Assembly (NCBI GenBank): GCA_017987115.1 | Contig: JAGNUG010000014.1 | Coordinates: forward strand, 1 to 49,844 | Source: Flavobacteriales bacterium | GTDB lineage: Bacteria; Bacteroidota; Bacteroidia; Flavobacteriales_F; PHOS-HE28 | Length of the DNA stretch: 49,844 nucleotides | Reading direction: 5' to 3' | Shown: positions 1-49,844 of the stretch, one piece after another | Layout: every line of letters begins with the position of its first letter | Position numbering within the stretch: the first letter of the stretch is position 1 | Notes under the pieces: model-generated | The model's database searches: none | Told to the model about the DNA's origin: nothing | The model's input: the letters and a program-made list of their open reading frames with translations, nothing else | Translations under genes and position numbers: made by a program

Positions 1-405
1 ATACTGTAGTTCTTCCACCTTCAAGCCGATGATGTCCATGACTGATATCGCTTGTCGCTTGCTCAGATCAACAAGCTTTGGCATATTGATCATTTTGGCC
101 TGGCTCGCATTCAAAACCAAGTAGATCTTACGCCCCGGTTTTACGTCCAAACCTGCAGCTGGATCCTGATCCACAACACTTCCTTTCGGCACATCATCCG
201 TATAGATCGAATCGATGACCGCACCCGTTAGATCCCTCTCAGCCAGCATTTTCTGAGCTTCCTCGAAAAATAGCCCCTTCATATCCGGAACCCGTCTAGC
301 ATCATTGTGTTTTGTATAATTCCGAAGCCAGAGCCAGCCACCGAACAGGATGATACCTACTGCGATGAGCGGTAAGAAAATTTTGAATAGTGAATTCCGG
401 AACAT
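1..405 (-). CDS. PASTA domain-containing membrane protein, C-terminus cut by window edge
   Basis: This leftward reading frame runs open from an ATG at 405 to the first base of the window, so the 3' end is missing (135 codons visible). Residues about 8-27 form one hydrophobic N-terminal segment, which should anchor the protein in the inner membrane with the rest in the periplasm. Residues about 38-103 read as one PASTA domain (VPDMKG... DQDPAAG... PGRKIYL) and a second begins at about 106 (MPKLVDLSK). PASTA domains are known to bind peptidoglycan fragments or related ligands. The gene is divergent from ddl, a wall-precursor enzyme, which fits a cell-envelope role. No kinase domain is visible, so this is not a PknB-type kinase in the part shown. 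Confidence 0.85.
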   Translation of the reverse strand, partial: MFRNSLFKIFLPLIAVGIILFGGWLWLRNYTKHNDARRVPDMKGLFFEEAQKMLAERDLTGAVIDSIYTDDVPKGSVVDQDPAAGLDVKPGRKIYLVLNASQAKMINMPKLVDLSKRQAISVMDIIGLKVEELQY

Positions 406-566
406 GACCAACCTAACCTACCAGCGCAGTATCAGGTCTGCGCAATAAGGCGGCTAAGATAGTTGCGTGGCCTTTGCTCGTCATTCACAACCACACGTTG
501 ACACTTCTTCGTTGCGTTATGCACTAGGGCCTGTTCGGAACCAACCTTTGCTCCAACTAGTTATCC

Positions 567-1556
567 ATGGCACCCATACCACTTCCATTCATAGCCATAG
601 TACGTGGCGGATACACTGGCGAGTCAGTGATCAGTCTACAAAGCGCTGCAACCATGATGAATGCCCTGGACCGCACAAAATACGACGCTGCCTATGTTAC
701 CCTTGATCGCACGAAGTGGATCTGTGAAAGGGCCGATGGAGGCGTTCTGAACTTTGATCGTGGAACATTCTCCGCTGATCGTGGGAATGGCTTGGAACGG
801 TTCGATGGGGCACTAATTGCGATACATGGAACGCCTGGAGAGGACGGGAAACTACAAGGCTATTTGGACATAATGGGTGTTCCGTACCAGACTGGCGGTG
901 TGTTGTGCATGGCACTGACCATGAGCAAGTTCAGCACTACGGGGCTTTTAAGGCAATTCGGGTTTCCGGTTGCTGCATCCTTTCTTATCCAGGACCGGAA
1001 TACAGAAACGCAAGAGCGAATTCTTAAGGAAATTGGCCTTCCTTGTTTCGTAAAGCCTGATAATAGTGGTAGTAGTCTTGGCATTAGCAAGGTGAAGACC
1101 AAAGCCGAATTGGCGCCTGCATTGGATCTGGCATTTGCCGAGGACAGTGCTGTATTATGTGAAGCAATGGTCACGGGCCGTGAACTGACCTGTGGCGTGG
1201 TCCGGTTAAAGGGAGAAGTAATAGCGTTGCCGATCTGCGAGATCAAGACCAGTCGCGATTTCTTTGATTATGAGGCAAAATATCACGCGGCCGATACGCA
1301 AGAGATAGTGCCAGCAGACATTCCTGACGCTATAACCCGAACCATCCAGGATAGATCCTCAGCGATCTATGAGGCCTTGAACTGTAAAGGAATGGTGCGG
1401 GTCGATCATTTTTGGACGGGAACCGAAGTTGTCACGATCGAGGTGAATACAACTCCCGGTTTCAGCCCGGCAAGTATTTTCCCGAAGATGATCCGTGCGG
1501 CAGGACTAAGTGTCAAAGAGGTTGTGAACGAGATCGTTGCAGAACTGATCGGTTGA
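567..1556 (+). CDS. ddl: D-alanine--D-alanine ligase
   Basis: This ATP-grasp enzyme joins two D-alanines for the peptidoglycan stem peptide, in the cytoplasm. The 329-residue length is normal. Visible family motifs are GGYTGESVIS near the N-terminus, IHGTPGEDGKLQGYLD, the ATP-grasp loop KPDNSGSSLGISKV, GRELTCGVV, and the metal-binding C-terminal stretch VNTTPGFSPASIFPKM. The N-terminal loop differs from the classical GGxSxExEVS version and resembles the Bacteroidota form, as remembered. The ATG at 567 is the first good start; no Shine-Dalgarno sequence is evident. It is divergent from the PASTA gene across 161 bases and ends 28 bases before the convergent rdgB stop. Confidence 0.93.
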   Translation: MAPIPLPFIAIVRGGYTGESVISLQSAATMMNALDRTKYDAAYVTLDRTKWICERADGGVLNFDRGTFSADRGNGLERFDGALIAIHGTPGEDGKLQGYLDIMGVPYQTGGVLCMALTMSKFSTTGLLRQFGFPVAASFLIQDRNTETQERILKEIGLPCFVKPDNSGSSLGISKVKTKAELAPALDLAFAEDSAVLCEAMVTGRELTCGVVRLKGEVIALPICEIKTSRDFFDYEAKYHAADTQEIVPADIPDAITRTIQDRSSAIYEALNCKGMVRVDHFWTGTEVVTIEVNTTPGFSPASIFPKMIRAAGLSVKEVVNEIVAELIG

Positions 1557-1584
1557 GCTTTCCATCACGCTGAAGAGACCCGGT

Positions 1585-2169
1585 TTACCGTCCTTGTTCT
1601 TGAAGAAAACGGACCAACTTCCATACGGCATTGCCTCTATGGCTTATGGCATTCTTCTGTTTGGACTCGAGCTCAGCAAATGTAAGGTCGCTCATTTCAG
1701 GCAGGAAGATCGGATCATATCCGAATCCCGAATTGCCTCGTGCCGCTTCCGTAATGTTGCCTTTTACCTCGCCTACGAATTCGTACTCACCGACTTTGCT
1801 GACCAGCGCCATTACCGTTCGGAACCGGGCAGAACGATCTGCATTGCCTTCAAGTTCCTGAAGCAGTTTGGTCATGTTCGCCATAGGCTCCTTCGATCCA
1901 CCTGCATAACGCGCCGAAAACACACCCGGTGCACCGCCAAGGGCATTCACCTCCAACCCGGTGTCATCGGCTATACAAGTCAACCCGGTTCGTTCAAATG
2001 CAAACCGCGCTTTCTGTAAAGCGTTCTCTTCCAATGTTCTACCTGTTTCAGGCAAGTCCGTCGGCAACCCTACATCCGTAAGCATCAACAGCTTGAAGGA
2101 AGCGGGAAGTAGCTCCTTCAGTTCAACAAGCTTTCCGGGATTTCCCGTGCAGAGCAACAATTCGGTCAT
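1585..2169 (-). CDS. rdgB: Non-canonical purine NTP pyrophosphatase (RdgB/HAM1 family)
   Basis: The enzyme hydrolyses dITP, dXTP and related triphosphates to monophosphates and so keeps deaminated purines out of DNA and RNA. The start chosen is ATG at 2169, giving 194 residues, the usual family length; the frame extends 12 codons further upstream without family resemblance. Diagnostic motifs are TGNPGKLVEL at the N-terminus, ARYAGG, the metal/nucleotide segment FGYDPIF, and SHRGNAVWKL at the C-terminus. It is convergent with ddl, and the methyltransferase gene upstream of it on the same strand lies 72 bases away. Confidence 0.93.
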   Translation of the reverse strand: MTELLLCTGNPGKLVELKELLPASFKLLMLTDVGLPTDLPETGRTLEENALQKARFAFERTGLTCIADDTGLEVNALGGAPGVFSARYAGGSKEPMANMTKLLQELEGNADRSARFRTVMALVSKVGEYEFVGEVKGNITEAARGNSGFGYDPIFLPEMSDLTFAELESKQKNAISHRGNAVWKLVRFLQEQGR

Positions 2170-2241
2170 GGCACGAAGATGAGGATCCAGAACGATCAGT
2201 GGCAAATAGTATAAGGCTGATCCACCTTGATAGTGTGCTGA

Positions 2242-3075
2242 TCATTTATGAAAACGCAGCAGCCAGCCTCCTTTTTCAAGGTAGAGGTATTCAGATGAAT
2301 GAGCATTGAATTCACTTGCCCAAAGCTCCGCCGTACGTCGTTCATCTTCACGGCCACCATCATCAAGGAACACACTGGTATTCGCACTGAAATATTTTGC
2401 AAGCAACGGAACTGCGGGATAACGGGCCATAGGACGTATCGTATCCGGAGGACCATCGACCAATACCATGTCTATGGTTCCGGACAATTGAAGCTTAGAA
2501 AGATCATACCATTCGAACTGTTTTCCCATGCACTCTTGCATGACCAAAGGCGCCAGTACAACCGTTGCACGATCCGACAGACCGTGTGAAGCGATGTTCT
2601 TTCGCGTACGTTCGGCATAGTCCGCGTCGTGCTCAAGCGCGATAACATGTCCTTTGCCCAACCGCTTCATTGCGTATGCAATAACTATGGTCGATGTTCC
2701 ACTACTGGCTTCAAGGACCAATTGAGGTTGTTCTGCCAGAACATGACCGTAAACCGTACGTAGGAGATCAGGCGAAGCGGCCCACCCTCGCGTGGGAGGC
2801 AACGGGATCAATGGATCGACGGCCCACGTGAGTCCTAGAACGGACTCGATCTGCGAATACTGAGCGCGACTTTCTTCAAGGGTCCGCACGAACAGGCCCA
2901 ATTGGTAGTGCCGTGACTCAACCACCAAGTAGGCGATAAACATGCCTATCAGAACAGGTGGTAGGATCAATGCCCAATTCCCAAACCAAAAGAATAGCAA
3001 TGTGCTAAAAACAAGCACCATGATCGGTACCAGAACAACGATCGACACCTGTTTGGACGTAAGCTTTCTCTCCAT
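2242..3075 (-). CDS. Membrane-anchored class I SAM-dependent methyltransferase
   Basis: A 277-residue protein with two hydrophobic segments close together at residues about 9-30 and 33-52, followed by a basic/acidic linker and a Rossmann-type methyltransferase domain from about residue 90. The SAM-binding region reads VLEASSGTSTIVIAYAMK, followed by an acidic strand end (VIALEHD). Later strands show DMVLVDGPPD and VFLDDGG, as in the Methyltransf_24-like group. The substrate is unknown. The transmembrane hairpin suggests a methyltransferase held at the inner membrane with a cytoplasmic catalytic domain. It sits between rdgB and the first glycan operon, so a lipid-linked sugar is a possible substrate, but that is inference from position. 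Confidence 0.75.
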   Translation of the reverse strand: MERKLTSKQVSIVVLVPIMVLVFSTLLFFWFGNWALILPPVLIGMFIAYLVVESRHYQLGLFVRTLEESRAQYSQIESVLGLTWAVDPLIPLPPTRGWAASPDLLRTVYGHVLAEQPQLVLEASSGTSTIVIAYAMKRLGKGHVIALEHDADYAERTRKNIASHGLSDRATVVLAPLVMQECMGKQFEWYDLSKLQLSGTIDMVLVDGPPDTIRPMARYPAVPLLAKYFSANTSVFLDDGGREDERRTAELWASEFNAHSSEYLYLEKGGWLLRFHK

Positions 3076-3377
3076 GCGAATGTTGAACCCGGTGCCTAAT
3101 GTAGAATTTCCTTTCCGGCATGGATCAGATCAGCAGTAAATGGTAGATCCCTGAAGTTCAAATGCTGTGCTATTGCTCAATCCAAATTCGGCATCACATC
3201 GAACGCCGGAACCATCTGTGCCCTGATCGACCCACGTCCTGTCGTTGGTAATTCCGGGAAACTTCACAAAGACAAGGCCACCTTTCAACTTTCTTAGCGT
3301 CCTTGTTATCAAATACCGTTATGAACCGTCGTTATCGTTCACCATAACGTTGACAAAAGGGCCAACCTCTACAATAA
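3076..3377. other. 302-base intergenic region between divergent genes
   Basis: This gap separates the leftward membrane methyltransferase from the rightward glycan operon, so it should carry promoters for both. I found no exact TAnnTTTG box in either direction. The only frame of any length (3130-3312, minus) lacks an ATG and resembles nothing I know. The one visible structure is a bulged inverted repeat at 3317-3349. Confidence 0.5.
3317..3349. promoter_or_regulatory. Inverted repeat upstream of the glycan operon
   Basis: CGTTATG at 3317-3323 is the exact reverse complement of CATAACG at 3343-3349. Inside it AAC (3324-3326) can pair with GTT (3337-3339), leaving a three-base bulge on the 3' side and a loop of about 10 bases. 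It lies 28 bases before the ATG of the FkbM gene, where an operator or a 5'-leader hairpin could act. There is no U-run after it, so a terminator is unlikely. Confidence 0.3.
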
Positions 3378-4283
3378 ATGTCCTCAGTTAAAAGGATCTT
3401 CAATTCCATTTATCACGCTATTCCATTAAAACAGGCACTTTTCAGCCCATTAAGGTCTCTTGGAATTGTACCTGAAAGGATATTCAAGCACCTACATTTC
3501 AAAGGTGATTTTACCGTTAGGATCGATCACGAAGCGAGCTTCAGGATCAGACATTATGGCTATGTGATCGAGAATGAACTGTTCTGGAAGGGTGTTGAAG
3601 GTTGGGAACCAATATCCATCAAGATCTGGATGATGTTGAGCAGGTCTTCCAGCGTGGTCTTGGATATTGGAGCGAATACAGGCGTCTTTGCGTTAATAGC
3701 AGATGCCGTATCTCCAAATGCTCTGGTTGTTGCAGTAGAACCAGTTGAACGCATTTTTCGCAAACTGAAAACGAATGTCGAATTGAACAATAATAGGATC
3801 AAGCCTCTCCTGGCAATTGTTACCGACCATACTGGTCAAGCAACCATATACGATCAACCATATCAAGAACATGTGTATTCCGTTTCTGCGGAACGGGATT
3901 GGAACACCTACAATGCCAATCTGATACCGATCGAACTGGATTCGTTCACGGTGACTGACATTCTGAAGAAATTCGGTCAGCGGTCAGTAGATCTGCTGAA
4001 GATCGATGTCGAGACGCACGAACCGGCTGTGCTACGTGGTTTCGCTGATCTCATCCGAAAAGATCGACCCTCAATGCTGCTCGAGGTATTGAACGAGAAA
4101 GTAGCATCTGAGGTGTCAGCGATCATCAGCGGTATCGATTATGTATACTTTACTATTGACGACGTGACCTGGCCACCTCGACAAGTCGCCACATTAGCGA
4201 AGAGCGAGCACTTGAACTTCCTGATATGCACACCTGAAATTGCTCGATCGATCGGATTGATGCATCCGGTCAGGACCAGTTGA
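3378..4283 (+). CDS. FkbM family SAM-dependent methyltransferase
   Basis: FkbM-type enzymes transfer methyl groups from SAM, usually to hydroxyls of sugars or polyketides. The 301-residue protein has the SAM-binding motif VVLDIGANTGVFAL at residues about 93-106, an acidic strand end at VVAVEPVERIF, and the family hallmark VDLLKIDVETHEPAVLRGF. The ATG at 3378 starts the rightward operon. The next frame reaches back over its stop, but the likely start of the glycosyltransferase gene is 47 bases downstream. The probable job is methylation of a sugar of the surface glycan built by the following genes; the acceptor is not predictable. Confidence 0.88.
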   Translation: MSSVKRIFNSIYHAIPLKQALFSPLRSLGIVPERIFKHLHFKGDFTVRIDHEASFRIRHYGYVIENELFWKGVEGWEPISIKIWMMLSRSSSVVLDIGANTGVFALIADAVSPNALVVAVEPVERIFRKLKTNVELNNNRIKPLLAIVTDHTGQATIYDQPYQEHVYSVSAERDWNTYNANLIPIELDSFTVTDILKKFGQRSVDLLKIDVETHEPAVLRGFADLIRKDRPSMLLEVLNEKVASEVSAIISGIDYVYFTIDDVTWPPRQVATLAKSEHLNFLICTPEIARSIGLMHPVRTS

Positions 4284-4330
4284 TCGTTCGGAGCATTAGA
4301 GCGACCTTTACCACCGCCCACAAAGACAGT

Positions 4331-6619
4331 ATGCCTACCCCCAAGAAGAAGCGAACCATTTTCCTCTACTCCCTTGAACCTTGGGGCGATATGTGGTATT
4401 CCAAGCACCACTATGCGGCTTCCTTGGCAAAGAACAATAAAGTATTCTTTGTTAGCCTTCCTGAACGGTGGCAATGGAGCGATCTCTTTTCCTTCAAAGT
4501 GAAGGTACGCAAAGTAAACGAAGGGTTGAGTGTTGTTGAATACAGGAACAACCTCCCCCTGAGATTCTTGCCTAACTGGCTTGCAGACAGGGTGACACGT
4601 TTGAATGCATTGAAGATCAAAAAAATCGTACCTGATGGGGAGGTCATTCATTGGAGCTTTCACCCCACACGGGTGCTGGAGCATGAAACGCTTCGAAATG
4701 CAAATGCCCGAGTGATCTATCACGTGGTAGATCCTTACCAGAGCTTGCGGAACGATAGTTCATTCGCAAAACGATCGGACCTGGTCGTTGCCATCAATCC
4801 ATGGTATCTGAATTATTATCGGAAACTGAATTCGAACTGTTTATTGTTCCCACATGGGGTCCGTGCGGAAGATCGTATACATCAAAAACCTGAGAACAGT
4901 CTTACCGATCAGTGGGGAAAGTATGCGATCCTTGCAACGGGATTGAGCCACTTCGTGAAGTACGAACTTGTAATAAAGTGTGCTAAGCGTTATCCTGATC
5001 TTCGATTCCTGATCTTGGGTCAGCGGTTCCCACTCGAACGGCATCATGAGGAAATGCGTGATCAGCTTTTTGCGTTGCCTAACGTAACCTATCTCGGTGT
5101 AAAGCATCCGAGTGAATTGAAGGAACTCGTGCATGGCGCTGCTGTTGGGTTGCTGACCTACGAGTTGGAACCAACTTCATCAGTTCCGCTGACCGCAGGT
5201 AGAACTCCATTAAAGGTATTGACCTACCTCGCTCAACATTGCCCGGTTGTATCTACCAATAACAGTTACATCATTCCGTTGGAGAATAAGGGGCATTTCA
5301 AAGCGGAAACTGAGGAACACTTCGTGGACCTGATCGGAGAGGTCCTGGACGGTAGCCGAAAATTGGATCGTGTAGCGGTCGACAACTACCTCGACTCGGT
5401 GGATTACAATAAACTCATAGATGGGATCCTTACTGAGTTATCCCATGTGATCGAACGAAGTGAGTCAGAAAAGTCCACAACAACCGTACAACGAAGTTCG
5501 GATAATGAAACAGCTTCATTGGATACCCGCACGCTGGTGCCAAAGCATAGCCCGATCTTGATCGTTTCAAATGAAGGGTGGGATGGTCCACGATACAGCA
5601 AGCACCGCTATGCTATTGCCCTGAATGCACTCCGTATGGTCTATTTCATCGACCCTTCGGACCATTGGAGGCCTTCGCATCTATTAATGCCTAGTGTTAA
5701 GAAACGGGTAACTCCGGAAGGCATAAGTATTCTCTCCTACAAGAATGCAATTCCGCTTCTTGGAGGCACCCTAGGGCCGTTGAACGACTGGATCATTTCC
5801 CGACGGATCCGGAGATATTTGAAACGAGAAGAAGAGCATGATCCTATTTTTTGGTCCTTTGACCCGAGTAGGTTATCGGCACCGGATCATCTTGGTGCCT
5901 ATATATCCATTTATCATTGTGCCGATGACCATGCTTTCAAATGGCGTGGAGAACGGATCCTGGCGAAGGACTGTGATCACGTATTCTGTATTGCCCGTGA
6001 CCTGATGCCCCGTTTCAAAAAATACAATACTTCGGTCCATCACGTTCCTCATGGCCTTGCCGAGAGCGACATTGCGCCAGGTCCGTTCCATGAACATTCG
6101 GAATCTTACGAAAAAGGCTATGGACTATACATCGGCAATATCAATGATCGGCACGACTTCGTTCTGTGGGAGAAATTGATCAAAGCCCATTCCGATGTTA
6201 CATGGATGATCGTTGGGCCAGTGAAAGTCTCTGACCCGATCGGCCTGAAGATCATTAGCGGCAAATACCCGAATGTGATACTGAAACCTTTGGTATCCTA
6301 TTCAAAACTTAAGGATCTGATCGCTAATGCTGCTTTCGGATTCCTATATATGCAACGCGACCACCCCGCGAACCGAATATCCAGCCAGAAGGCGATCCAA
6401 TTCCTTGCACAGGGAAAGCCTTTATTCTGTAGCTGGTTCTCTGAATATGCCGATCATAAAGGCCTAGTGAACATGACCGATGATCATGAGTCTGCGTTGG
6501 CTCAATTCGCGGAGTGGAAAGCAAATGGCGAACCACCTACGGCCAAGGAGCAAAGACTTGAGTTTGCCCGTGCGCAGCGATTCACGAATATTCTCGACAA
6601 CCTACCTTTCAGGTTTTGA
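4331..6619 (+). CDS. Tandem glycosyltransferase: two homologous GT domains in one protein
   Basis: The start chosen is ATG at 4331 (762 residues); the frame extends 17 codons upstream, overlapping the previous stop, without resemblance to the repeat unit. The protein holds two related halves. Half one opens with LEPWGDMWYSKHHYA and VFFVSLPERW; half two, from about residue 408, opens with NEGWDGPRYSKHRYA and VYFIDPSDHW. Both halves contain a WSF segment, a later HG-type motif (FPHGVR; VPHGLA) and a C-terminal GT-B-like region. This matches glycosyltransferases of the GT4/TuaH-like kind, as remembered. A Ser/Thr/Glu-rich linker at about 372-407 joins them. The protein probably adds one or two sugars to a lipid-linked glycan in the cytoplasm. 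Whether both halves are active cannot be told. Confidence 0.8.
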   Translation: MPTPKKKRTIFLYSLEPWGDMWYSKHHYAASLAKNNKVFFVSLPERWQWSDLFSFKVKVRKVNEGLSVVEYRNNLPLRFLPNWLADRVTRLNALKIKKIVPDGEVIHWSFHPTRVLEHETLRNANARVIYHVVDPYQSLRNDSSFAKRSDLVVAINPWYLNYYRKLNSNCLLFPHGVRAEDRIHQKPENSLTDQWGKYAILATGLSHFVKYELVIKCAKRYPDLRFLILGQRFPLERHHEEMRDQLFALPNVTYLGVKHPSELKELVHGAAVGLLTYELEPTSSVPLTAGRTPLKVLTYLAQHCPVVSTNNSYIIPLENKGHFKAETEEHFVDLIGEVLDGSRKLDRVAVDNYLDSVDYNKLIDGILTELSHVIERSESEKSTTTVQRSSDNETASLDTRTLVPKHSPILIVSNEGWDGPRYSKHRYAIALNALRMVYFIDPSDHWRPSHLLMPSVKKRVTPEGISILSYKNAIPLLGGTLGPLNDWIISRRIRRYLKREEEHDPIFWSFDPSRLSAPDHLGAYISIYHCADDHAFKWRGERILAKDCDHVFCIARDLMPRFKKYNTSVHHVPHGLAESDIAPGPFHEHSESYEKGYGLYIGNINDRHDFVLWEKLIKAHSDVTWMIVGPVKVSDPIGLKIISGKYPNVILKPLVSYSKLKDLIANAAFGFLYMQRDHPANRISSQKAIQFLAQGKPLFCSWFSEYADHKGLVNMTDDHESALAQFAEWKANGEPPTAKEQRLEFARAQRFTNILDNLPFRF

Positions 6620-6701
6620 AGCCACTTGCCACAAATTCCGCACTCAGAAGATCGGGGGCTCCCATTTATGAACCGATAACGATCGGCCCATTGGAACGTA
6701 A

Positions 6702-8027
6702 ATGAAACGAGGTATATTCTATACGTTCTTGACACAAGCACCTACCCTGCTTCTTTTCTTTGTTTCCAGCACATTAATGACCCGCATGCTGGGCGATGTG
6801 GGGCGCGGCGAGTATGCCCTTTTGATCAATGACAGTGCATTGCTTGCCATGCTACTAAGCTTGAATCTGGCGTTCGGTGTAGGTTATTTTACTGCAAAGA
6901 ATCCGGGAGATATTCGCTCTTTGGTGGGGGTTGCAACATCCTTGGTGTTGTTCAACGGGATCCTGGTACCGATCTTACTTTTCGGAGCTTCCGGGATCGA
7001 GGCCCTCAGCGAGCTTTTCATGCCTAACGGTCGTACTCATTGGGCGTACTACGGATTCCTGTACCTCACAGTGATATCCAGCTTGATCAATGGCGCCATG
7101 GCTGCCGTACTCCTTGGTCTGAAAAAATTCAAGGTACTGAATGGCATGAGCATTCTCAATGCTTCTTCGAACATGATCGGGTTCTCCGCCCTATACTTGT
7201 TCAGAGAACATTTGGGTCCTGACGATGTGCTCCCAATGGTGCTGATCGTCGTTTCTTCTACAATGGTGATCCAGAGCATTGTCTGGTGTATTGCTTACGG
7301 GCTGATCGTGAAGATCTTGCCCAAGCCCATCTGGACCTGGTCCATTATAGGACCTGTACTCTCGTTCTCAATGGTAGGGCATTCCAGCAATTTGGTCAAC
7401 TTGATCAACTATCGTTTCGATGTTTGGGTGGTGGATCACTATTGGGGAGCTTCTCAACTGGGTCTGTATGCTGTTGCCGTCGGGATCGGACAACTGCTTT
7501 TTTACATACCCGAACCTTTTACGCGGGTAGTGCAACCCTATTTGTTCGGGCAGGTAAAAGATGAAATGCTTGAGCGATACAAAGTAGTAGCTCGGCTTAA
7601 TTTCACTTCAGTGCTGGTCATAGCGATAACGCTTGCCTTGATCGCCCAATGGCTGATCCCCTTCCTTTTCGGGGAGGTGTTCTCCAGCAGTGTACTGGCC
7701 TTGTGGTTGCTTCTCCCAGGGATAGTTTTCAGTAGTGGGTTCAAGCTTTTAGCTTCGTTGGTGATCAATGCGAACATGCAGCGCTATAATCTGTTAGCCA
7801 CTGGTGTGGGGGCCATTTTCACGATCGTACTTGGTCTTTTAGTGATTCCCATCCATGGTATTGCAGGAGCTGCAATTGTGACCTCGATCTCCTATTTCAT
7901 GACTTTGATGGTGGTAGTCCTTGTCATACGATTCCGTCTGAATATCGCCGTATACGATCTGTTCCTTCTCCGTTTTTCCGACTTCGCTTATTTCAGGGAT
8001 CTTAGTGCATGGAAAAGAACAACATAG
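6702..8027 (+). CDS. Polysaccharide flippase (Wzx/MATE-like, MOP superfamily)
   Basis: A 441-residue polytopic membrane protein with about 12-14 hydrophobic segments spread over its length. The N-terminus reads QAPTLLLFFVSSTLMTRML followed by GRGEYAL, typical of oligosaccharide flippases (the G.YAL segment after the first helix). Such proteins move undecaprenyl-linked oligosaccharide across the inner membrane. Its place directly after a glycosyltransferase and before further glycosyltransferases supports that role. Its 3' end overlaps the next gene by 19 bases, so the two are probably translated in a coupled way. A second flippase lies at 28970-30454. Confidence 0.85.
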   Translation: MKRGIFYTFLTQAPTLLLFFVSSTLMTRMLGDVGRGEYALLINDSALLAMLLSLNLAFGVGYFTAKNPGDIRSLVGVATSLVLFNGILVPILLFGASGIEALSELFMPNGRTHWAYYGFLYLTVISSLINGAMAAVLLGLKKFKVLNGMSILNASSNMIGFSALYLFREHLGPDDVLPMVLIVVSSTMVIQSIVWCIAYGLIVKILPKPIWTWSIIGPVLSFSMVGHSSNLVNLINYRFDVWVVDHYWGASQLGLYAVAVGIGQLLFYIPEPFTRVVQPYLFGQVKDEMLERYKVVARLNFTSVLVIAITLALIAQWLIPFLFGEVFSSSVLALWLLLPGIVFSSGFKLLASLVINANMQRYNLLATGVGAIFTIVLGLLVIPIHGIAGAAIVTSISYFMTLMVVVLVIRFRLNIAVYDLFLLRFSDFAYFRDLSAWKRTT

Positions 8028-8716
8028 CAGATTTCTATGACGAGTATGTTGATCGCCAAGTTCGCGCTGGACTGAATGAGCGGCACTACAGTATTCGTGA
8101 CCTTGTGGCTAAGAACGCTTCCGAACCGGATGTCCGGATCCTGGAAATGGGCTGTGGCATTGGAACAGTGACCGGCTTGCTCGCCGCCGCATTCCCGCAA
8201 GGCTCCGTTCTCGCAATGGATATGAGCCCGGCCAGTATTGAGCATGCGACGGCCACCTTCGCCAAGGTCCCTAATGTCAGGTTCATCACCGGAGATGTTG
8301 TTGAAACACCGATCAGTGGTCAATTCGCACTGATCGTTCTGCCGGATATCCTCGAACATATTCCACTGGATCTTCACTTGAAGTTGTTCAAACGGTTCAG
8401 CCAGTTATTGAAGGAAGGAGGCCGAGTGATCATTCATTCACCTGACCCCTACTACTCGGACTGGGTACGGACCAACAGACCGGAATTAATGCAAGTCGTG
8501 GACCTTGCCTTGCACTTCCCTCAACTGATCAGCACGGTGCATGACGCTGGTCTCACCGTGCTTTCACTTGAACGTTATTCGATCTGGTCAGACAAGCCGG
8601 ACTATTTTTCCCTTGTTCTCGTCCGCGCACCAATGACTCATGCGTATAAAGAAGTCCCTCGGCCCCGACCAACATGGTTCGATCGGCTAAGCGGTGCGTT
8701 CAAACGCCTACGGTGA
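8009..8716 (+). CDS. Class I SAM-dependent methyltransferase
   Basis: A 235-residue soluble methyltransferase. Motif I is ILEMGCGIGTVTG at residues about 44-56, followed by the acidic strand end LAMDMSP and the post-motif ALIVLPDILEHI, where UbiE/Methyltransf_11-type enzymes carry D-xLEH. The ATG at 8009 lies inside the end of the flippase gene (19-base overlap). The substrate is not shown; within this operon a sugar or lipid-linked glycan is the best guess. The C-terminus is basic (RPTWFDRLSGAFKRLR), a possible membrane- or partner-contacting tail. Confidence 0.82.
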   Translation: MEKNNIADFYDEYVDRQVRAGLNERHYSIRDLVAKNASEPDVRILEMGCGIGTVTGLLAAAFPQGSVLAMDMSPASIEHATATFAKVPNVRFITGDVVETPISGQFALIVLPDILEHIPLDLHLKLFKRFSQLLKEGGRVIIHSPDPYYSDWVRTNRPELMQVVDLALHFPQLISTVHDAGLTVLSLERYSIWSDKPDYFSLVLVRAPMTHAYKEVPRPRPTWFDRLSGAFKRLR

Positions 8717-8724
8717 ACATTGTT

Positions 8725-9966
8725 ATGGATCAGACCAAAGCCAATTCTCATAAGCACGTTCTCTGTGTTGTCGCTTGGTGGCCCGATGGGAATAGTGTAG
8801 CTGGCACATTCATCAAGGAACACATTACGGCAATTGCTCACACTTGCACAGTGGAGGTGGTGCATGTACACCTCTTTAAGGGAAATAGGCCATGGCCCTC
8901 TCGAGAAATACGAGCCAGCAATACGGATGGTATGAATGTGCATTCCATCACCATCCGAACACCCGTCCGCAGATTCGGCTCTTTTGAATACTTGGTCCGG
9001 AAAGCTTACGCGAAAGTTGCCAAGGAACTCCATTCTCAACGTCCTTTCGACCTTATGCATATCCATGTAAGGAACGAGATCACCGAGCATGCCTTGCCCA
9101 TCGCAGAAGCGCTTGATCTGCCTGTTGTCGTTACGGAACATGCTTCACATTATCACTTAGGAATACTTGATCTGCCACCGAAGCAACAACAAGCGGAACG
9201 CACTTCCATCCGCAAATGGTTCAGCAACGATCGCATCGTTCGTGTCATGCCGGTTTCCAAGAACCTAGCTGGGATCCTCAAGAATGATTTCGGTGTGCGT
9301 GAAGAACGAATGGAGGTCGTACCCAACATTGCTGCACCGGTCTTTGCTCGGACTGAAGCCCCACCTGAAAAGCCATTCCGAATTATGCTTGGTGCACTTT
9401 GGCGACCGCCGAAGGACCCGGACCTTTTCATCGATGCACTTGCATCGATTCCATCATATATACTGCAGGACACGATGATTGATTGGACGGGATATGGTCC
9501 TTTCATGGAAAGCATCCAGGCCAGGTGCAATGAACTTCTACCGCATTTGAACATTCGATTCCCCGGGATGCTCACCAAAGCACAAATGGCTCAGCATATG
9601 CAAGCAGCACATCTTTTCGTACTCCCAACAACCACGGAGAACCTTCCCTGTGTGATTCTGGAAAGTCTTTGTTGCGGTACACCTGTGCTGTCCATGAATA
9701 TCAATGGTATCCCGGAAATGGTAGACCATACCAACGGTATCTTGATCCCTCCACGTGATGTGAATGCCATGGCCAACGCGCTTATCAAAATACTGAAAGA
9801 GCCGCTTCTATTCGATCGGGACGCAATTGCTTATGCGGCATTGGAACGATTCGCACAAGAACCAGTGCGGAACAGGATCCTCGAGAACTACCGTATCGCA
9901 GCATCGAAACAAGAAAACCAGGTGAACCCATCCATCCACGGGAGAGATCCACAACGAAGATCATGA
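8725..9966 (+). CDS. Glycosyltransferase family 4 protein
   Basis: A GT-B retaining glycosyltransferase of about 413 residues. The N-terminal domain opens with VLCVVAWWPDGNSVAGTF and carries GTFIKEH, a typical acceptor-domain start in GT4 proteins. The C-terminal domain has FRIMLGALWRPPKDPDLFI and the nucleotide-sugar segment ESLCCGTPVLSMNINGIPE. ATG at 8725 was chosen because it falls just after the preceding stop (8716). An alternative GTG at 8713 overlaps that stop by 4 bases, and the frame stays open further upstream. It probably adds one sugar of the repeat unit; donor and linkage are unknown. The next gene follows 9 bases later. Confidence 0.88.
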   Translation: MDQTKANSHKHVLCVVAWWPDGNSVAGTFIKEHITAIAHTCTVEVVHVHLFKGNRPWPSREIRASNTDGMNVHSITIRTPVRRFGSFEYLVRKAYAKVAKELHSQRPFDLMHIHVRNEITEHALPIAEALDLPVVVTEHASHYHLGILDLPPKQQQAERTSIRKWFSNDRIVRVMPVSKNLAGILKNDFGVREERMEVVPNIAAPVFARTEAPPEKPFRIMLGALWRPPKDPDLFIDALASIPSYILQDTMIDWTGYGPFMESIQARCNELLPHLNIRFPGMLTKAQMAQHMQAAHLFVLPTTTENLPCVILESLCCGTPVLSMNINGIPEMVDHTNGILIPPRDVNAMANALIKILKEPLLFDRDAIAYAALERFAQEPVRNRILENYRIAASKQENQVNPSIHGRDPQRRS

Positions 9967-9975
9967 TCGCTTGAA

Positions 9976-11106
9976 ATGCACGTCCTGCACACATTCGCCA
10001 ATAATGATCATGTCCCGTATTTGACATGGTTCACCGACCGTGCAGTTCTGGAACGTGACCCGACCTATACATTCTTGATCATGTATCCGGAACGGCCTAG
10101 GATCATGGACGAGATGATGGCGAAAGGGTTCAACTGCGAATGGATCCGTTATCGGGATTCGCATCGCAAACTGGATATGCTGATGGCACTGCCACGGCTA
10201 TGGCGATACATCCGAAAATATCGCCCGGACATCGTGCATTGCAACTTATTCGACGACTCTGTTCCAGGGCTCATTGCGGCAAAGCTCGCTGGTGTAAAAG
10301 TCCGCGTGATCACGAAGCAGGACACGGGCTATCACTACTTACATGCACCTCGTTGGATGGCTGTGGACCGGTTCAATTCTCGAATGGCCACGCACGTGAT
10401 CGCTATTTCAAACGAAAGTAAACGGTTCCTGATCGAACAGGAAGGAACTCCCGAACACAAGATCACACTGGTACACAACGGCATTCCTTCTGATCAGTTC
10501 ACTAAGAAGGATCCGGTTGTGATGGATCGTTTAAAGCAACGTTTCGGCACCGTGAACAAGGGTCCCATCATTGGAACCGTTGCCCGTTTCATTGAATGGA
10601 AAGGATACAAATTGATCGTGGCTGCAGCCGGTGAGATCGTGAAAGAACATAAAGATGCGCTCTTCCTGTTGTGCGGCAGTGGAGCGGAAGAACCCGAGAT
10701 CCGCGCTATGATCGAAGAGGCTGGACTGAAGAACAATGTGGTACTTACAGGTTGGATCGATCGCACGGATATGGCATCGTTCTATGGCCTTTTGGATATT
10801 TATCTACATGCCGCTGTTCTGGAACCGTTCGGCTTGGTCTATCCAGAGGCCATGATGAATGCAGTGCCTGTTGTAAGCACATCCACCGGGGCTGCTGCGG
10901 ACGCAATAAAGGATGGAGAAAATGGCATTCTGGTTTCCGAAAGAACACCCAAGGCTTTGGCCGATGGAGTTGAACGACTATTAAGGTCCGACCATGGATC
11001 CATTGGAATTGCCGGGAAGAAAACAGCATTGGAGATGTATTCATTCGATGTAATGTGGCAAGGAACCGTGGACCTTTATCGCAACGCCCTGAACTCCATT
11101 GAATGA
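9976..11106 (+). CDS. Glycosyltransferase family 4 protein
   Basis: A 376-residue GT-B glycosyltransferase. The N-terminal half has VHCNLFDDSVPGLIAAKLAG and a family-like VHNGIP before the hinge. The C-terminal half has GTVARFIEWKGYKLI and the E-x7-E segment EPFGLVYPEAMMNAVPVV that holds the nucleotide sugar in GT4 enzymes. Its stop overlaps the next gene's ATG in an ATGA junction, indicating translational coupling. It is one of three consecutive sugar transferases in this arm, so it likely forms one linkage of the surface glycan. Confidence 0.9.
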   Translation: MHVLHTFANNDHVPYLTWFTDRAVLERDPTYTFLIMYPERPRIMDEMMAKGFNCEWIRYRDSHRKLDMLMALPRLWRYIRKYRPDIVHCNLFDDSVPGLIAAKLAGVKVRVITKQDTGYHYLHAPRWMAVDRFNSRMATHVIAISNESKRFLIEQEGTPEHKITLVHNGIPSDQFTKKDPVVMDRLKQRFGTVNKGPIIGTVARFIEWKGYKLIVAAAGEIVKEHKDALFLLCGSGAEEPEIRAMIEEAGLKNNVVLTGWIDRTDMASFYGLLDIYLHAAVLEPFGLVYPEAMMNAVPVVSTSTGAAADAIKDGENGILVSERTPKALADGVERLLRSDHGSIGIAGKKTALEMYSFDVMWQGTVDLYRNALNSIE

Positions 11107-11990
11107 CCATGCCGATAGCGTCGATCATTATTCCGGCCTATAATGCTGAACGTTGGATAGACGCCACGCTAAGATCAGCATTGGAACAATCGATCCATGA
11201 CATCGAAGTGATCCTTGTCGATGACGGATCCAGTGATGGGACAACGCGAATTGCAAGTGGGATCAATGATCCTCGCCTGAGGGTCATCAAGCAGCCCAAC
11301 CAAGGTGTAAGTAGCGCGCGGAACACGGGGATCGAACATGCGAAAGGGACCTATTTCCGCTTCCTTGATGCGGACGACCTGATGCTACCCAATGACCTCG
11401 ATGTTAAGATCACAGCGCTGAACGAACGTAACGTTGACTGGGTTTTCAGCGATGCAATTATCTGCAATGCTGATTCTGAATTGACAGGTGAAACACTGAT
11501 AGCTACTGATGGTGATGTTGCCAAGACCATCCTATTGGGCCTTGATCCGGCCGTACCTACTGCAGCTAGTAATCTACTTGCTCACAGACGTTGTTTCGAC
11601 GCCGGCGTCCGGTTCGATACCGACCTGTCCAACTCGGCCGATCAGGGCATTGCCTTAATACTGGCCCGGTCATTCTCATATGCTCATGTGCAACAAGGCC
11701 TTTTTCTGTACCGCGTACATTCCACAAGTATGAGCAGAAACCTCACGCTCTATCAGAATGATCATTTACGTCTTTTGAATAAAGCACGTAAGACAGATCC
11801 AAGTGCAGGATCGACATTCTGGAATGTTGTAATGGCTAACGCCTATTGGGCCATTGGTGGTAGCTGGTGGTTACACGGAAAAAACAGGATCAAGGCAATT
11901 CCATGGCTTATCCGCGCATGGCTCAGGAGACCCGGTATCATTTTCAGATCAAAGCACAAGGCCATGACGAGGCGAATGGCCGTTGAGTAG
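11103..11990 (+). CDS. Glycosyltransferase family 2 protein
   Basis: A 295-residue GT-A glycosyltransferase. It shows the family start ASIIIPAYNAERWI, the nucleotide-binding VDDGSSDGT, then RNTGIEHAKG and the DXD-type metal site in FLDADD. The inverting GT2 family uses UDP- or dTDP-sugars. There are two possible ATGs, 11103 (overlapping the previous stop by 4) and 11109; both keep the whole domain. It is the last gene of the rightward arm, and its stop is 3 bases from the stop of the convergent methyltransferase gene. No terminator hairpin fits in that gap. Confidence 0.92.
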   Translation: MTMPIASIIIPAYNAERWIDATLRSALEQSIHDIEVILVDDGSSDGTTRIASGINDPRLRVIKQPNQGVSSARNTGIEHAKGTYFRFLDADDLMLPNDLDVKITALNERNVDWVFSDAIICNADSELTGETLIATDGDVAKTILLGLDPAVPTAASNLLAHRRCFDAGVRFDTDLSNSADQGIALILARSFSYAHVQQGLFLYRVHSTSMSRNLTLYQNDHLRLLNKARKTDPSAGSTFWNVVMANAYWAIGGSWWLHGKNRIKAIPWLIRAWLRRPGIIFRSKHKAMTRRMAVE

Positions 11991-11993
11991 CGC

Positions 11994-12710
11994 TTAGTCA
12001 ATTACAGTACACCAAAGCCGTTGCACTCCAAAACGGTATTCGCTCTCTTCCACTTTAATACCAACGTTCGCCAAAATGGCAAGTAGCTCCATTCGATCGA
12101 ATTCAGACACGTGATCGTCATCCGTGTAGATCAACGCCATTCCAAGATCTTGCCGGTAATGGTTCAGGTACGTCTTGTCGAAATCAGGTAGCTCGATATA
12201 GATGTGATCGAAATACTGCTTGAAGTCGGTCAGAAATTGCTCCGGTGCATCCAAGTGCTCAAGAATATGAGAGAGGATAAGCACATCGAACTTCATTGAA
12301 TTGCCTTGTAGATACGTCATAGCATCCATATGCAGGAAAGTGAGGTTGGGCCCTGTATAGGTCTTCTTAGCATGATCGATCGCCACACTGTCATGATCCA
12401 CACCGACGACCGTTTTTGCTTTTGTTGCCACCATTGCTGTTATGTGTCCTTGGTGACAACCAATGTCCAGCACCACATGTTCAGCACGAATGCGATGTAA
12501 TAGGAACTCTTTAGCGAATCGTCTGAATGGATGGTCCTTGGTCTCGTAGAACTTGAACGAAGACTCCATGGCCAACCGATCAAAGATCCACTCCAGATCC
12601 AAGAAGATCTCCATTTTTCGCTTGGTACTCAACGGGAGCAGCTTCTGCAACCGATACATGATCGAGAGCAGAACGTGTTTCGGCTTTTTACGCGGTGTGG
12701 TTATTCCCAT
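11994..12710 (-). CDS. Class I SAM-dependent methyltransferase
   Basis: A 238-residue methyltransferase with a basic N-terminus (PRKKPKH). The SAM motif is VVLDIGCHQGHIT, the acidic strand end VVGVDHDS, and the post-motif LILSHILEHLDAPEQF. This places it with Methyltransf_11/23-like enzymes. It is the last gene of the leftward glycan arm, 108 bases downstream of galE. Its target is unknown; a terminal sugar or lipid-linked intermediate would fit the setting. Confidence 0.83.
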   Translation of the reverse strand: MGITTPRKKPKHVLLSIMYRLQKLLPLSTKRKMEIFLDLEWIFDRLAMESSFKFYETKDHPFRRFAKEFLLHRIRAEHVVLDIGCHQGHITAMVATKAKTVVGVDHDSVAIDHAKKTYTGPNLTFLHMDAMTYLQGNSMKFDVLILSHILEHLDAPEQFLTDFKQYFDHIYIELPDFDKTYLNHYRQDLGMALIYTDDDHVSEFDRMELLAILANVGIKVEESEYRFGVQRLWCTVID

Positions 12711-12818
12711 TTTCCAATTTCAAGCTATCACCAACTGAGCATTTTCATGAATGGTGAAATTTAGTACAATTCAAAAATTGATCGATCGCGACCCAACCAT
12801 CCGAAGGTGAGTTACGCC

Positions 12819-13850
12819 CTATTTCGAGCTATGTTGCTCCCAAGCCCATGCCGAGCGCATCATTTCATCCAGATCACGTTCCGCGATCCATCCCAGTTCT
12901 CTTTCCGATCTGGTCGTATCGGAGTAGATCGCAGCTACATCTCCATCTCGTCTAGGTCCTACGGTATAATGCAATTTAAGGCCACTGATCTTTTCGAACG
13001 CCGCTATCGCTTCCAGTACGCTCACTCCGTTACCCGTACCCAAATTGAAGATCGAATACCTATCCGTTGCGCTCATTCTTGCACAATATGCCATAGCTAA
13101 CACATGTGCGGCGGCTATGTCGGAAACATGAACGTAATCCCGAATGCATGAACCGTCCACCGTAGCGTAATCATTTCCATGAACGGTCAATAATGGGATC
13201 TTACCATTTGCCGTGCGCGTGATCACCGGCACCAAACTGCTAGGGGGATTGATCGGTGCTTCGCCAATTGTTCCGGATGCATGTGCTCCGACTGGATTGA
13301 AATAGCGCAGCGCGATCGATCGAAGCATCGGATTCACCCGTGTGAAGTCCTGCACGATCCGTTCACCGATCTGTTTCGTATAGCCATAGGGTGATTCAGC
13401 AGGTCCCAGTGGTGTTGACTCGCTGACCGGTAGATCAGCGATATTGCCGTACACCGAACAGGATGAGGAAAAGATGAAACTACCTATTCCATGGGCCACA
13501 CAACCTTCAAGGATATTCAGCAACGAGGCTATGTTGTTATGATAATATTTATTCGGATCGGCCATGGATTCCGGGACCGACTTGAACGCCGCAAAATGTA
13601 TCACGCCATTGATCCCTTTCTCATTCGCAAGCACTTCGTCCAGTGCAGCACGATCGCACAGATCGACCACATGATTCCGTACACGTTTCCCGGTGATCCG
13701 CTCGATCCGATCGAACGTTGCAGGATCTGAATTCGCGAAATGATCGATAGAAACGACTTCAATACCGCCTTGGGCCAATAGCTCAATTATGGTGTGCGAA
13801 CCAATGTACCCTGCTCCTCCTGTGACCAGGATCTTATTCCTATTTCCCAT
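12819..13850 (-). CDS. galE: UDP-glucose 4-epimerase
   Basis: This NAD-dependent enzyme interconverts UDP-glucose and UDP-galactose (and, in some members, the N-acetyl forms), supplying donors for the neighbouring transferases. It has the NAD motif VTGGAGYIGSHTIIELL at the N-terminus, FAAFKSVPESMADP, the Ser in SSSCSVYG, and the catalytic YGYTK. The later motif LRYFNPVGAHASG is the GalE signature. ATG at 13850 gives 343 residues, close to the usual 338; 18 in-frame codons further upstream do not belong to the fold. Its start overlaps the 3' end of the preceding glycosyltransferase gene by 11 bases. Confidence 0.94.
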   Translation of the reverse strand: MGNRNKILVTGGAGYIGSHTIIELLAQGGIEVVSIDHFANSDPATFDRIERITGKRVRNHVVDLCDRAALDEVLANEKGINGVIHFAAFKSVPESMADPNKYYHNNIASLLNILEGCVAHGIGSFIFSSSCSVYGNIADLPVSESTPLGPAESPYGYTKQIGERIVQDFTRVNPMLRSIALRYFNPVGAHASGTIGEAPINPPSSLVPVITRTANGKIPLLTVHGNDYATVDGSCIRDYVHVSDIAAAHVLAMAYCARMSATDRYSIFNLGTGNGVSVLEAIAAFEKISGLKLHYTVGPRRDGDVAAIYSDTTRSERELGWIAERDLDEMMRSAWAWEQHSSK

Positions 13851-15036
13851 ATACTTCCGAATAGATCGACTTGGCGATTTCAAAATTGCGATACTTTTTT
13901 GCAACTGCTCGCACGTTCCTATAACGTTGTTCAGGAGTCTGGGTTGCCAGGAGGTGATCTATCACGCCAATCGCTTTTCGATAACTATCCTTGTCAAGAC
14001 CTTCCAACACAGCACCGATCCCGTTCGCTGCAATGATATCCGAATCATCCGATATCCCGGCGGTTATTATTACCGGTAACCCTAATGCCCAATACTCACC
14101 ATCCTTGATCGGCGTACAATACCTCTTCGTCGGTACTGGCCTGACCGGAGTCAAAGCAAGATCACCAAGCCCCATATACCTCGGAACATCATTGTGCGGC
14201 ACGAACTTTATCGTAAAGATGCTTGTTGGTAACCCGACCAGTTCCATCGATGGCATCAATTCCTGCAACGAATGACTTGTAAGAAGCAGAACCTGAACGC
14301 GATCTCCCCAATGATCATATGCCTCTCGCAAGAATTCGAATACTTCCATATCCAAATAGATACCTCCGAATTTACCGGCATATACGATCACGAACTTGTC
14401 TTCCAAGCCCAAGGAGAGCAATAACTCGGGGTCCTTGCGGTCCTTTGCACTGAATTTCTCCAGATCAACGCAAGCTGGCTTAACGTAGAACGGCTTATCC
14501 TCAACACCGTACTTCCTCTTTGCATATTCGCGCATGCCCTCTGTTGCTGCAATGAGCACCTGCGCCCTTCTGGATTGCAAACGTTCGAAGAAGAACAGTA
14601 CACGGAATGCGGTTCCGCCACTAGACCATGTTCCGTTCTCCACCATTGCTTCCGCATGCGGTTCATAGCTATCCAATATCAAACGGCATCCAGTGATCAT
14701 CGATACCAAATACCCGATCATTCCCGCCGGCGTGCACCATGCATGTATGGTGGTGATAGCGGAACGACGCACCACTCTTACCAATGAACGTACGAGACCG
14801 ACGATCATCAACGATCCTCGAATTCCCAAGGAATGATATGCGTATGGATGGTGAACAATTCCTGCATCCTGCACCGGTTCCACATTTCCATCTTTTTCCA
14901 ATGTTACAAGATGGATGGAGCTTCCCGGGGGCAATACGTCAAGCATTATACGCAGGTAAGGCAACGTATAGGTTTGGACCAAGGCATCGGCATAAGACCA
15001 ATACGTGATCACCAATACGTGCTCCGGATCACGCAT
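13840..15036 (-). CDS. Glycosyltransferase family 4-like protein
   Basis: A 398-residue GT-B type protein. The N-terminal half carries LILDSYEPHAEAMVENG, as in GT4 proteins whose acceptor domain has an EPH-type segment. The C-terminal half has VIVYAGKFGGIYLDMEVF and DGEYWALGLPVIITAGISDD, corresponding to the donor-binding region. The ATG at 15036 was chosen over two upstream non-ATG codons. It precedes galE with an 11-base overlap and follows the Wzy-like gene by 42 bases, so these belong to one leftward operon. Donor sugar unknown. Confidence 0.82.
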   Translation of the reverse strand: MRDPEHVLVITYWSYADALVQTYTLPYLRIMLDVLPPGSSIHLVTLEKDGNVEPVQDAGIVHHPYAYHSLGIRGSLMIVGLVRSLVRVVRRSAITTIHAWCTPAGMIGYLVSMITGCRLILDSYEPHAEAMVENGTWSSGGTAFRVLFFFERLQSRRAQVLIAATEGMREYAKRKYGVEDKPFYVKPACVDLEKFSAKDRKDPELLLSLGLEDKFVIVYAGKFGGIYLDMEVFEFLREAYDHWGDRVQVLLLTSHSLQELMPSMELVGLPTSIFTIKFVPHNDVPRYMGLGDLALTPVRPVPTKRYCTPIKDGEYWALGLPVIITAGISDDSDIIAANGIGAVLEGLDKDSYRKAIGVIDHLLATQTPEQRYRNVRAVAKKYRNFEIAKSIYSEVYGK

Positions 15037-15078
15037 CACCAAGACCGGAAATTGCGTTCGAATACACCTTAACGCATG

Positions 15079-16581
15079 TCATAGCGCAGGTTTTAATGAA
15101 GAACCGGGTTTAGCATAGGTGGTCTTGTGTCGTTTGCCTTGTATACCCGCGTATTCATCAAGGTGGGAGGATCCGCGTCTGAATTGCCGAATATCAAAAT
15201 GAAGTCCTTGATTTTCCCGGACACGCTTCAATTGGCTCAAATACTTAATGAGATACAATGCACTTATGTATAACGGGATCAACGGGATCTTGAACCGCAC
15301 GAGCGCACCAAAATTCGGTGTAGTAACACCAACAACGAATCCGAATAACAATGCGAACGACATGGACATCAATATCAACGGATTGCCGATCATTGCGCGG
15401 AGCAAGAAGCCCGGACCTACTTGCCAAATGACCAAGAGCGTAAGCCAAAGGACCCATAGGTTCTCCAAACCACTCATGGCCACTACTATGCTCGAGGACT
15501 CCCAAATGTAAGGCCGGAACAAAGCTGCGTTCGTCGCAACCGGGAATTTCGAGAATACTCCAGCCCATGTACCATCCAATTCGCCGATGTTGAACGAATT
15601 GGTTCCATACCAATCTGCTTTGGAAAGGTCATTCTGTGTAACCTCGATGGTCTTCAATGCCTCGTCCAATGCGAATTTATCAAGGCTATCCCCTAAGCTA
15701 TCCAATATTGATAAGCAAACGGCAATTGATCCGATCATCACTATTGGCACGACCACGAACTTGACGAGAATGTTCTTGATCTGCACGACCCGGAAGTATA
15801 GTAACCAAAGAACCATCACAGGGAACAAGGTCATGAAAATGTATGGTTTGATAAGCACCATGATCAACGCGCTCAGAATTAGAATGACCACTCTGGACGA
15901 TATGTTCCTCTTTTTGAAGAATATCTCATCAACGGAGTGAATGAACCAGCATACAGCGCTGATCGTGAAGGTGTCCTTAAGGATCGCGGACCCCCAAAAA
16001 ATAACCGAAGGCATGAAAAGGAACGCAATGGCAAGCTTTCCGGTCTGCTGTGGAAAATAACTGACGAAGGTCCGGAAACATGCCCAGATCCCAAAGAACG
16101 AAACACTGGCAATGAGCAATGATGCGTTCAGATAACTATTGAATGAAAGAATAGCCAATATGCTGGCGATCCGTATCACGAAATACGTTCTATCATCAAA
16201 ATACAAATATTGAAATGGCTTACCTGTTTCCCATGTAAATACGTTCCAATTCTCCAACGTATTATCACCGAACAATTGATTCAAATACGCCAACGGATCC
16301 AACATCGCCAAATTCCGCATGGATACAGCCCCGTAAAAATAAGCCACTGAATCTCCCCCCGGGTAATAATAGAAATAGATCAATGCGAAAACGACACCGG
16401 CAAAAAGTTTTGCCATCAGACCCCATAGAAGGTATTTGTACTCCGGAGCGGTTCTGATCCGAACATTCTTTATACGAGCGAAATAAATATAAAGCACCAG
16501 GATGTATGCTATTGCAACCGTCCACTCCCAGTATGCGATCTCCGCCTCACCGAAATAGTATGTGCTGAAAAGAGTGATCAT
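15079..16581 (-). CDS. Polytopic membrane protein, candidate O-antigen/capsule polymerase (Wzy-like)
   Basis: About 500 residues with roughly 10-12 hydrophobic segments and two longer polar loops (residues about 80-140 and 270-340), the general layout of Wzy or EpsG-type polymerases. A recognisable family signature is absent, so the call rests on topology and on its place among glycosyltransferases with a flippase in the same locus. ATG at 16581 is preferred; an in-frame GTG ten codons upstream (16611) is possible. The segment MPSVIFWGSAILKDTFTIS contains a lone lysine/aspartate pair inside the membrane, as can occur in such enzymes. It could instead be another GT-C type transferase. Confidence 0.6.
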   Translation of the reverse strand: MITLFSTYYFGEAEIAYWEWTVAIAYILVLYIYFARIKNVRIRTAPEYKYLLWGLMAKLFAGVVFALIYFYYYPGGDSVAYFYGAVSMRNLAMLDPLAYLNQLFGDNTLENWNVFTWETGKPFQYLYFDDRTYFVIRIASILAILSFNSYLNASLLIASVSFFGIWACFRTFVSYFPQQTGKLAIAFLFMPSVIFWGSAILKDTFTISAVCWFIHSVDEIFFKKRNISSRVVILILSALIMVLIKPYIFMTLFPVMVLWLLYFRVVQIKNILVKFVVVPIVMIGSIAVCLSILDSLGDSLDKFALDEALKTIEVTQNDLSKADWYGTNSFNIGELDGTWAGVFSKFPVATNAALFRPYIWESSSIVVAMSGLENLWVLWLTLLVIWQVGPGFLLRAMIGNPLILMSMSFALLFGFVVGVTTPNFGALVRFKIPLIPLYISALYLIKYLSQLKRVRENQGLHFDIRQFRRGSSHLDEYAGIQGKRHKTTYAKPGSSLKPAL

Positions 16582-16665
16582 TTCATTGACCTGAACGAAT
16601 TCGCCTATCACGGCTCCTCAACCCCGGATCATCCATCTCATACTTGACCAATGGTTTCCGACCGA

Positions 16666-18090
16666 TCATTGCGCCGGAGTTCGAATTTCATCTTTTTTGT
16701 ACCACAACGATGCAATGGCAAGTGCAACGAAAGCCATCATCGTAAATCGAACACAAATGGTATATCTGCTCTGGATCGTAAATGGTATATGAATGAACCA
16801 TGCATAACCCACAACAATTGCAAGAGGCCAAATACGCGCAATATTCAACCGTTTTAACCAGAGCGCCATTGGAACAAGAACGATGAACAGAAGAAAAATA
16901 ATGCCCGTAGTCACAGTTGCATAGAGACTCTTGATCTTACCTGCCATGGACGCTTCTCGGAAATCCGTAACCTGAATCCCGATCACCCATAGCCTGACGG
17001 CTGAGTATACCTTGTATTTGATCGTGTACCAAGGATCATCCAGCATATGCTCGATCGCCTTGTCCATCAACAATTTCTCACGTGTTCTAGTGTACTCAGA
17101 ATTGAACGTATTCTCAACGCTGTACGTAACCAACGGACGGGATGCAAGCATGATGGTATCAACCTCGGTCTTCAGTGGATCCACGATCGCGAGGATATCC
17201 GCCCATTCCGATTCGAATTCCTGGATGTTAGCAGGGACCGTTGATGGGGGAACAAAATCAAAGACTTCATCGCCCGTAAAATTTCGGAGCGATATGTGAT
17301 CGGTGTAATTGGGCATTTTTCCACACCAGAAACCAAAATGCATATACCCTCCACCACCCTGCAATGGCGTTACTTGGAATACGCCATGGTGTTTCAGGTT
17401 CCAGAAACCAAAGGGCAACAAGGAAAGCACGAAAATGCCGAATGATAGCGCATGCGGGCGGATCTGGAATTGTTTTCGTTCCACGAACCACATCACGGAA
17501 TAAAAGGCCAACGGTAAAAGAAGAAAGACCGGTTTCAATTGGAACAGAAATGCAAAAAGAAGTCCTTGCACCAAAGCGAGATACCAAGGCAACGGTCCAG
17601 ATCTGGTGGCAATAAAGACAACAGCACAGATCCCGAACAGCGTTGGTATGTCCGTGTATGCTTGCATTATGTAGTACGGTATATTGATGGATGGGATCAA
17701 TAAGATCAAGAATATGTTCTGTGCCATCAAGCGGGCATCGAACCGTTCGATCACCTTCAGCGATAGTAATATTCCCGCGAAGTACATCACGAGGTTAAAC
17801 ACCTTAACTACCTTGTAATTACCGAATACTTTGATCACTGTAGCCAATACCATTGGGTATCCCGGTGCTCTAAATGTGTCCGGGATCTCAGTTGGCAGCT
17901 CCCACCACAAACTATATTCTCCATGCAGTAAACTTTCGGCAAGTGCTAAATAGGACCACGTATCGCTTAACACCACGTTACGCGTAGCCCACATCATGAT
18001 CATGACCTGAAGCAAGTTCAACACTAGCAATACCTTGAACGTTGTCCGAGCGTTCAGACACCTGGTCAATATCCCTTGCTTTTCCATCAT
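16666..18090 (-). CDS. GT39-like (GT-C) membrane glycosyltransferase
   Basis: A 474-residue membrane protein with about 10-11 transmembrane segments. After the first helix a periplasmic loop reads LSDTWSYLALAESLLHG and then FRAPGYPMVLA. An acidic residue near the end of helix 1 plus an RxPGYP segment is the pattern of the GT39/ArnT/PMT-like group, which uses polyprenyl-phosphate sugars on the periplasmic side. ATG at 18090 is followed directly by a second ATG at 18087. It precedes the Wzy-like gene by 84 bases. It could decorate the glycan with a side sugar after export. The acceptor is not predictable. Confidence 0.78.
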   Translation of the reverse strand: MMEKQGILTRCLNARTTFKVLLVLNLLQVMIMMWATRNVVLSDTWSYLALAESLLHGEYSLWWELPTEIPDTFRAPGYPMVLATVIKVFGNYKVVKVFNLVMYFAGILLSLKVIERFDARLMAQNIFLILLIPSINIPYYIMQAYTDIPTLFGICAVVFIATRSGPLPWYLALVQGLLFAFLFQLKPVFLLLPLAFYSVMWFVERKQFQIRPHALSFGIFVLSLLPFGFWNLKHHGVFQVTPLQGGGGYMHFGFWCGKMPNYTDHISLRNFTGDEVFDFVPPSTVPANIQEFESEWADILAIVDPLKTEVDTIMLASRPLVTYSVENTFNSEYTRTREKLLMDKAIEHMLDDPWYTIKYKVYSAVRLWVIGIQVTDFREASMAGKIKSLYATVTTGIIFLLFIVLVPMALWLKRLNIARIWPLAIVVGYAWFIHIPFTIQSRYTICVRFTMMAFVALAIASLWYKKDEIRTPAQ

Positions 18091-18220
18091 TCCCTTTAAT
18101 GCTCAATTCAACAAAAGAAACCAAAAAACAATGCGTCACAGAGAAAGCCTGTCTCGAGTGAATGATGTTGTGGTATGCCAACGATCCAGATTGTCCTCCC
18201 ACGCAACTAAGTACGATCGC

Positions 18221-19138
18221 CTATGACTTGCGCAACCAAATGCTCAATTGCATGCCGGTACCGCTGCGGCGCATGATCCACTTCAACAGTCCATCCAAAG
18301 ATCCTGGCATGAAGGTCTGGCAGATATAGAATTCATGGAATGCGATCGCATAACCATTCTTCTTACCATTCTCCTCAAAACTCTTCAGGCCGAATTCATG
18401 CAAGTGATAAGGCGGATGCATGGGGCTCAGATTTGCCACGTAATTGCTTCCACGGATCGCGTAAGATGCATTGATCAATCTATGGATCAGCCATTGCGAA
18501 GATGGAACTTCGATCTGGACCAACCCGCCCGGCTTAAGCCAATGCATCGCTTTCCCCAAGCAATACGATGGATCATACAAATGCTCCAGAACTGCACCAA
18601 AACTTATCAGATCGAATTTACCTTCCGGGTATTCAATACTCTCAATGTCACCTAATAATATCCTGTCGGGGTCTATACCCATACGTTCGATCGCTCGGCT
18701 CCGGAAAGGTTCTGATGGCTCGAATCCGAACGTATCGAATCCTGCTTTGTTCAAAGCAATCATGGCCTTACCTATACCGGCTCCGACGTCTAGTGCGGTC
18801 ATGCCTGGCTTGAATTCCATCAAGGACCGGAAGCGGTTCAAATTGTGCCCGAAGTAATTCTCTTCCACCTTGAAGTAACCATCCACCCAATAATTCTCAG
18901 GGGGAACTCCATAATGGTCCTGCAGATCCAATGGAACGGGCATAGGGTCGGAAAATATCAAGTCGCAGCGTTTGCATTTCATCACGCTTGTGGAAACACC
19001 CTTTTTCCTCCATGGCCTGCTCCCTTGTGAACCATTCAAACGTTGGCCCATCAGATAGTGGTGCTCTGGAACTGAACCACACATATTGCATGCCTTGATC
19101 GACTTGAACGAATACCTCGGACCCAACTCACTTGTCAT
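18221..19138 (-). CDS. SAM-dependent methyltransferase with N-terminal zinc-ribbon-like motif
   Basis: A 305-residue protein. The first 60 residues contain CNMCG and, about 38 residues on, CKRC, a CxxC-CxxC pair as in methyltransferases of the TylM1/NovU-like and Methyltransf_23 kinds found in sugar clusters. The SAM motif is ALDVGAGIGKAMIALN, then FGFEPSEPF, and FGAVLEHLYDP. It lies at the head of the leftward arm, 130 bases before the GT39-like gene, and has its own promoter-like sequence upstream (19185-19218). A C-methyl or O-methyl sugar is the probable product, by setting only. Confidence 0.85.
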   Translation of the reverse strand: MTSELGPRYSFKSIKACNMCGSVPEHHYLMGQRLNGSQGSRPWRKKGVSTSVMKCKRCDLIFSDPMPVPLDLQDHYGVPPENYWVDGYFKVEENYFGHNLNRFRSLMEFKPGMTALDVGAGIGKAMIALNKAGFDTFGFEPSEPFRSRAIERMGIDPDRILLGDIESIEYPEGKFDLISFGAVLEHLYDPSYCLGKAMHWLKPGGLVQIEVPSSQWLIHRLINASYAIRGSNYVANLSPMHPPYHLHEFGLKSFEENGKKNGYAIAFHEFYICQTFMPGSLDGLLKWIMRRSGTGMQLSIWLRKS

Positions 19139-19184
19139 CCTATCCTATATCAAATTATGCAATACGTTTCCGGTATACTTCAGA

Positions 19185-19218
19185 CAAAACTATTTAAGAT
19201 CCGATATTGACGATCAAA
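19185..19218 (-). promoter_or_regulatory. Bacteroidota-type promoter (-33 TTTG / -7 TAGTTTTG)
   Basis: Read on the minus strand, TAGTTTTG (19192-19185) fits the phylum's -7 consensus TAnnTTTG exactly. TTTG (19218-19215) lies 22 bases upstream, within the spacing reported for Bacteroidota -33 elements. The box is 46 bases before the ATG of the zinc-ribbon methyltransferase at 19138. It would drive this gene and perhaps the rest of the leftward glycan arm. Confidence 0.55.
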
Positions 19219-19234
19219 GGAACGAAAGGTTGCC

Positions 19235-19699
19235 TTATTCGTGGTGATATGGGCTTCCACCCAATATGGAGAATGCACGATACAACTGCTCTGCGAACAA
19301 TACCCGGACCAATTGATGCGGAAATGTCATTGCTGATAGTGACATGATCAGGTCCGCACGCTTTCGCACTTCATCAGTGAAGCCGTATGCACCACCGATC
19401 ACGAACGCCACTTGCCGAACGCCTTGGTCACGCCAACCGCCTATTTGACCTGCGAATTGTGAACTGGTCAAGGTCTTCCCCTTTTCATCCAACACAACTA
19501 CCTTTTCACCAGGTCTGAATGCAGCTAGAATGCGCTCACTCTCGGTACGTTGCTGGTAGGCCATGTCGCCCTTACCAGACTCCTGAAGCACAACCTGCTC
19601 AACCGGAAACGTTCGTGCGAGCCGATGCGTATAATGCATTATGCCTTCCGTGACGAACCCTCGTTCACTCCTTCCTACAAGTATCAGCCTGATCTTCAT
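19235..19699 (-). CDS. rlmH: 23S rRNA (pseudouridine(1915)-N(3))-methyltransferase
   Basis: RlmH methylates pseudouridine 1915 in helix 69 of 23S rRNA using SAM and acts on assembled 70S ribosomes. The 154 residues match the family length closely. The SPOUT-fold knot is visible in FVIGGAYGFTDEVRKRADL and the C-terminal signature in SMTFPHQLVRVLFAEQLYRA-like spacing ending with GGSPYHHE. The ATG at 19699 begins MKIRLILVG, as expected. It is divergent from the DUF4783 gene with about 75 bases between. Confidence 0.96.
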   Translation of the reverse strand: MKIRLILVGRSERGFVTEGIMHYTHRLARTFPVEQVVLQESGKGDMAYQQRTESERILAAFRPGEKVVVLDEKGKTLTSSQFAGQIGGWRDQGVRQVAFVIGGAYGFTDEVRKRADLIMSLSAMTFPHQLVRVLFAEQLYRAFSILGGSPYHHE

Positions 19700-19774
19700 G
19701 CCCTTAGCGGTGTTAGTAAGTTATGGTGGACACGCTACTGCATATGGCCCGGTATTTGCCAAATTTCGCAACAA

Positions 19775-20185
19775 ATGAAACGATCAATGATCCGCTTCGC
19801 GCTACTTTTCACTTTTCTACTGCCTTTCTTTGGGCTTCAGGCCCAGGATCCGGTGAAAGATAAAGTCGTTCAAGCCATGAAGACCGGTAATTCAAAGGAG
19901 CTTGCCGACCACTTCATTCCTAACCTGGATCTAACGGTACTGGATGCCTCTGATGTATACAGCAAAGCTCAAGCTGAGCAGATACTTCGAAAGTTCTTCA
20001 ACGAGAATCCCCCTTTGGACCTCGCCATTGAGCACAGCGGTGTGAGCAAGTTCGGCGACAAATACTTCATTGGCATCCTGAAAACCAAGGATGCGCAATT
20101 CAGGACAACCTTCTTCTTGAAAAAGACCGGTGAGGAATTCCAAGTGAAACAGCTTCGCATTGAGCCGAGCAAGAACGACTTTTGA
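19775..20185 (+). CDS. DUF4783 domain-containing secreted protein
   Basis: A 136-residue protein with a cleavable signal peptide (hydrophobic segment FALLFTFLLPFFG, cleavage probably after LQAQ), so it is exported to the periplasm. The mature part has the look of an NTF2-like fold: a helix pair followed by strands (VYSKAQAEQILRKFFNENPP; YFIGILKTKDAQFRTTFFLK). It matches DUF4783, a family of unknown function that in Bacteroidota typically sits before nadC, as here. Two ATGs are possible (19775 and 19787). Its stop overlaps the non-ATG start of nadC. Confidence 0.82.
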   Translation: MKRSMIRFALLFTFLLPFFGLQAQDPVKDKVVQAMKTGNSKELADHFIPNLDLTVLDASDVYSKAQAEQILRKFFNENPPLDLAIEHSGVSKFGDKYFIGILKTKDAQFRTTFFLKKTGEEFQVKQLRIEPSKNDF

Positions 20186-21030
20186 CCGTGCTTCCACCGT
20201 TGACCGAGGAATTGATCGACCGTGCCTTTGCCGAGGATGTCGGCAATGGTGACCACACTACACTTAGCACGATACCGGCAAGTGCAGAAGGAACTGCACA
20301 ATTACTCGTGAAGGACACCGGTATCCTTGCTGGGGTCGAGCTCGCAAAGGCGATCATTGAACGCTACGACCCTAAACTGATCCCAAAGGTGTTCCTTGAC
20401 GACGGGGCACATGTGAAACCCGGTGATGCGGTCATGATCATACATGGACCTATCCGAAGCATCCTGGTGGTTGAACGCTTAATACTGAACTTCATGCAAC
20501 GCATGAGCGGTATTGCTACCTTCACGAGCAGATTCGTTTCAGCGTTAGAAGGAACGGGATGTAAGGTGTTGGATACAAGGAAAACCACACCGGGATTGCG
20601 GGAGATAGAGAAATGGGCCGTGCGTATCGGGGGTGGAATGAATCACCGAATGGGTCTGTACGACATGATGATGATCAAGGACAATCATGTGGATTTCGCA
20701 GGGGGCATTCCCCAAGCTATTGCTGCGGCCAGATCCTACCAAAAAGACCATGGTATGAATATACCGATCGAGATCGAAACACGTAACCTCATTGAGGTTC
20801 GGCAAGTTCTTGAAACCGCTGGGATCCAACGCATAATGCTTGACAATTTCACTCCTGCGGATATGATCGAAGCAGTGACCTTGATCAATAATGCATACGA
20901 GACCGAAGCATCTGGCGGAATTACGCTGGCCACCGCAAGAACCTACGCCGAAACAGGTGTCAACTTCATCTCCGTAGGTGCTCTTACGCACAGCGTAGCC
21001 TGCCTTGATCTCAGTTTGAAAGCATTGTGA
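20182..21030 (+). CDS. nadC: Nicotinate-nucleotide diphosphorylase (carboxylating)
   Basis: NadC makes nicotinate mononucleotide from quinolinate and PRPP in de novo NAD synthesis. Family motifs are DVGNGDHTT near the N-terminus, LNFMQRMSGIAT, the PRPP/quinolinate-binding stretch DTRKTTPGLREIEKWAV, then GGGMNHRMGL, KDNH, IEIETRNL and IMLDNFTP. No ATG lies near the N-terminus. The candidate starts are TTG at 20182, whose TTGA overlaps the previous stop, and GTG at 20188. Either gives about 280 residues, the usual size. Tight overlap with the genes on both sides implies one transcript. Confidence 0.95.
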   Translation: MTVLPPLTEELIDRAFAEDVGNGDHTTLSTIPASAEGTAQLLVKDTGILAGVELAKAIIERYDPKLIPKVFLDDGAHVKPGDAVMIIHGPIRSILVVERLILNFMQRMSGIATFTSRFVSALEGTGCKVLDTRKTTPGLREIEKWAVRIGGGMNHRMGLYDMMMIKDNHVDFAGGIPQAIAAARSYQKDHGMNIPIEIETRNLIEVRQVLETAGIQRIMLDNFTPADMIEAVTLINNAYETEASGGITLATARTYAETGVNFISVGALTHSVACLDLSLKAL

Positions 21031-22007
21031 TGTTGGATAGGATCAAGCGCAAGGTGCTCTTCTCCCGAGTATTCCGGCGATTGGTTGGCCGCGCTGACAA
21101 TGTGATCCTACCCGGCTTTGAAGGTTTCAGTATTTACAGGATAGGAAGATTCTTCCTACAAGCTTTGACCGATGGGCAAATGACCATGCGTGCCTCAGCG
21201 ATCGCGTTCAAAGTATTCATCGCTTTCTTCCCAGCGGTGATCATGCTCCTCACATTGATCCCATTCATCCCGATCGATGATTTCCAGATCAAACTCCTAA
21301 TTACATTCCGTGATCTTTTACCACCGGAAGTTTACAAATTCATTGAGACAACGCTACACGACCTTTTGGTCAAAAAACACGGTACACTTTTATCCGTGAG
21401 CTTCTTGATAGGAATATACCTGGCCAGCAATAGCATCGACGCGATCCTTGAAGGCTTCAGCCAGAGCACCAATCTGCATACCTGGCATAGTCCCTTGAAG
21501 CAACGCATGCTGAGCATGGGTCTTTTACTTGTTCTGCCGATCTTGGGACTTATCGGAATTCCGATATTGACCATGAGCGGAATTGCCATTGATCGGCTCA
21601 CGGATTACAGCATTCTTACAAACCAACTACAGGTATATGCGCTGGTTGCTGCGAAATGGCTGATATCCACATTGCTTGTTCTTAGTTTCGTATCGATGTT
21701 ATACGCCGCAGGTGATCCGACCTCACCTAAATTCAGATTGATCACCCCAGGGGCACTCTTGGCCATGTTCCTTGTACTCGTGATCTCCCAAGCACTGGCT
21801 TTCGTATTCAGCAACATTACAGATTACAATGCTTTGTACGGATCCATAGGCGCTATTCTGGCTGTTCAGTTGTGGATCTATTTCAATATGCTAGGGTTGC
21901 TTATTGGGCATGAGTTGAACGCCGCGATCGTAAAAGCCAGTGTGGAACACAGTGCAAACCTGAAGGTCAGGAAACAAGCCATTGCCAGCCCCAGCAGACC
22001 GACATAG
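21030..22007 (+). CDS. YihY/BrkB family inner-membrane protein
   Basis: A 325-residue protein with about six transmembrane segments, of the YihY/BrkB family (formerly called ribonuclease BN). The signature near helix 1 is MRASAIAFKVFIAFFPAVIM, followed by LTLIPFIPI, and near the end NITDYNALYGSIGAILAVQL with the conserved YGSIGA. Members are inner-membrane proteins with proposed transport or virulence roles that are not well established. The start ATG at 21030 overlaps the nadC stop by one base; a GTG one codon upstream is an alternative. The C-terminal tail (about 20 residues) is polar and basic. Confidence 0.88.
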   Translation: MLDRIKRKVLFSRVFRRLVGRADNVILPGFEGFSIYRIGRFFLQALTDGQMTMRASAIAFKVFIAFFPAVIMLLTLIPFIPIDDFQIKLLITFRDLLPPEVYKFIETTLHDLLVKKHGTLLSVSFLIGIYLASNSIDAILEGFSQSTNLHTWHSPLKQRMLSMGLLLVLPILGLIGIPILTMSGIAIDRLTDYSILTNQLQVYALVAAKWLISTLLVLSFVSMLYAAGDPTSPKFRLITPGALLAMFLVLVISQALAFVFSNITDYNALYGSIGAILAVQLWIYFNMLGLLIGHELNAAIVKASVEHSANLKVRKQAIASPSRPT

Positions 22008-22052
22008 GAAGAGGTCGGATCGTATTCCTTAATACCTTGGTCCCCCTTGACC

Positions 22053-25000
22053 ATGCGCATTCCAGCGATACTCGTTTTGACCCTTTTGATCAGTGGTGCT
22101 TTTGCGCAGCGTTTCGCACCATTGCAGCCGCCGAACTCGTATCGTAACGCGGATAATCCTCTTTACTGGAAGAACAGACCGCCTTACCCTGGATATTGGC
22201 AGCAGGACGTGCACTACTTGATCAAGGGCCGATTGAATGATATGGACGATGTATTGAACGGAGATCTAACGCTTTATTACCAGAACAACTCCCCGGATAC
22301 GCTCCACTTCGTTTACTTCCATTTGTACCAAGAAGCCTATGTAAAAGGTTCATACTTGGAGAATAAGCAAGATGATGAAGGAAGAAAGAAAGGCTCCTTT
22401 TCATCGCTACCATACGGTGGCACACGTGTGCATGACATCACCTCAAATGGAGACACGCTCCGATCGGAACAGGACAATACGGTACTGAAAGTTTGGCTGA
22501 ATGCTCCATTACCTCCTAGCGAACGCGTCACGTTACGAATGGATTTCGATACCCATTGGTCAACAGCGATACAAAGGCGTATGAAACTTTACAACGCATG
22601 GGGTTACAAGCATTTCACGGGTGTGCATTGGTATCCACGGATCGCAGTATATGATCGTAAATTCGGTTGGGATACACAGCAACATCTAGGCAGCGAATTC
22701 TATGGCGATTTCGGAGCATTCGATGTGGAACTCGACTTCCCGAACCAATACGTTGTGGATGCTACGGGTTGGCTACAGAATGAACCGGCTGTACTTCCAG
22801 CAGAACTGAAAGCGAAACTGGCGCTCAGCAATTTCAAGGATAAACCATGGAACGAACGCCCTTCCGTCGTCATCATTCCGGATACATCGATCCGCAAAGT
22901 GTGGAAATTCCATGCAGAGAATGTCCATGACTTTGCCTTCACGGCTGATCCCACTTACCGAATTGGGGAATCGACCTGGAATGGTGTTAAGTGTGTCGCG
23001 CTTGTTCAGGAACCGCATGCAAGTGGTTGGCAGAATGCAGCGGAATACACCGCAAAGATCATTGAATGTTTCAGTCGTGATTTCGGAATGTATGCTTACC
23101 CGAAAATGATCGTGGCTGATGCGCGTGACGGCATGGAGTACCCCATGATTACGATGGATAGTGGTAATGAACCAAATTACCGCAGTTTGTTCGTCCACGA
23201 GGTAGGGCACAACTGGTTCTTCGGCATGTTGGGCAATAATGAAACATACCGGGCATTCATGGATGAAGGATTCACCCAATTCCTAACGGCTTGGGGATTG
23301 GAACATATCGATGGCGATACAATGGTTGAAACACCCGCCAAGAACTCATACGAACGTGGCTTTACCGAACCAAGTCTTGCTCGCGAGGAAGAGGTCTATT
23401 ACAGCTACCAGCGTGATGCCGTGAAAGATCAATTACCTCCGATCAATGTCCATAGCGATGAATTCGGACATGTTGAAGGGCTGGGCAGAGGCTATGGCCA
23501 TGTGTATACCAAGACCGCTGTTATGCTCTACAATTTGCAGTACGTTCTGGGCGACTCTCTCTTTTTGGCAGCCATGAAAAACTATGTGGAGCAATGGAAG
23601 ATCTGCCATCCCTATCCAGAGGATATGAGGCAAAGTTTCATCGAGTTCACACATGTGGACCTCAACTGGTTCTTTGATCAATGGATTGAAACCGACAAGC
23701 GGATCGATTATGCCATTCGCGGAGTGAAACACAAGAATCGCAATGAAGGACAGGAGATCCGTCTGTTGAGAAAAGGGGATCTACATATGCCGATAGACCT
23801 TCGTATTACAGCGAACGACGGCAAGAATTACGACTATTACATACCCAATGCATGGTTCGAAAAAAAGACCGGAGCAACGTTGCTTCCGCGTTGGATCGGG
23901 TATGATGAACTTGCTCGTGACCATACCGCCCGAGTGGACATTCCCACTGGAATTGCGAATGTTCGAATTGACACAACAGGGCGCTTGGCTGATGCCTATT
24001 TATTGAACAATAGCATGCATGTACCGGTGAACATCATGTTCGATCACCATATCCGAAATAGACCGGATCGACATGCCTACGAGGTATTCGCTCGCCCGGA
24101 CATTTGGTGGAATGGTTACGACGGAATAAAAGCCGGAGTTCATTTGAACAGTAGTTACTTGAAGTACAAACACCAGATCCATTTCAGCGCTTGGCTCAAC
24201 ACCGGGATCGGACAGTATTTACCCGCGACCAATAGAGCGCTGATGGACACTGTACCCGGAAACAAGGACGTTGGATTCGATCCGTTCTCGTTCAATTTCA
24301 GATACGAGAACGGTACGGAAAAGATCCTCAAGGGCTCATCCGTTTATCTATTGGCCCGTATTCTTGACGGCATGGAACGGTACGGCGGCGGTTGGCATTG
24401 GAAACTACCGGACCGCAATACCGAAGTTGATGCTCGCTTGCTGTATTTCATCCGAAAAGACAGTACGGACCTCACCTACTTACTCTATCCTGACCATTGG
24501 GATCTTGATCGGTTGAACGGCGTATTCGATATTGAACTTACACATCGCTACGACCGTGGAATCGGAGATGGAAAATTGGATCTGGACCTGCGCAGCAGTG
24601 CGGTCGGATCGGATAGCCGATATGGTCAGGTCCGCTTAACCAATATCAACGAGAAGAAGATCAGTGGTCTGCAACTCCGGACCCGCATCATGGGGCAATA
24701 CGGTTCCGGTAACACACCTCGCGAAAGTGCATTGTACATGGCGGGAGGGAATCCCGAGGAAATGATGGAGAACAAGTACATGCGAAGTGTAGGTTTTGCA
24801 CCGTATGATTGGCTTGGATATAGCGGCGATGTGAACCACCTTCAGTTCGGTGGCGGTCTTGGCCTTCGCGGTTATGCCGGGTATTTGGCTCCCGAGTACA
24901 CTGCGGATAGCGCGATCGTTTACACGTACATGGGCAATACGGGAACAGCAGTAAATGCTGAATTGGACCTGGATGGTCTGATCCGCTTCAGACCCGGAAA

Positions 25001-25280
25001 ACTTGCGCGTTACCTCCACTTGGATGTTTATCTGTTCGGTGATATCGGTTCCATGGCCTACACTACCGTAAGCAACGGAAATGAACAGATCACATTCGCG
25101 AAACCGCGCGCAGATGCTGGTGCCGGCGTTGCGCTTACGATCAAGAAATTCGGTCCTCTGGTCGACATCAAACCACTGACCATCCGATTCGACATGCCCT
25201 TGATCCTCTCTGCGCTGCCCGCCGGGCAACCCGATAATTTTGCGTTCAGGTATGTTGTTGCTATTGGGCGTAGTTTTTGA
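22053..25280 (+). CDS. M1 family metallopeptidase fused to a C-terminal outer-membrane-barrel-like domain
   Basis: A 1075-residue exported protein: signal peptide MRIPAILVLTLLISGAFA, then a gluzincin M1 aminopeptidase domain to about residue 640. The exopeptidase motif appears as DGMEYP and the zinc site as HEVGH at 382-386 with E405, the exact 18-residue spacing of HExxH-x18-E. The remaining 430 residues are unlike a usual M1 C-terminal domain. They are rich in alternating hydrophobic strands, contain GGGLGLRGYAGY (LRGY at 938-941) and later LHLDVYLFGDIGSMAY, and end in FRYVVAIGRSF with a terminal Phe. These are features of Omp85-superfamily barrels. I infer an outer-membrane-anchored aminopeptidase. 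ATG at 22053 is preferred to an in-frame TTG two codons upstream. Confidence 0.85.
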   Translation: MRIPAILVLTLLISGAFAQRFAPLQPPNSYRNADNPLYWKNRPPYPGYWQQDVHYLIKGRLNDMDDVLNGDLTLYYQNNSPDTLHFVYFHLYQEAYVKGSYLENKQDDEGRKKGSFSSLPYGGTRVHDITSNGDTLRSEQDNTVLKVWLNAPLPPSERVTLRMDFDTHWSTAIQRRMKLYNAWGYKHFTGVHWYPRIAVYDRKFGWDTQQHLGSEFYGDFGAFDVELDFPNQYVVDATGWLQNEPAVLPAELKAKLALSNFKDKPWNERPSVVIIPDTSIRKVWKFHAENVHDFAFTADPTYRIGESTWNGVKCVALVQEPHASGWQNAAEYTAKIIECFSRDFGMYAYPKMIVADARDGMEYPMITMDSGNEPNYRSLFVHEVGHNWFFGMLGNNETYRAFMDEGFTQFLTAWGLEHIDGDTMVETPAKNSYERGFTEPSLAREEEVYYSYQRDAVKDQLPPINVHSDEFGHVEGLGRGYGHVYTKTAVMLYNLQYVLGDSLFLAAMKNYVEQWKICHPYPEDMRQSFIEFTHVDLNWFFDQWIETDKRIDYAIRGVKHKNRNEGQEIRLLRKGDLHMPIDLRITANDGKNYDYYIPNAWFEKKTGATLLPRWIGYDELARDHTARVDIPTGIANVRIDTTGRLADAYLLNNSMHVPVNIMFDHHIRNRPDRHAYEVFARPDIWWNGYDGIKAGVHLNSSYLKYKHQIHFSAWLNTGIGQYLPATNRALMDTVPGNKDVGFDPFSFNFRYENGTEKILKGSSVYLLARILDGMERYGGGWHWKLPDRNTEVDARLLYFIRKDSTDLTYLLYPDHWDLDRLNGVFDIELTHRYDRGIGDGKLDLDLRSSAVGSDSRYGQVRLTNINEKKISGLQLRTRIMGQYGSGNTPRESALYMAGGNPEEMMENKYMRSVGFAPYDWLGYSGDVNHLQFGGGLGLRGYAGYLAPEYTADSAIVYTYMGNTGTAVNAELDLDGLIRFRPGKLARYLHLDVYLFGDIGSMAYTTVSNGNEQITFAKPRADAGAGVALTIKKFGPLVDIKPLTIRFDMPLILSALPAGQPDNFAFRYVVAIGRSF

Positions 25281-25282
25281 TC

Positions 25283-25687
25283 ATGCGCAACTTTCTTGCT
25301 CTTATCAGCCTTATTTCTGTTCCCTTGTTCGCTCAGGACATCAGCGGCCGTTGGACCACGATTGATGATAACACCGGTGCAAAACGCTCAGTGGTGGAGA
25401 TCACGATAACTAACGGAATTGCAAGCGGCACCATCGTTGACATCCATGATAAGACCAAAATGGACAACACGTGTACCAAATGCACGGACGACCGGAAAGA
25501 CAAACGGATATTAGGACTCCCCATCATTAGGAACATGAAAAAGGACGGCGATGAATGGGAAGATGGCACCATCCTGGACCCAGAGAATGGTAAAATCTAT
25601 GATTGCAAGATCTGGCTGGAGGACGGAAAATTGCAAGTCCGCGGTTACGTTGCTTTTTTCTACCGGACGCAAGTGTGGGTGCGGTGA
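25283..25687 (+). CDS. DUF2147 domain-containing secreted protein
   Basis: A 134-residue protein with a signal peptide (MRNFLALISLISVPLFAQ) followed by the DUF2147 fold. The opening DISGRWTTIDDNTGAKRSVVEI and closing DCKIWLEDGKLQVRGYV are characteristic, as in lipocalin-like periplasmic proteins. A CTKC pair sits in the middle. The function is unknown. It begins just after the M1 peptidase stop, with 2 bases between, so it is probably co-transcribed. It ends 4 bases before the stop of the convergent glycosyltransferase gene. Confidence 0.88.
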   Translation: MRNFLALISLISVPLFAQDISGRWTTIDDNTGAKRSVVEITITNGIASGTIVDIHDKTKMDNTCTKCTDDRKDKRILGLPIIRNMKKDGDEWEDGTILDPENGKIYDCKIWLEDGKLQVRGYVAFFYRTQVWVR

Positions 25688-25691
25688 TTGC

Positions 25692-26762
25692 CTATTTGCT
25701 AAGGGTATTGACCAACTCCAGGAATTTGTTCCGCGCATTCGGCGGCCACCTGTTCATGATGCGATTCCTCGCCCTTACACCAAGTGCACTACTATCCGAG
25801 TCCAATGCCTTTGCGATCAAAGTCTCAAGTTGGAGCAGATCCTTCGTTTGAAGAATGAAGCCCGTATCACCAACGATCTCTGGCAATGCCGCAACTGAGC
25901 TTACGATCGGTATACAGCCACAAAGCATTGCTTCACATGGCGCACTTGGAAAACCTTCCCACATGCTCAACTGCAAATAGAATTCATGGCTGGCATAATA
26001 CGCCGGCAGATCTTCATACGGTACGGACCGGACCAACTTGAGATTACTTGGAACGGGCGGGTAGCTCATCCCTTCAGTGTCCCCAAGAATAGTAAATTCA
26101 AGTGATGGAAACCTTTCCGCCATGGCGAAGATCAGATCGGCACCTTTACGATAAAAATTCGGTGCGTTCATTCTGCTGACCGTCAAGAATGTGCCGCGCA
26201 TGCGCTCTCCCATTGGCTTGAACCGTTCGGGATCATATCCATATTGCAAAATGGTATACGGCGTAAGAATATCGGGGAATAATCCACGGTAACCTTGTAC
26301 CGTGGGGTCTCTCGGATCAGGCGAATAGACATATCGACTTTCGACCAAGCTTGCATCCACCGGTGCCAAATGTTTGGCATTTCGCAAACTCCAACGCACA
26401 AGAAATCCATATGGCCAACGCGTGTGATCGCCATAACCGAAGGATGGAAATTTCACGCATTCGGTACCACCTAGAACCAACAACGCAGGTACACTGAGCA
26501 ATTTTCCCAGCATAACGGGCAGAACGGAATGATAACCAGCGAACTGGGTTACCGAGATATGGGCGTTAGGAAGATTTCGTATCAAGAAGATCAATTGCCG
26601 TAACAGTACGACAGGGGTGAATATCTTGCGCCCTGGAGAAAAATGAAAGTATTTGAGGTCGAAGTGTTCTCGCAAAAGAAGGACGTCATTTCTCGAAAAG
26701 GAAGCGGTAACATTGGTACAATAGACCAAACGCTTCTTTGGCCCTTCTTGTGCTGCGATCAT
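25692..26762 (-). CDS. Glycosyltransferase family 4 protein
   Basis: A 356-residue GT-B enzyme starting at ATG 26762; three codons upstream an in-frame TTG exists but fits less well. The donor-binding half shows TVSRMNAPNFYRKGADLIF, then EFTILGD, and the E-x7-E region EGFPSAPCEAMLCGCIPIVS. The acceptor half has VLGGTECVKFPSFGYGDH. It is divergent from the epimerase gene with 50 bases between, and convergent with the DUF2147 gene. It opens the second glycan block. Confidence 0.88.
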   Translation of the reverse strand: MIAAQEGPKKRLVYCTNVTASFSRNDVLLLREHFDLKYFHFSPGRKIFTPVVLLRQLIFLIRNLPNAHISVTQFAGYHSVLPVMLGKLLSVPALLVLGGTECVKFPSFGYGDHTRWPYGFLVRWSLRNAKHLAPVDASLVESRYVYSPDPRDPTVQGYRGLFPDILTPYTILQYGYDPERFKPMGERMRGTFLTVSRMNAPNFYRKGADLIFAMAERFPSLEFTILGDTEGMSYPPVPSNLKLVRSVPYEDLPAYYASHEFYLQLSMWEGFPSAPCEAMLCGCIPIVSSVAALPEIVGDTGFILQTKDLLQLETLIAKALDSDSSALGVRARNRIMNRWPPNARNKFLELVNTLSK

Positions 26763-26812
26763 GAAGCGCAAATCTATTCAGCCTGCGACCAATCCGTTCT
26801 TCTCTACCAACG

Positions 26813-27502
26813 ATGTTGATCGGGTCAGGCATGCTGGCGAATGCGTTCTCGGCATTCGAAAAGGACCCGGAAGTGTGCATTTTTGCTTCGGGCGTGAGTC
26901 GTTCCAGCGAAACCGGACCATCCGCATTTTTGCGCGAGCTAAATTTGCTTTCCGAACAGGATAGCGCTTTACACCTTGTATACTTCAGTACTTGCAGTCT
27001 CTATGATCCAACCTTACAGAACTCGCCCTATATCCTGCACAAACGCAATGCAGAGCAATTGATCACAGAGCGATTCGGTAGTAACTTGATCGTTAGGTTA
27101 CCCAATATGATCGGCAATACCCGGAATCCGAATACGTTGACCAATTTCCTTCGCGATCGTATTCTACGCAATGAACACTTTGAAGTATTCCGGAACGCAA
27201 CACGATACCTTTTGGATGTTGATGACATTGTGGAAGACCTTTCGCCGATCATTGCAGCACGGAATGGACCAGCGTCGACGTTGGATGTGTGTGGATCTTC
27301 TCCTATCAAGCTTCCATTGCTCGTTGAGATGATGGAGAAGATCCTTGATCATAAAGGCGACCATGATCTTGTGGATAAAGGCCAACCCTATCAAGTGGAT
27401 AATTCGAAATTTCTTGACCTGATCCACCCCGAGCGATCAATGCGATATGAAGATCAGGATCTGTTCAGCACGCTTTCCAAATACTACGCAAGGAGCCGCT
27501 GA
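26813..27502 (+). CDS. NAD-dependent epimerase/dehydratase-family protein (short SDR)
   Basis: A 229-residue protein with a Rossmann start MLIGSGMLANAF and a catalytic-type Ser/Tyr/Lys set: STCSLYD followed by YILHK (Y-x3-K). Length and motifs fit short extended-SDR proteins found in sugar-modification clusters. The usual TGxxGxxG motif is reduced to GSGMLA, so cofactor binding should be checked. The likely role is modification of a nucleotide sugar, inferred from the family and setting. The FkbM gene follows after 12 bases. Confidence 0.75.
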   Translation: MLIGSGMLANAFSAFEKDPEVCIFASGVSRSSETGPSAFLRELNLLSEQDSALHLVYFSTCSLYDPTLQNSPYILHKRNAEQLITERFGSNLIVRLPNMIGNTRNPNTLTNFLRDRILRNEHFEVFRNATRYLLDVDDIVEDLSPIIAARNGPASTLDVCGSSPIKLPLLVEMMEKILDHKGDHDLVDKGQPYQVDNSKFLDLIHPERSMRYEDQDLFSTLSKYYARSR

Positions 27503-27510
27503 TATATTTG
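27503..27510 (+). promoter_or_regulatory. TAnnTTTG box just before the second FkbM gene
   Basis: TATATTTG matches the Bacteroidota -7 consensus, with only four bases to the ATG at 27515. If real, the transcript would be almost leaderless. No -33 TTG was found at the usual distance, so a chance match is quite possible. Confidence 0.2.
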
Positions 27511-27514
27511 ACCA

Positions 27515-28288
27515 ATGGGATTGAAAAAGGCTACCAGGCTCTGGTTGGAACATGTTGCGCGTTTCGGGATCCTTAAGGGAACACGGATCGTGCTATTAAA
27601 AAGTAGACGGTCTTCCGGATTGGCCACGATCTACCTTCCAGAAAACAATGGCCCGTTCCAACTTCGCTCCGGCACTTCGGACATGGCCATTTTCGATGAG
27701 ATCTTCTACAGCAAGTTCATTCCACGAAATGCCAGCTTCGACACCGTGATCGACTGCGGAGCAAACATTGGATGTACAGTGCGATACTGGACCATGCTTA
27801 ACCCAACTTGTAAAGTAATTGCTGTAGAACCAGGCAAAGAAAACTTCCGGATCCTACAGACGAACACGGCTGGAATGACAAAGGTGAACTGTGTGCTAGC
27901 TGGAATTTGGCCCGTTGAAGGTTTCTTACAATTGGACACGGAAGGGTTTGGGCATTCCGGTATCCAAACACGACCCGATGGATCCGGTGATACTCCCGCT
28001 GTAACAGTATCCGGACTTATGAAACAGTTCGGGATCGAGCGGGTCTCCTTGTTGAAGATCGATATCGAAGGTTCTGAACTGGAACTATTTTCAAGCGAAG
28101 ATCTTGGATGGATAGCTAAAGTGGATGCGATCGCGATCGAACTACATGACCATATGAGACCTGGCTGTGGTGATGCATTCTTCAAAGCGATAGCACCCTA
28201 TTCATGGAACTACGCCATTTATGGTTATACACTGGTCTGTTCCAAGATGAAGACCAATTTAATGGATACCGATACTTGGCCCTCTTGA
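27515..28288 (+). CDS. FkbM family SAM-dependent methyltransferase
   Basis: A 257-residue FkbM-type enzyme. The SAM motif is TVIDCGANIGCTVRYW, with acidic strand end VIAVEPGKENFRIL, and the FkbM hallmark VSLLKIDIEGSELELF. It is the second FkbM gene in the window and is not a close duplicate of the one at 3378: the N-terminal regions differ and this copy is 44 residues shorter. It lies between the epimerase and another methyltransferase gene (3 bases downstream), suggesting one operon that modifies a particular sugar. Confidence 0.88.
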   Translation: MGLKKATRLWLEHVARFGILKGTRIVLLKSRRSSGLATIYLPENNGPFQLRSGTSDMAIFDEIFYSKFIPRNASFDTVIDCGANIGCTVRYWTMLNPTCKVIAVEPGKENFRILQTNTAGMTKVNCVLAGIWPVEGFLQLDTEGFGHSGIQTRPDGSGDTPAVTVSGLMKQFGIERVSLLKIDIEGSELELFSSEDLGWIAKVDAIAIELHDHMRPGCGDAFFKAIAPYSWNYAIYGYTLVCSKMKTNLMDTDTWPS

Positions 28289-28291
28289 ATT

Positions 28292-28945
28292 ATGGCACTG
28301 CCCCTACTTAAGCCCATCTACCGCCTACTCAACGATCTACTTGGACGGGTGCGCCGCGCCCAATCGTCACGTATTCCACGAATTGAATTGCAGCAAAAGC
28401 ACATCCGGAACTTAAGGGTCGTACTTGATCGAAAAGCATTTTTGGAAGCCTTACCGAAGGGTGGCGTTGTGGCGGAAGCGGGAGTGGACCACGGCGACTT
28501 TTCGGAAATGATCCTGGCAATTACCGAACCGGAACGGTTGCATCTGATCGATGTTTGGTCCAGCGCTCGGTACCATGGTGGATTGGAAAAGATCGTGCGC
28601 GACAAATTCGCCAAAGAGATCAGCAGCGGTCAAGTGCAACTGGATCTTGGCCTATCAACAGATGTACTGCCTAAGTATAGAGATGGGGAATTTGACTGGA
28701 TCTACATTGATACAGATCACGGGTACACTGTAACAGCAGCCGAACTTGAATTGGCTAGGACAAAAGTGAGATCCGGAGGGATCCTGGCCGGTCATGATTT
28801 CAGCACATGCAATTGGGATGGCGGAGTGCGCTACGGTGTCGTCGAAGCCGTGCATGAATTCTGTGTGAAGTACGACTGGGAGCTGATCTTGCTCACCCAC
28901 GAGACCGATCGTTTTTTAAGCTTTGCGATCAGAAAAATAGCCTAA
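28292..28945 (+). CDS. Class I SAM-dependent methyltransferase (Methyltransf_24-like)
   Basis: A 217-residue methyltransferase with SAM motif VVAEAGVDHGDFSEMIL, strand LHLIDVW, then FDWIYIDTDHGYTVTAAELE and GGILAGHDF. These match Methyltransf_24-like enzymes that include many sugar O-methyltransferases. A basic N-terminus (LLGRVRRAQSSRIPR) precedes the domain and could contact the membrane. It is the last gene of the short rightward operon and ends 24 bases before the stop of the convergent flippase gene. Confidence 0.83.
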   Translation: MALPLLKPIYRLLNDLLGRVRRAQSSRIPRIELQQKHIRNLRVVLDRKAFLEALPKGGVVAEAGVDHGDFSEMILAITEPERLHLIDVWSSARYHGGLEKIVRDKFAKEISSGQVQLDLGLSTDVLPKYRDGEFDWIYIDTDHGYTVTAAELELARTKVRSGGILAGHDFSTCNWDGGVRYGVVEAVHEFCVKYDWELILLTHETDRFLSFAIRKIA

Positions 28946-28969
28946 AACTCTCACTACGGTTCGGCACAT

Positions 28970-30454
28970 TCAACCAACTACTTTCCCACGAATTTGTTGC
29001 GAGAACTCCATCAACTCCTTCATTAAGCCTAAAGCATATGCGGCAGGTAAGAACATTGCCGCCGCAACGGCCGTGCGCATGATCACACTCAGGTACGGGT
29101 TATCCAGCGTTGGTACGTATTGCATTACGCCCAATACACCGATGATCAACAACGCCACAAAAAGTGTTCGCCGATCAAACGGCCATAGACCGTAGCGTGA
29201 GTATAGGATCCATGTTCGGAAGACGTTCACCAACATCAACGACAGGAACGTGGCATACGCAGCGCCTACTATGCCCATGCTGCGGATGAAGAAGAAGTTA
29301 GCAACCAAATTCACGATCAACATGCCGATGCTGCTGATGGCATCCAACCGAAAGGACTTCGACATGCTGATGATGCCAACACCCAGTTGTACAGCACTCG
29401 TTAGCATATATGAAAGGCCAATGACCAAGGCCACTTGCGCTCCACCTGCATACTCCTCCGGAAGCAATGCGAACAGTCCGTCCAAACTGGTTACCATCAA
29501 TAAGAACAGGAAACCGCTGATGAGGAATTGCACGAGCGAGGAGGAACGATAAAGCATCTGGATCTTGGCGGTGTCGTTCTGCTTCCATGCGTCCGCAAGT
29601 ATCGGAACTGCGGCTTGTTGTAATGCGCGTGCAGGTGCCGCGATCACTGATCCAAAGTAGAAGGCTACCGCATAATGCGCGACGTATTTAAGGCCATCGC
29701 CTAGCAAGGCACCGATCATCAACTGGTCCATGTTACCCAGAATGATACCTGCCAAACTTGCAGAAAGCGTATAGCTACTGTACGTGAGCATGCTCTTACG
29801 CAAGCGTCGTGGTAACCACCGATGAGCCCAACCCAATTTGAAATGACCAGCTCTGTAAATGTCGAATACAAGGAGCAGCGTACTCAACAGGAAGATCCCT
29901 GTGTAGACCAGCATGAAGTCCGCAAAAGGCATCGGACGCCATGCTTGGAAACATATCAATCCCGTCTGGAGCAAGCGTAGAACGAATTCACGAATGAAAC
30001 TCGGTTGTACCGTGCGTTGAAGAGATCGACTGTAGCTGCGCAACAAAATGAAGTGTATCTCTGAGAACACGATCGGTAACAACAACCAACCATGGGTGAC
30101 GAAGAGTGCATTGCGATCAGAGAAAATATCCGCGAACACGCCTTGCATCATGCCCAATACCAACATGGTGATCAGCCCGATGGTGGTACCGAACAGCAGC
30201 AGCATTCCGAGCAGACCGCGATGGTCCTTCGCCGGATCGCGGAAATAAGGGAAGTACCGGATCACGGTATTCTCTGCACCGAGTTGTGCCACCTGCGCTG
30301 CAATGGTAGCTAGCGACACCAGAAGACGCGTTAGGCCGAATTGGTCGGCATCGAGCACCTTTGGGTACAGCAGAACCACATTCACAAAACCAAGCCCAAT
30401 GCCCAAGTAGGCGAGCAAGGTATTGAGGGTGGCTTGTCTGGCAATAATGCCCAT
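28970..30454 (-). CDS. Polysaccharide flippase (Wzx-like, MOP superfamily)
   Basis: A 494-residue protein with about 14 hydrophobic segments. The opening GIIARQATLNTLLAYLGI followed by LDADQFGLTRLL is typical of oligosaccharide flippases in Bacteroidota. ATG at 30454 is preferred to a TTG three codons upstream. It is the last gene of the operon DUF4834-YfhO-GT4-flippase and starts 56 bases after the GT4 stop. With the flippase at 6702 this gives two different export proteins in one window, either for two glycans or for different lipid-linked intermediates. Confidence 0.86.
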   Translation of the reverse strand: MGIIARQATLNTLLAYLGIGLGFVNVVLLYPKVLDADQFGLTRLLVSLATIAAQVAQLGAENTVIRYFPYFRDPAKDHRGLLGMLLLFGTTIGLITMLVLGMMQGVFADIFSDRNALFVTHGWLLLPIVFSEIHFILLRSYSRSLQRTVQPSFIREFVLRLLQTGLICFQAWRPMPFADFMLVYTGIFLLSTLLLVFDIYRAGHFKLGWAHRWLPRRLRKSMLTYSSYTLSASLAGIILGNMDQLMIGALLGDGLKYVAHYAVAFYFGSVIAAPARALQQAAVPILADAWKQNDTAKIQMLYRSSSLVQFLISGFLFLLMVTSLDGLFALLPEEYAGGAQVALVIGLSYMLTSAVQLGVGIISMSKSFRLDAISSIGMLIVNLVANFFFIRSMGIVGAAYATFLSLMLVNVFRTWILYSRYGLWPFDRRTLFVALLIIGVLGVMQYVPTLDNPYLSVIMRTAVAAAMFLPAAYALGLMKELMEFSQQIRGKVVG

Positions 30455-30510
30455 GGTGATCAAATGATCAGATAGTAAACTTCAATTCGTCAAAGGAAAC
30501 ACTGATCGGT

Positions 30511-31806
30511 TCATGATCCAACTCGTGCAGTTCGGGTCAATTGCTTCAGATGATCTGCTACTTCATTTGCCAATACTATTCGACTGTACTTGGATCGCTC
30601 GGGTCTATCTTCATTGATTGCGAGAAATAATGACCTGATCTTTTCCAACTCGATATCTGCAGCACTGCGCCCCACCAACAAACACCCCTCCCCCAACACC
30701 TTCGCAATATCGCCATCACTAGGCCCTACCGCCAAAATAGGGCGGCCTACACTGAGGTACTCGTACACCTTACCCGGCAATATCCCAGCGCTGTTCGGTG
30801 TGTCATTGATCGGTAGCAAAAGAACTCGGGCGCGTTGCATTTCGCGCATGGCTTCTTCGTGACTTAACCTGCCTAAGCGCTCGATATGATCGCCTAGACC
30901 AACGGCAGTGACGCTATCAATGATACTCAGATCCACAGGCCCAACGAACCGCAGTTTGAACCGCTTCGCGAATTCCGCGTCCGTCTTCACCAACTCGGCC
31001 AACTGTTTCCATAGTCCCGGACTGTCGCGCGTGGCGGACATGCTGCCGATGTGGACCAAGCTCCATGCATCATCCACAGGTACTGGTGGTGAGGGAACAT
31101 CATCCGGATCGTAGCCGTTGGTGATCACATCCACTTCGCGACCGCCAAGTGTTGCAAGATCCTTGGCCCAACTCCAACTTACGGTGATCACTTTATCCGC
31201 AGCCCGCAATACATCGCGCTCCAACCGATGGTGTTTTCGATCGGCCCATTTCGTTAGGGTGAGTTGTCCGTAATAATCAATATCGGTCCACGGATCACGG
31301 AAGTCGGCGATCCACATTATTCCTAAAGCGCGTTTCAGCCCAAGACCGATCAAATGCATGCTATGAGGTGGCCCGGTGGTGATGATGGCATCGACTGGGT
31401 GCTCCTTCAAATACCTCGTCAAGAAACTGATGCTCGGTTTCACCCACCATACACGCGCATCGGGGATGAACAGGTTTGAACGGATCCACAATGCCAGATC
31501 TTCTTTCCAACCCCGCTTGCCGCCTTCATTGAGAAATGCGGTCTGGACACGCTCTTCCTGCTTGCGACCGGTGAAGCGCTTGTAAAGCGAAAACGGTTCG
31601 GTGATCGGGTGCTTTATGACTTCCACCTCCGGCGCAATGTCCGTGAGCAGCGCTTGGTCCTCTGCGGTCAACTCAGGGTTCTCCGGTGTATAGATCACAG
31701 GTTGCCAACCATGTTGCGGAAGGTATTTGCTGAATTTCAACCATCGGTACACTCCGGCCCCTCCGTTCGGTGGCCAGTAGTACGTAATGATCAATACCCG
31801 CTTCAT
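30511..31806 (-). CDS. Glycosyltransferase family 4 protein
   Basis: A 431-residue GT-B glycosyltransferase. The N-terminus reads VLIITYYWPPNGGAGVYRW, a start typical of GT4 proteins that act on lipid-linked acceptors. The middle has ITTGPPHSMHLIGLGLKR and IADFRDPWTD, where a conserved FRDPW is seen. The donor side has VITNGYDPDD and KVYEYLSVGRPILAVGP. It overlaps the YfhO stop by 4 bases (ATGA). Donor and acceptor unknown. Confidence 0.9.
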   Translation of the reverse strand: MKRVLIITYYWPPNGGAGVYRWLKFSKYLPQHGWQPVIYTPENPELTAEDQALLTDIAPEVEVIKHPITEPFSLYKRFTGRKQEERVQTAFLNEGGKRGWKEDLALWIRSNLFIPDARVWWVKPSISFLTRYLKEHPVDAIITTGPPHSMHLIGLGLKRALGIMWIADFRDPWTDIDYYGQLTLTKWADRKHHRLERDVLRAADKVITVSWSWAKDLATLGGREVDVITNGYDPDDVPSPPVPVDDAWSLVHIGSMSATRDSPGLWKQLAELVKTDAEFAKRFKLRFVGPVDLSIIDSVTAVGLGDHIERLGRLSHEEAMREMQRARVLLLPINDTPNSAGILPGKVYEYLSVGRPILAVGPSDGDIAKVLGEGCLLVGRSAADIELEKIRSLFLAINEDRPERSKYSRIVLANEVADHLKQLTRTARVGS

Positions 31807-34658
31807 GCGGTCTTCTCTTCCTCTTCAGGATCGCTCAATGCCCTGCGCGCTTCCATGACCAATGCGCCCAACGCAAGCAACAGCACTAAACCACTACTGG
31901 CCATTGCAAATGGTCTGGAGGTATGGAACGGCTTGCTTTCGATCTTGAACACCACCGTATGTTCTCCAGCCGGAACGGCCATGGCGCGCAACACATAATC
32001 GGCACGTACATGTTCGGCAGGCACGCCATCGATGCTTGCTTTCCAATCCGGGCCGTACCAGATCTCGCTGAAGACCACTACCCCACCGCTGTTGCTCCGC
32101 ACGGTATAGGTGAGTTCGTTGGTGGCGTATTTCGTGAGTTCCACGCTGGAGCTAGGGTCCGGTTTCGCAGTGGTGCTCCCTAAGACTGCTTTGTATCGTT
32201 CATCTACTACTGCTGTGGTGCGCGGGTCGATGTTACCGAGCTCCATGATCTCCTCATTGCTGTTCGGCACCCACTTCAGCTGATCTACGAACCATCCGTT
32301 GCCGTATGCGTTGTTGTTGCGGATCGGTGCGCGTTCCGGACTATAGATCAAGTACCGCGTGTTGAGCATGTTCAAGACATGTTCATTGGCCAACAAGCTA
32401 TCCATTGCCGGCATGCTGGTGCCGCTCTGCAACATACCGATAACGCGCTGCATGCTCGGCGAAATGTGGAACTCGATCAGTTCTTGGTAACGTTTCAATT
32501 TTGCGCCGTGGTAACCACCCAAGCTGCGATGGAAGTAACTCACTTTGGTATCATTGAACGGATTGGCCAAGCCCAACACGCGGTAATCCGCATGTTTACG
32601 CAGACTGCTGAATCGTGCCCGCAATTCATCTTCCTTGCTTAGTGGTTTGATCCCACCTTGTTCAGCTTTGAGCCTTGCCATATTCGCATCGTGATCGGCT
32701 TGCGCAGCTGGTGACCATTCCGATTCCAAGATCGCTTTGTCGGCATCGTCCGGTGTGTATGGACGATCATACGCTACTTGATCCACCCATTGCACCAAGC
32801 GCCCACGCTCCTTCTCATTGTTCATGTAGCGCTTATCAACGGTCCATTGATCAACGAGGATCAATAGACCCAACCCAGCGATCAATACCGGAGCACCGAC
32901 TTTCTTCTTGCCGAACAGGTAGATCAATAGCGATGCCACCACTACAAATGCAAAACTGCGCATGGCATCTGCACGGAACATTCCGATCCGCACATCCTTC
33001 AAGCCATTAACGAACTGCAAAAGCTGCCCTTCCTGTTCCGGCGAGCTATCCATCTGCTCCGTGAACGACTCACGTTCCTGCTCGCTTACGAAGTTGAAGA
33101 TCGCATCCGGGTCCAACAGGAATGCGAACAGCAGCCCTGCGATCACTCCCATCCCGATCAACGAACGTTTCTGAACAGCGGGTGACCACCCTCCATTCTT
33201 TATCAACCGGTCCAAATAAAGTATTCCCAGAACCGGCGCGGCCAGCTCAACAATGACCAGTATGATGGTTACAGCGCGGAACTTGTTGTAACCGGGCACG
33301 TAGGTCAAGAAGAAATCCGTTAGCGGCATAAAATTCCTACCCCAGCTCAATAACAAGGTCAGGAACATGGCACTGAACAGGGCGTAGACCAATGCGTCAC
33401 GCATGAGGAACAACCCGACTACCAGGTACACGATCAGGAGTAAACCGGTGAGCACCGCAGCGTTCATTCCTGCTACCTCTGCAATACCGTCCGGTGAGTA
33501 AGGCGCAGCGTTCGAGATCTGGATCAAGACCATCAATAACACCAACGAACCCAGCATCCACCAACGCCCAAGACCTTCCGTCTGCAACAACATCAGGAGC
33601 ATCAATAGCATGATGATCGCACCAGCGTATTGCGGACCGGATGTACTGAGCTGATCGCCCCAGTAGCGGTTCATTTGCGAAATGTTCTTGCGGAACTGCT
33701 GCGGTGCATTGGCGAGGTCTTCCGGCGCTGTTCCGATCGCGCCCGTTGCGCCGCCCTTGGCATCGGGGATCAAAAGGGTGAATGACTCCTGCTTGCCATA
33801 GCTGTATTGTGTTACATAATCACGGTCCAACCCGCCAGTTCGGACGCTTTCCGCAGATAAGCCACTCGGAGTTATGGTCAACTCGCTTTTCCCACGGGTA
33901 CTGAACTTGCCGTATTCCAGCGTACTCCACAGCATTCCTATGTTGCACAGCAATGCCAACGTAACCGCCACCACACCGAGTCCGGACCGTTTCAGGAAAT
34001 CGGCCCCAGTGCCAGCACGGAATGCCCGCACAGCTTCAGCCAGTGCAAAGAGCACCAGGAGGATCGCCAAGTAATAGCTGACCTGAACGTGGTTCACCAT
34101 CACCTGTAGGCCCAAGAACAAGGCAAGCAAAGCGGCACCCAACAACATCCTACCGCGATAAAGCATGTAGGCACCCCCAAGCACCATGGGCATATACCCG
34201 ATGGCATTCGCCTTGCTCGTGTGTCCGGCAGGAAGGATCACGAAGAAGTAGGATGAGAATGCAAATGCGATCGCACCAACAACCGCCAACCAAGGGTTAA
34301 CATTCAGGATCCTTAGTAATATGAACATACCTAGCAAGTACAGGAACAGAAAGCTCGCAGGCCTTGGCAGAAAACCATGGAACATGGAGTCCGCATGCTT
34401 CAGCAAGTTCGCGCTCCAGATGACACTGATCTGATAGGCCGGCATTCCACTGAACATACTGCCGGTCCAAAGGGCTTCTTCACCGGTTTCGGCGCGATGC
34501 TCTTCCACCTCATGCGCCATCCCTTGCCATTGCTTTATATCGTGCTGGTTCAGTTGTTTACCTTCCAGTACGGGACTGAAATAGATCAGACTGAGCGCAT
34601 AGAACAGCGCTAAGGCTGCAACAACTGGGATAAAGCGTTTCCAGGGGATCGTGTTCAT
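31803..34658 (-). CDS. YfhO family membrane protein (GT-C-like)
   Basis: A very long (951 residue) membrane protein of the YfhO family, which is thought to act in glycosylation of envelope polymers: the Bacillus relative is implicated in lipoteichoic acid modification. There are about 12-13 hydrophobic segments between residues 8 and 570. After helix 1 comes LNQHDIKQWQGMAHE, the acidic loop expected of GT-C enzymes. Long periplasmic loops follow, and the C-terminal part has EIWYGPDWKASIDG, the family's late signature, then a final helix near 925. Gene order and the 4-base overlap with the next gene couple it to the glycosyltransferase. Confidence 0.9.
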   Translation of the reverse strand: MNTIPWKRFIPVVAALALFYALSLIYFSPVLEGKQLNQHDIKQWQGMAHEVEEHRAETGEEALWTGSMFSGMPAYQISVIWSANLLKHADSMFHGFLPRPASFLFLYLLGMFILLRILNVNPWLAVVGAIAFAFSSYFFVILPAGHTSKANAIGYMPMVLGGAYMLYRGRMLLGAALLALFLGLQVMVNHVQVSYYLAILLVLFALAEAVRAFRAGTGADFLKRSGLGVVAVTLALLCNIGMLWSTLEYGKFSTRGKSELTITPSGLSAESVRTGGLDRDYVTQYSYGKQESFTLLIPDAKGGATGAIGTAPEDLANAPQQFRKNISQMNRYWGDQLSTSGPQYAGAIIMLLMLLMLLQTEGLGRWWMLGSLVLLMVLIQISNAAPYSPDGIAEVAGMNAAVLTGLLLIVYLVVGLFLMRDALVYALFSAMFLTLLLSWGRNFMPLTDFFLTYVPGYNKFRAVTIILVIVELAAPVLGILYLDRLIKNGGWSPAVQKRSLIGMGVIAGLLFAFLLDPDAIFNFVSEQERESFTEQMDSSPEQEGQLLQFVNGLKDVRIGMFRADAMRSFAFVVVASLLIYLFGKKKVGAPVLIAGLGLLILVDQWTVDKRYMNNEKERGRLVQWVDQVAYDRPYTPDDADKAILESEWSPAAQADHDANMARLKAEQGGIKPLSKEDELRARFSSLRKHADYRVLGLANPFNDTKVSYFHRSLGGYHGAKLKRYQELIEFHISPSMQRVIGMLQSGTSMPAMDSLLANEHVLNMLNTRYLIYSPERAPIRNNNAYGNGWFVDQLKWVPNSNEEIMELGNIDPRTTAVVDERYKAVLGSTTAKPDPSSSVELTKYATNELTYTVRSNSGGVVVFSEIWYGPDWKASIDGVPAEHVRADYVLRAMAVPAGEHTVVFKIESKPFHTSRPFAMASSGLVLLLALGALVMEARRALSDPEEEEKTA

Positions 34659-34669
34659 AGGGTTCGGTT

Positions 34670-34924
34670 CTATTTGATCTCTTCGAAATCAGCGTCGGTT
34701 ATAGTGCCGTTCGTCACGGAACTATCCTTGTCCGGTGGAACGTTCTCAACCCGAATTTCGCCTTTCGGACGTTGATCCACTTGACGCCCAGAAGAGGAAA
34801 GTGTATTTCCACCTGATTGCTTGGTCGCATTGCGTTTCATCAACAACCTAAGGATCCACCACATGGCGATCAAAATGAGAATTGTGCGCAACGTGCCCGG
34901 CATACTAGCTTCGAAAGGGTCCAT
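34670..34924 (-). CDS. DUF4834-like small membrane protein
   Basis: An 84-residue protein with one hydrophobic helix at residues about 12-28 (RTILILIAMWWILRLLM) and a polar tail ending TDADFEEIK. Size, single helix and acidic end fit DUF4834, a family of unknown function known from Bacteroidota and often found beside YfhO. The start ATG is at 34924, and the YfhO gene begins 11 bases after its stop. A TAnnTTTG box lies just upstream (34935-34942). Confidence 0.7.
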   Translation of the reverse strand: MDPFEASMPGTLRTILILIAMWWILRLLMKRNATKQSGGNTLSSSGRQVDQRPKGEIRVENVPPDKDSSVTNGTITDADFEEIK

Positions 34925-34934
34925 CTGAAGCGGC

Positions 34935-34942
34935 CAAAGATA
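34935..34942 (-). promoter_or_regulatory. -7 promoter box (TATCTTTG) for the DUF4834 operon
   Basis: On the minus strand this reads TATCTTTG, a full match to TAnnTTTG, 10 bases before the ATG at 34924. No TTG was found at the usual -33 distance. It faces a second box on the plus strand at 34974-34981. Confidence 0.4.
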
Positions 34943-34973
34943 GTTCCGACCACTCAGCCACCTTGGATCGCCG

Positions 34974-34981
34974 TACCTTTG
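34974..34981 (+). promoter_or_regulatory. -7 promoter box (TACCTTTG) for the DEAD-box helicase gene
   Basis: TACCTTTG fits the TAnnTTTG consensus and lies 42 bases before the ATG at 35024, a usual leader length. A clear -33 TTG at the expected distance is lacking; the nearby TTG at about 34963 is too close. Confidence 0.45.
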
Positions 34982-35023
34982 CCGCCCAATACGCGCCCGG
35001 CGCGCAATTTTACCCCATTCGAC

Positions 35024-36925
35024 ATGTCCACCTTTGAAGAGCTTGGTCTACGCGCGGAACTTCTCCGTTCCCTTACAGACATAGGCTTTACTACACCTAC
35101 ACCTGTTCAGGAAAAGGCTATTCCTTTGATGCTGAAGACGGAAAAGGACGTGGTAGCCCTTGCACAGACCGGTACCGGAAAAACGGCTGCTTTCGGACTT
35201 CCAATGCTCGAATTCCTGGATCCACAGGACCGCAGTATCCAAGGGTTGATCCTTGCCCCAACGCGCGAATTGTGCGTGCAGATCAGCAAGGACATGGAGA
35301 AGTTCGCGGCGAATATGAAGGGAACACGCATTGTTGCGGTCTATGGTGGATCGAGCATTCGCGATCAAATTCGCGATATTCAGCGTGGTGCACAGATCAT
35401 TGTGGCTACCCCGGGTCGTTTGCTGGATCTATTGGGTCGCAAGGCGGTTGACCTATCTACAGTGGATGTTGTTGTGCTGGACGAGGCAGACGAAATGCTG
35501 AATATGGGCTTTCAGGAAGACCTTACGGAGATCCTGCAGACCACACCACCGGATAAGCGCACGTGGCTCTTCAGTGCTACCATGAGCAATGACGTGCGGC
35601 GCATTGCTAAACGCTATATGCGTGAATTCGAGGAACTGAGCATTGATCGTTCCGAGAAGACCGCTCAAGCCATCGATCACCAATATTCCGTGGTTCATTC
35701 CAAGGACCGCTATGCGGCATTAAAGCGTTTCATTGATGCGGACCCGGACCTTTTCGGTATCGTATTCTGCCGTACGAAGCACGAAACACAGGACCTGGCA
35801 ACATCGTTAGTGAAGGACGGCTACAACGCAGACGCCATCCACGGAGACCTGAGCCAAGCACAACGTGATCATGTGATGGGTCGTTACCGTGCACGGAGCA
35901 TACGGATGTTGATCGCCACGGACGTTGCAGCCCGCGGTATTGATGTACAAGATGTAACGCATGTTATCCACTTCGACCTACCTGGCGAGGCAGAGAATTA
36001 CACGCACCGCAGCGGTCGTACAGGCCGTGCAGGACGGAAAGGGATCTCGCTAAGCATCATTGGCGTGCGCGATGTGAACAAGGTGCGTCATTTGGAACGT
36101 TCATTGAAGACACACTTTACTTATGTGCGCATTCCGGGTGGCGCTGAGATCGGTAAGCAACAGGTAATGGCTTACATGAAGAAGTTGAAGAGCGTTGAGG
36201 TTGATAATGAAGGCTTATCCGAATTGATATCCGAGGCGCGCATAGAGCTGGATACGTTCAGCAAGGAAGAATTGATCGATCGGTTCATGAGCATGGCCTT
36301 CAACCGCATTTTGGATGCTCACCGCAAGTCATACGATCTGAACGTGGACATGAGCCGTAAGGACCATAGTGCGCGTGCTGAGCGTCCGACATCGGCTGAG
36401 CGGTTCAGTACGGGAAGGCAGATGTTCATCAACCTCGGCACTGCTGATGGTTTCGATAAAGGCAAGATGCTCGGATACATCTGTGGTATGAGCGGCTTGA
36501 GCGGTGAACTCATCGGCCGTATGATGATCAAGGATGTTTATTCGTTCGTGGACATTGAACCCGATCATTTTGAGCAAGTGAAAAATTCTTTTGCTAATGC
36601 CAACTATAAAGGTCGCAGCGTGCGCGTTGATGAATCTTCCGGTGGCCAAGGCGGTGGTGCCCCACGCGGAGGCGGTGGCGGCGGTTCCCGAAGTGGCGGC
36701 GACGGAAGAGGATACAAAGGCGGCTCCGGAGGTTCTGGTGGTGGAGGCTATAAAGGAAAAGGCGGCGGTGGTGGTGGCTACAAAGGCAGTTCCGGTGGCG
36801 GCGCAGGACATCGCGGCGGCGGCGGTTATAAAGGCGGTGATGAGCGTGGAGGCTTCAAAAAGAAGGAAGGTTTCTACGAGCCTAAGCCGAAGTTCCCGAA
36901 AAAGGAGCGGAAGACGCGGTCGTAG
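35024..36925 (+). CDS. DEAD-box ATP-dependent RNA helicase with DbpA-like domain
   Basis: A 633-residue RNA helicase. All core motifs are present: Q motif at the N-terminus (PTPVQ), AQTGTGKT at 47-54, PTRELC, TPGR, DEAD at 153-156, SAT at 184-186, ATDVAARGID and HRSGRTGR at 328-335. Residues about 465-540 (GTADGFDKGKMLGYIC; GRMMIKDVYSFVDI) form a DbpA/CsdA-type RNA-binding domain. The tail from about 545 is glycine-rich with repeated GGYKG and ends in lysine/arginine clusters, giving extra RNA affinity. It may help ribosome assembly or cold adaptation, as DeaD-type proteins do. ATG at 35024 was chosen; the frame stays open about 70 codons upstream but that part overlaps the divergent DUF4834 gene. 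Confidence 0.95.
   Translation: MSTFEELGLRAELLRSLTDIGFTTPTPVQEKAIPLMLKTEKDVVALAQTGTGKTAAFGLPMLEFLDPQDRSIQGLILAPTRELCVQISKDMEKFAANMKGTRIVAVYGGSSIRDQIRDIQRGAQIIVATPGRLLDLLGRKAVDLSTVDVVVLDEADEMLNMGFQEDLTEILQTTPPDKRTWLFSATMSNDVRRIAKRYMREFEELSIDRSEKTAQAIDHQYSVVHSKDRYAALKRFIDADPDLFGIVFCRTKHETQDLATSLVKDGYNADAIHGDLSQAQRDHVMGRYRARSIRMLIATDVAARGIDVQDVTHVIHFDLPGEAENYTHRSGRTGRAGRKGISLSIIGVRDVNKVRHLERSLKTHFTYVRIPGGAEIGKQQVMAYMKKLKSVEVDNEGLSELISEARIELDTFSKEELIDRFMSMAFNRILDAHRKSYDLNVDMSRKDHSARAERPTSAERFSTGRQMFINLGTADGFDKGKMLGYICGMSGLSGELIGRMMIKDVYSFVDIEPDHFEQVKNSFANANYKGRSVRVDESSGGQGGGAPRGGGGGGSRSGGDGRGYKGGSGGSGGGGYKGKGGGGGGYKGSSGGGAGHRGGGGYKGGDERGGFKKKEGFYEPKPKFPKKERKTRS
36645..36850 (+). repeat. Glycine-rich repeat region in the helicase tail
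   Basis: This stretch of the helicase gene repeats units coding for GGG and GYKG/YKGSSGG, such as the ggcggtggcggcgg and tacaaaggc blocks. The repeats raise GC above the surroundings and open long false reading frames on the other strand and in a second frame. The length of such repeats may vary between strains. Confidence 0.75.
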
Positions 36926-37013
36926 TGTTGGGTTTAGGGTACCGATCACCTGTTACAGAGTATTGCCGTACTAGACCATAGGTCGTTTCGGGATTTTTGG
37001 TTGTTCGGTGTTG

Positions 37014-37096
37014 CGCACTGCGATCTGCCATTGCTAACTGCTAAATGCAAACAGTAAGCTGCCATTGCAAACTGCCAACTCAAGACTGCAAACTCC
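37014..37096. repeat. Degenerate intergenic repeat of ACTGC/AACTGCC units
   Basis: The 195-base gap after the helicase gene holds an irregular series of similar units: actgc, ctgccattgctaactgc, ctgccattgcaaactgcc, actgcaaact. Two copies of a 20-base unit, at 37025-37044 and 37059-37078, differ at two positions and are 34 bases apart. Units of this kind recur between genes in several Bacteroidota genomes, as I remember; their function is not known to me. Confidence 0.6.
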
Positions 37097-37121
37097 TCTG
37101 TCTTCTACTTTTACATGCGAG

Positions 37122-37646
37122 ATGGATATTGCGGCTACACTTGCGGAAGATCGGAGCAAGCAGAACATCGATCGCGTACGTGAATATGTTGGCTCGAATG
37201 CTGTAAGGTTCAGGGAATTAATGCAATTAGTGCTGTACGGTTCGGATCGCGAACAGCAAATGTCTTCCTGGGTGCTTTCCGAGGTCTGTGATCATCGACC
37301 AGAACTAGCTAAAAAGTGGGCCGGCCAAATGCTCTCACTTTTGGATGGATCCGTACACCAAGGCACACACCGCAATATTATCCGTTGTTTCCAGTTCATG
37401 GAACTTCCGGCACAGCATCACGGAATGATCACGGATAAAATGATGGCGATCTTAACTGATCCGCATCAACCCATTGCTTCCCGGGCCTACGCGATCACCG
37501 TTGCCATGCGAATGGTTCACCGTTATCCGGAACTAGCAACTGAATTGAAGTTATTGATCGAGGAAGTGTTACGCGTTGATCCCGGTCCCGCGATCCGATC
37601 ACGCGCAATAAGAGCGAGAACAAGATTGACGAGGTTTCCTATTTGA
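37122..37646 (+). CDS. Conserved hypothetical protein with HEAT-like helical repeats
   Basis: A 174-residue protein, entirely helical in appearance, with repeated helix pairs such as QQMSSWVLSEVCDHRPELAKKW, then THRNIIRCFQFMELPAQHHG and ASRAYAITVAMRMVHRYPEL. This layout suggests a short HEAT/ARM-type solenoid that binds protein or nucleic acid. It resembles an unnamed family I recall as widespread in Bacteroidota; no enzyme motif is visible. ATG at 37122 was chosen because the upstream codons of the same frame fall in the repeat region. It is convergent with the T9SS gene. Confidence 0.72.
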   Translation: MDIAATLAEDRSKQNIDRVREYVGSNAVRFRELMQLVLYGSDREQQMSSWVLSEVCDHRPELAKKWAGQMLSLLDGSVHQGTHRNIIRCFQFMELPAQHHGMITDKMMAILTDPHQPIASRAYAITVAMRMVHRYPELATELKLLIEEVLRVDPGPAIRSRAIRARTRLTRFPI

Positions 37647-37672
37647 ACCTTCGTTGTTCAGTGCTGGTTCTA

Positions 37673-37684
37673 TACCGATCGGTA
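37673..37684. other. 12-base perfect palindrome between convergent genes
   Basis: TACCGATCGGTA is self-complementary over all 12 bases and lies in the 88-base gap between the HEAT-like gene and the T9SS gene. There is no loop and no U-run, so a terminator is unlikely. A protein-binding site or chance remains possible. Confidence 0.25.
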
Positions 37685-37734
37685 AGTGTGTCACAGAATG
37701 CGACCCGGTATCCGGTAACTGTATACTCCGAATA

Positions 37735-39864
37735 TCAATGCTGCACAACGAAACGGTGTACGGATCTTAAGGCATGCTGATCCGCCGGTTTGTATTCCAA
37801 TACATAGGTCCCCGGAACCAGTGAACTCGTATCCACCTGTTCGTTGGTGTTCAGCATTGTCCTCGAGATCACCAATGCACCTGTCAGCGACCTGATCTGG
37901 ATCACGCCTCCGATCTCCTTGGTTCTTATGTAAAGGACTTCATCGGCAGGCGATGGCCATATCGCGGACCCAACCGCAAGGTATTCGTCAATACCAACAA
38001 GTGTCCCTGCGCATTCGCAAGTCTCTGAATAGACATCGTCCAACGTTGCCTCGTCGCCATCATCACAGGGTGTTCCAGGGAGAGCACCGCCTCCGATAAC
38101 ATTTTCACAATCCGCAATTTCAACTCCGGTCCCTAGGGCAATTGCTCCTAATGAAAGGTCGAAGTAGGAGCCCGATGCCGTAGTGACCAACTTCAGCGCA
38201 CGGACCATGTAGCGCGTATTGGCCATGTATTGTTCGGTTGCCGTGAACGTCGTTCCGGTGACCAGTGTATCCGTAAGCTGTACGATCGTATCGTTTACTT
38301 CATCGATCCGGTAGACATGATATCCATCCACTTCAACCGGGGATGGCTGCCAACTGAACGTTGAATACCATTGATCATTTGATACGACAAGATCGGTCGG
38401 AGGAGCGGTGTAGAACATACGCACCGTAGGGTCTCCCATAAGACCCATTTGAACGCGGCCCAACGATTGACCTTGCCATCCGCCATTCTGCAACGTATAG
38501 TCCTGGTTGCTATTGTTCATGGAGCGCAACGCGCAATAACCGATCGGCTCGCCCATGGCCAATGGATGCAAATACCAATTCGGCATACCGCTCCATACAT
38601 GAGCAAGTCCGTTGCCTCTCACAAGAACAGCCCTCAGGAAATTGTCACTGTTGTCCCAATCACCGAAGTAACTTCCTAATGACATGTTGAATACGGCACC
38701 GTGGGAATTATTCACCATATCGAATGATGATAGTCCATTGGTAGTACCTGCAAGCACCGTTCCTCCGGGGCCAGGTAGTTGAAGGCCCGTGCCACTTTGG
38801 TACATGATAAGCTCATCGTGGTTCAAATAATGTTGTACGTACGGACCATTGGCGATACTCAGCTCCGTGATACTATCCAAGCCAACACATGCTGCTGAGC
38901 TTTGATATCCAGACATGCTCAACGGATCCGATACCCATTGAAGATCATCCCAGACCGAAGCTCTTGTTGGTACTGTGAATTCTCCCGTTTTCCATTCATG
39001 TGCTTTCGCGAAATAACCGCGAAGCATATTCAGCTCACCTTCCGGGAAGGATGGCATATCATCAAAATCCACTCGCCCAACTTGCAGTTCAACTGCGGAA
39101 GGAAAATCACTCTGATCGAATTTGCCATCACCAGGAACGTTGTGATTCCAACTGAAATTGCTTGCAGCCGTATTCACGGAATTATCCGTCCACGTACCAT
39201 TCATCTCACCATAATAGCCGTCGCAAGGCCAAGCACCGCGGTGTTCCGGATGCCCATCGGGATTAACACTACCACTGTAAGGAACAGGAACATGCCCAAT
39301 AACATAGACCGCTTTGACCTCAGTTGGTGCTGCATTGTAGTCCGTTCTAACAAGCGTCCTGACCGAATTCACAGAAGCAGAACTAAGCACATCATGGCGT
39401 TTCACGATCCAACCGTCGGCGAGAAGGTCTTCTTCAACCTCTGCCAATTCACTGACCAAAGATGCGGCCGCACTACTTTCCACCAACAAGATCAGCTGAC
39501 CACGATATGCAATTTCAGGCACCCGGATCCCCGAACGGATATAACCATATGCCGACCCACCCCCGGAGCGTACAACACGGTATTCATAAGCGGACCCCAC
39601 TTGCACCGTAGCATCGGTAAAACTCAAAGCCGTGCCAGGAAGATCGGCAATGACACTGCCCCAATTAGTTGCACCATTTGCTCGGCGATAAATGGAATAC
39701 CCGGTTGAACCAGCGTAATCATTCCACTTGAGCATGATGGACGTCTCGCCTGAAGGAATGGTGGCCATAACACGCACAGCCTTGGCGTTACTTGGACTGG
39801 TCGATTGACCAAAACCGCATCCATAGAACGCAACTATCAGCGGGAAAAGCAAGGCTCGTTTCAT
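37735..39864 (-). CDS. T9SS-exported protein with FN3 domains and a peptidase C25-like region
   Basis: A 709-residue secreted protein starting at ATG 39864. The order is: signal peptide (KRALLFPLIVAFYG), FN3-like domain at about 27-110, a large central region (about 115-470), a second FN3-like domain (about 480-560), a Cys-rich GTPCDDGDEATLDDVYSE segment, and a C-terminal T9SS sorting domain (about 630-709) ending in SVHRFVVQH. The central region contains GHVPVPYSG, ELQVGRVDF and NMSLGSYFGDW, which I take as similar to gingipain-like (C25) folds. The position where a catalytic Cys would be expected reads NMS, so activity is doubtful. It should be exported by type IX secretion and attached to or released from the cell surface. 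Confidence 0.78.
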   Translation of the reverse strand: MKRALLFPLIVAFYGCGFGQSTSPSNAKAVRVMATIPSGETSIMLKWNDYAGSTGYSIYRRANGATNWGSVIADLPGTALSFTDATVQVGSAYEYRVVRSGGGSAYGYIRSGIRVPEIAYRGQLILLVESSAAASLVSELAEVEEDLLADGWIVKRHDVLSSASVNSVRTLVRTDYNAAPTEVKAVYVIGHVPVPYSGSVNPDGHPEHRGAWPCDGYYGEMNGTWTDNSVNTAASNFSWNHNVPGDGKFDQSDFPSAVELQVGRVDFDDMPSFPEGELNMLRGYFAKAHEWKTGEFTVPTRASVWDDLQWVSDPLSMSGYQSSAACVGLDSITELSIANGPYVQHYLNHDELIMYQSGTGLQLPGPGGTVLAGTTNGLSSFDMVNNSHGAVFNMSLGSYFGDWDNSDNFLRAVLVRGNGLAHVWSGMPNWYLHPLAMGEPIGYCALRSMNNSNQDYTLQNGGWQGQSLGRVQMGLMGDPTVRMFYTAPPTDLVVSNDQWYSTFSWQPSPVEVDGYHVYRIDEVNDTIVQLTDTLVTGTTFTATEQYMANTRYMVRALKLVTTASGSYFDLSLGAIALGTGVEIADCENVIGGGALPGTPCDDGDEATLDDVYSETCECAGTLVGIDEYLAVGSAIWPSPADEVLYIRTKEIGGVIQIRSLTGALVISRTMLNTNEQVDTSSLVPGTYVLEYKPADQHALRSVHRFVVQH

Positions 39865-40090
39865 CGGTTCTCGGGAACTTCTCACTAGTGTAAACAACGA
39901 AAGGGACGCAAAGTTCGGTAATTCAGGTACCTTTTGGCAAGTATTTCAGGGAGTTAGCTCTGATGAATGCGCTGTATGGCAACTATATACGCTACAACAA
40001 AGGAACAGGATCAATGCGAGCTGGAACAGACCTGTACAAATGCCGAGAATACTATTTTGTCAGGCCTTATGGACCGATCCGACAAGTAGC

Positions 40091-40759
40091 ATGATGAACT
40101 CCACAAAAGTCTTTCTTTTTACCTCCTTGATCTCAATGACCGCGTGCAATACGACCGGGGCGTCAAGTGATACCGCACTGAAGCCAGCAGAACTGGCTAG
40201 CTCAGGCAATTCCGACCAAGACCTCACGGGCTTCACCAAAGCTTATTTCGCTAGTGGTTGCTTCTGGTGCGTTGAGGAGGTATTTGAAAGTGTGAAAGGT
40301 GTAGCAGAAGTGGTTTCCGGATATTCCGGTGGTAAGGAACAGAACCCCACCTATCAACAGGTCGGAAGTGGAGCAACTGGTCACGCGGAAGCAGTTGAAG
40401 TGTACTATGACCCTGAACTGGTCAGTTATCAGACATTGCTCGACGTGTTCTTCGCAAGCCAGGACCCTACTACTCCCAATAGACAAGGCCCTGATGCAGG
40501 AACACAGTACCGGTCCATTGCTTTTTATTCTACGGATCAGGAAAAAACATTGATCGAAGCCACTATTGCGAAATTGAATGCCTCTGGCACATTCGATGCT
40601 CCGATCGTAACTGAGATCACTCCATTTGAGAAATTCTGGCCTGCCGAGGATTACCACCAGAATTACGTTCGCTTACACCCGAACGAAGGGTATGTGCGCG
40701 GTGTTTCAATTCCCCGCTTCGAGCGATTCAAGCAGCAACTACCTGAGGTGCTGAAGTAG
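40091..40759 (+). CDS. msrA: Peptide-methionine (S)-S-oxide reductase, lipoprotein form
   Basis: MsrA reduces the S-epimer of methionine sulfoxide in proteins. The catalytic motif GCFWCVEEVF and the family segments GYSGGKEQNPTYQQV, GHAEAVEVYYDP, GTQYRS and AEDYHQNY are all visible. The N-terminus MMNSTKVFLFTSLISMTAC is a lipoprotein signal with lipobox SMTAC (Cys at residue 19), so the enzyme is predicted to sit in the periplasm on a membrane. No Cys occurs after GCFWC, so a classical C-terminal resolving Cys is missing and recycling must use the second Cys of the motif or an outside thiol. ATG at 40091 was chosen because it begins the signal peptide. Confidence 0.93.
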   Translation: MMNSTKVFLFTSLISMTACNTTGASSDTALKPAELASSGNSDQDLTGFTKAYFASGCFWCVEEVFESVKGVAEVVSGYSGGKEQNPTYQQVGSGATGHAEAVEVYYDPELVSYQTLLDVFFASQDPTTPNRQGPDAGTQYRSIAFYSTDQEKTLIEATIAKLNASGTFDAPIVTEITPFEKFWPAEDYHQNYVRLHPNEGYVRGVSIPRFERFKQQLPEVLK

Positions 40760-40798
40760 TTCCACTTGATCCCGGATCGGTAACTAAACGTTGGCTCT

Positions 40799-41137
40799 TC
40801 AGATCTCTTCCAAAACTGAACTTCCATTGGACCGGTCACCACTGGTCCATTGCCACTCCTCGTGTAATCGCAATTTTCCATTGTGAAGGATCTCCGGTGT
40901 TGAGCGACATATTCCGGTCATCAACTCCCCGAGTTCGTTGACCTGGTGGTAACGCATATCCAAGCTGCCTTTATCATCTACCAGAGCGATCAAGTGCCCT
41001 TGAGTGATCCTGCCTCCTTGATAAGAACACGTGACAACACGACCTTTTTGGTGGTACTGAAAAATGACCTCTTCGGAGATCTCTCCGTTCGGTGTATTAC
41101 TCAAGGGCCGGAAACGACGGCCTTCATAATCTATCAT
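40799..41137 (-). CDS. Small conserved protein of the family often labelled N-acetylglutamate synthase
   Basis: A 112-residue protein made of short strands, starting at ATG 41137. Its sequence (YEGRRFRPLSNTPNGEIS; FQYHQKGRVVTCSYQGG; STPEILHNGKLRLHEEWQW) matches a small family that databases tend to call N-acetylglutamate synthase, though it shows no GNAT motif and is too short for that enzyme. I regard that name as unsupported. The strand pattern suggests a small beta-barrel. It follows the membrane protein gene by 20 bases and is convergent with msrA. Confidence 0.75.
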   Translation of the reverse strand: MIDYEGRRFRPLSNTPNGEISEEVIFQYHQKGRVVTCSYQGGRITQGHLIALVDDKGSLDMRYHQVNELGELMTGICRSTPEILHNGKLRLHEEWQWTSGDRSNGSSVLEEI

Positions 41138-41157
41138 GATCTCGAATTCGTTACGAA

Positions 41158-42717
41158 CTACTTCCTCAAATAAAGAACCGCATCCCGGAATGGCGATGAT
41201 GCACTTTCGACAAAATAAATATCCAGTTGCCGATCCACATCGGCATAACAACTATCCACTTGTGCATGCTCACGTTTCCAAGTGAGGACAGCATTCACTT
41301 GCTCCTTGGTTCCAGGTGAATATGCATTCAGCCTGACGCACGGATCATTGCTAACTGTATGATCTCCCACGTGACCGAGTGGTGACATGCCCGTATTCCA
41401 TTGCACTGGACCGAATTGTGTATTCGCAATAAAATTATCCATCACCACCACATGTTCGTCCAACACGCCCATGTAATTGGAGAAATTACTGTGCAACCAA
41501 TTGCTGCTATAATTCAGGGGCAACAGCACCATTCCATTGCGCAACGTAGGGCTCAAGATCAACAGCTCATTACATTCCTTGCCCAGCGCGGCGGATCCCT
41601 CGCTCTGTATCTTCAAATGATAGAGGTCCAACGGAACGACAATGACAATGATGACCCCCAATACGATGTTCGGTGTAGGCGAAATAACTAGCCAGCAACA
41701 GAGAAATAGCATCGCGAACAACAACAGACGAGCAGATGTATTGAACCCGCCTGCCATCGCATCCGGCAGGATGAAATAGGCCACCAGCCCCACTATGCTG
41801 ATAAGCAACCAACTATCCGACCGCAGAATTTGTCGACCGAATTGATTGATACGAAAGATCATCGCGGATATTCCGACAAGACAAAAAGTCAATGCGATAC
41901 CCGCGCATAGAACATGCTCCCCGACTAGTCCAAAACCATTGAATACTCGCCCACTCCAGATCATTGAAACAAGTTCCATCAGTTCGATCCGCGTACTGGC
42001 TACTTCTGCAGGAGGTACATGGCTGAAATAAAGCACCGTGAACACTAACGGCAGAATTGCTGACACTCCGAGTGCGACCACTACCCGACGAAGTTGCTTT
42101 GGGTCGGCACCATCCTTCACGATCGCTAACCACACGATGACGCTACCGATCACTGCAATGGTCACGAAGAACGTGGAGAGGTGAGCGAAATACAGAGCGA
42201 GCAACACCATGGCCAATGCGGGTATCCGTATGCATGACCCTTGGGCCCCGCGCATCACCAATGTGATCGCAATGAACATCAGCGGAAAGCTTAAACAGAA
42301 ATTCTGATAGCCCATCCAGATGGTATGTGCCAATAGAAATGGCATGATCAATAAACTAGCCCACTTACGTTCCGGAGCGATCGTACCGATGAAGAAACGG
42401 AATGACCAAGCAAGGCCGATGATGCTACTTCCCCAAACTAATTTTTCTACGACCCATGCAGGTATGAATGTCATGAGTGCTGCACCGACCGCTTGTCCGA
42501 ACCAGTAAGGATCCGGATAGTGATTCAGGTGGAAGAACTTGCTGATGAACGGTTCATTAAGGACGAGGTCTCTCACAAGTCGAGCACCATATAAATGGAC
42601 CGGACCATCCAACGTTATGAACCACTTCGATACGAAAAGTGGTACGACATGGATCGTCGTAATGATCCAAAAGAGCCATGGCTCGATCCTGGTCCAGAAT
42701 GAACTGCGCGTGTTCAT
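41158..42717 (-). CDS. Polytopic membrane protein, GT-C-like
   Basis: A 519-residue protein with about 11-12 hydrophobic segments. After helix 1 a loop reads ITLDGPVHLYGARLVRDL, similar in place to the acidic loop of GT-C glycosyltransferases. A C-terminal soluble part of about 120 residues (from about 400) follows the last helix. No strict family motif was recognised. It is 28 bases downstream of a better-matching GT39-like gene and probably belongs to the same operon. A role in transferring sugars from polyprenyl phosphates is suggested but not shown. Confidence 0.62.
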   Translation of the reverse strand: MNTRSSFWTRIEPWLFWIITTIHVVPLFVSKWFITLDGPVHLYGARLVRDLVLNEPFISKFFHLNHYPDPYWFGQAVGAALMTFIPAWVVEKLVWGSSIIGLAWSFRFFIGTIAPERKWASLLIMPFLLAHTIWMGYQNFCLSFPLMFIAITLVMRGAQGSCIRIPALAMVLLALYFAHLSTFFVTIAVIGSVIVWLAIVKDGADPKQLRRVVVALGVSAILPLVFTVLYFSHVPPAEVASTRIELMELVSMIWSGRVFNGFGLVGEHVLCAGIALTFCLVGISAMIFRINQFGRQILRSDSWLLISIVGLVAYFILPDAMAGGFNTSARLLLFAMLFLCCWLVISPTPNIVLGVIIVIVVPLDLYHLKIQSEGSAALGKECNELLILSPTLRNGMVLLPLNYSSNWLHSNFSNYMGVLDEHVVVMDNFIANTQFGPVQWNTGMSPLGHVGDHTVSNDPCVRLNAYSPGTKEQVNAVLTWKREHAQVDSCYADVDRQLDIYFVESASSPFRDAVLYLRK

Positions 42718-42745
42718 CGTGTGGTGCTAAGGAATACCGGGCACT

Positions 42746-44584
42746 TCATTTCCGTTCATATACATCGACACGCAGATCATCGACACGCTGCTCATTTCCC
42801 GCTTGGTTCCAGATATACATCTTCACATTGTCGGCCACATCGCGCACTTCCGGAGATAAATAGTCCATCACCTTCGTTATCCATTCATTCCGAGCATCCG
42901 GCGGAATGACCCATGGCTCCGTTCGGTATTTGTAGGCATCCCCTTTATGATGGAACGAAATGACCATCAAGGGAGGCACTACAACGCTATCACCCACCCA
43001 CAAGCGTGCAGTGGCTCGTATCCACACATGATCCTCTTTAGTTAGTGCACTAAATGGTTCATCAGGTCCGGAGGCGAACGCATCATCACGATCAAGTAGT
43101 CGTACTCCGTTCGGTCGGTCATCGTAATTATCCAGGAACAATGTGCGTCCAACGTATCCGGAAGTATCCGAAAACACCTCTTGCGTAATCGAAGAACGAT
43201 CAACGGACAAGAGTTGTTCAGCTCCGTCAGGAATGGTCGTCCTTGCAAAGATCGCTGCGTAATATCCGGCAGTCATCCGTTCTTTGCTCAGAATCCGGTT
43301 GTTCCATTGCCAGGTTTGGAACAGGTTGAGAACGACACATGCGGATACACCGATCATTGCTAATGTCCTAGCCCAGCTGATCGTAGCCAGATCACGCAAT
43401 AAGAAACCCAGCGGGATCGCCAATAGCACATATGCTGGCACGATGGCACGCGCGCTAAAGCTGCCGCCGGCATACCACCAATTCGTCCAACTGCTGATCA
43501 AATAAACATCCGCGATCAGAAAAAACAGTACCGCCCAGAACAGATGCCTTCCATTATGCCATAACGATATCAGCCCGGTAACCGCAAGGAACATCAACGG
43601 TGTATACACGAACCAACCTTTCCTGAAACTGAACAAGAACTCCTTCACGTGAGGTGATCCCAGATCCAATCCTTCACCGGGATTCACGTACGAATAGAAC
43701 ACCCAATTGCCAGTAACCGCATGCCAATAAAAAAGCTGCGGTGCAATGAATATCAGTAACCCTACCAATGCAATAAGGATATGATGTGGAACCTGTGCCA
43801 CTGATCTCCACTTTGCCAAGAAACCGGCATGCGTTGCCCAAAGGACCGGGATCAACACATATACCACTTCAGATGGGCGCACCAATGTCATGAACCCGAC
43901 CACAGCACCGATCAAGAACGCCGACCCGAATTCCGGCCGTTCGTGCCACTTGATCGTTAACAAGATCAGCGCCGCACAAAGCGTGAACAAGAAGGGATGC
44001 GTGAGCAATGTTCCATCGAATGCAGCCAACTGGAAATAATTGGTTCCGAGCACGATCACGGTCAGCAGGACCGCTGACCATCCTTCAGTGAAAAAGTGCA
44101 TCAGCACACGCCTGAACAATGTTAGCCCGATAAGGATATAGATCAGCGCACCGAAGGTCACCAACCAACGATAGGGTTCTGAAAAACCATCCGCCGCATA
44201 TCCTAACGGGCTAGCAATTGCATGCGCCGCGAAGAAGAATGGTGCATAGGCAATGGCCATACCTGAGCTGTACTTGATCACACGTGCACCATCCTTTGCG
44301 TCCACGAGTTGATAGAGCGTTGATGACGGTTCATAGGTGGCCATGACCTGATCCAGCCAAGCATGATCCTGTAAGGCAATATCATCATGAATAAAACAGG
44401 CCGGTAGGTAGAGATAGTACCCGAAAACATCCCATGTCAAAGCACTTTTTGTGGAGCCCGTGGAACGCAGTATCAACATCAACGCGCACAACCCGAACAA
44501 CACCAATAAAGAAGGGCGTTCAAGCATGTTCCACTGTGACCCGCTACTGACCTTCACTGTTTCTGTCGTTCTTTCCAGAGCCAT
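42746..44584 (-). CDS. GT39-like membrane glycosyltransferase
   Basis: A 612-residue membrane protein with about 11 transmembrane segments starting at residue 25 or so. The first periplasmic loop reads LTWDVFGYYLYLPACFIHDD, matching the D/E-rich loop of GT-C enzymes, and later RPSEVVYVLIPVLW is seen. A C-terminal soluble domain of about 170 residues follows the last helix. ATG at 44584 was chosen over an upstream TTG; another ATG at residue 20 would also leave the membrane core intact. Target unknown; with T9SS cargo nearby, protein or surface glycan modification are both possible. Confidence 0.72.
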   Translation of the reverse strand: MALERTTETVKVSSGSQWNMLERPSLLVLFGLCALMLILRSTGSTKSALTWDVFGYYLYLPACFIHDDIALQDHAWLDQVMATYEPSSTLYQLVDAKDGARVIKYSSGMAIAYAPFFFAAHAIASPLGYAADGFSEPYRWLVTFGALIYILIGLTLFRRVLMHFFTEGWSAVLLTVIVLGTNYFQLAAFDGTLLTHPFLFTLCAALILLTIKWHERPEFGSAFLIGAVVGFMTLVRPSEVVYVLIPVLWATHAGFLAKWRSVAQVPHHILIALVGLLIFIAPQLFYWHAVTGNWVFYSYVNPGEGLDLGSPHVKEFLFSFRKGWFVYTPLMFLAVTGLISLWHNGRHLFWAVLFFLIADVYLISSWTNWWYAGGSFSARAIVPAYVLLAIPLGFLLRDLATISWARTLAMIGVSACVVLNLFQTWQWNNRILSKERMTAGYYAAIFARTTIPDGAEQLLSVDRSSITQEVFSDTSGYVGRTLFLDNYDDRPNGVRLLDRDDAFASGPDEPFSALTKEDHVWIRATARLWVGDSVVVPPLMVISFHHKGDAYKYRTEPWVIPPDARNEWITKVMDYLSPEVRDVADNVKMYIWNQAGNEQRVDDLRVDVYERK

Positions 44585-44611
44585 ACCGTGCAAAGATGCT
44601 CCTTAAGCGGA

Positions 44612-45283
44612 TCATTCAGTCAACTTCCTCAAAGCCTCCCGTACGCTCAATGGCGACAATGATCTGGAGCTGACAAAAGCACGCACGCTATCCGGTGCTG
44701 TACTTGAATATTCGCGAAGCACCCAGCCAATGGCCTTACGGATAAAAAAATCAGGGTGCGTTGCCAGTGAATCAATGTTCGCGAACATTAGCTTTTCATC
44801 GATCTCCTCTTTCCATTTCAACTGAAACAGCAATGCCGTCCGGTTCAACCATAGATCGTTGCTATGCATCCAATGAGCATTCCATGCATTGATCTCCTTC
44901 GGATAGCGTTTCAGGATCACTCCGACCACATTCACCGCGAGTGCATCAACTGTATCCCACCAACTCTTTGTGGTGATGAGGTCTTCCACCAACGGCAGAT
45001 CGTGCGGTCCCATTTTCTTTGCAGCTTTCATCATCAGATCCAACGCCACCTGATGCATTTCGCGTTCCGGCAATGAAAATGTTGACCGGGTGATCGATGG
45101 TAATTCCTCCAACAATGGCTTACCATGGATCGCGATATGCTCTTTCAAAAGTTCCCGGCGCAACGGCGTTTTAATTCCGAAGAACGGAAAATGCCCCTTC
45201 ATGTATGCGCTCATTGCTTTTGCATTCGCAGCGTTCGCATGCTGCTTGAAAGCCACGTGGAGCGGAACCAGATAGGGATGCAT
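44612..45283 (-). CDS. DNA alkylation repair protein, AlkD-like
   Basis: A 223-residue all-helical protein of the AlkC/AlkD family: glycosylases built from HEAT-like repeats that excise N3- and N7-alkylated purines. Matching segments are FGIKTPLRRELLKEHI, DLITTKSWWDTVDALA with the conserved W-D, and FFIRKAIGWVLREYS, whose IGW-LRE is typical of the family. ATG at 45283 was preferred to a TTG three codons upstream. It precedes the GT39-like gene by 27 bases on the same strand. Ogt lies nearby (46016), giving two alkylation repair genes within 2 kb. Confidence 0.88.
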   Translation of the reverse strand: MHPYLVPLHVAFKQHANAANAKAMSAYMKGHFPFFGIKTPLRRELLKEHIAIHGKPLLEELPSITRSTFSLPEREMHQVALDLMMKAAKKMGPHDLPLVEDLITTKSWWDTVDALAVNVVGVILKRYPKEINAWNAHWMHSNDLWLNRTALLFQLKWKEEIDEKLMFANIDSLATHPDFFIRKAIGWVLREYSSTAPDSVRAFVSSRSLSPLSVREALRKLTE

Positions 45284-45376
45284 TAGAGGCAAAATTGAGG
45301 AACGATCATGACCGGACGGTTGTGCTTCAGAGCCTTTGGGCGGTTCGTATGTACTATACAGATCAGAACAAAGGTG

Positions 45377-46003
45377 CTATTGATCCTTCATCCGAATGAA
45401 CCTTCCATTCCGATAAATATCCGTTCGAGTCAGGTCGCCTTTCTCGTCGTAGAACTTGAATTCTCCATGCGCGAATCCCATTTTATGGTGCCCAGCAAAC
45501 TCAATTCTTCCGTCAGGGTGTTTCGCAACAAAGTCACCATCGGGCCTGCCATTGTAACACATGGCAACAGTAGTTGCTTCGCTGAACGGGACCGTGAATA
45601 CGTTCTCCCCTTCCAACAATTTCCCTCGACTATCCCATGCCACCCTTTCACCATGAAGCGCACCGTTCTTGTATCCCTTGACCCATTCTATCCCTCCGTT
45701 CGGATGATAAGTTGTGATCTTTCCATGCAGCTCCCCCTTTTTGTAGAACAAGAACAGCTGCGGGACGCCATCGTCATAGTAGTACAGAACCTTGCCATGC
45801 ATTTTATCTTTTTTGTACTCTGCCTTCTGTTTCAGTCTATCCTTCCTATCGAAGTACGAAACGATGGTCCTGTTAGATCCTGGTTTCAAAGGCTTGGTGA
45901 CGCTGTATTCGTATTCTGAATTTTCCAGATACAGCGTATCCGCTTGCTGCGAATAATTATCCAATGCGCAGGTCATGAAACTGAGTATGATCAAATATCG
46001 CAT
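45377..46003 (-). CDS. MORN-repeat protein (YwqK family)
   Basis: A 208-residue exported protein with an N-terminal signal (MRYLIILSFMTCALDNYSQQ) and a series of MORN-type repeats of about 22-24 residues: MHGKVLYYYDDG, LHGKITTYHPNGG, LHGERVAWDSRGK, DGDFVAKHPDGR, AHGEFKFYDEKGD. The family is called the YwqK antitoxin family in databases, but export here makes a toxin-antitoxin role unlikely. Such repeats are common in Bacteroidota periplasmic proteins of unknown job. It starts 12 bases after the Ogt stop, so they may be co-transcribed. Confidence 0.82.
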   Translation of the reverse strand: MRYLIILSFMTCALDNYSQQADTLYLENSEYEYSVTKPLKPGSNRTIVSYFDRKDRLKQKAEYKKDKMHGKVLYYYDDGVPQLFLFYKKGELHGKITTYHPNGGIEWVKGYKNGALHGERVAWDSRGKLLEGENVFTVPFSEATTVAMCYNGRPDGDFVAKHPDGRIEFAGHHKMGFAHGEFKFYDEKGDLTRTDIYRNGRFIRMKDQ

Positions 46004-46015
46004 TCCAAGTTCGTG

Positions 46016-46612
46016 CTAATTCTCAGCTAACGTACTGAATAGATCAAGTGTCTTTGGAAAGGCCTCTTCAAGTTCCAATAATTCCTTCTTCGCACTTAAC
46101 CCACCGGCGTACCCTACCAATTCTCCTTTACTACCAATAATACGGTGGCACGGAACAATGATACTGATGGCGTTCGCACCGTTCGCCGATGCTACAGCAC
46201 GGACGGCCGTTGGCTCAGCTATCTTGGATGTAAGTTCCGAATAGGACCATGTACTCCCGAACGGCACCGTTCGCAATGCTTGCCAGACCTCACGTTGAAA
46301 ATCCGTACCGACCAAGTTGAGGGGTAGTTCAAATTCGGTTCGCTCACCTTGAAAGTACTGTTGAAGTTGCGTGATCGCTTTTTCAATGACCGGTGAAATT
46401 CCTTCTTCAAAAGAAGCGTCAAGTCCGCGCTGGATGCGTGTATCAATAGTTGTACGCATTTTTCGGTAACGCCAATCGCACAAACACAAGTCTCCTTCGA
46501 ACGAACCAAGGATCAACTCACCAAATGGCGTCGGGAGAGTTCGTGTAATGATCGACAACATGCCGAATTCGTTATTGAGCGGAAATGGATCGCCGTTAAA
46601 GATACTTCGCAT
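46016..46612 (-). CDS. ogt: Methylated-DNA--protein-cysteine methyltransferase
   Basis: This suicide enzyme moves the methyl from O6-methylguanine to its own Cys. The active site PCHRIIGSKGELVGYAGGL is clear, preceded by the DNA-binding helix region (GTDFQREVWQAL, GSTWSYSELTSKI). The start is uncertain: ATG at 46612 (198 residues) has a GGGAGA sequence six bases upstream and is chosen; ATG at 46561 (181 residues) would match the usual length and begin MLSIITRTLPTPFGEL. The frame extends yet further upstream without support. It is divergent from the lipoprotein gene. Confidence 0.93.
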   Translation of the reverse strand: MRSIFNGDPFPLNNEFGMLSIITRTLPTPFGELILGSFEGDLCLCDWRYRKMRTTIDTRIQRGLDASFEEGISPVIEKAITQLQQYFQGERTEFELPLNLVGTDFQREVWQALRTVPFGSTWSYSELTSKIAEPTAVRAVASANGANAISIIVPCHRIIGSKGELVGYAGGLSAKKELLELEEAFPKTLDLFSTLAEN

Positions 46613-46618
46613 TATGGA

Positions 46619-46624
46619 TCTCCC
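46619..46624 (-). promoter_or_regulatory. Shine-Dalgarno-like GGGAGA for ogt
   Basis: Read on the minus strand, GGGAGA ends six bases before the ATG at 46612 and supports that start over the one at 46561. A second purine-rich GGGAGG sits further upstream. Such sequences are uncommon in Bacteroidota, so the support is modest. Confidence 0.35.
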
Positions 46625-46659
46625 ATAGACCTCCCTCTTTAGGGGGATAATGTGGTTCA

Positions 46660-46669
46660 ACACATGTGT
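46660..46669. promoter_or_regulatory. 10-base palindrome in the ogt/lipoprotein divergent region
   Basis: ACACATGTGT is a perfect palindrome in the 106-base region between the divergent ogt and lipoprotein genes. A dimeric regulator could bind here; chance is also possible. A short CCCT-CTTT-AGGG hairpin lies just to its left. Confidence 0.3.
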
Positions 46670-46718
46670 ACGTATTAATTTAGTGGTCAATTCGAACATC
46701 ATTAAGACCTACTACTCA

Positions 46719-47879
46719 ATGAAACGCGCAGCATTTCCTCTCCTTGCACTTATCATGATCATTACAACTGGTTGCGGTGGTAATTCAGAGAATGACCCAG
46801 ATAACGATGCCGCTTACGGCGAATTCGAATTTTCCGACGATCAAGGTACGGGCGGTGATCTATTCGCTTCCGATGAGCCTAGTGTGTTCTCCAACAATAA
46901 CAACAACTTGACAATGCACCCGGTTATGGACCAGAAGACCGGGATGGTCATGTATCAAATGCCACTACCATCATCCTGGAGAATATCAAGCACCGCTTCT
47001 GGAGATGAGCCAAGTATTGTGGGGCCTGGTGGTGTAAAAGTGTTTTACCGGAATGGCGGATCCTATTCGTATTCCAACGACCCCAATATTCAACGGAGCT
47101 ACCAACAGGCCGGCCAACAAATGCGTGCTCCGTTGGAGATCGGTGCGTACATCCAGCAGGACCTGGTCCCTGGAATGGCCAGGAACGGACATAAGCTTGT
47201 TAAGCAAACTCCTTTACCGCAGATCGCAGCGCGCAATAAAGCGTATAGCGCAAAATTGTTCAAAGCCATGCCTTCGCAAGAACACAATTTCGCCATGGGT
47301 ACGGAATGGCTGAACAATGATGGTGAACAACTTTTCATGATCGTGAACTTGAACATAAGTCAAGGACAGAACGATGTCTTTTGGTATGCATCGCTGCAAG
47401 CATTAACTGCTGAGAAGTCCACCTATGAAAACGCGAAAATGGCATTGATCAACGGTCTTGTGAATACCCAGGACAACCCACAACAGATCGCTGCCTACAA
47501 CGCCAGTGAACAACAAAAGTCCAATCAAAGCTGGGCGCAACACAATTCGCGCATGCAACAGAACCAAGCCGCCTTCGATCAACAACAAGCCACTCACCGG
47601 AGTACGTGGGATGCGGTCAACAATGCCAGTATGAATGCATACAATAACCGTAGTGCATCACAGGACCGAATGCAACACCAAACGATCAACTCCATCTACG
47701 AAGAGAATACGGTGACCAACTCGACCAATGGCCAACAATATCAGGTCGATGCCGGATCGGATCAGTATTGGATGAACAGCAGCGGCGAGTATATCCCGAG
47801 CAATGACGCGACCTATAATCCGAACACCGACCCGAACGTGAACAACCAGACCTGGGAAGAAGCGGTGCCGGAGCCGTAG
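46719..47879 (+). CDS. Lipoprotein of unknown function with Gln/Asn-rich C-terminal part
   Basis: A 386-residue lipoprotein. ATG at 46719 gives the signal MKRAAFPLLALIMIITTGCG with lipobox TTGC; the frame runs on upstream with no signal-like sequence. Residues about 65-260 look like a folded domain (PLPSSWRISS; GTEWLNNDGEQLFMIVNLNI). The remainder is rich in Gln, Asn and Ser with a helical look, and ends with a compact motif YQVDAGSDQYWMNSSGEYIP followed by ATYNPNTDPNVNN. I recall similar W-N-x-x-GEY endings in other unnamed bacterial proteins. It is divergent from ogt. Confidence 0.72.
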   Translation: MKRAAFPLLALIMIITTGCGGNSENDPDNDAAYGEFEFSDDQGTGGDLFASDEPSVFSNNNNNLTMHPVMDQKTGMVMYQMPLPSSWRISSTASGDEPSIVGPGGVKVFYRNGGSYSYSNDPNIQRSYQQAGQQMRAPLEIGAYIQQDLVPGMARNGHKLVKQTPLPQIAARNKAYSAKLFKAMPSQEHNFAMGTEWLNNDGEQLFMIVNLNISQGQNDVFWYASLQALTAEKSTYENAKMALINGLVNTQDNPQQIAAYNASEQQKSNQSWAQHNSRMQQNQAAFDQQQATHRSTWDAVNNASMNAYNNRSASQDRMQHQTINSIYEENTVTNSTNGQQYQVDAGSDQYWMNSSGEYIPSNDATYNPNTDPNVNNQTWEEAVPEP

Positions 47880-47897
47880 CTAGTACCGTAGCTAGTA
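47874..47897. repeat. Tandem 12-base repeat over the lipoprotein stop codon
   Basis: CCGTAGCTAGTA occurs twice in direct succession (47874-47885, 47886-47897). The first copy contains the stop codon TAG at 47877-47879. It is followed by a run of seven T at 47900-47906, so the area may serve as an end of transcription, though no strong local hairpin precedes the T-run. Confidence 0.55.
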
Positions 47898-48032
47898 TTG
47901 TTTTTTTGAGAACGCCGATCACTTCTTGACGATGTGCGTTAAAAACATTGATGTACACTGCAAGCATATGAACGCGCTAACGCCTAGCATTTACGCCATT
48001 AAGTTCCAACATACAATAAACAGCTACGGTAC
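47883..48032. repeat. Inverted 11-base repeat pair between convergent genes
   Basis: GTACCGTAGCT (47883-47893) is the exact reverse complement of AGCTACGGTAC (48022-48032), with 128 bases between them. The pair falls in the 169-base gap between the lipoprotein and the LamG/T9SS gene. A long-range stem shared by both transcripts' ends, or a remnant of a small mobile repeat, are possible readings. No gene was seen inside. Confidence 0.45.
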
Positions 48033-48048
48033 AACTATCAATTCGCTA

Positions 48049-49542
48049 TCACTGCACTATGACCCGTTCGTTGTAAATGGATTCTCCTATGCTCAACTTC
48101 ACCATGTAGACCCCCTTGGCAACTGAACCCATATCGATCGGCTCGCGAACAACAGATTCATTAACGCGGATCGTCCTTTGCAGAATCGTTTTTCCGGTTG
48201 CATCCAAGATCTCTATCGCTGCAAGGCCCACATCCGCATTCTCCAAGTTCAAAAAGAATTGACCATTGTTCGGATTAGGTTCAATGCGAATGAGCGCACT
48301 TTTCTCAAATTCTGAAATACCTATCGGAATGGCTGAATTTCCAACACCCATGCAGTAATCTCCGCTTGCAAGAAGGTGGTCATCGAATGTTACAACACCA
48401 TTCGAAAAGCTTGAAGCATTCGCAACAGCAGAGAAAACAGTTGAACCAGCAGGCCTCCACAGCAGCGTGTAGTTGGAGGCGGGCTGCGTTAAGTCGAGCG
48501 GTGTTCCACCGGCACATGCTGCCGCAATATTCACCACCATGTTCATATTTGCTCCACCCAAACTGGTAAGAGGCCAAATGCGCTGAGCACGCATGAATCC
48601 GACCGGAGCATTCGCAGGGATATCATCGGCCGTAACCCCGGTGCCGCCATCATGACCAAAAACCGCATAGTCCGTTGTATCCAAGCCGAATGCGATCAAA
48701 TTCAGACCGTGGGTTGTTGATGTGAACCGCGGATCCATAAAGCTCTTTCCGTTCCATACAGCATCCAAGTCCATGGCCACTTCCGTATTGTCATCGGCTA
48801 ATGGGGCTTTCGATGTAACCCATTCCGTACCGGTGAAATTCCCATTGCCATTCGCGGTATTTCCATTTCCCGATAGATCTGGTACGCTGGTCCCGGAAGA
48901 GACATTGTAATTATACCCTACCATCAAGCCGGTTTCCGTACCTGACATTTCCTTGAATATGCGCTCCTTGATCTCCGCACCGGTCAAGGCGACATTATAA
49001 ACCGCTGTTTCATCAAGATTCCCGAAGGTCTGGAAGTTGCTCATTGTGGTCCAGGATGATACACCAATGATCAATGGATTGGTGCTGCTGGATATCGCAG
49101 AATTGCTCACGGGATCCGAACTGACTTCCACCCCATTGATGTAAGTCTTGATGGCTACACCTCGCTCATAGGTCATTGCAATATGATGCCAATGTTGAGC
49201 CGTCGGATTCATCAGTCCATCCAAGGTCTCATAATGCGTTGGATTCCACACCTCTGAATAAACACGCCCTTGGTCCACTCCTAAAATGTACCCCGTGTTA
49301 TCCAAGTTGAACTTACCAATGATCTTTTGGTTATCACCGATATCGCGCAATTGGAACCAGGTCATTACCGTAAGCTGATCACCGGGGTTCAGCATTGCGT
49401 TGTTACCTGCATTGAGCAACTTGATCGCACTTGTTGCCTGGTATTCCGCATAATCGATCCTGAAGGCATTACCGGCAGGGGTTTGCGCCATTACGCCGAT
49501 GGTCAAGAATGCTAGGCATGCTGTGAGTACTTTTCCGTTCAT
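48049..49542 (-). CDS. LamG-like domain protein with T9SS sorting domain
   Basis: A 497-residue secreted protein. It has a signal peptide (MNGKVLTACLAFLTIGVMAQ) and a concanavalin-A/LamG-type jelly roll at about 25-195, with LTVMTWFQLRD, HHIAMTYERG and KTYINGVEV, as in laminin G_3 domains. A middle region of unknown fold follows (about 210-400; DDNTEVAMDLDAVWNG). The C-terminal T9SS type A sorting domain occupies about 410-497 (RIEPNPNNGQFFLNL; GVYMVKLSIG; ending VIVQ). It is likely exported to the cell surface and may bind glycans. The next gene on the same strand, at the right edge, ends with the same kind of domain. Confidence 0.87.
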   Translation of the reverse strand: MNGKVLTACLAFLTIGVMAQTPAGNAFRIDYAEYQATSAIKLLNAGNNAMLNPGDQLTVMTWFQLRDIGDNQKIIGKFNLDNTGYILGVDQGRVYSEVWNPTHYETLDGLMNPTAQHWHHIAMTYERGVAIKTYINGVEVSSDPVSNSAISSSTNPLIIGVSSWTTMSNFQTFGNLDETAVYNVALTGAEIKERIFKEMSGTETGLMVGYNYNVSSGTSVPDLSGNGNTANGNGNFTGTEWVTSKAPLADDNTEVAMDLDAVWNGKSFMDPRFTSTTHGLNLIAFGLDTTDYAVFGHDGGTGVTADDIPANAPVGFMRAQRIWPLTSLGGANMNMVVNIAAACAGGTPLDLTQPASNYTLLWRPAGSTVFSAVANASSFSNGVVTFDDHLLASGDYCMGVGNSAIPIGISEFEKSALIRIEPNPNNGQFFLNLENADVGLAAIEILDATGKTILQRTIRVNESVVREPIDMGSVAKGVYMVKLSIGESIYNERVIVQ

Positions 49543-49570
49543 GTTCTGTCGTATTGGATCGAAATGGTTA

Positions 49571-49844
49571 TCAATGGTTTAGTATGAATCGTTCGAAATG
49601 CGTTCCTTGTTCCGAAGTGAGTTGAAGGACATAGACTCCGGATCGCTTATCGCTTAGATCCAGTTGTGTTGCAACTCCATTCATTCGCTCTTGCAACAGT
49701 ACTTTTCCGGTGATATCCAGCACCGCCAGATCGACCTTCGCACGTTCCATGAATGTGATGTTCAGTAGGCCTTCACTCGGTATCGGAAAGATCGAAACAC
49801 CGCGAAGTACATCCAGTTCCTCATCAATGACGACAGGTGTACTG
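49571..49844 (-). CDS. C-terminal end of another T9SS-exported protein (cut by window edge)
   Basis: The frame enters from the right edge and stops at 49571-49573, leaving 90 codons. The visible part is a T9SS type A sorting domain: GVSIFPIPSEGLLNI, VDLAVLDITGKVLL, LDLSDKRSGVYVLQL and the end FERFILNH. Nothing of the functional part is in view. It lies 28 bases upstream of the LamG/T9SS gene on the same strand, so the two probably form an operon. Confidence 0.85.
   Translation of the reverse strand, partial: STPVVIDEELDVLRGVSIFPIPSEGLLNITFMERAKVDLAVLDITGKVLLQERMNGVATQLDLSDKRSGVYVLQLTSEQGTHFERFILNH

Follow-up and report, generated by a model that had tools for sequence, protein, structure and literature searches.

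This locus raises the question of whether a chain carrying two glycosyltransferases is a real protein, whether its halves descend from one gene or from two, and whether both of them work. The window analysed here (the whole stretch of 49,844 nucleotides of contig JAGNUG010000014.1, from a Flavobacteriales bacterium) holds the gene as a single open frame of 763 codons including the stop, with domains A and B on either side of a linker (Table 1). The halves are 27% identical over 310 aligned columns (BLASTP E 2e-22), and their Smith-Waterman score of 218 stands 35 SD above 1000 shuffles (mean 36.5, maximum 66). The two repeated openings quoted in the initial annotation are both present (S14/W18 and S413/W417, spaced by 399 residues), and the open frame, the alignment and the shuffles together confirm its reading of two homologous but diverged glycosyltransferases within one real protein. 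Its description of a Ser/Thr/Glu-rich linker holds for the window protein (approximately residues 374-405) and does not carry over as such to the relatives, among which length and composition both vary.

Table 1. Coordinates of the fused gene, its parts and its neighbours in the window
Feature	Coordinates	Strand	Remarks
Fused glycosyltransferase gene, 762 aa plus stop	4331..6619	+	Open frame, ATG at 4331 to stop ending at 6619; A-B fusion also in 10/45 genus genomes
Domain A, ~residues 7-373, GT-B fold, TuaH-like	4349..5449	+	
Linker, variable, Ser/Thr/Glu-rich	5450..5533	+	Low model confidence at residues 382-397
Domain B, ~residues 402-762, GT-B fold, TuaH-like	5534..6616	+	
Asp134 of A, invariant; candidate catalytic or acceptor-site residue	4730..4732	+	61-domain alignment
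Asp532 of B, counterpart of Asp134	5924..5926	+	
Lys295 (invariant) to Thr298 of A	5213..5224	+	Outgroup has Glu at the Thr298 position
Lys687 (invariant) to Gln690 of B	6389..6400	+	
FkbM-type methyltransferase, just upstream of the fused gene	3378..4283	+	
Wzx-like flippase (Polysacc_synt), just downstream of the fused gene	6702..8027	+	
GTc, GT4	9976..11106	+	Single-domain B relatives adjoin it (5' side) in other genomes

The AlphaFold model of the whole protein contains two GT-B domains (mean pLDDT 84, pTM 0.51), and B modelled alone is likewise GT-B (mean pLDDT 89, pTM 0.87); at a pTM of 0.51 the mutual placement of A and B is not confidently predicted. Structural matches to A include the sucrose-phosphate synthase-like 6kih (Z 28.1, rmsd 3.6, 346 residues aligned), MshA (Z 27.4, rmsd 3.5, 332 aligned) and GumK (2hy7; Z 27.2, rmsd 3.9, 331 aligned, 16% identity), with GumK entries showing the top sequence identities in the match list (15-17%). 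Matches to B are of the same kinds at Z 25-26, GumK 2q6v among them (Z 25.0, rmsd 4.0, 324 aligned). By Z these best matches are ties, GumK and the GT4 enzymes included.

Family profiles place the two halves near TuaH. In Pfam the donor part of A is a group-1 glycosyltransferase and B is matched weakly; against PF13692 (cut-off 27) the whole protein scores 28.8 bits, driven by A, with 25.7 for A alone and no match for B alone. Among curated NCBIfam families, TuaH of teichuronic acid biosynthesis alone is matched by both halves (NF047676; E 8.5e-12 for the whole protein, about 1e-5 for each half), but the 44.6 bits of the fused protein lie far below the cut-off of 550. TuaH itself has one domain and belongs to Gram-positive bacteria. 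The Pfam GumK_N model (PF22059) finds none of 13 A or 10 B members at E values up to 10, and membership of A and B in GT70 is thus not supported by Pfam. The same model matches none of 20 relatives and nothing in 296 Bacteroidota genomes, a blank that says nothing on absence because 14 controls are likewise unmatched. PDB sequence searches returned nothing or chance matches, whether the query was P0001, profile A1 or A2, or a single outgroup protein.

If an assembly or sequencing error had joined two genes, related genomes should show a stop and a start within the linker. These were looked for, and all complete A-B relatives read through. A search of 45 genomes of the window's genus with an A profile and a B profile (most of loci L031 to L040 belong to genomes that also bear a G handle and are counted once) found the A-B fusion in ten (G000, G001, G003, G011, G016, G030, G059, G061, G063 and G067), with the G003 copy cut at its 5' end by the contig and the G030 copy split over two contig ends. 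The fusion thus recurs, with a stop-free linker, in many separate assemblies at approximately 50-62% identity. Although all named relatives are metagenome-assembled genomes, which leaves some room for error, the recurrence of a stop-free fusion in so many separate assemblies at this divergence reduces the chance of an artefact to a negligible one; with ten of 45 genus genomes carrying A-B and no complete fused copy having a linker stop, an artefact in the window is excluded and A-B is almost certainly a real fusion.

Other arrangements of the same domains occur in the genus. Two of the 45 genomes have the reverse order, in which a B-type domain (B') precedes A (G027 and G064, the latter with two B'-A copies, one of them cut by a contig end), three have A alone (G012, G022, G065) and seven have a B-type gene alone (G002, G004, G006, G017, G031, G032, G034), while in the remaining 23 neither profile matched above 200 bits. 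The single B-type gene of G006 (L177, 5726-6850, minus strand) is broken by one TAA and is possibly a decaying copy. At L165 (G210, 5593-7754) and L179 (G032, 5568-7833), both on the plus strand, two B-type genes stand in tandem directly before GTc; they are separate paralogues and occupy the slot that the fusion fills elsewhere.

In a sample of 395 genomes drawn from the class, the A profile matches 89 and the B profile 79 at E ≤0.001, many of these matches being generic transferases. Above 200 bits, A is found outside the genus in 10 genomes, nine times in frames of single-domain size and once in a 744-aa frame (G076); the A-B form was not found outside the genus in this sample. The G076 frame (L148, 4484-6715, minus strand), from a different family of the class, consists of an A-type domain followed by a canonical GT4 that is 43% identical to the window GTc. 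At L147 (G391) three distinct genes, B, A and GTc, adjoin one another, which is how a locus before fusion would look. A long frame upstream of A at L041, where the contig ends inside A, was considered as a third partner and rejected, its first 350 residues matching neither A nor B. The 706-aa frame of L028 is odd in that a low-complexity stretch precedes its transferase part.

The history of the halves was read from a tree of 60 domains, which omits L173, both L177 pieces, matches below 40 bits and domains shorter than 250 residues (which removes the partial A from L172 and from L175). Domains of type A, whether fused or free-standing, group together at 100/99, with fused A clustering among single-domain A proteins from several other families. 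The ten fused B domains form a separate clade (100/100), and B' of the reverse fusions groups with the free-standing B proteins found in the genus (100/100). Single-domain relatives of A and of B occur across Bacteroidia. Groups for the tree tests were defined by architecture, except for the one combining genus A with fused B, which was named only once the tree had been seen; forcing this group into one clade costs 83 log-likelihood units (AU p 0.0005). The rejection of this clade indicates that two separate old paralogues existed first and were then joined, in place of the earlier proposal of a single gene whose two copies remained joined after duplication. Clear homology between the halves is what a tandem duplication in place would require, but with each half having single-domain relatives of its own and with that AU value under the model used, we regard such an origin as very improbable.

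Distances among A domains follow those among B domains across nine fused proteins (r 0.86, with one of 5000 permutations as high), as expected if both halves travelled together. This correlation and the presence of the fusion in ten of the 45 genomes make it old relative to the genus. Neither a single clade of B plus B' (AU p 0.076) nor a single clade of A from both fusion orders (AU p 0.125) is rejected at 0.05, and A-B and B'-A may stem from independent fusions or from one. The fused A of the A-B order is itself not one clade (AU p 0.0116), since single A domains and those of the reverse order are interspersed with it; on one reading, loss or exchange of B could account for their position.

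The genes around the fusion make up a conserved glycan-building locus. The flippase is followed by a methyltransferase, two GT4 genes and a GT2. The opposite strand carries GalE, a GT4, another methyltransferase and two large frames that match no Pfam family (15082-16611, 510 aa, and 16669-18102, 478 aa, both on the minus strand). Homologues of both frames occur in relatives. An NCBIfam scan of the first also gave no match; at a guess, this frame could be a Wzy-like polymerase. With genes called by a greedy ORF rule and GTc taken as the best window match, a GTc orthologue is immediately next to the single B-type gene in 12 of 12 loci of other Bacteroidia (36-57% identity). For single A genes it is immediately next in six of 12 loci (28-62% identity), second in one more and third in another. 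GTc is not directly adjacent to the fused gene in the window; among A-B loci it stands third or fourth downstream in five of ten, lies beyond the contig end in L167, L171 and L186, and is missing from L170 and L172. A search downstream in L162 likewise found no GTc. Bacteroidota protein O-glycosylation loci are described as having metG and a flippase at their start and numerous transferases (PMC12871550). Among the window frames scanned (first 20 kb) no metG was found, and the cluster is accordingly not assigned to that system.

Residue conservation was examined in 61 domains (24 A, 28 B and 9 outgroup), with L159, L160 and L181, labelled B, moved to the outgroup as the tree dictates and one Azospirillum row added. 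The Ser-Glu-Trp...Ser-Lys opening and the His at 175/574 are nearly invariant across the alignment, while Asp134/532 and Lys295/687 are kept in all 24 A, all 28 B and all 9 outgroup rows. Loss of family-wide residues from one half is thereby rejected. The differences between the halves lie elsewhere. Arg607 of B is conserved in 28/28 B rows and has an Arg counterpart in 6/24 A rows, the window A having Phe208. The second Glu of the EX7E motif, found in 9/9 outgroup rows, is absent from all A and B rows: the position is Gln in 26/28 B rows (Gln690 in the window) and Thr, Asn, Ser, His or Asp in 24/24 A rows (Thr298 in the window). In a model of the GT4 enzyme GumH this Glu contacts the donor ribose, according to the available portion of that report (PMC13104830). 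With Arg607 and Gln690 in B set against Phe208 and Thr298 in A, the donor sites differ at two positions, which suggests that the donors of A and B differ as well.

Three informative pairs give dN/dS values of 0.066, 0.109 and 0.121 for A and 0.060, 0.088 and 0.080 for B (a fourth pair, the window with L031, was saturated). These values indicate that both halves are under strong purifying selection, and nothing points to decay of either one. Retention of Asp and Lys in both halves, together with ratios of ~0.06-0.12 for both, does not favour the initial annotation's suggestion that one half may be a regulator. A related possibility is that A is a pseudo-enzyme that binds the acceptor or holds the complex while B alone is catalytic, as its replaced Glu/Gln position in every row and its Arg in six of 24 rows might lead one to propose. 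A nevertheless keeps the invariant Asp and Lys in all its rows, is constrained to the same degree as B and exists as a single-domain gene in 12 tree rows, and we therefore hold a non-catalytic A to be quite unlikely.

On balance, the fused protein is probably a two-step transferase of a Wzx-type polysaccharide cluster that adds two consecutive sugars to a glycan of the cell surface. Two long-diverged TuaH-like GT-B enzymes, formerly encoded by adjacent genes of a conserved polysaccharide operon, would have merged into one chain, giving a two-domain glycosyltransferase working at the cytoplasmic face. A and B would each transfer their own sugar, in succession, onto the same lipid-linked oligosaccharide, with the intermediate passed on locally and the glycan then flipped by the neighbouring Wzx-like protein. 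The flippase, methyltransferases and further glycosyltransferases of the cluster agree with this scheme, and the repeated joining of A to its neighbours (A-B, B'-A, A-GTc in L148, and the separate B, A and GTc of L147) is what would be expected of consecutive pathway steps. The two successive linkages proposed earlier are thus plausible, and activity of both halves on consecutive sugars is most likely. Within the genus, however, single A genes and single B genes are for the most part found in separate genomes, and A and B could for that reason be alternatives for one step rather than two.

The tandem bifunctional O-antigen glycosyltransferases offer a close comparison for a two-step chain. In the accessible text on WbdA and others of its kind, each chain has two modules, one per linkage (PMC11231755), and the fused protein resembles them in carrying two complete glycosyltransferase domains. 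By analogy with the polymerase WbdA, both halves might use the same kind of donor and build a repeating polymer with two linkages. The one-domain-per-linkage design of such enzymes lends this some weight, but the flippase of the cluster is Wzx-like, no genes for ABC export were seen in the frames scanned (first 20 kb), and A and B have different residues at two donor-site positions, with Arg fixed in B; we consider a polymerase unlikely. The fused protein also departs from the WbdA kind in family and export system, and its partners occur singly and in swapped order.

GumK offers a second comparison, at the donor site. In GumK, Gln310 lies three residues past Lys307. A and B also have an invariant Asp and an invariant Lys, which may correspond to its catalytic Asp157 and Lys307, and a Lys-centred site in A and B would resemble that of GumK; Z scores for GumK are tied with those for GT4 enzymes, and A and B lack a GumK_N match. 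The xanthan glucuronosyltransferase GumK (GT70) relies on donor-site Lys307 and does without the GT4 Arg-Lys pair, as far as the available section of the source goes (PMC12768416).

There is a bolder reading, possible but doubtful, in which A would be a mobile assembly-line module joined to pathway neighbours in at least three ways (A-B, B'-A and A-GTc) regardless of order, its partners recording adjacent transferases, and in which the A/B subfamily would be a TuaH-like branch that gave up the ribose-binding Glu and uses a GumK-like, Lys-centred donor site.

Fusion of a related domain to another sugar-assembly enzyme is seen in Alphaproteobacteria, where a TuaH-like transferase approximately 24-29% identical to B is joined to UDP-galactopyranose mutase, the partner there being a mutase and not a second transferase. 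No UDP-galactopyranose mutase was found in the window's genome. On Azospirillum and Pararhizobium plasmids (L187, 2159-4666, and L188, 2570-4804) the N-terminal TuaH-like glycosyltransferase domain lies in genes annotated solely as UDP-galactopyranose mutase, an annotation that conceals the transferase. Literature searches for tandem or order-swapped transferases turned up none that was recognised as belonging to the A/B family, although a published example may exist.

Taken by itself, the window yields a modest and mostly expected result. The kind is already known, since WbdA-like tandem enzymes work in this way, and the fused protein adds a case from the TuaH-like family. Less usual is the range of contexts of A, which is followed by one partner, preceded by a relative of that partner in the reverse order, and elsewhere followed by a third enzyme. 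The specificity of glycosyltransferases is hard to infer from sequence, and a module fused to differing neighbours across genomes helps to identify consecutive steps. Comparing the halves of a natural two-enzyme chain on their own, joined and in exchanged order would show whether fusion speeds the hand-over of a lipid-linked intermediate.

Follow-up and report, generated by a model that had tools for sequence, protein, structure and literature searches.

A single uninterrupted open reading frame with an ATG start, located at positions 22053–25280 on the forward strand of the window (the whole stretch of 49,844 nucleotides that was analyzed), encodes a protein of 1075 residues that sequence comparison and structure prediction confirm to be a fusion of an M1 aminopeptidase with an Omp85-type barrel. 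The predicted order of its parts is a signal peptide, an M1 zinc aminopeptidase, and a C-terminal barrel of 16 strands. Homologues called at E below 1e-150 were found in 148 of the 296 Bacteroidia genomes surveyed and in 74 of 165 genera, almost always as a single copy per genome; nearly all of them are full length and free of stop codons, which argues that the fusion did not arise by chance. The AQ pair at the putative signal peptide cleavage site is retained in the homologue consensus.

22053–25280, forward strand: M1 aminopeptidase–Omp85 barrel fusion, 1075 residues plus stop codon (open reading frame, Pfam, AlphaFold, genome survey)
22053–22109, forward strand: predicted signal peptide plus first mature residue, residues 1–19, MRIPAILVLTLLISGAFA followed by Q (sequence; DSSP helix 2–16; cleavage site by eye)
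22197–23120, forward strand: M1 N-terminal domain plus the beginning of the catalytic domain, residues 49–356, approximate borders (VIA-align)
23709–24032, forward strand: mostly beta domain between the catalytic domain and the barrel, residues 553–660 (DSSP; M1 alignments)

The full-length AlphaFold model has a pLDDT of 86.7 and a pTM of 0.84 and contains the 16 strands. The input alignments were moderately shallow, with 42 sequences for the full-length protein and 31 for the barrel alone, and the homologues entered them without their last residue, the query being unaffected. The relative placing of the M1 domain and the barrel is taken from the predicted strand topology.

The peptidase half

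A sequence-only reading of this DNA had proposed a zinc site made up of HEVGH at residues 382–386 and Glu405. Both lie exactly there, and the region matches Pfam Peptidase_M1 (PF01433) over residues 374–544 (E = 2.9e-13; 50.3 bits against a cut-off of 27.7).

23130–23144, forward strand: GMEYP (360–364), a departure from the exopeptidase motif GxMEN (identical throughout the 42-sequence alignment)
23196–23267, forward strand: zinc site, HEVGH (382–386) to E405 (sequence, Pfam, alignment)
23505–23507, forward strand: Y485, candidate catalytic tyrosine, VYTKTA against TYAKGA of an M1 aminopeptidase (invariant; alignment)

Glu405 is situated 19 residues past His386, completing an HExxH(18)E zinc site, and His382, Glu383, His386, and Glu405 are invariant across the 42 aligned sequences. 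The GMEYP motif retains the Met and Glu of GxMEN with Tyr in place of Asn, and is also found in the soluble and second-barrel paralogues described below. A superposition of the model, from residue 49 onward, with structures of tricorn factor F3, IRAP, ERAP, LTA4H, and others gives Z values of 26–28.6 for the M1 fold (VIA-align), the best match being 3q7j (Z 28.6, rmsd 2.9, 453 residues aligned). Residues 553–660 occupy the position of M1 domain III, and the structural alignments to M1 enzymes extend through them. GMEYP, HExxH, E405, and Y485 are all intact in 87 of 88 fused homologues. The fusion is predicted to be an active aminopeptidase.

Structure and signatures of the barrel

Because the list of PDB matches to the full-length model was filled by M1 chains, the barrel was also folded on its own. 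The M1-free model again forms a 16-strand barrel (pLDDT 81.2, pTM 0.79), and so of the two folds that the sequence-only reading had set against each other, a closed barrel of about 16 strands and a soluble sandwich, the barrel is the one predicted. All 50 of the Foldseek matches listed for this model are Omp85 proteins (BamA, TamA), as are all 50 of the VIA matches listed, with Sam50 and BamA at Z 19–20. Among the matches listed, the Z values to Omp85 structures run from 17.7 to 20.3 across 266–307 residues.

24078–25271, forward strand: 16-stranded Omp85-type barrel, residues 676–1073 (AlphaFold/DSSP, Foldseek, VIA, profile comparison)
24711–24941, forward strand: equivalent of loop L6, residues 887–963, between strands 11 and 12 (DSSP)
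24864–24875, forward strand: LRGY (938–941), the [V/L]RG[F/Y] motif of Omp85 L6 (alignments, profile comparison)
24960–24962, forward strand: E970 in strand 12, aligned with an Omp85 Glu (invariant; alignment)
25035–25049, forward strand: FGDIG (995–999) in strand 13, an FxDxG-like Omp85 motif (alignment, profile comparison)
25275–25277, forward strand: terminal Phe, F1075 (last residue in 41 of 41 homologues checked)

The Omp85 signatures appear in their customary order: L6 with LRGY, the strand-12 Glu, the strand-13 FxDxG-like motif, and the terminal Phe. Strands 11 and 12 are joined by a connector of 77 residues that carries GGGLGLRGYAGY at residues 933–944, and FGDIGSMAY occupies residues 995–1003. 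These were the stretches on which the Omp85-like character of the C-terminus had originally been proposed, and they fall within the 16-strand barrel that the confident AlphaFold model places at residues 676–1073; the terminal Phe, also part of that proposal, is borne out by the homologues. Arg939, Glu970, Phe995, Asp997, and Gly999 are invariant in the 42 sequences. In BamA, the RGY arginine pairs with the strand-12 Glu and the strand-13 Asp, a correspondence drawn here from alignment and invariance only. LRGY is also the form of the motif in BamA of F. johnsoniae (PMC12611786). No POTRA domain was matched by Pfam in the fusion, and residues 553–639, which precede the barrel, consist of strands and lack the helix pair that a POTRA would have (DSSP).

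Sequence-profile relation to Omp85

Neither the fusion protein nor 31 homologous barrels match the Pfam Omp85 model PF01103. Searches of Pfam and NCBIfam with the barrel and its homologues gave no meaningful match, and a search of PDB sequences with the barrel profile gave none. In profile–profile comparison (hhalign probabilities), the fusion-barrel family scored 77% against full-length Bacteroidota Omp85 proteins and 50% against the barrel part alone; standalone relatives scored 94% against Omp85, and 95.0–95.5% when merged with the fusion-barrel family. The alignment is collinear and covers the RGY and FxDxG region, and the controls, PorP/SprF barrels and reversed profiles, reached at most about 1%. 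Thus, the relation to Omp85 that had been expected from profile searches emerged between profiles and not from the Pfam model. Since the profile comparison and the structural matches both show this relation, we read the silence of PF01103 as a limit of that model, and the combined sequence and model evidence supports placing the barrel in the Omp85 superfamily.

Distribution and natural variants

Searching a phylum-wide sample of 296 genomes with the barrel profile yielded matches in 62, and in many of these the barrel stands alone, at about 400–470 residues. Such standalone Omp85-like barrels (L122–L131 and L133–L150) are frequent in other Bacteroidota families, and two of them are arranged in tandem at one site (L123/L248). 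The standalone set L122–L150 is homologous to the fusion barrel (hhalign 100%), and the four of its barrels scanned with Pfam gave no match. The idea of a split gene was rejected, there being no M1 gene within about 7–9 kb of five standalone-barrel sites.

Two further variants depart from the fused architecture. In one genome, a 614-residue protein (L231:2103-3944, reverse strand, G038:C11) carries a barrel of the fusion's family behind a non-M1 N-terminus of ∼200 residues, and an M1 protein without a barrel (L232) is encoded separately. In another (L233:2619-5705, reverse strand, G035:C20), a full-length homologue appears to be a pseudopeptidase with an RGY barrel. It is the exception among the 88 fused homologues, reading S-M-D-W-P and R-E..F at the corresponding motifs, with both zinc histidines lost. 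Because some lineages thus keep the barrel where M1 is missing (L122–L150, L231) or dead (L233), holding an active peptidase in the membrane is probably not the barrel's sole role. That it persists where no peptidase works suggests an activity of its own, be it the anchoring of other domains, transport, or assembly of outer membrane proteins.

The genome that encodes the fusion also encodes a second M1-barrel paralogue of 1020 residues (L005:10-3069, reverse strand, G000:C172) and a soluble M1 protein of 647 residues (L007). The barrel of the second paralogue, which is present across the relatives searched, is diverged and lacks RGY; compared directly with Omp85 it scored 0.3–0.4%, and it is tied to the superfamily only via the merged profile of the fusion family (96%). 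The M1 domains of the fusion, L005, and L007 form separate clades. Either one shared barrel gain or two separate gains by the type I and type II M1 proteins would fit the tree, which is rooted only by midpoint and in which L249 and L233 are long branches.

Genome neighborhood

At positions 19550–25687 of the window, genes for a DUF4783 protein, nadC, BrkB/YihY, the M1-barrel protein, and a DUF2147 protein follow one another on a single strand, most of them overlapping or directly adjacent, in an order largely retained in near relatives. Across 80 loci from named contigs, all of them metagenome assemblies labelled Bacteroidota, the upstream nadC-BrkB pair is common to about 36 and a downstream DUF2147 gene to 22. 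Synteny was set aside as a clue to function, as nadC, BrkB/YihY, and DUF2147 are housekeeping neighbors and uninformative. A 497-residue protein without a Pfam match is encoded at 28973–30463 on the reverse strand, and its relatives are found near the M1-barrel gene at 30 of the 80 loci. Across the whole genome (G000), the PorP/SprF family of type IX secretion barrels is matched 14 times.

Location and function of the peptidase

In the predicted barrel, the connectors that follow odd-numbered strands measure 3, 27, 2, 21, 7, 77, 11, and 15 residues, and the turns that follow even-numbered strands measure 3, 8, 5, 2, 2, 15, and 11 residues (DSSP). As the N-terminus precedes strand 1 of an even-stranded barrel and the long loops, which as a rule face outward, are on the opposite side, the M1 domain would be situated on the periplasmic side. 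The N-terminal enzyme of PlpD was shown to stay periplasmic (PMC11116518), and this precedent, together with the strand topology, favors a membrane-anchored periplasmic aminopeptidase. Where the sequence-only reading had allowed for either the cell surface or the periplasm, both lines thus point to the periplasm. We consider it probable that the protein is an M1 zinc aminopeptidase whose peptidase domain is periplasmic and whose Omp85-superfamily barrel anchors it in the outer membrane. Export would proceed through Sec under direction of the signal peptide, and insertion of the 16 C-terminal strands as a barrel would fall to the BAM machine. The M1 domain would then replace POTRA domains at the periplasmic mouth of the barrel and trim the N-termini of its putative substrates, peptides or unfolded envelope proteins arriving there.

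Alternatively, the barrel could itself be active in the Omp85 manner, inserting or translocating clients of its own, which the M1 domain would trim or quality-control on the spot. The L6 RGY, strand-12 Glu, and FxDxG set is kept with its key residues invariant, and barrels are retained as standalone proteins, after a 200-residue non-M1 N-terminus, or next to a dead M1 domain, which suggests a function of their own. There is also a parallel in E. coli, where the periplasmic zinc metalloproteases BepA, YcaL, and LoiP work on stalled outer membrane proteins (PMC13067283). We nevertheless regard this role as unlikely, given that the fusion has no POTRA domain for receiving clients, that separate POTRA-bearing Omp85 proteins (L118 and L119) are encoded in the same genome, and that no partner gene lies alongside. 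A bifunctional machine, in which the POTRA-less barrel inserts or threads polypeptides and the M1 domain processes or removes them at the periplasmic mouth, would amount to a widespread envelope quality control system of Bacteroidia, and seems to us quite unlikely.

Bacteroidota display many hydrolases on their surface, and the barrel could in principle pass the M1 domain to the exterior for the digestion of external peptides. Such a route resembles the original type Vd proposal of PlpD-like autotransport (PMC4104836, PMC11116518), yet PlpD itself was shown to retain its enzyme in the periplasm (PMC11116518). In addition, such a passage would require the unfolding of a folded M1 part of roughly 640 residues with no ATP to drive it, and the N-terminus is periplasmic by the predicted strand topology. 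Surface display is therefore less likely than a periplasmic location and, taken by itself, very unlikely. A soluble M1 aminopeptidase, in which a soluble beta domain and no membrane barrel makes up the C-terminal 430 residues, would accord with the lack of a Pfam or PDB sequence match in that part of the protein, but is extremely improbable in view of the 16-strand barrel seen in both the full-length and the barrel-only models, the structural neighbors, all of which among those listed are Omp85 barrels, and the Omp85 profile match.

The fusion brings a peptidase architecture into the Omp85 superfamily, in which most characterized members assemble or move proteins. As Pfam is blind to the barrel, standard annotation would label such proteins plain M1 peptidases. 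That roughly half of the Bacteroidia genomes sampled encode one, usually once and with the active site intact, points to a conserved envelope function, and natural variants in which M1 is missing or dead offer ready comparisons for separating the role of the barrel from that of the peptidase.

Comparison with known systems

In the literature searched, which included few subscription journals and no bioRxiv preprints, there was no description of an M1 peptidase joined to an Omp85 or other outer-membrane barrel, in agreement with the sequence-only reading, which knew of none. The Bacteroidota BAM papers searched mention no peptidase, and the TamL paper describes none in the passages found.

Neither a patatin domain nor PF00149, a family that we take to be the calcineurin-like phosphoesterases, was found at the N-terminus of the fusion, where Peptidase_M1 was the only Pfam match. 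A close parallel in layout is PlpD of Pseudomonas aeruginosa, a patatin-like Omp85 protein that likewise consists of a signal peptide, an N-terminal enzyme, and a C-terminal 16-strand Omp85 barrel (PMC11116518); PlpD combines a patatin-like lipase with POTRA, whereas the present protein has an M1 peptidase and no POTRA. Heinz and Lithgow (2014) distinguished ten Omp85 subfamilies, and M1 is not among them as described in the text (PMC4104836). Their ‘Metallo’ subfamily is similar in that an N-terminal domain resembling an enzyme is joined to an Omp85 barrel in a non-POTRA architecture, but its domain is PF00149, termed a metalloprotease by the paper, in contrast to the true zinc peptidase of PF01433 found here (PMC4104836). 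Their ‘noNterm’ subfamily (PMC4104836) and the standalone barrels L122–L150 share with the fusion an Omp85-type barrel without POTRA and, unlike it, have no peptidase domain.

The catalytic fold and the order of the zinc site are those of solved M1 aminopeptidases (tricorn factor F3, IRAP/ERAP, LTA4H, and the Deinococcus two-domain M1 enzyme); the enzymes listed have GxMEN and no membrane barrel, whereas the fusion has GMEYP and a barrel. With BamA, TamA, and Sam50, it shares the 16-strand barrel, the L6 RG[F/Y], the strand-12 Glu, and the FxDxG-like motif. The POTRA domains of those proteins lie in the periplasm or in the intermembrane space, and in that place the fusion would hold its M1 peptidase. 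Within the literature searched, M1 is a new N-terminal enzyme among the known enzyme–Omp85 fusions.
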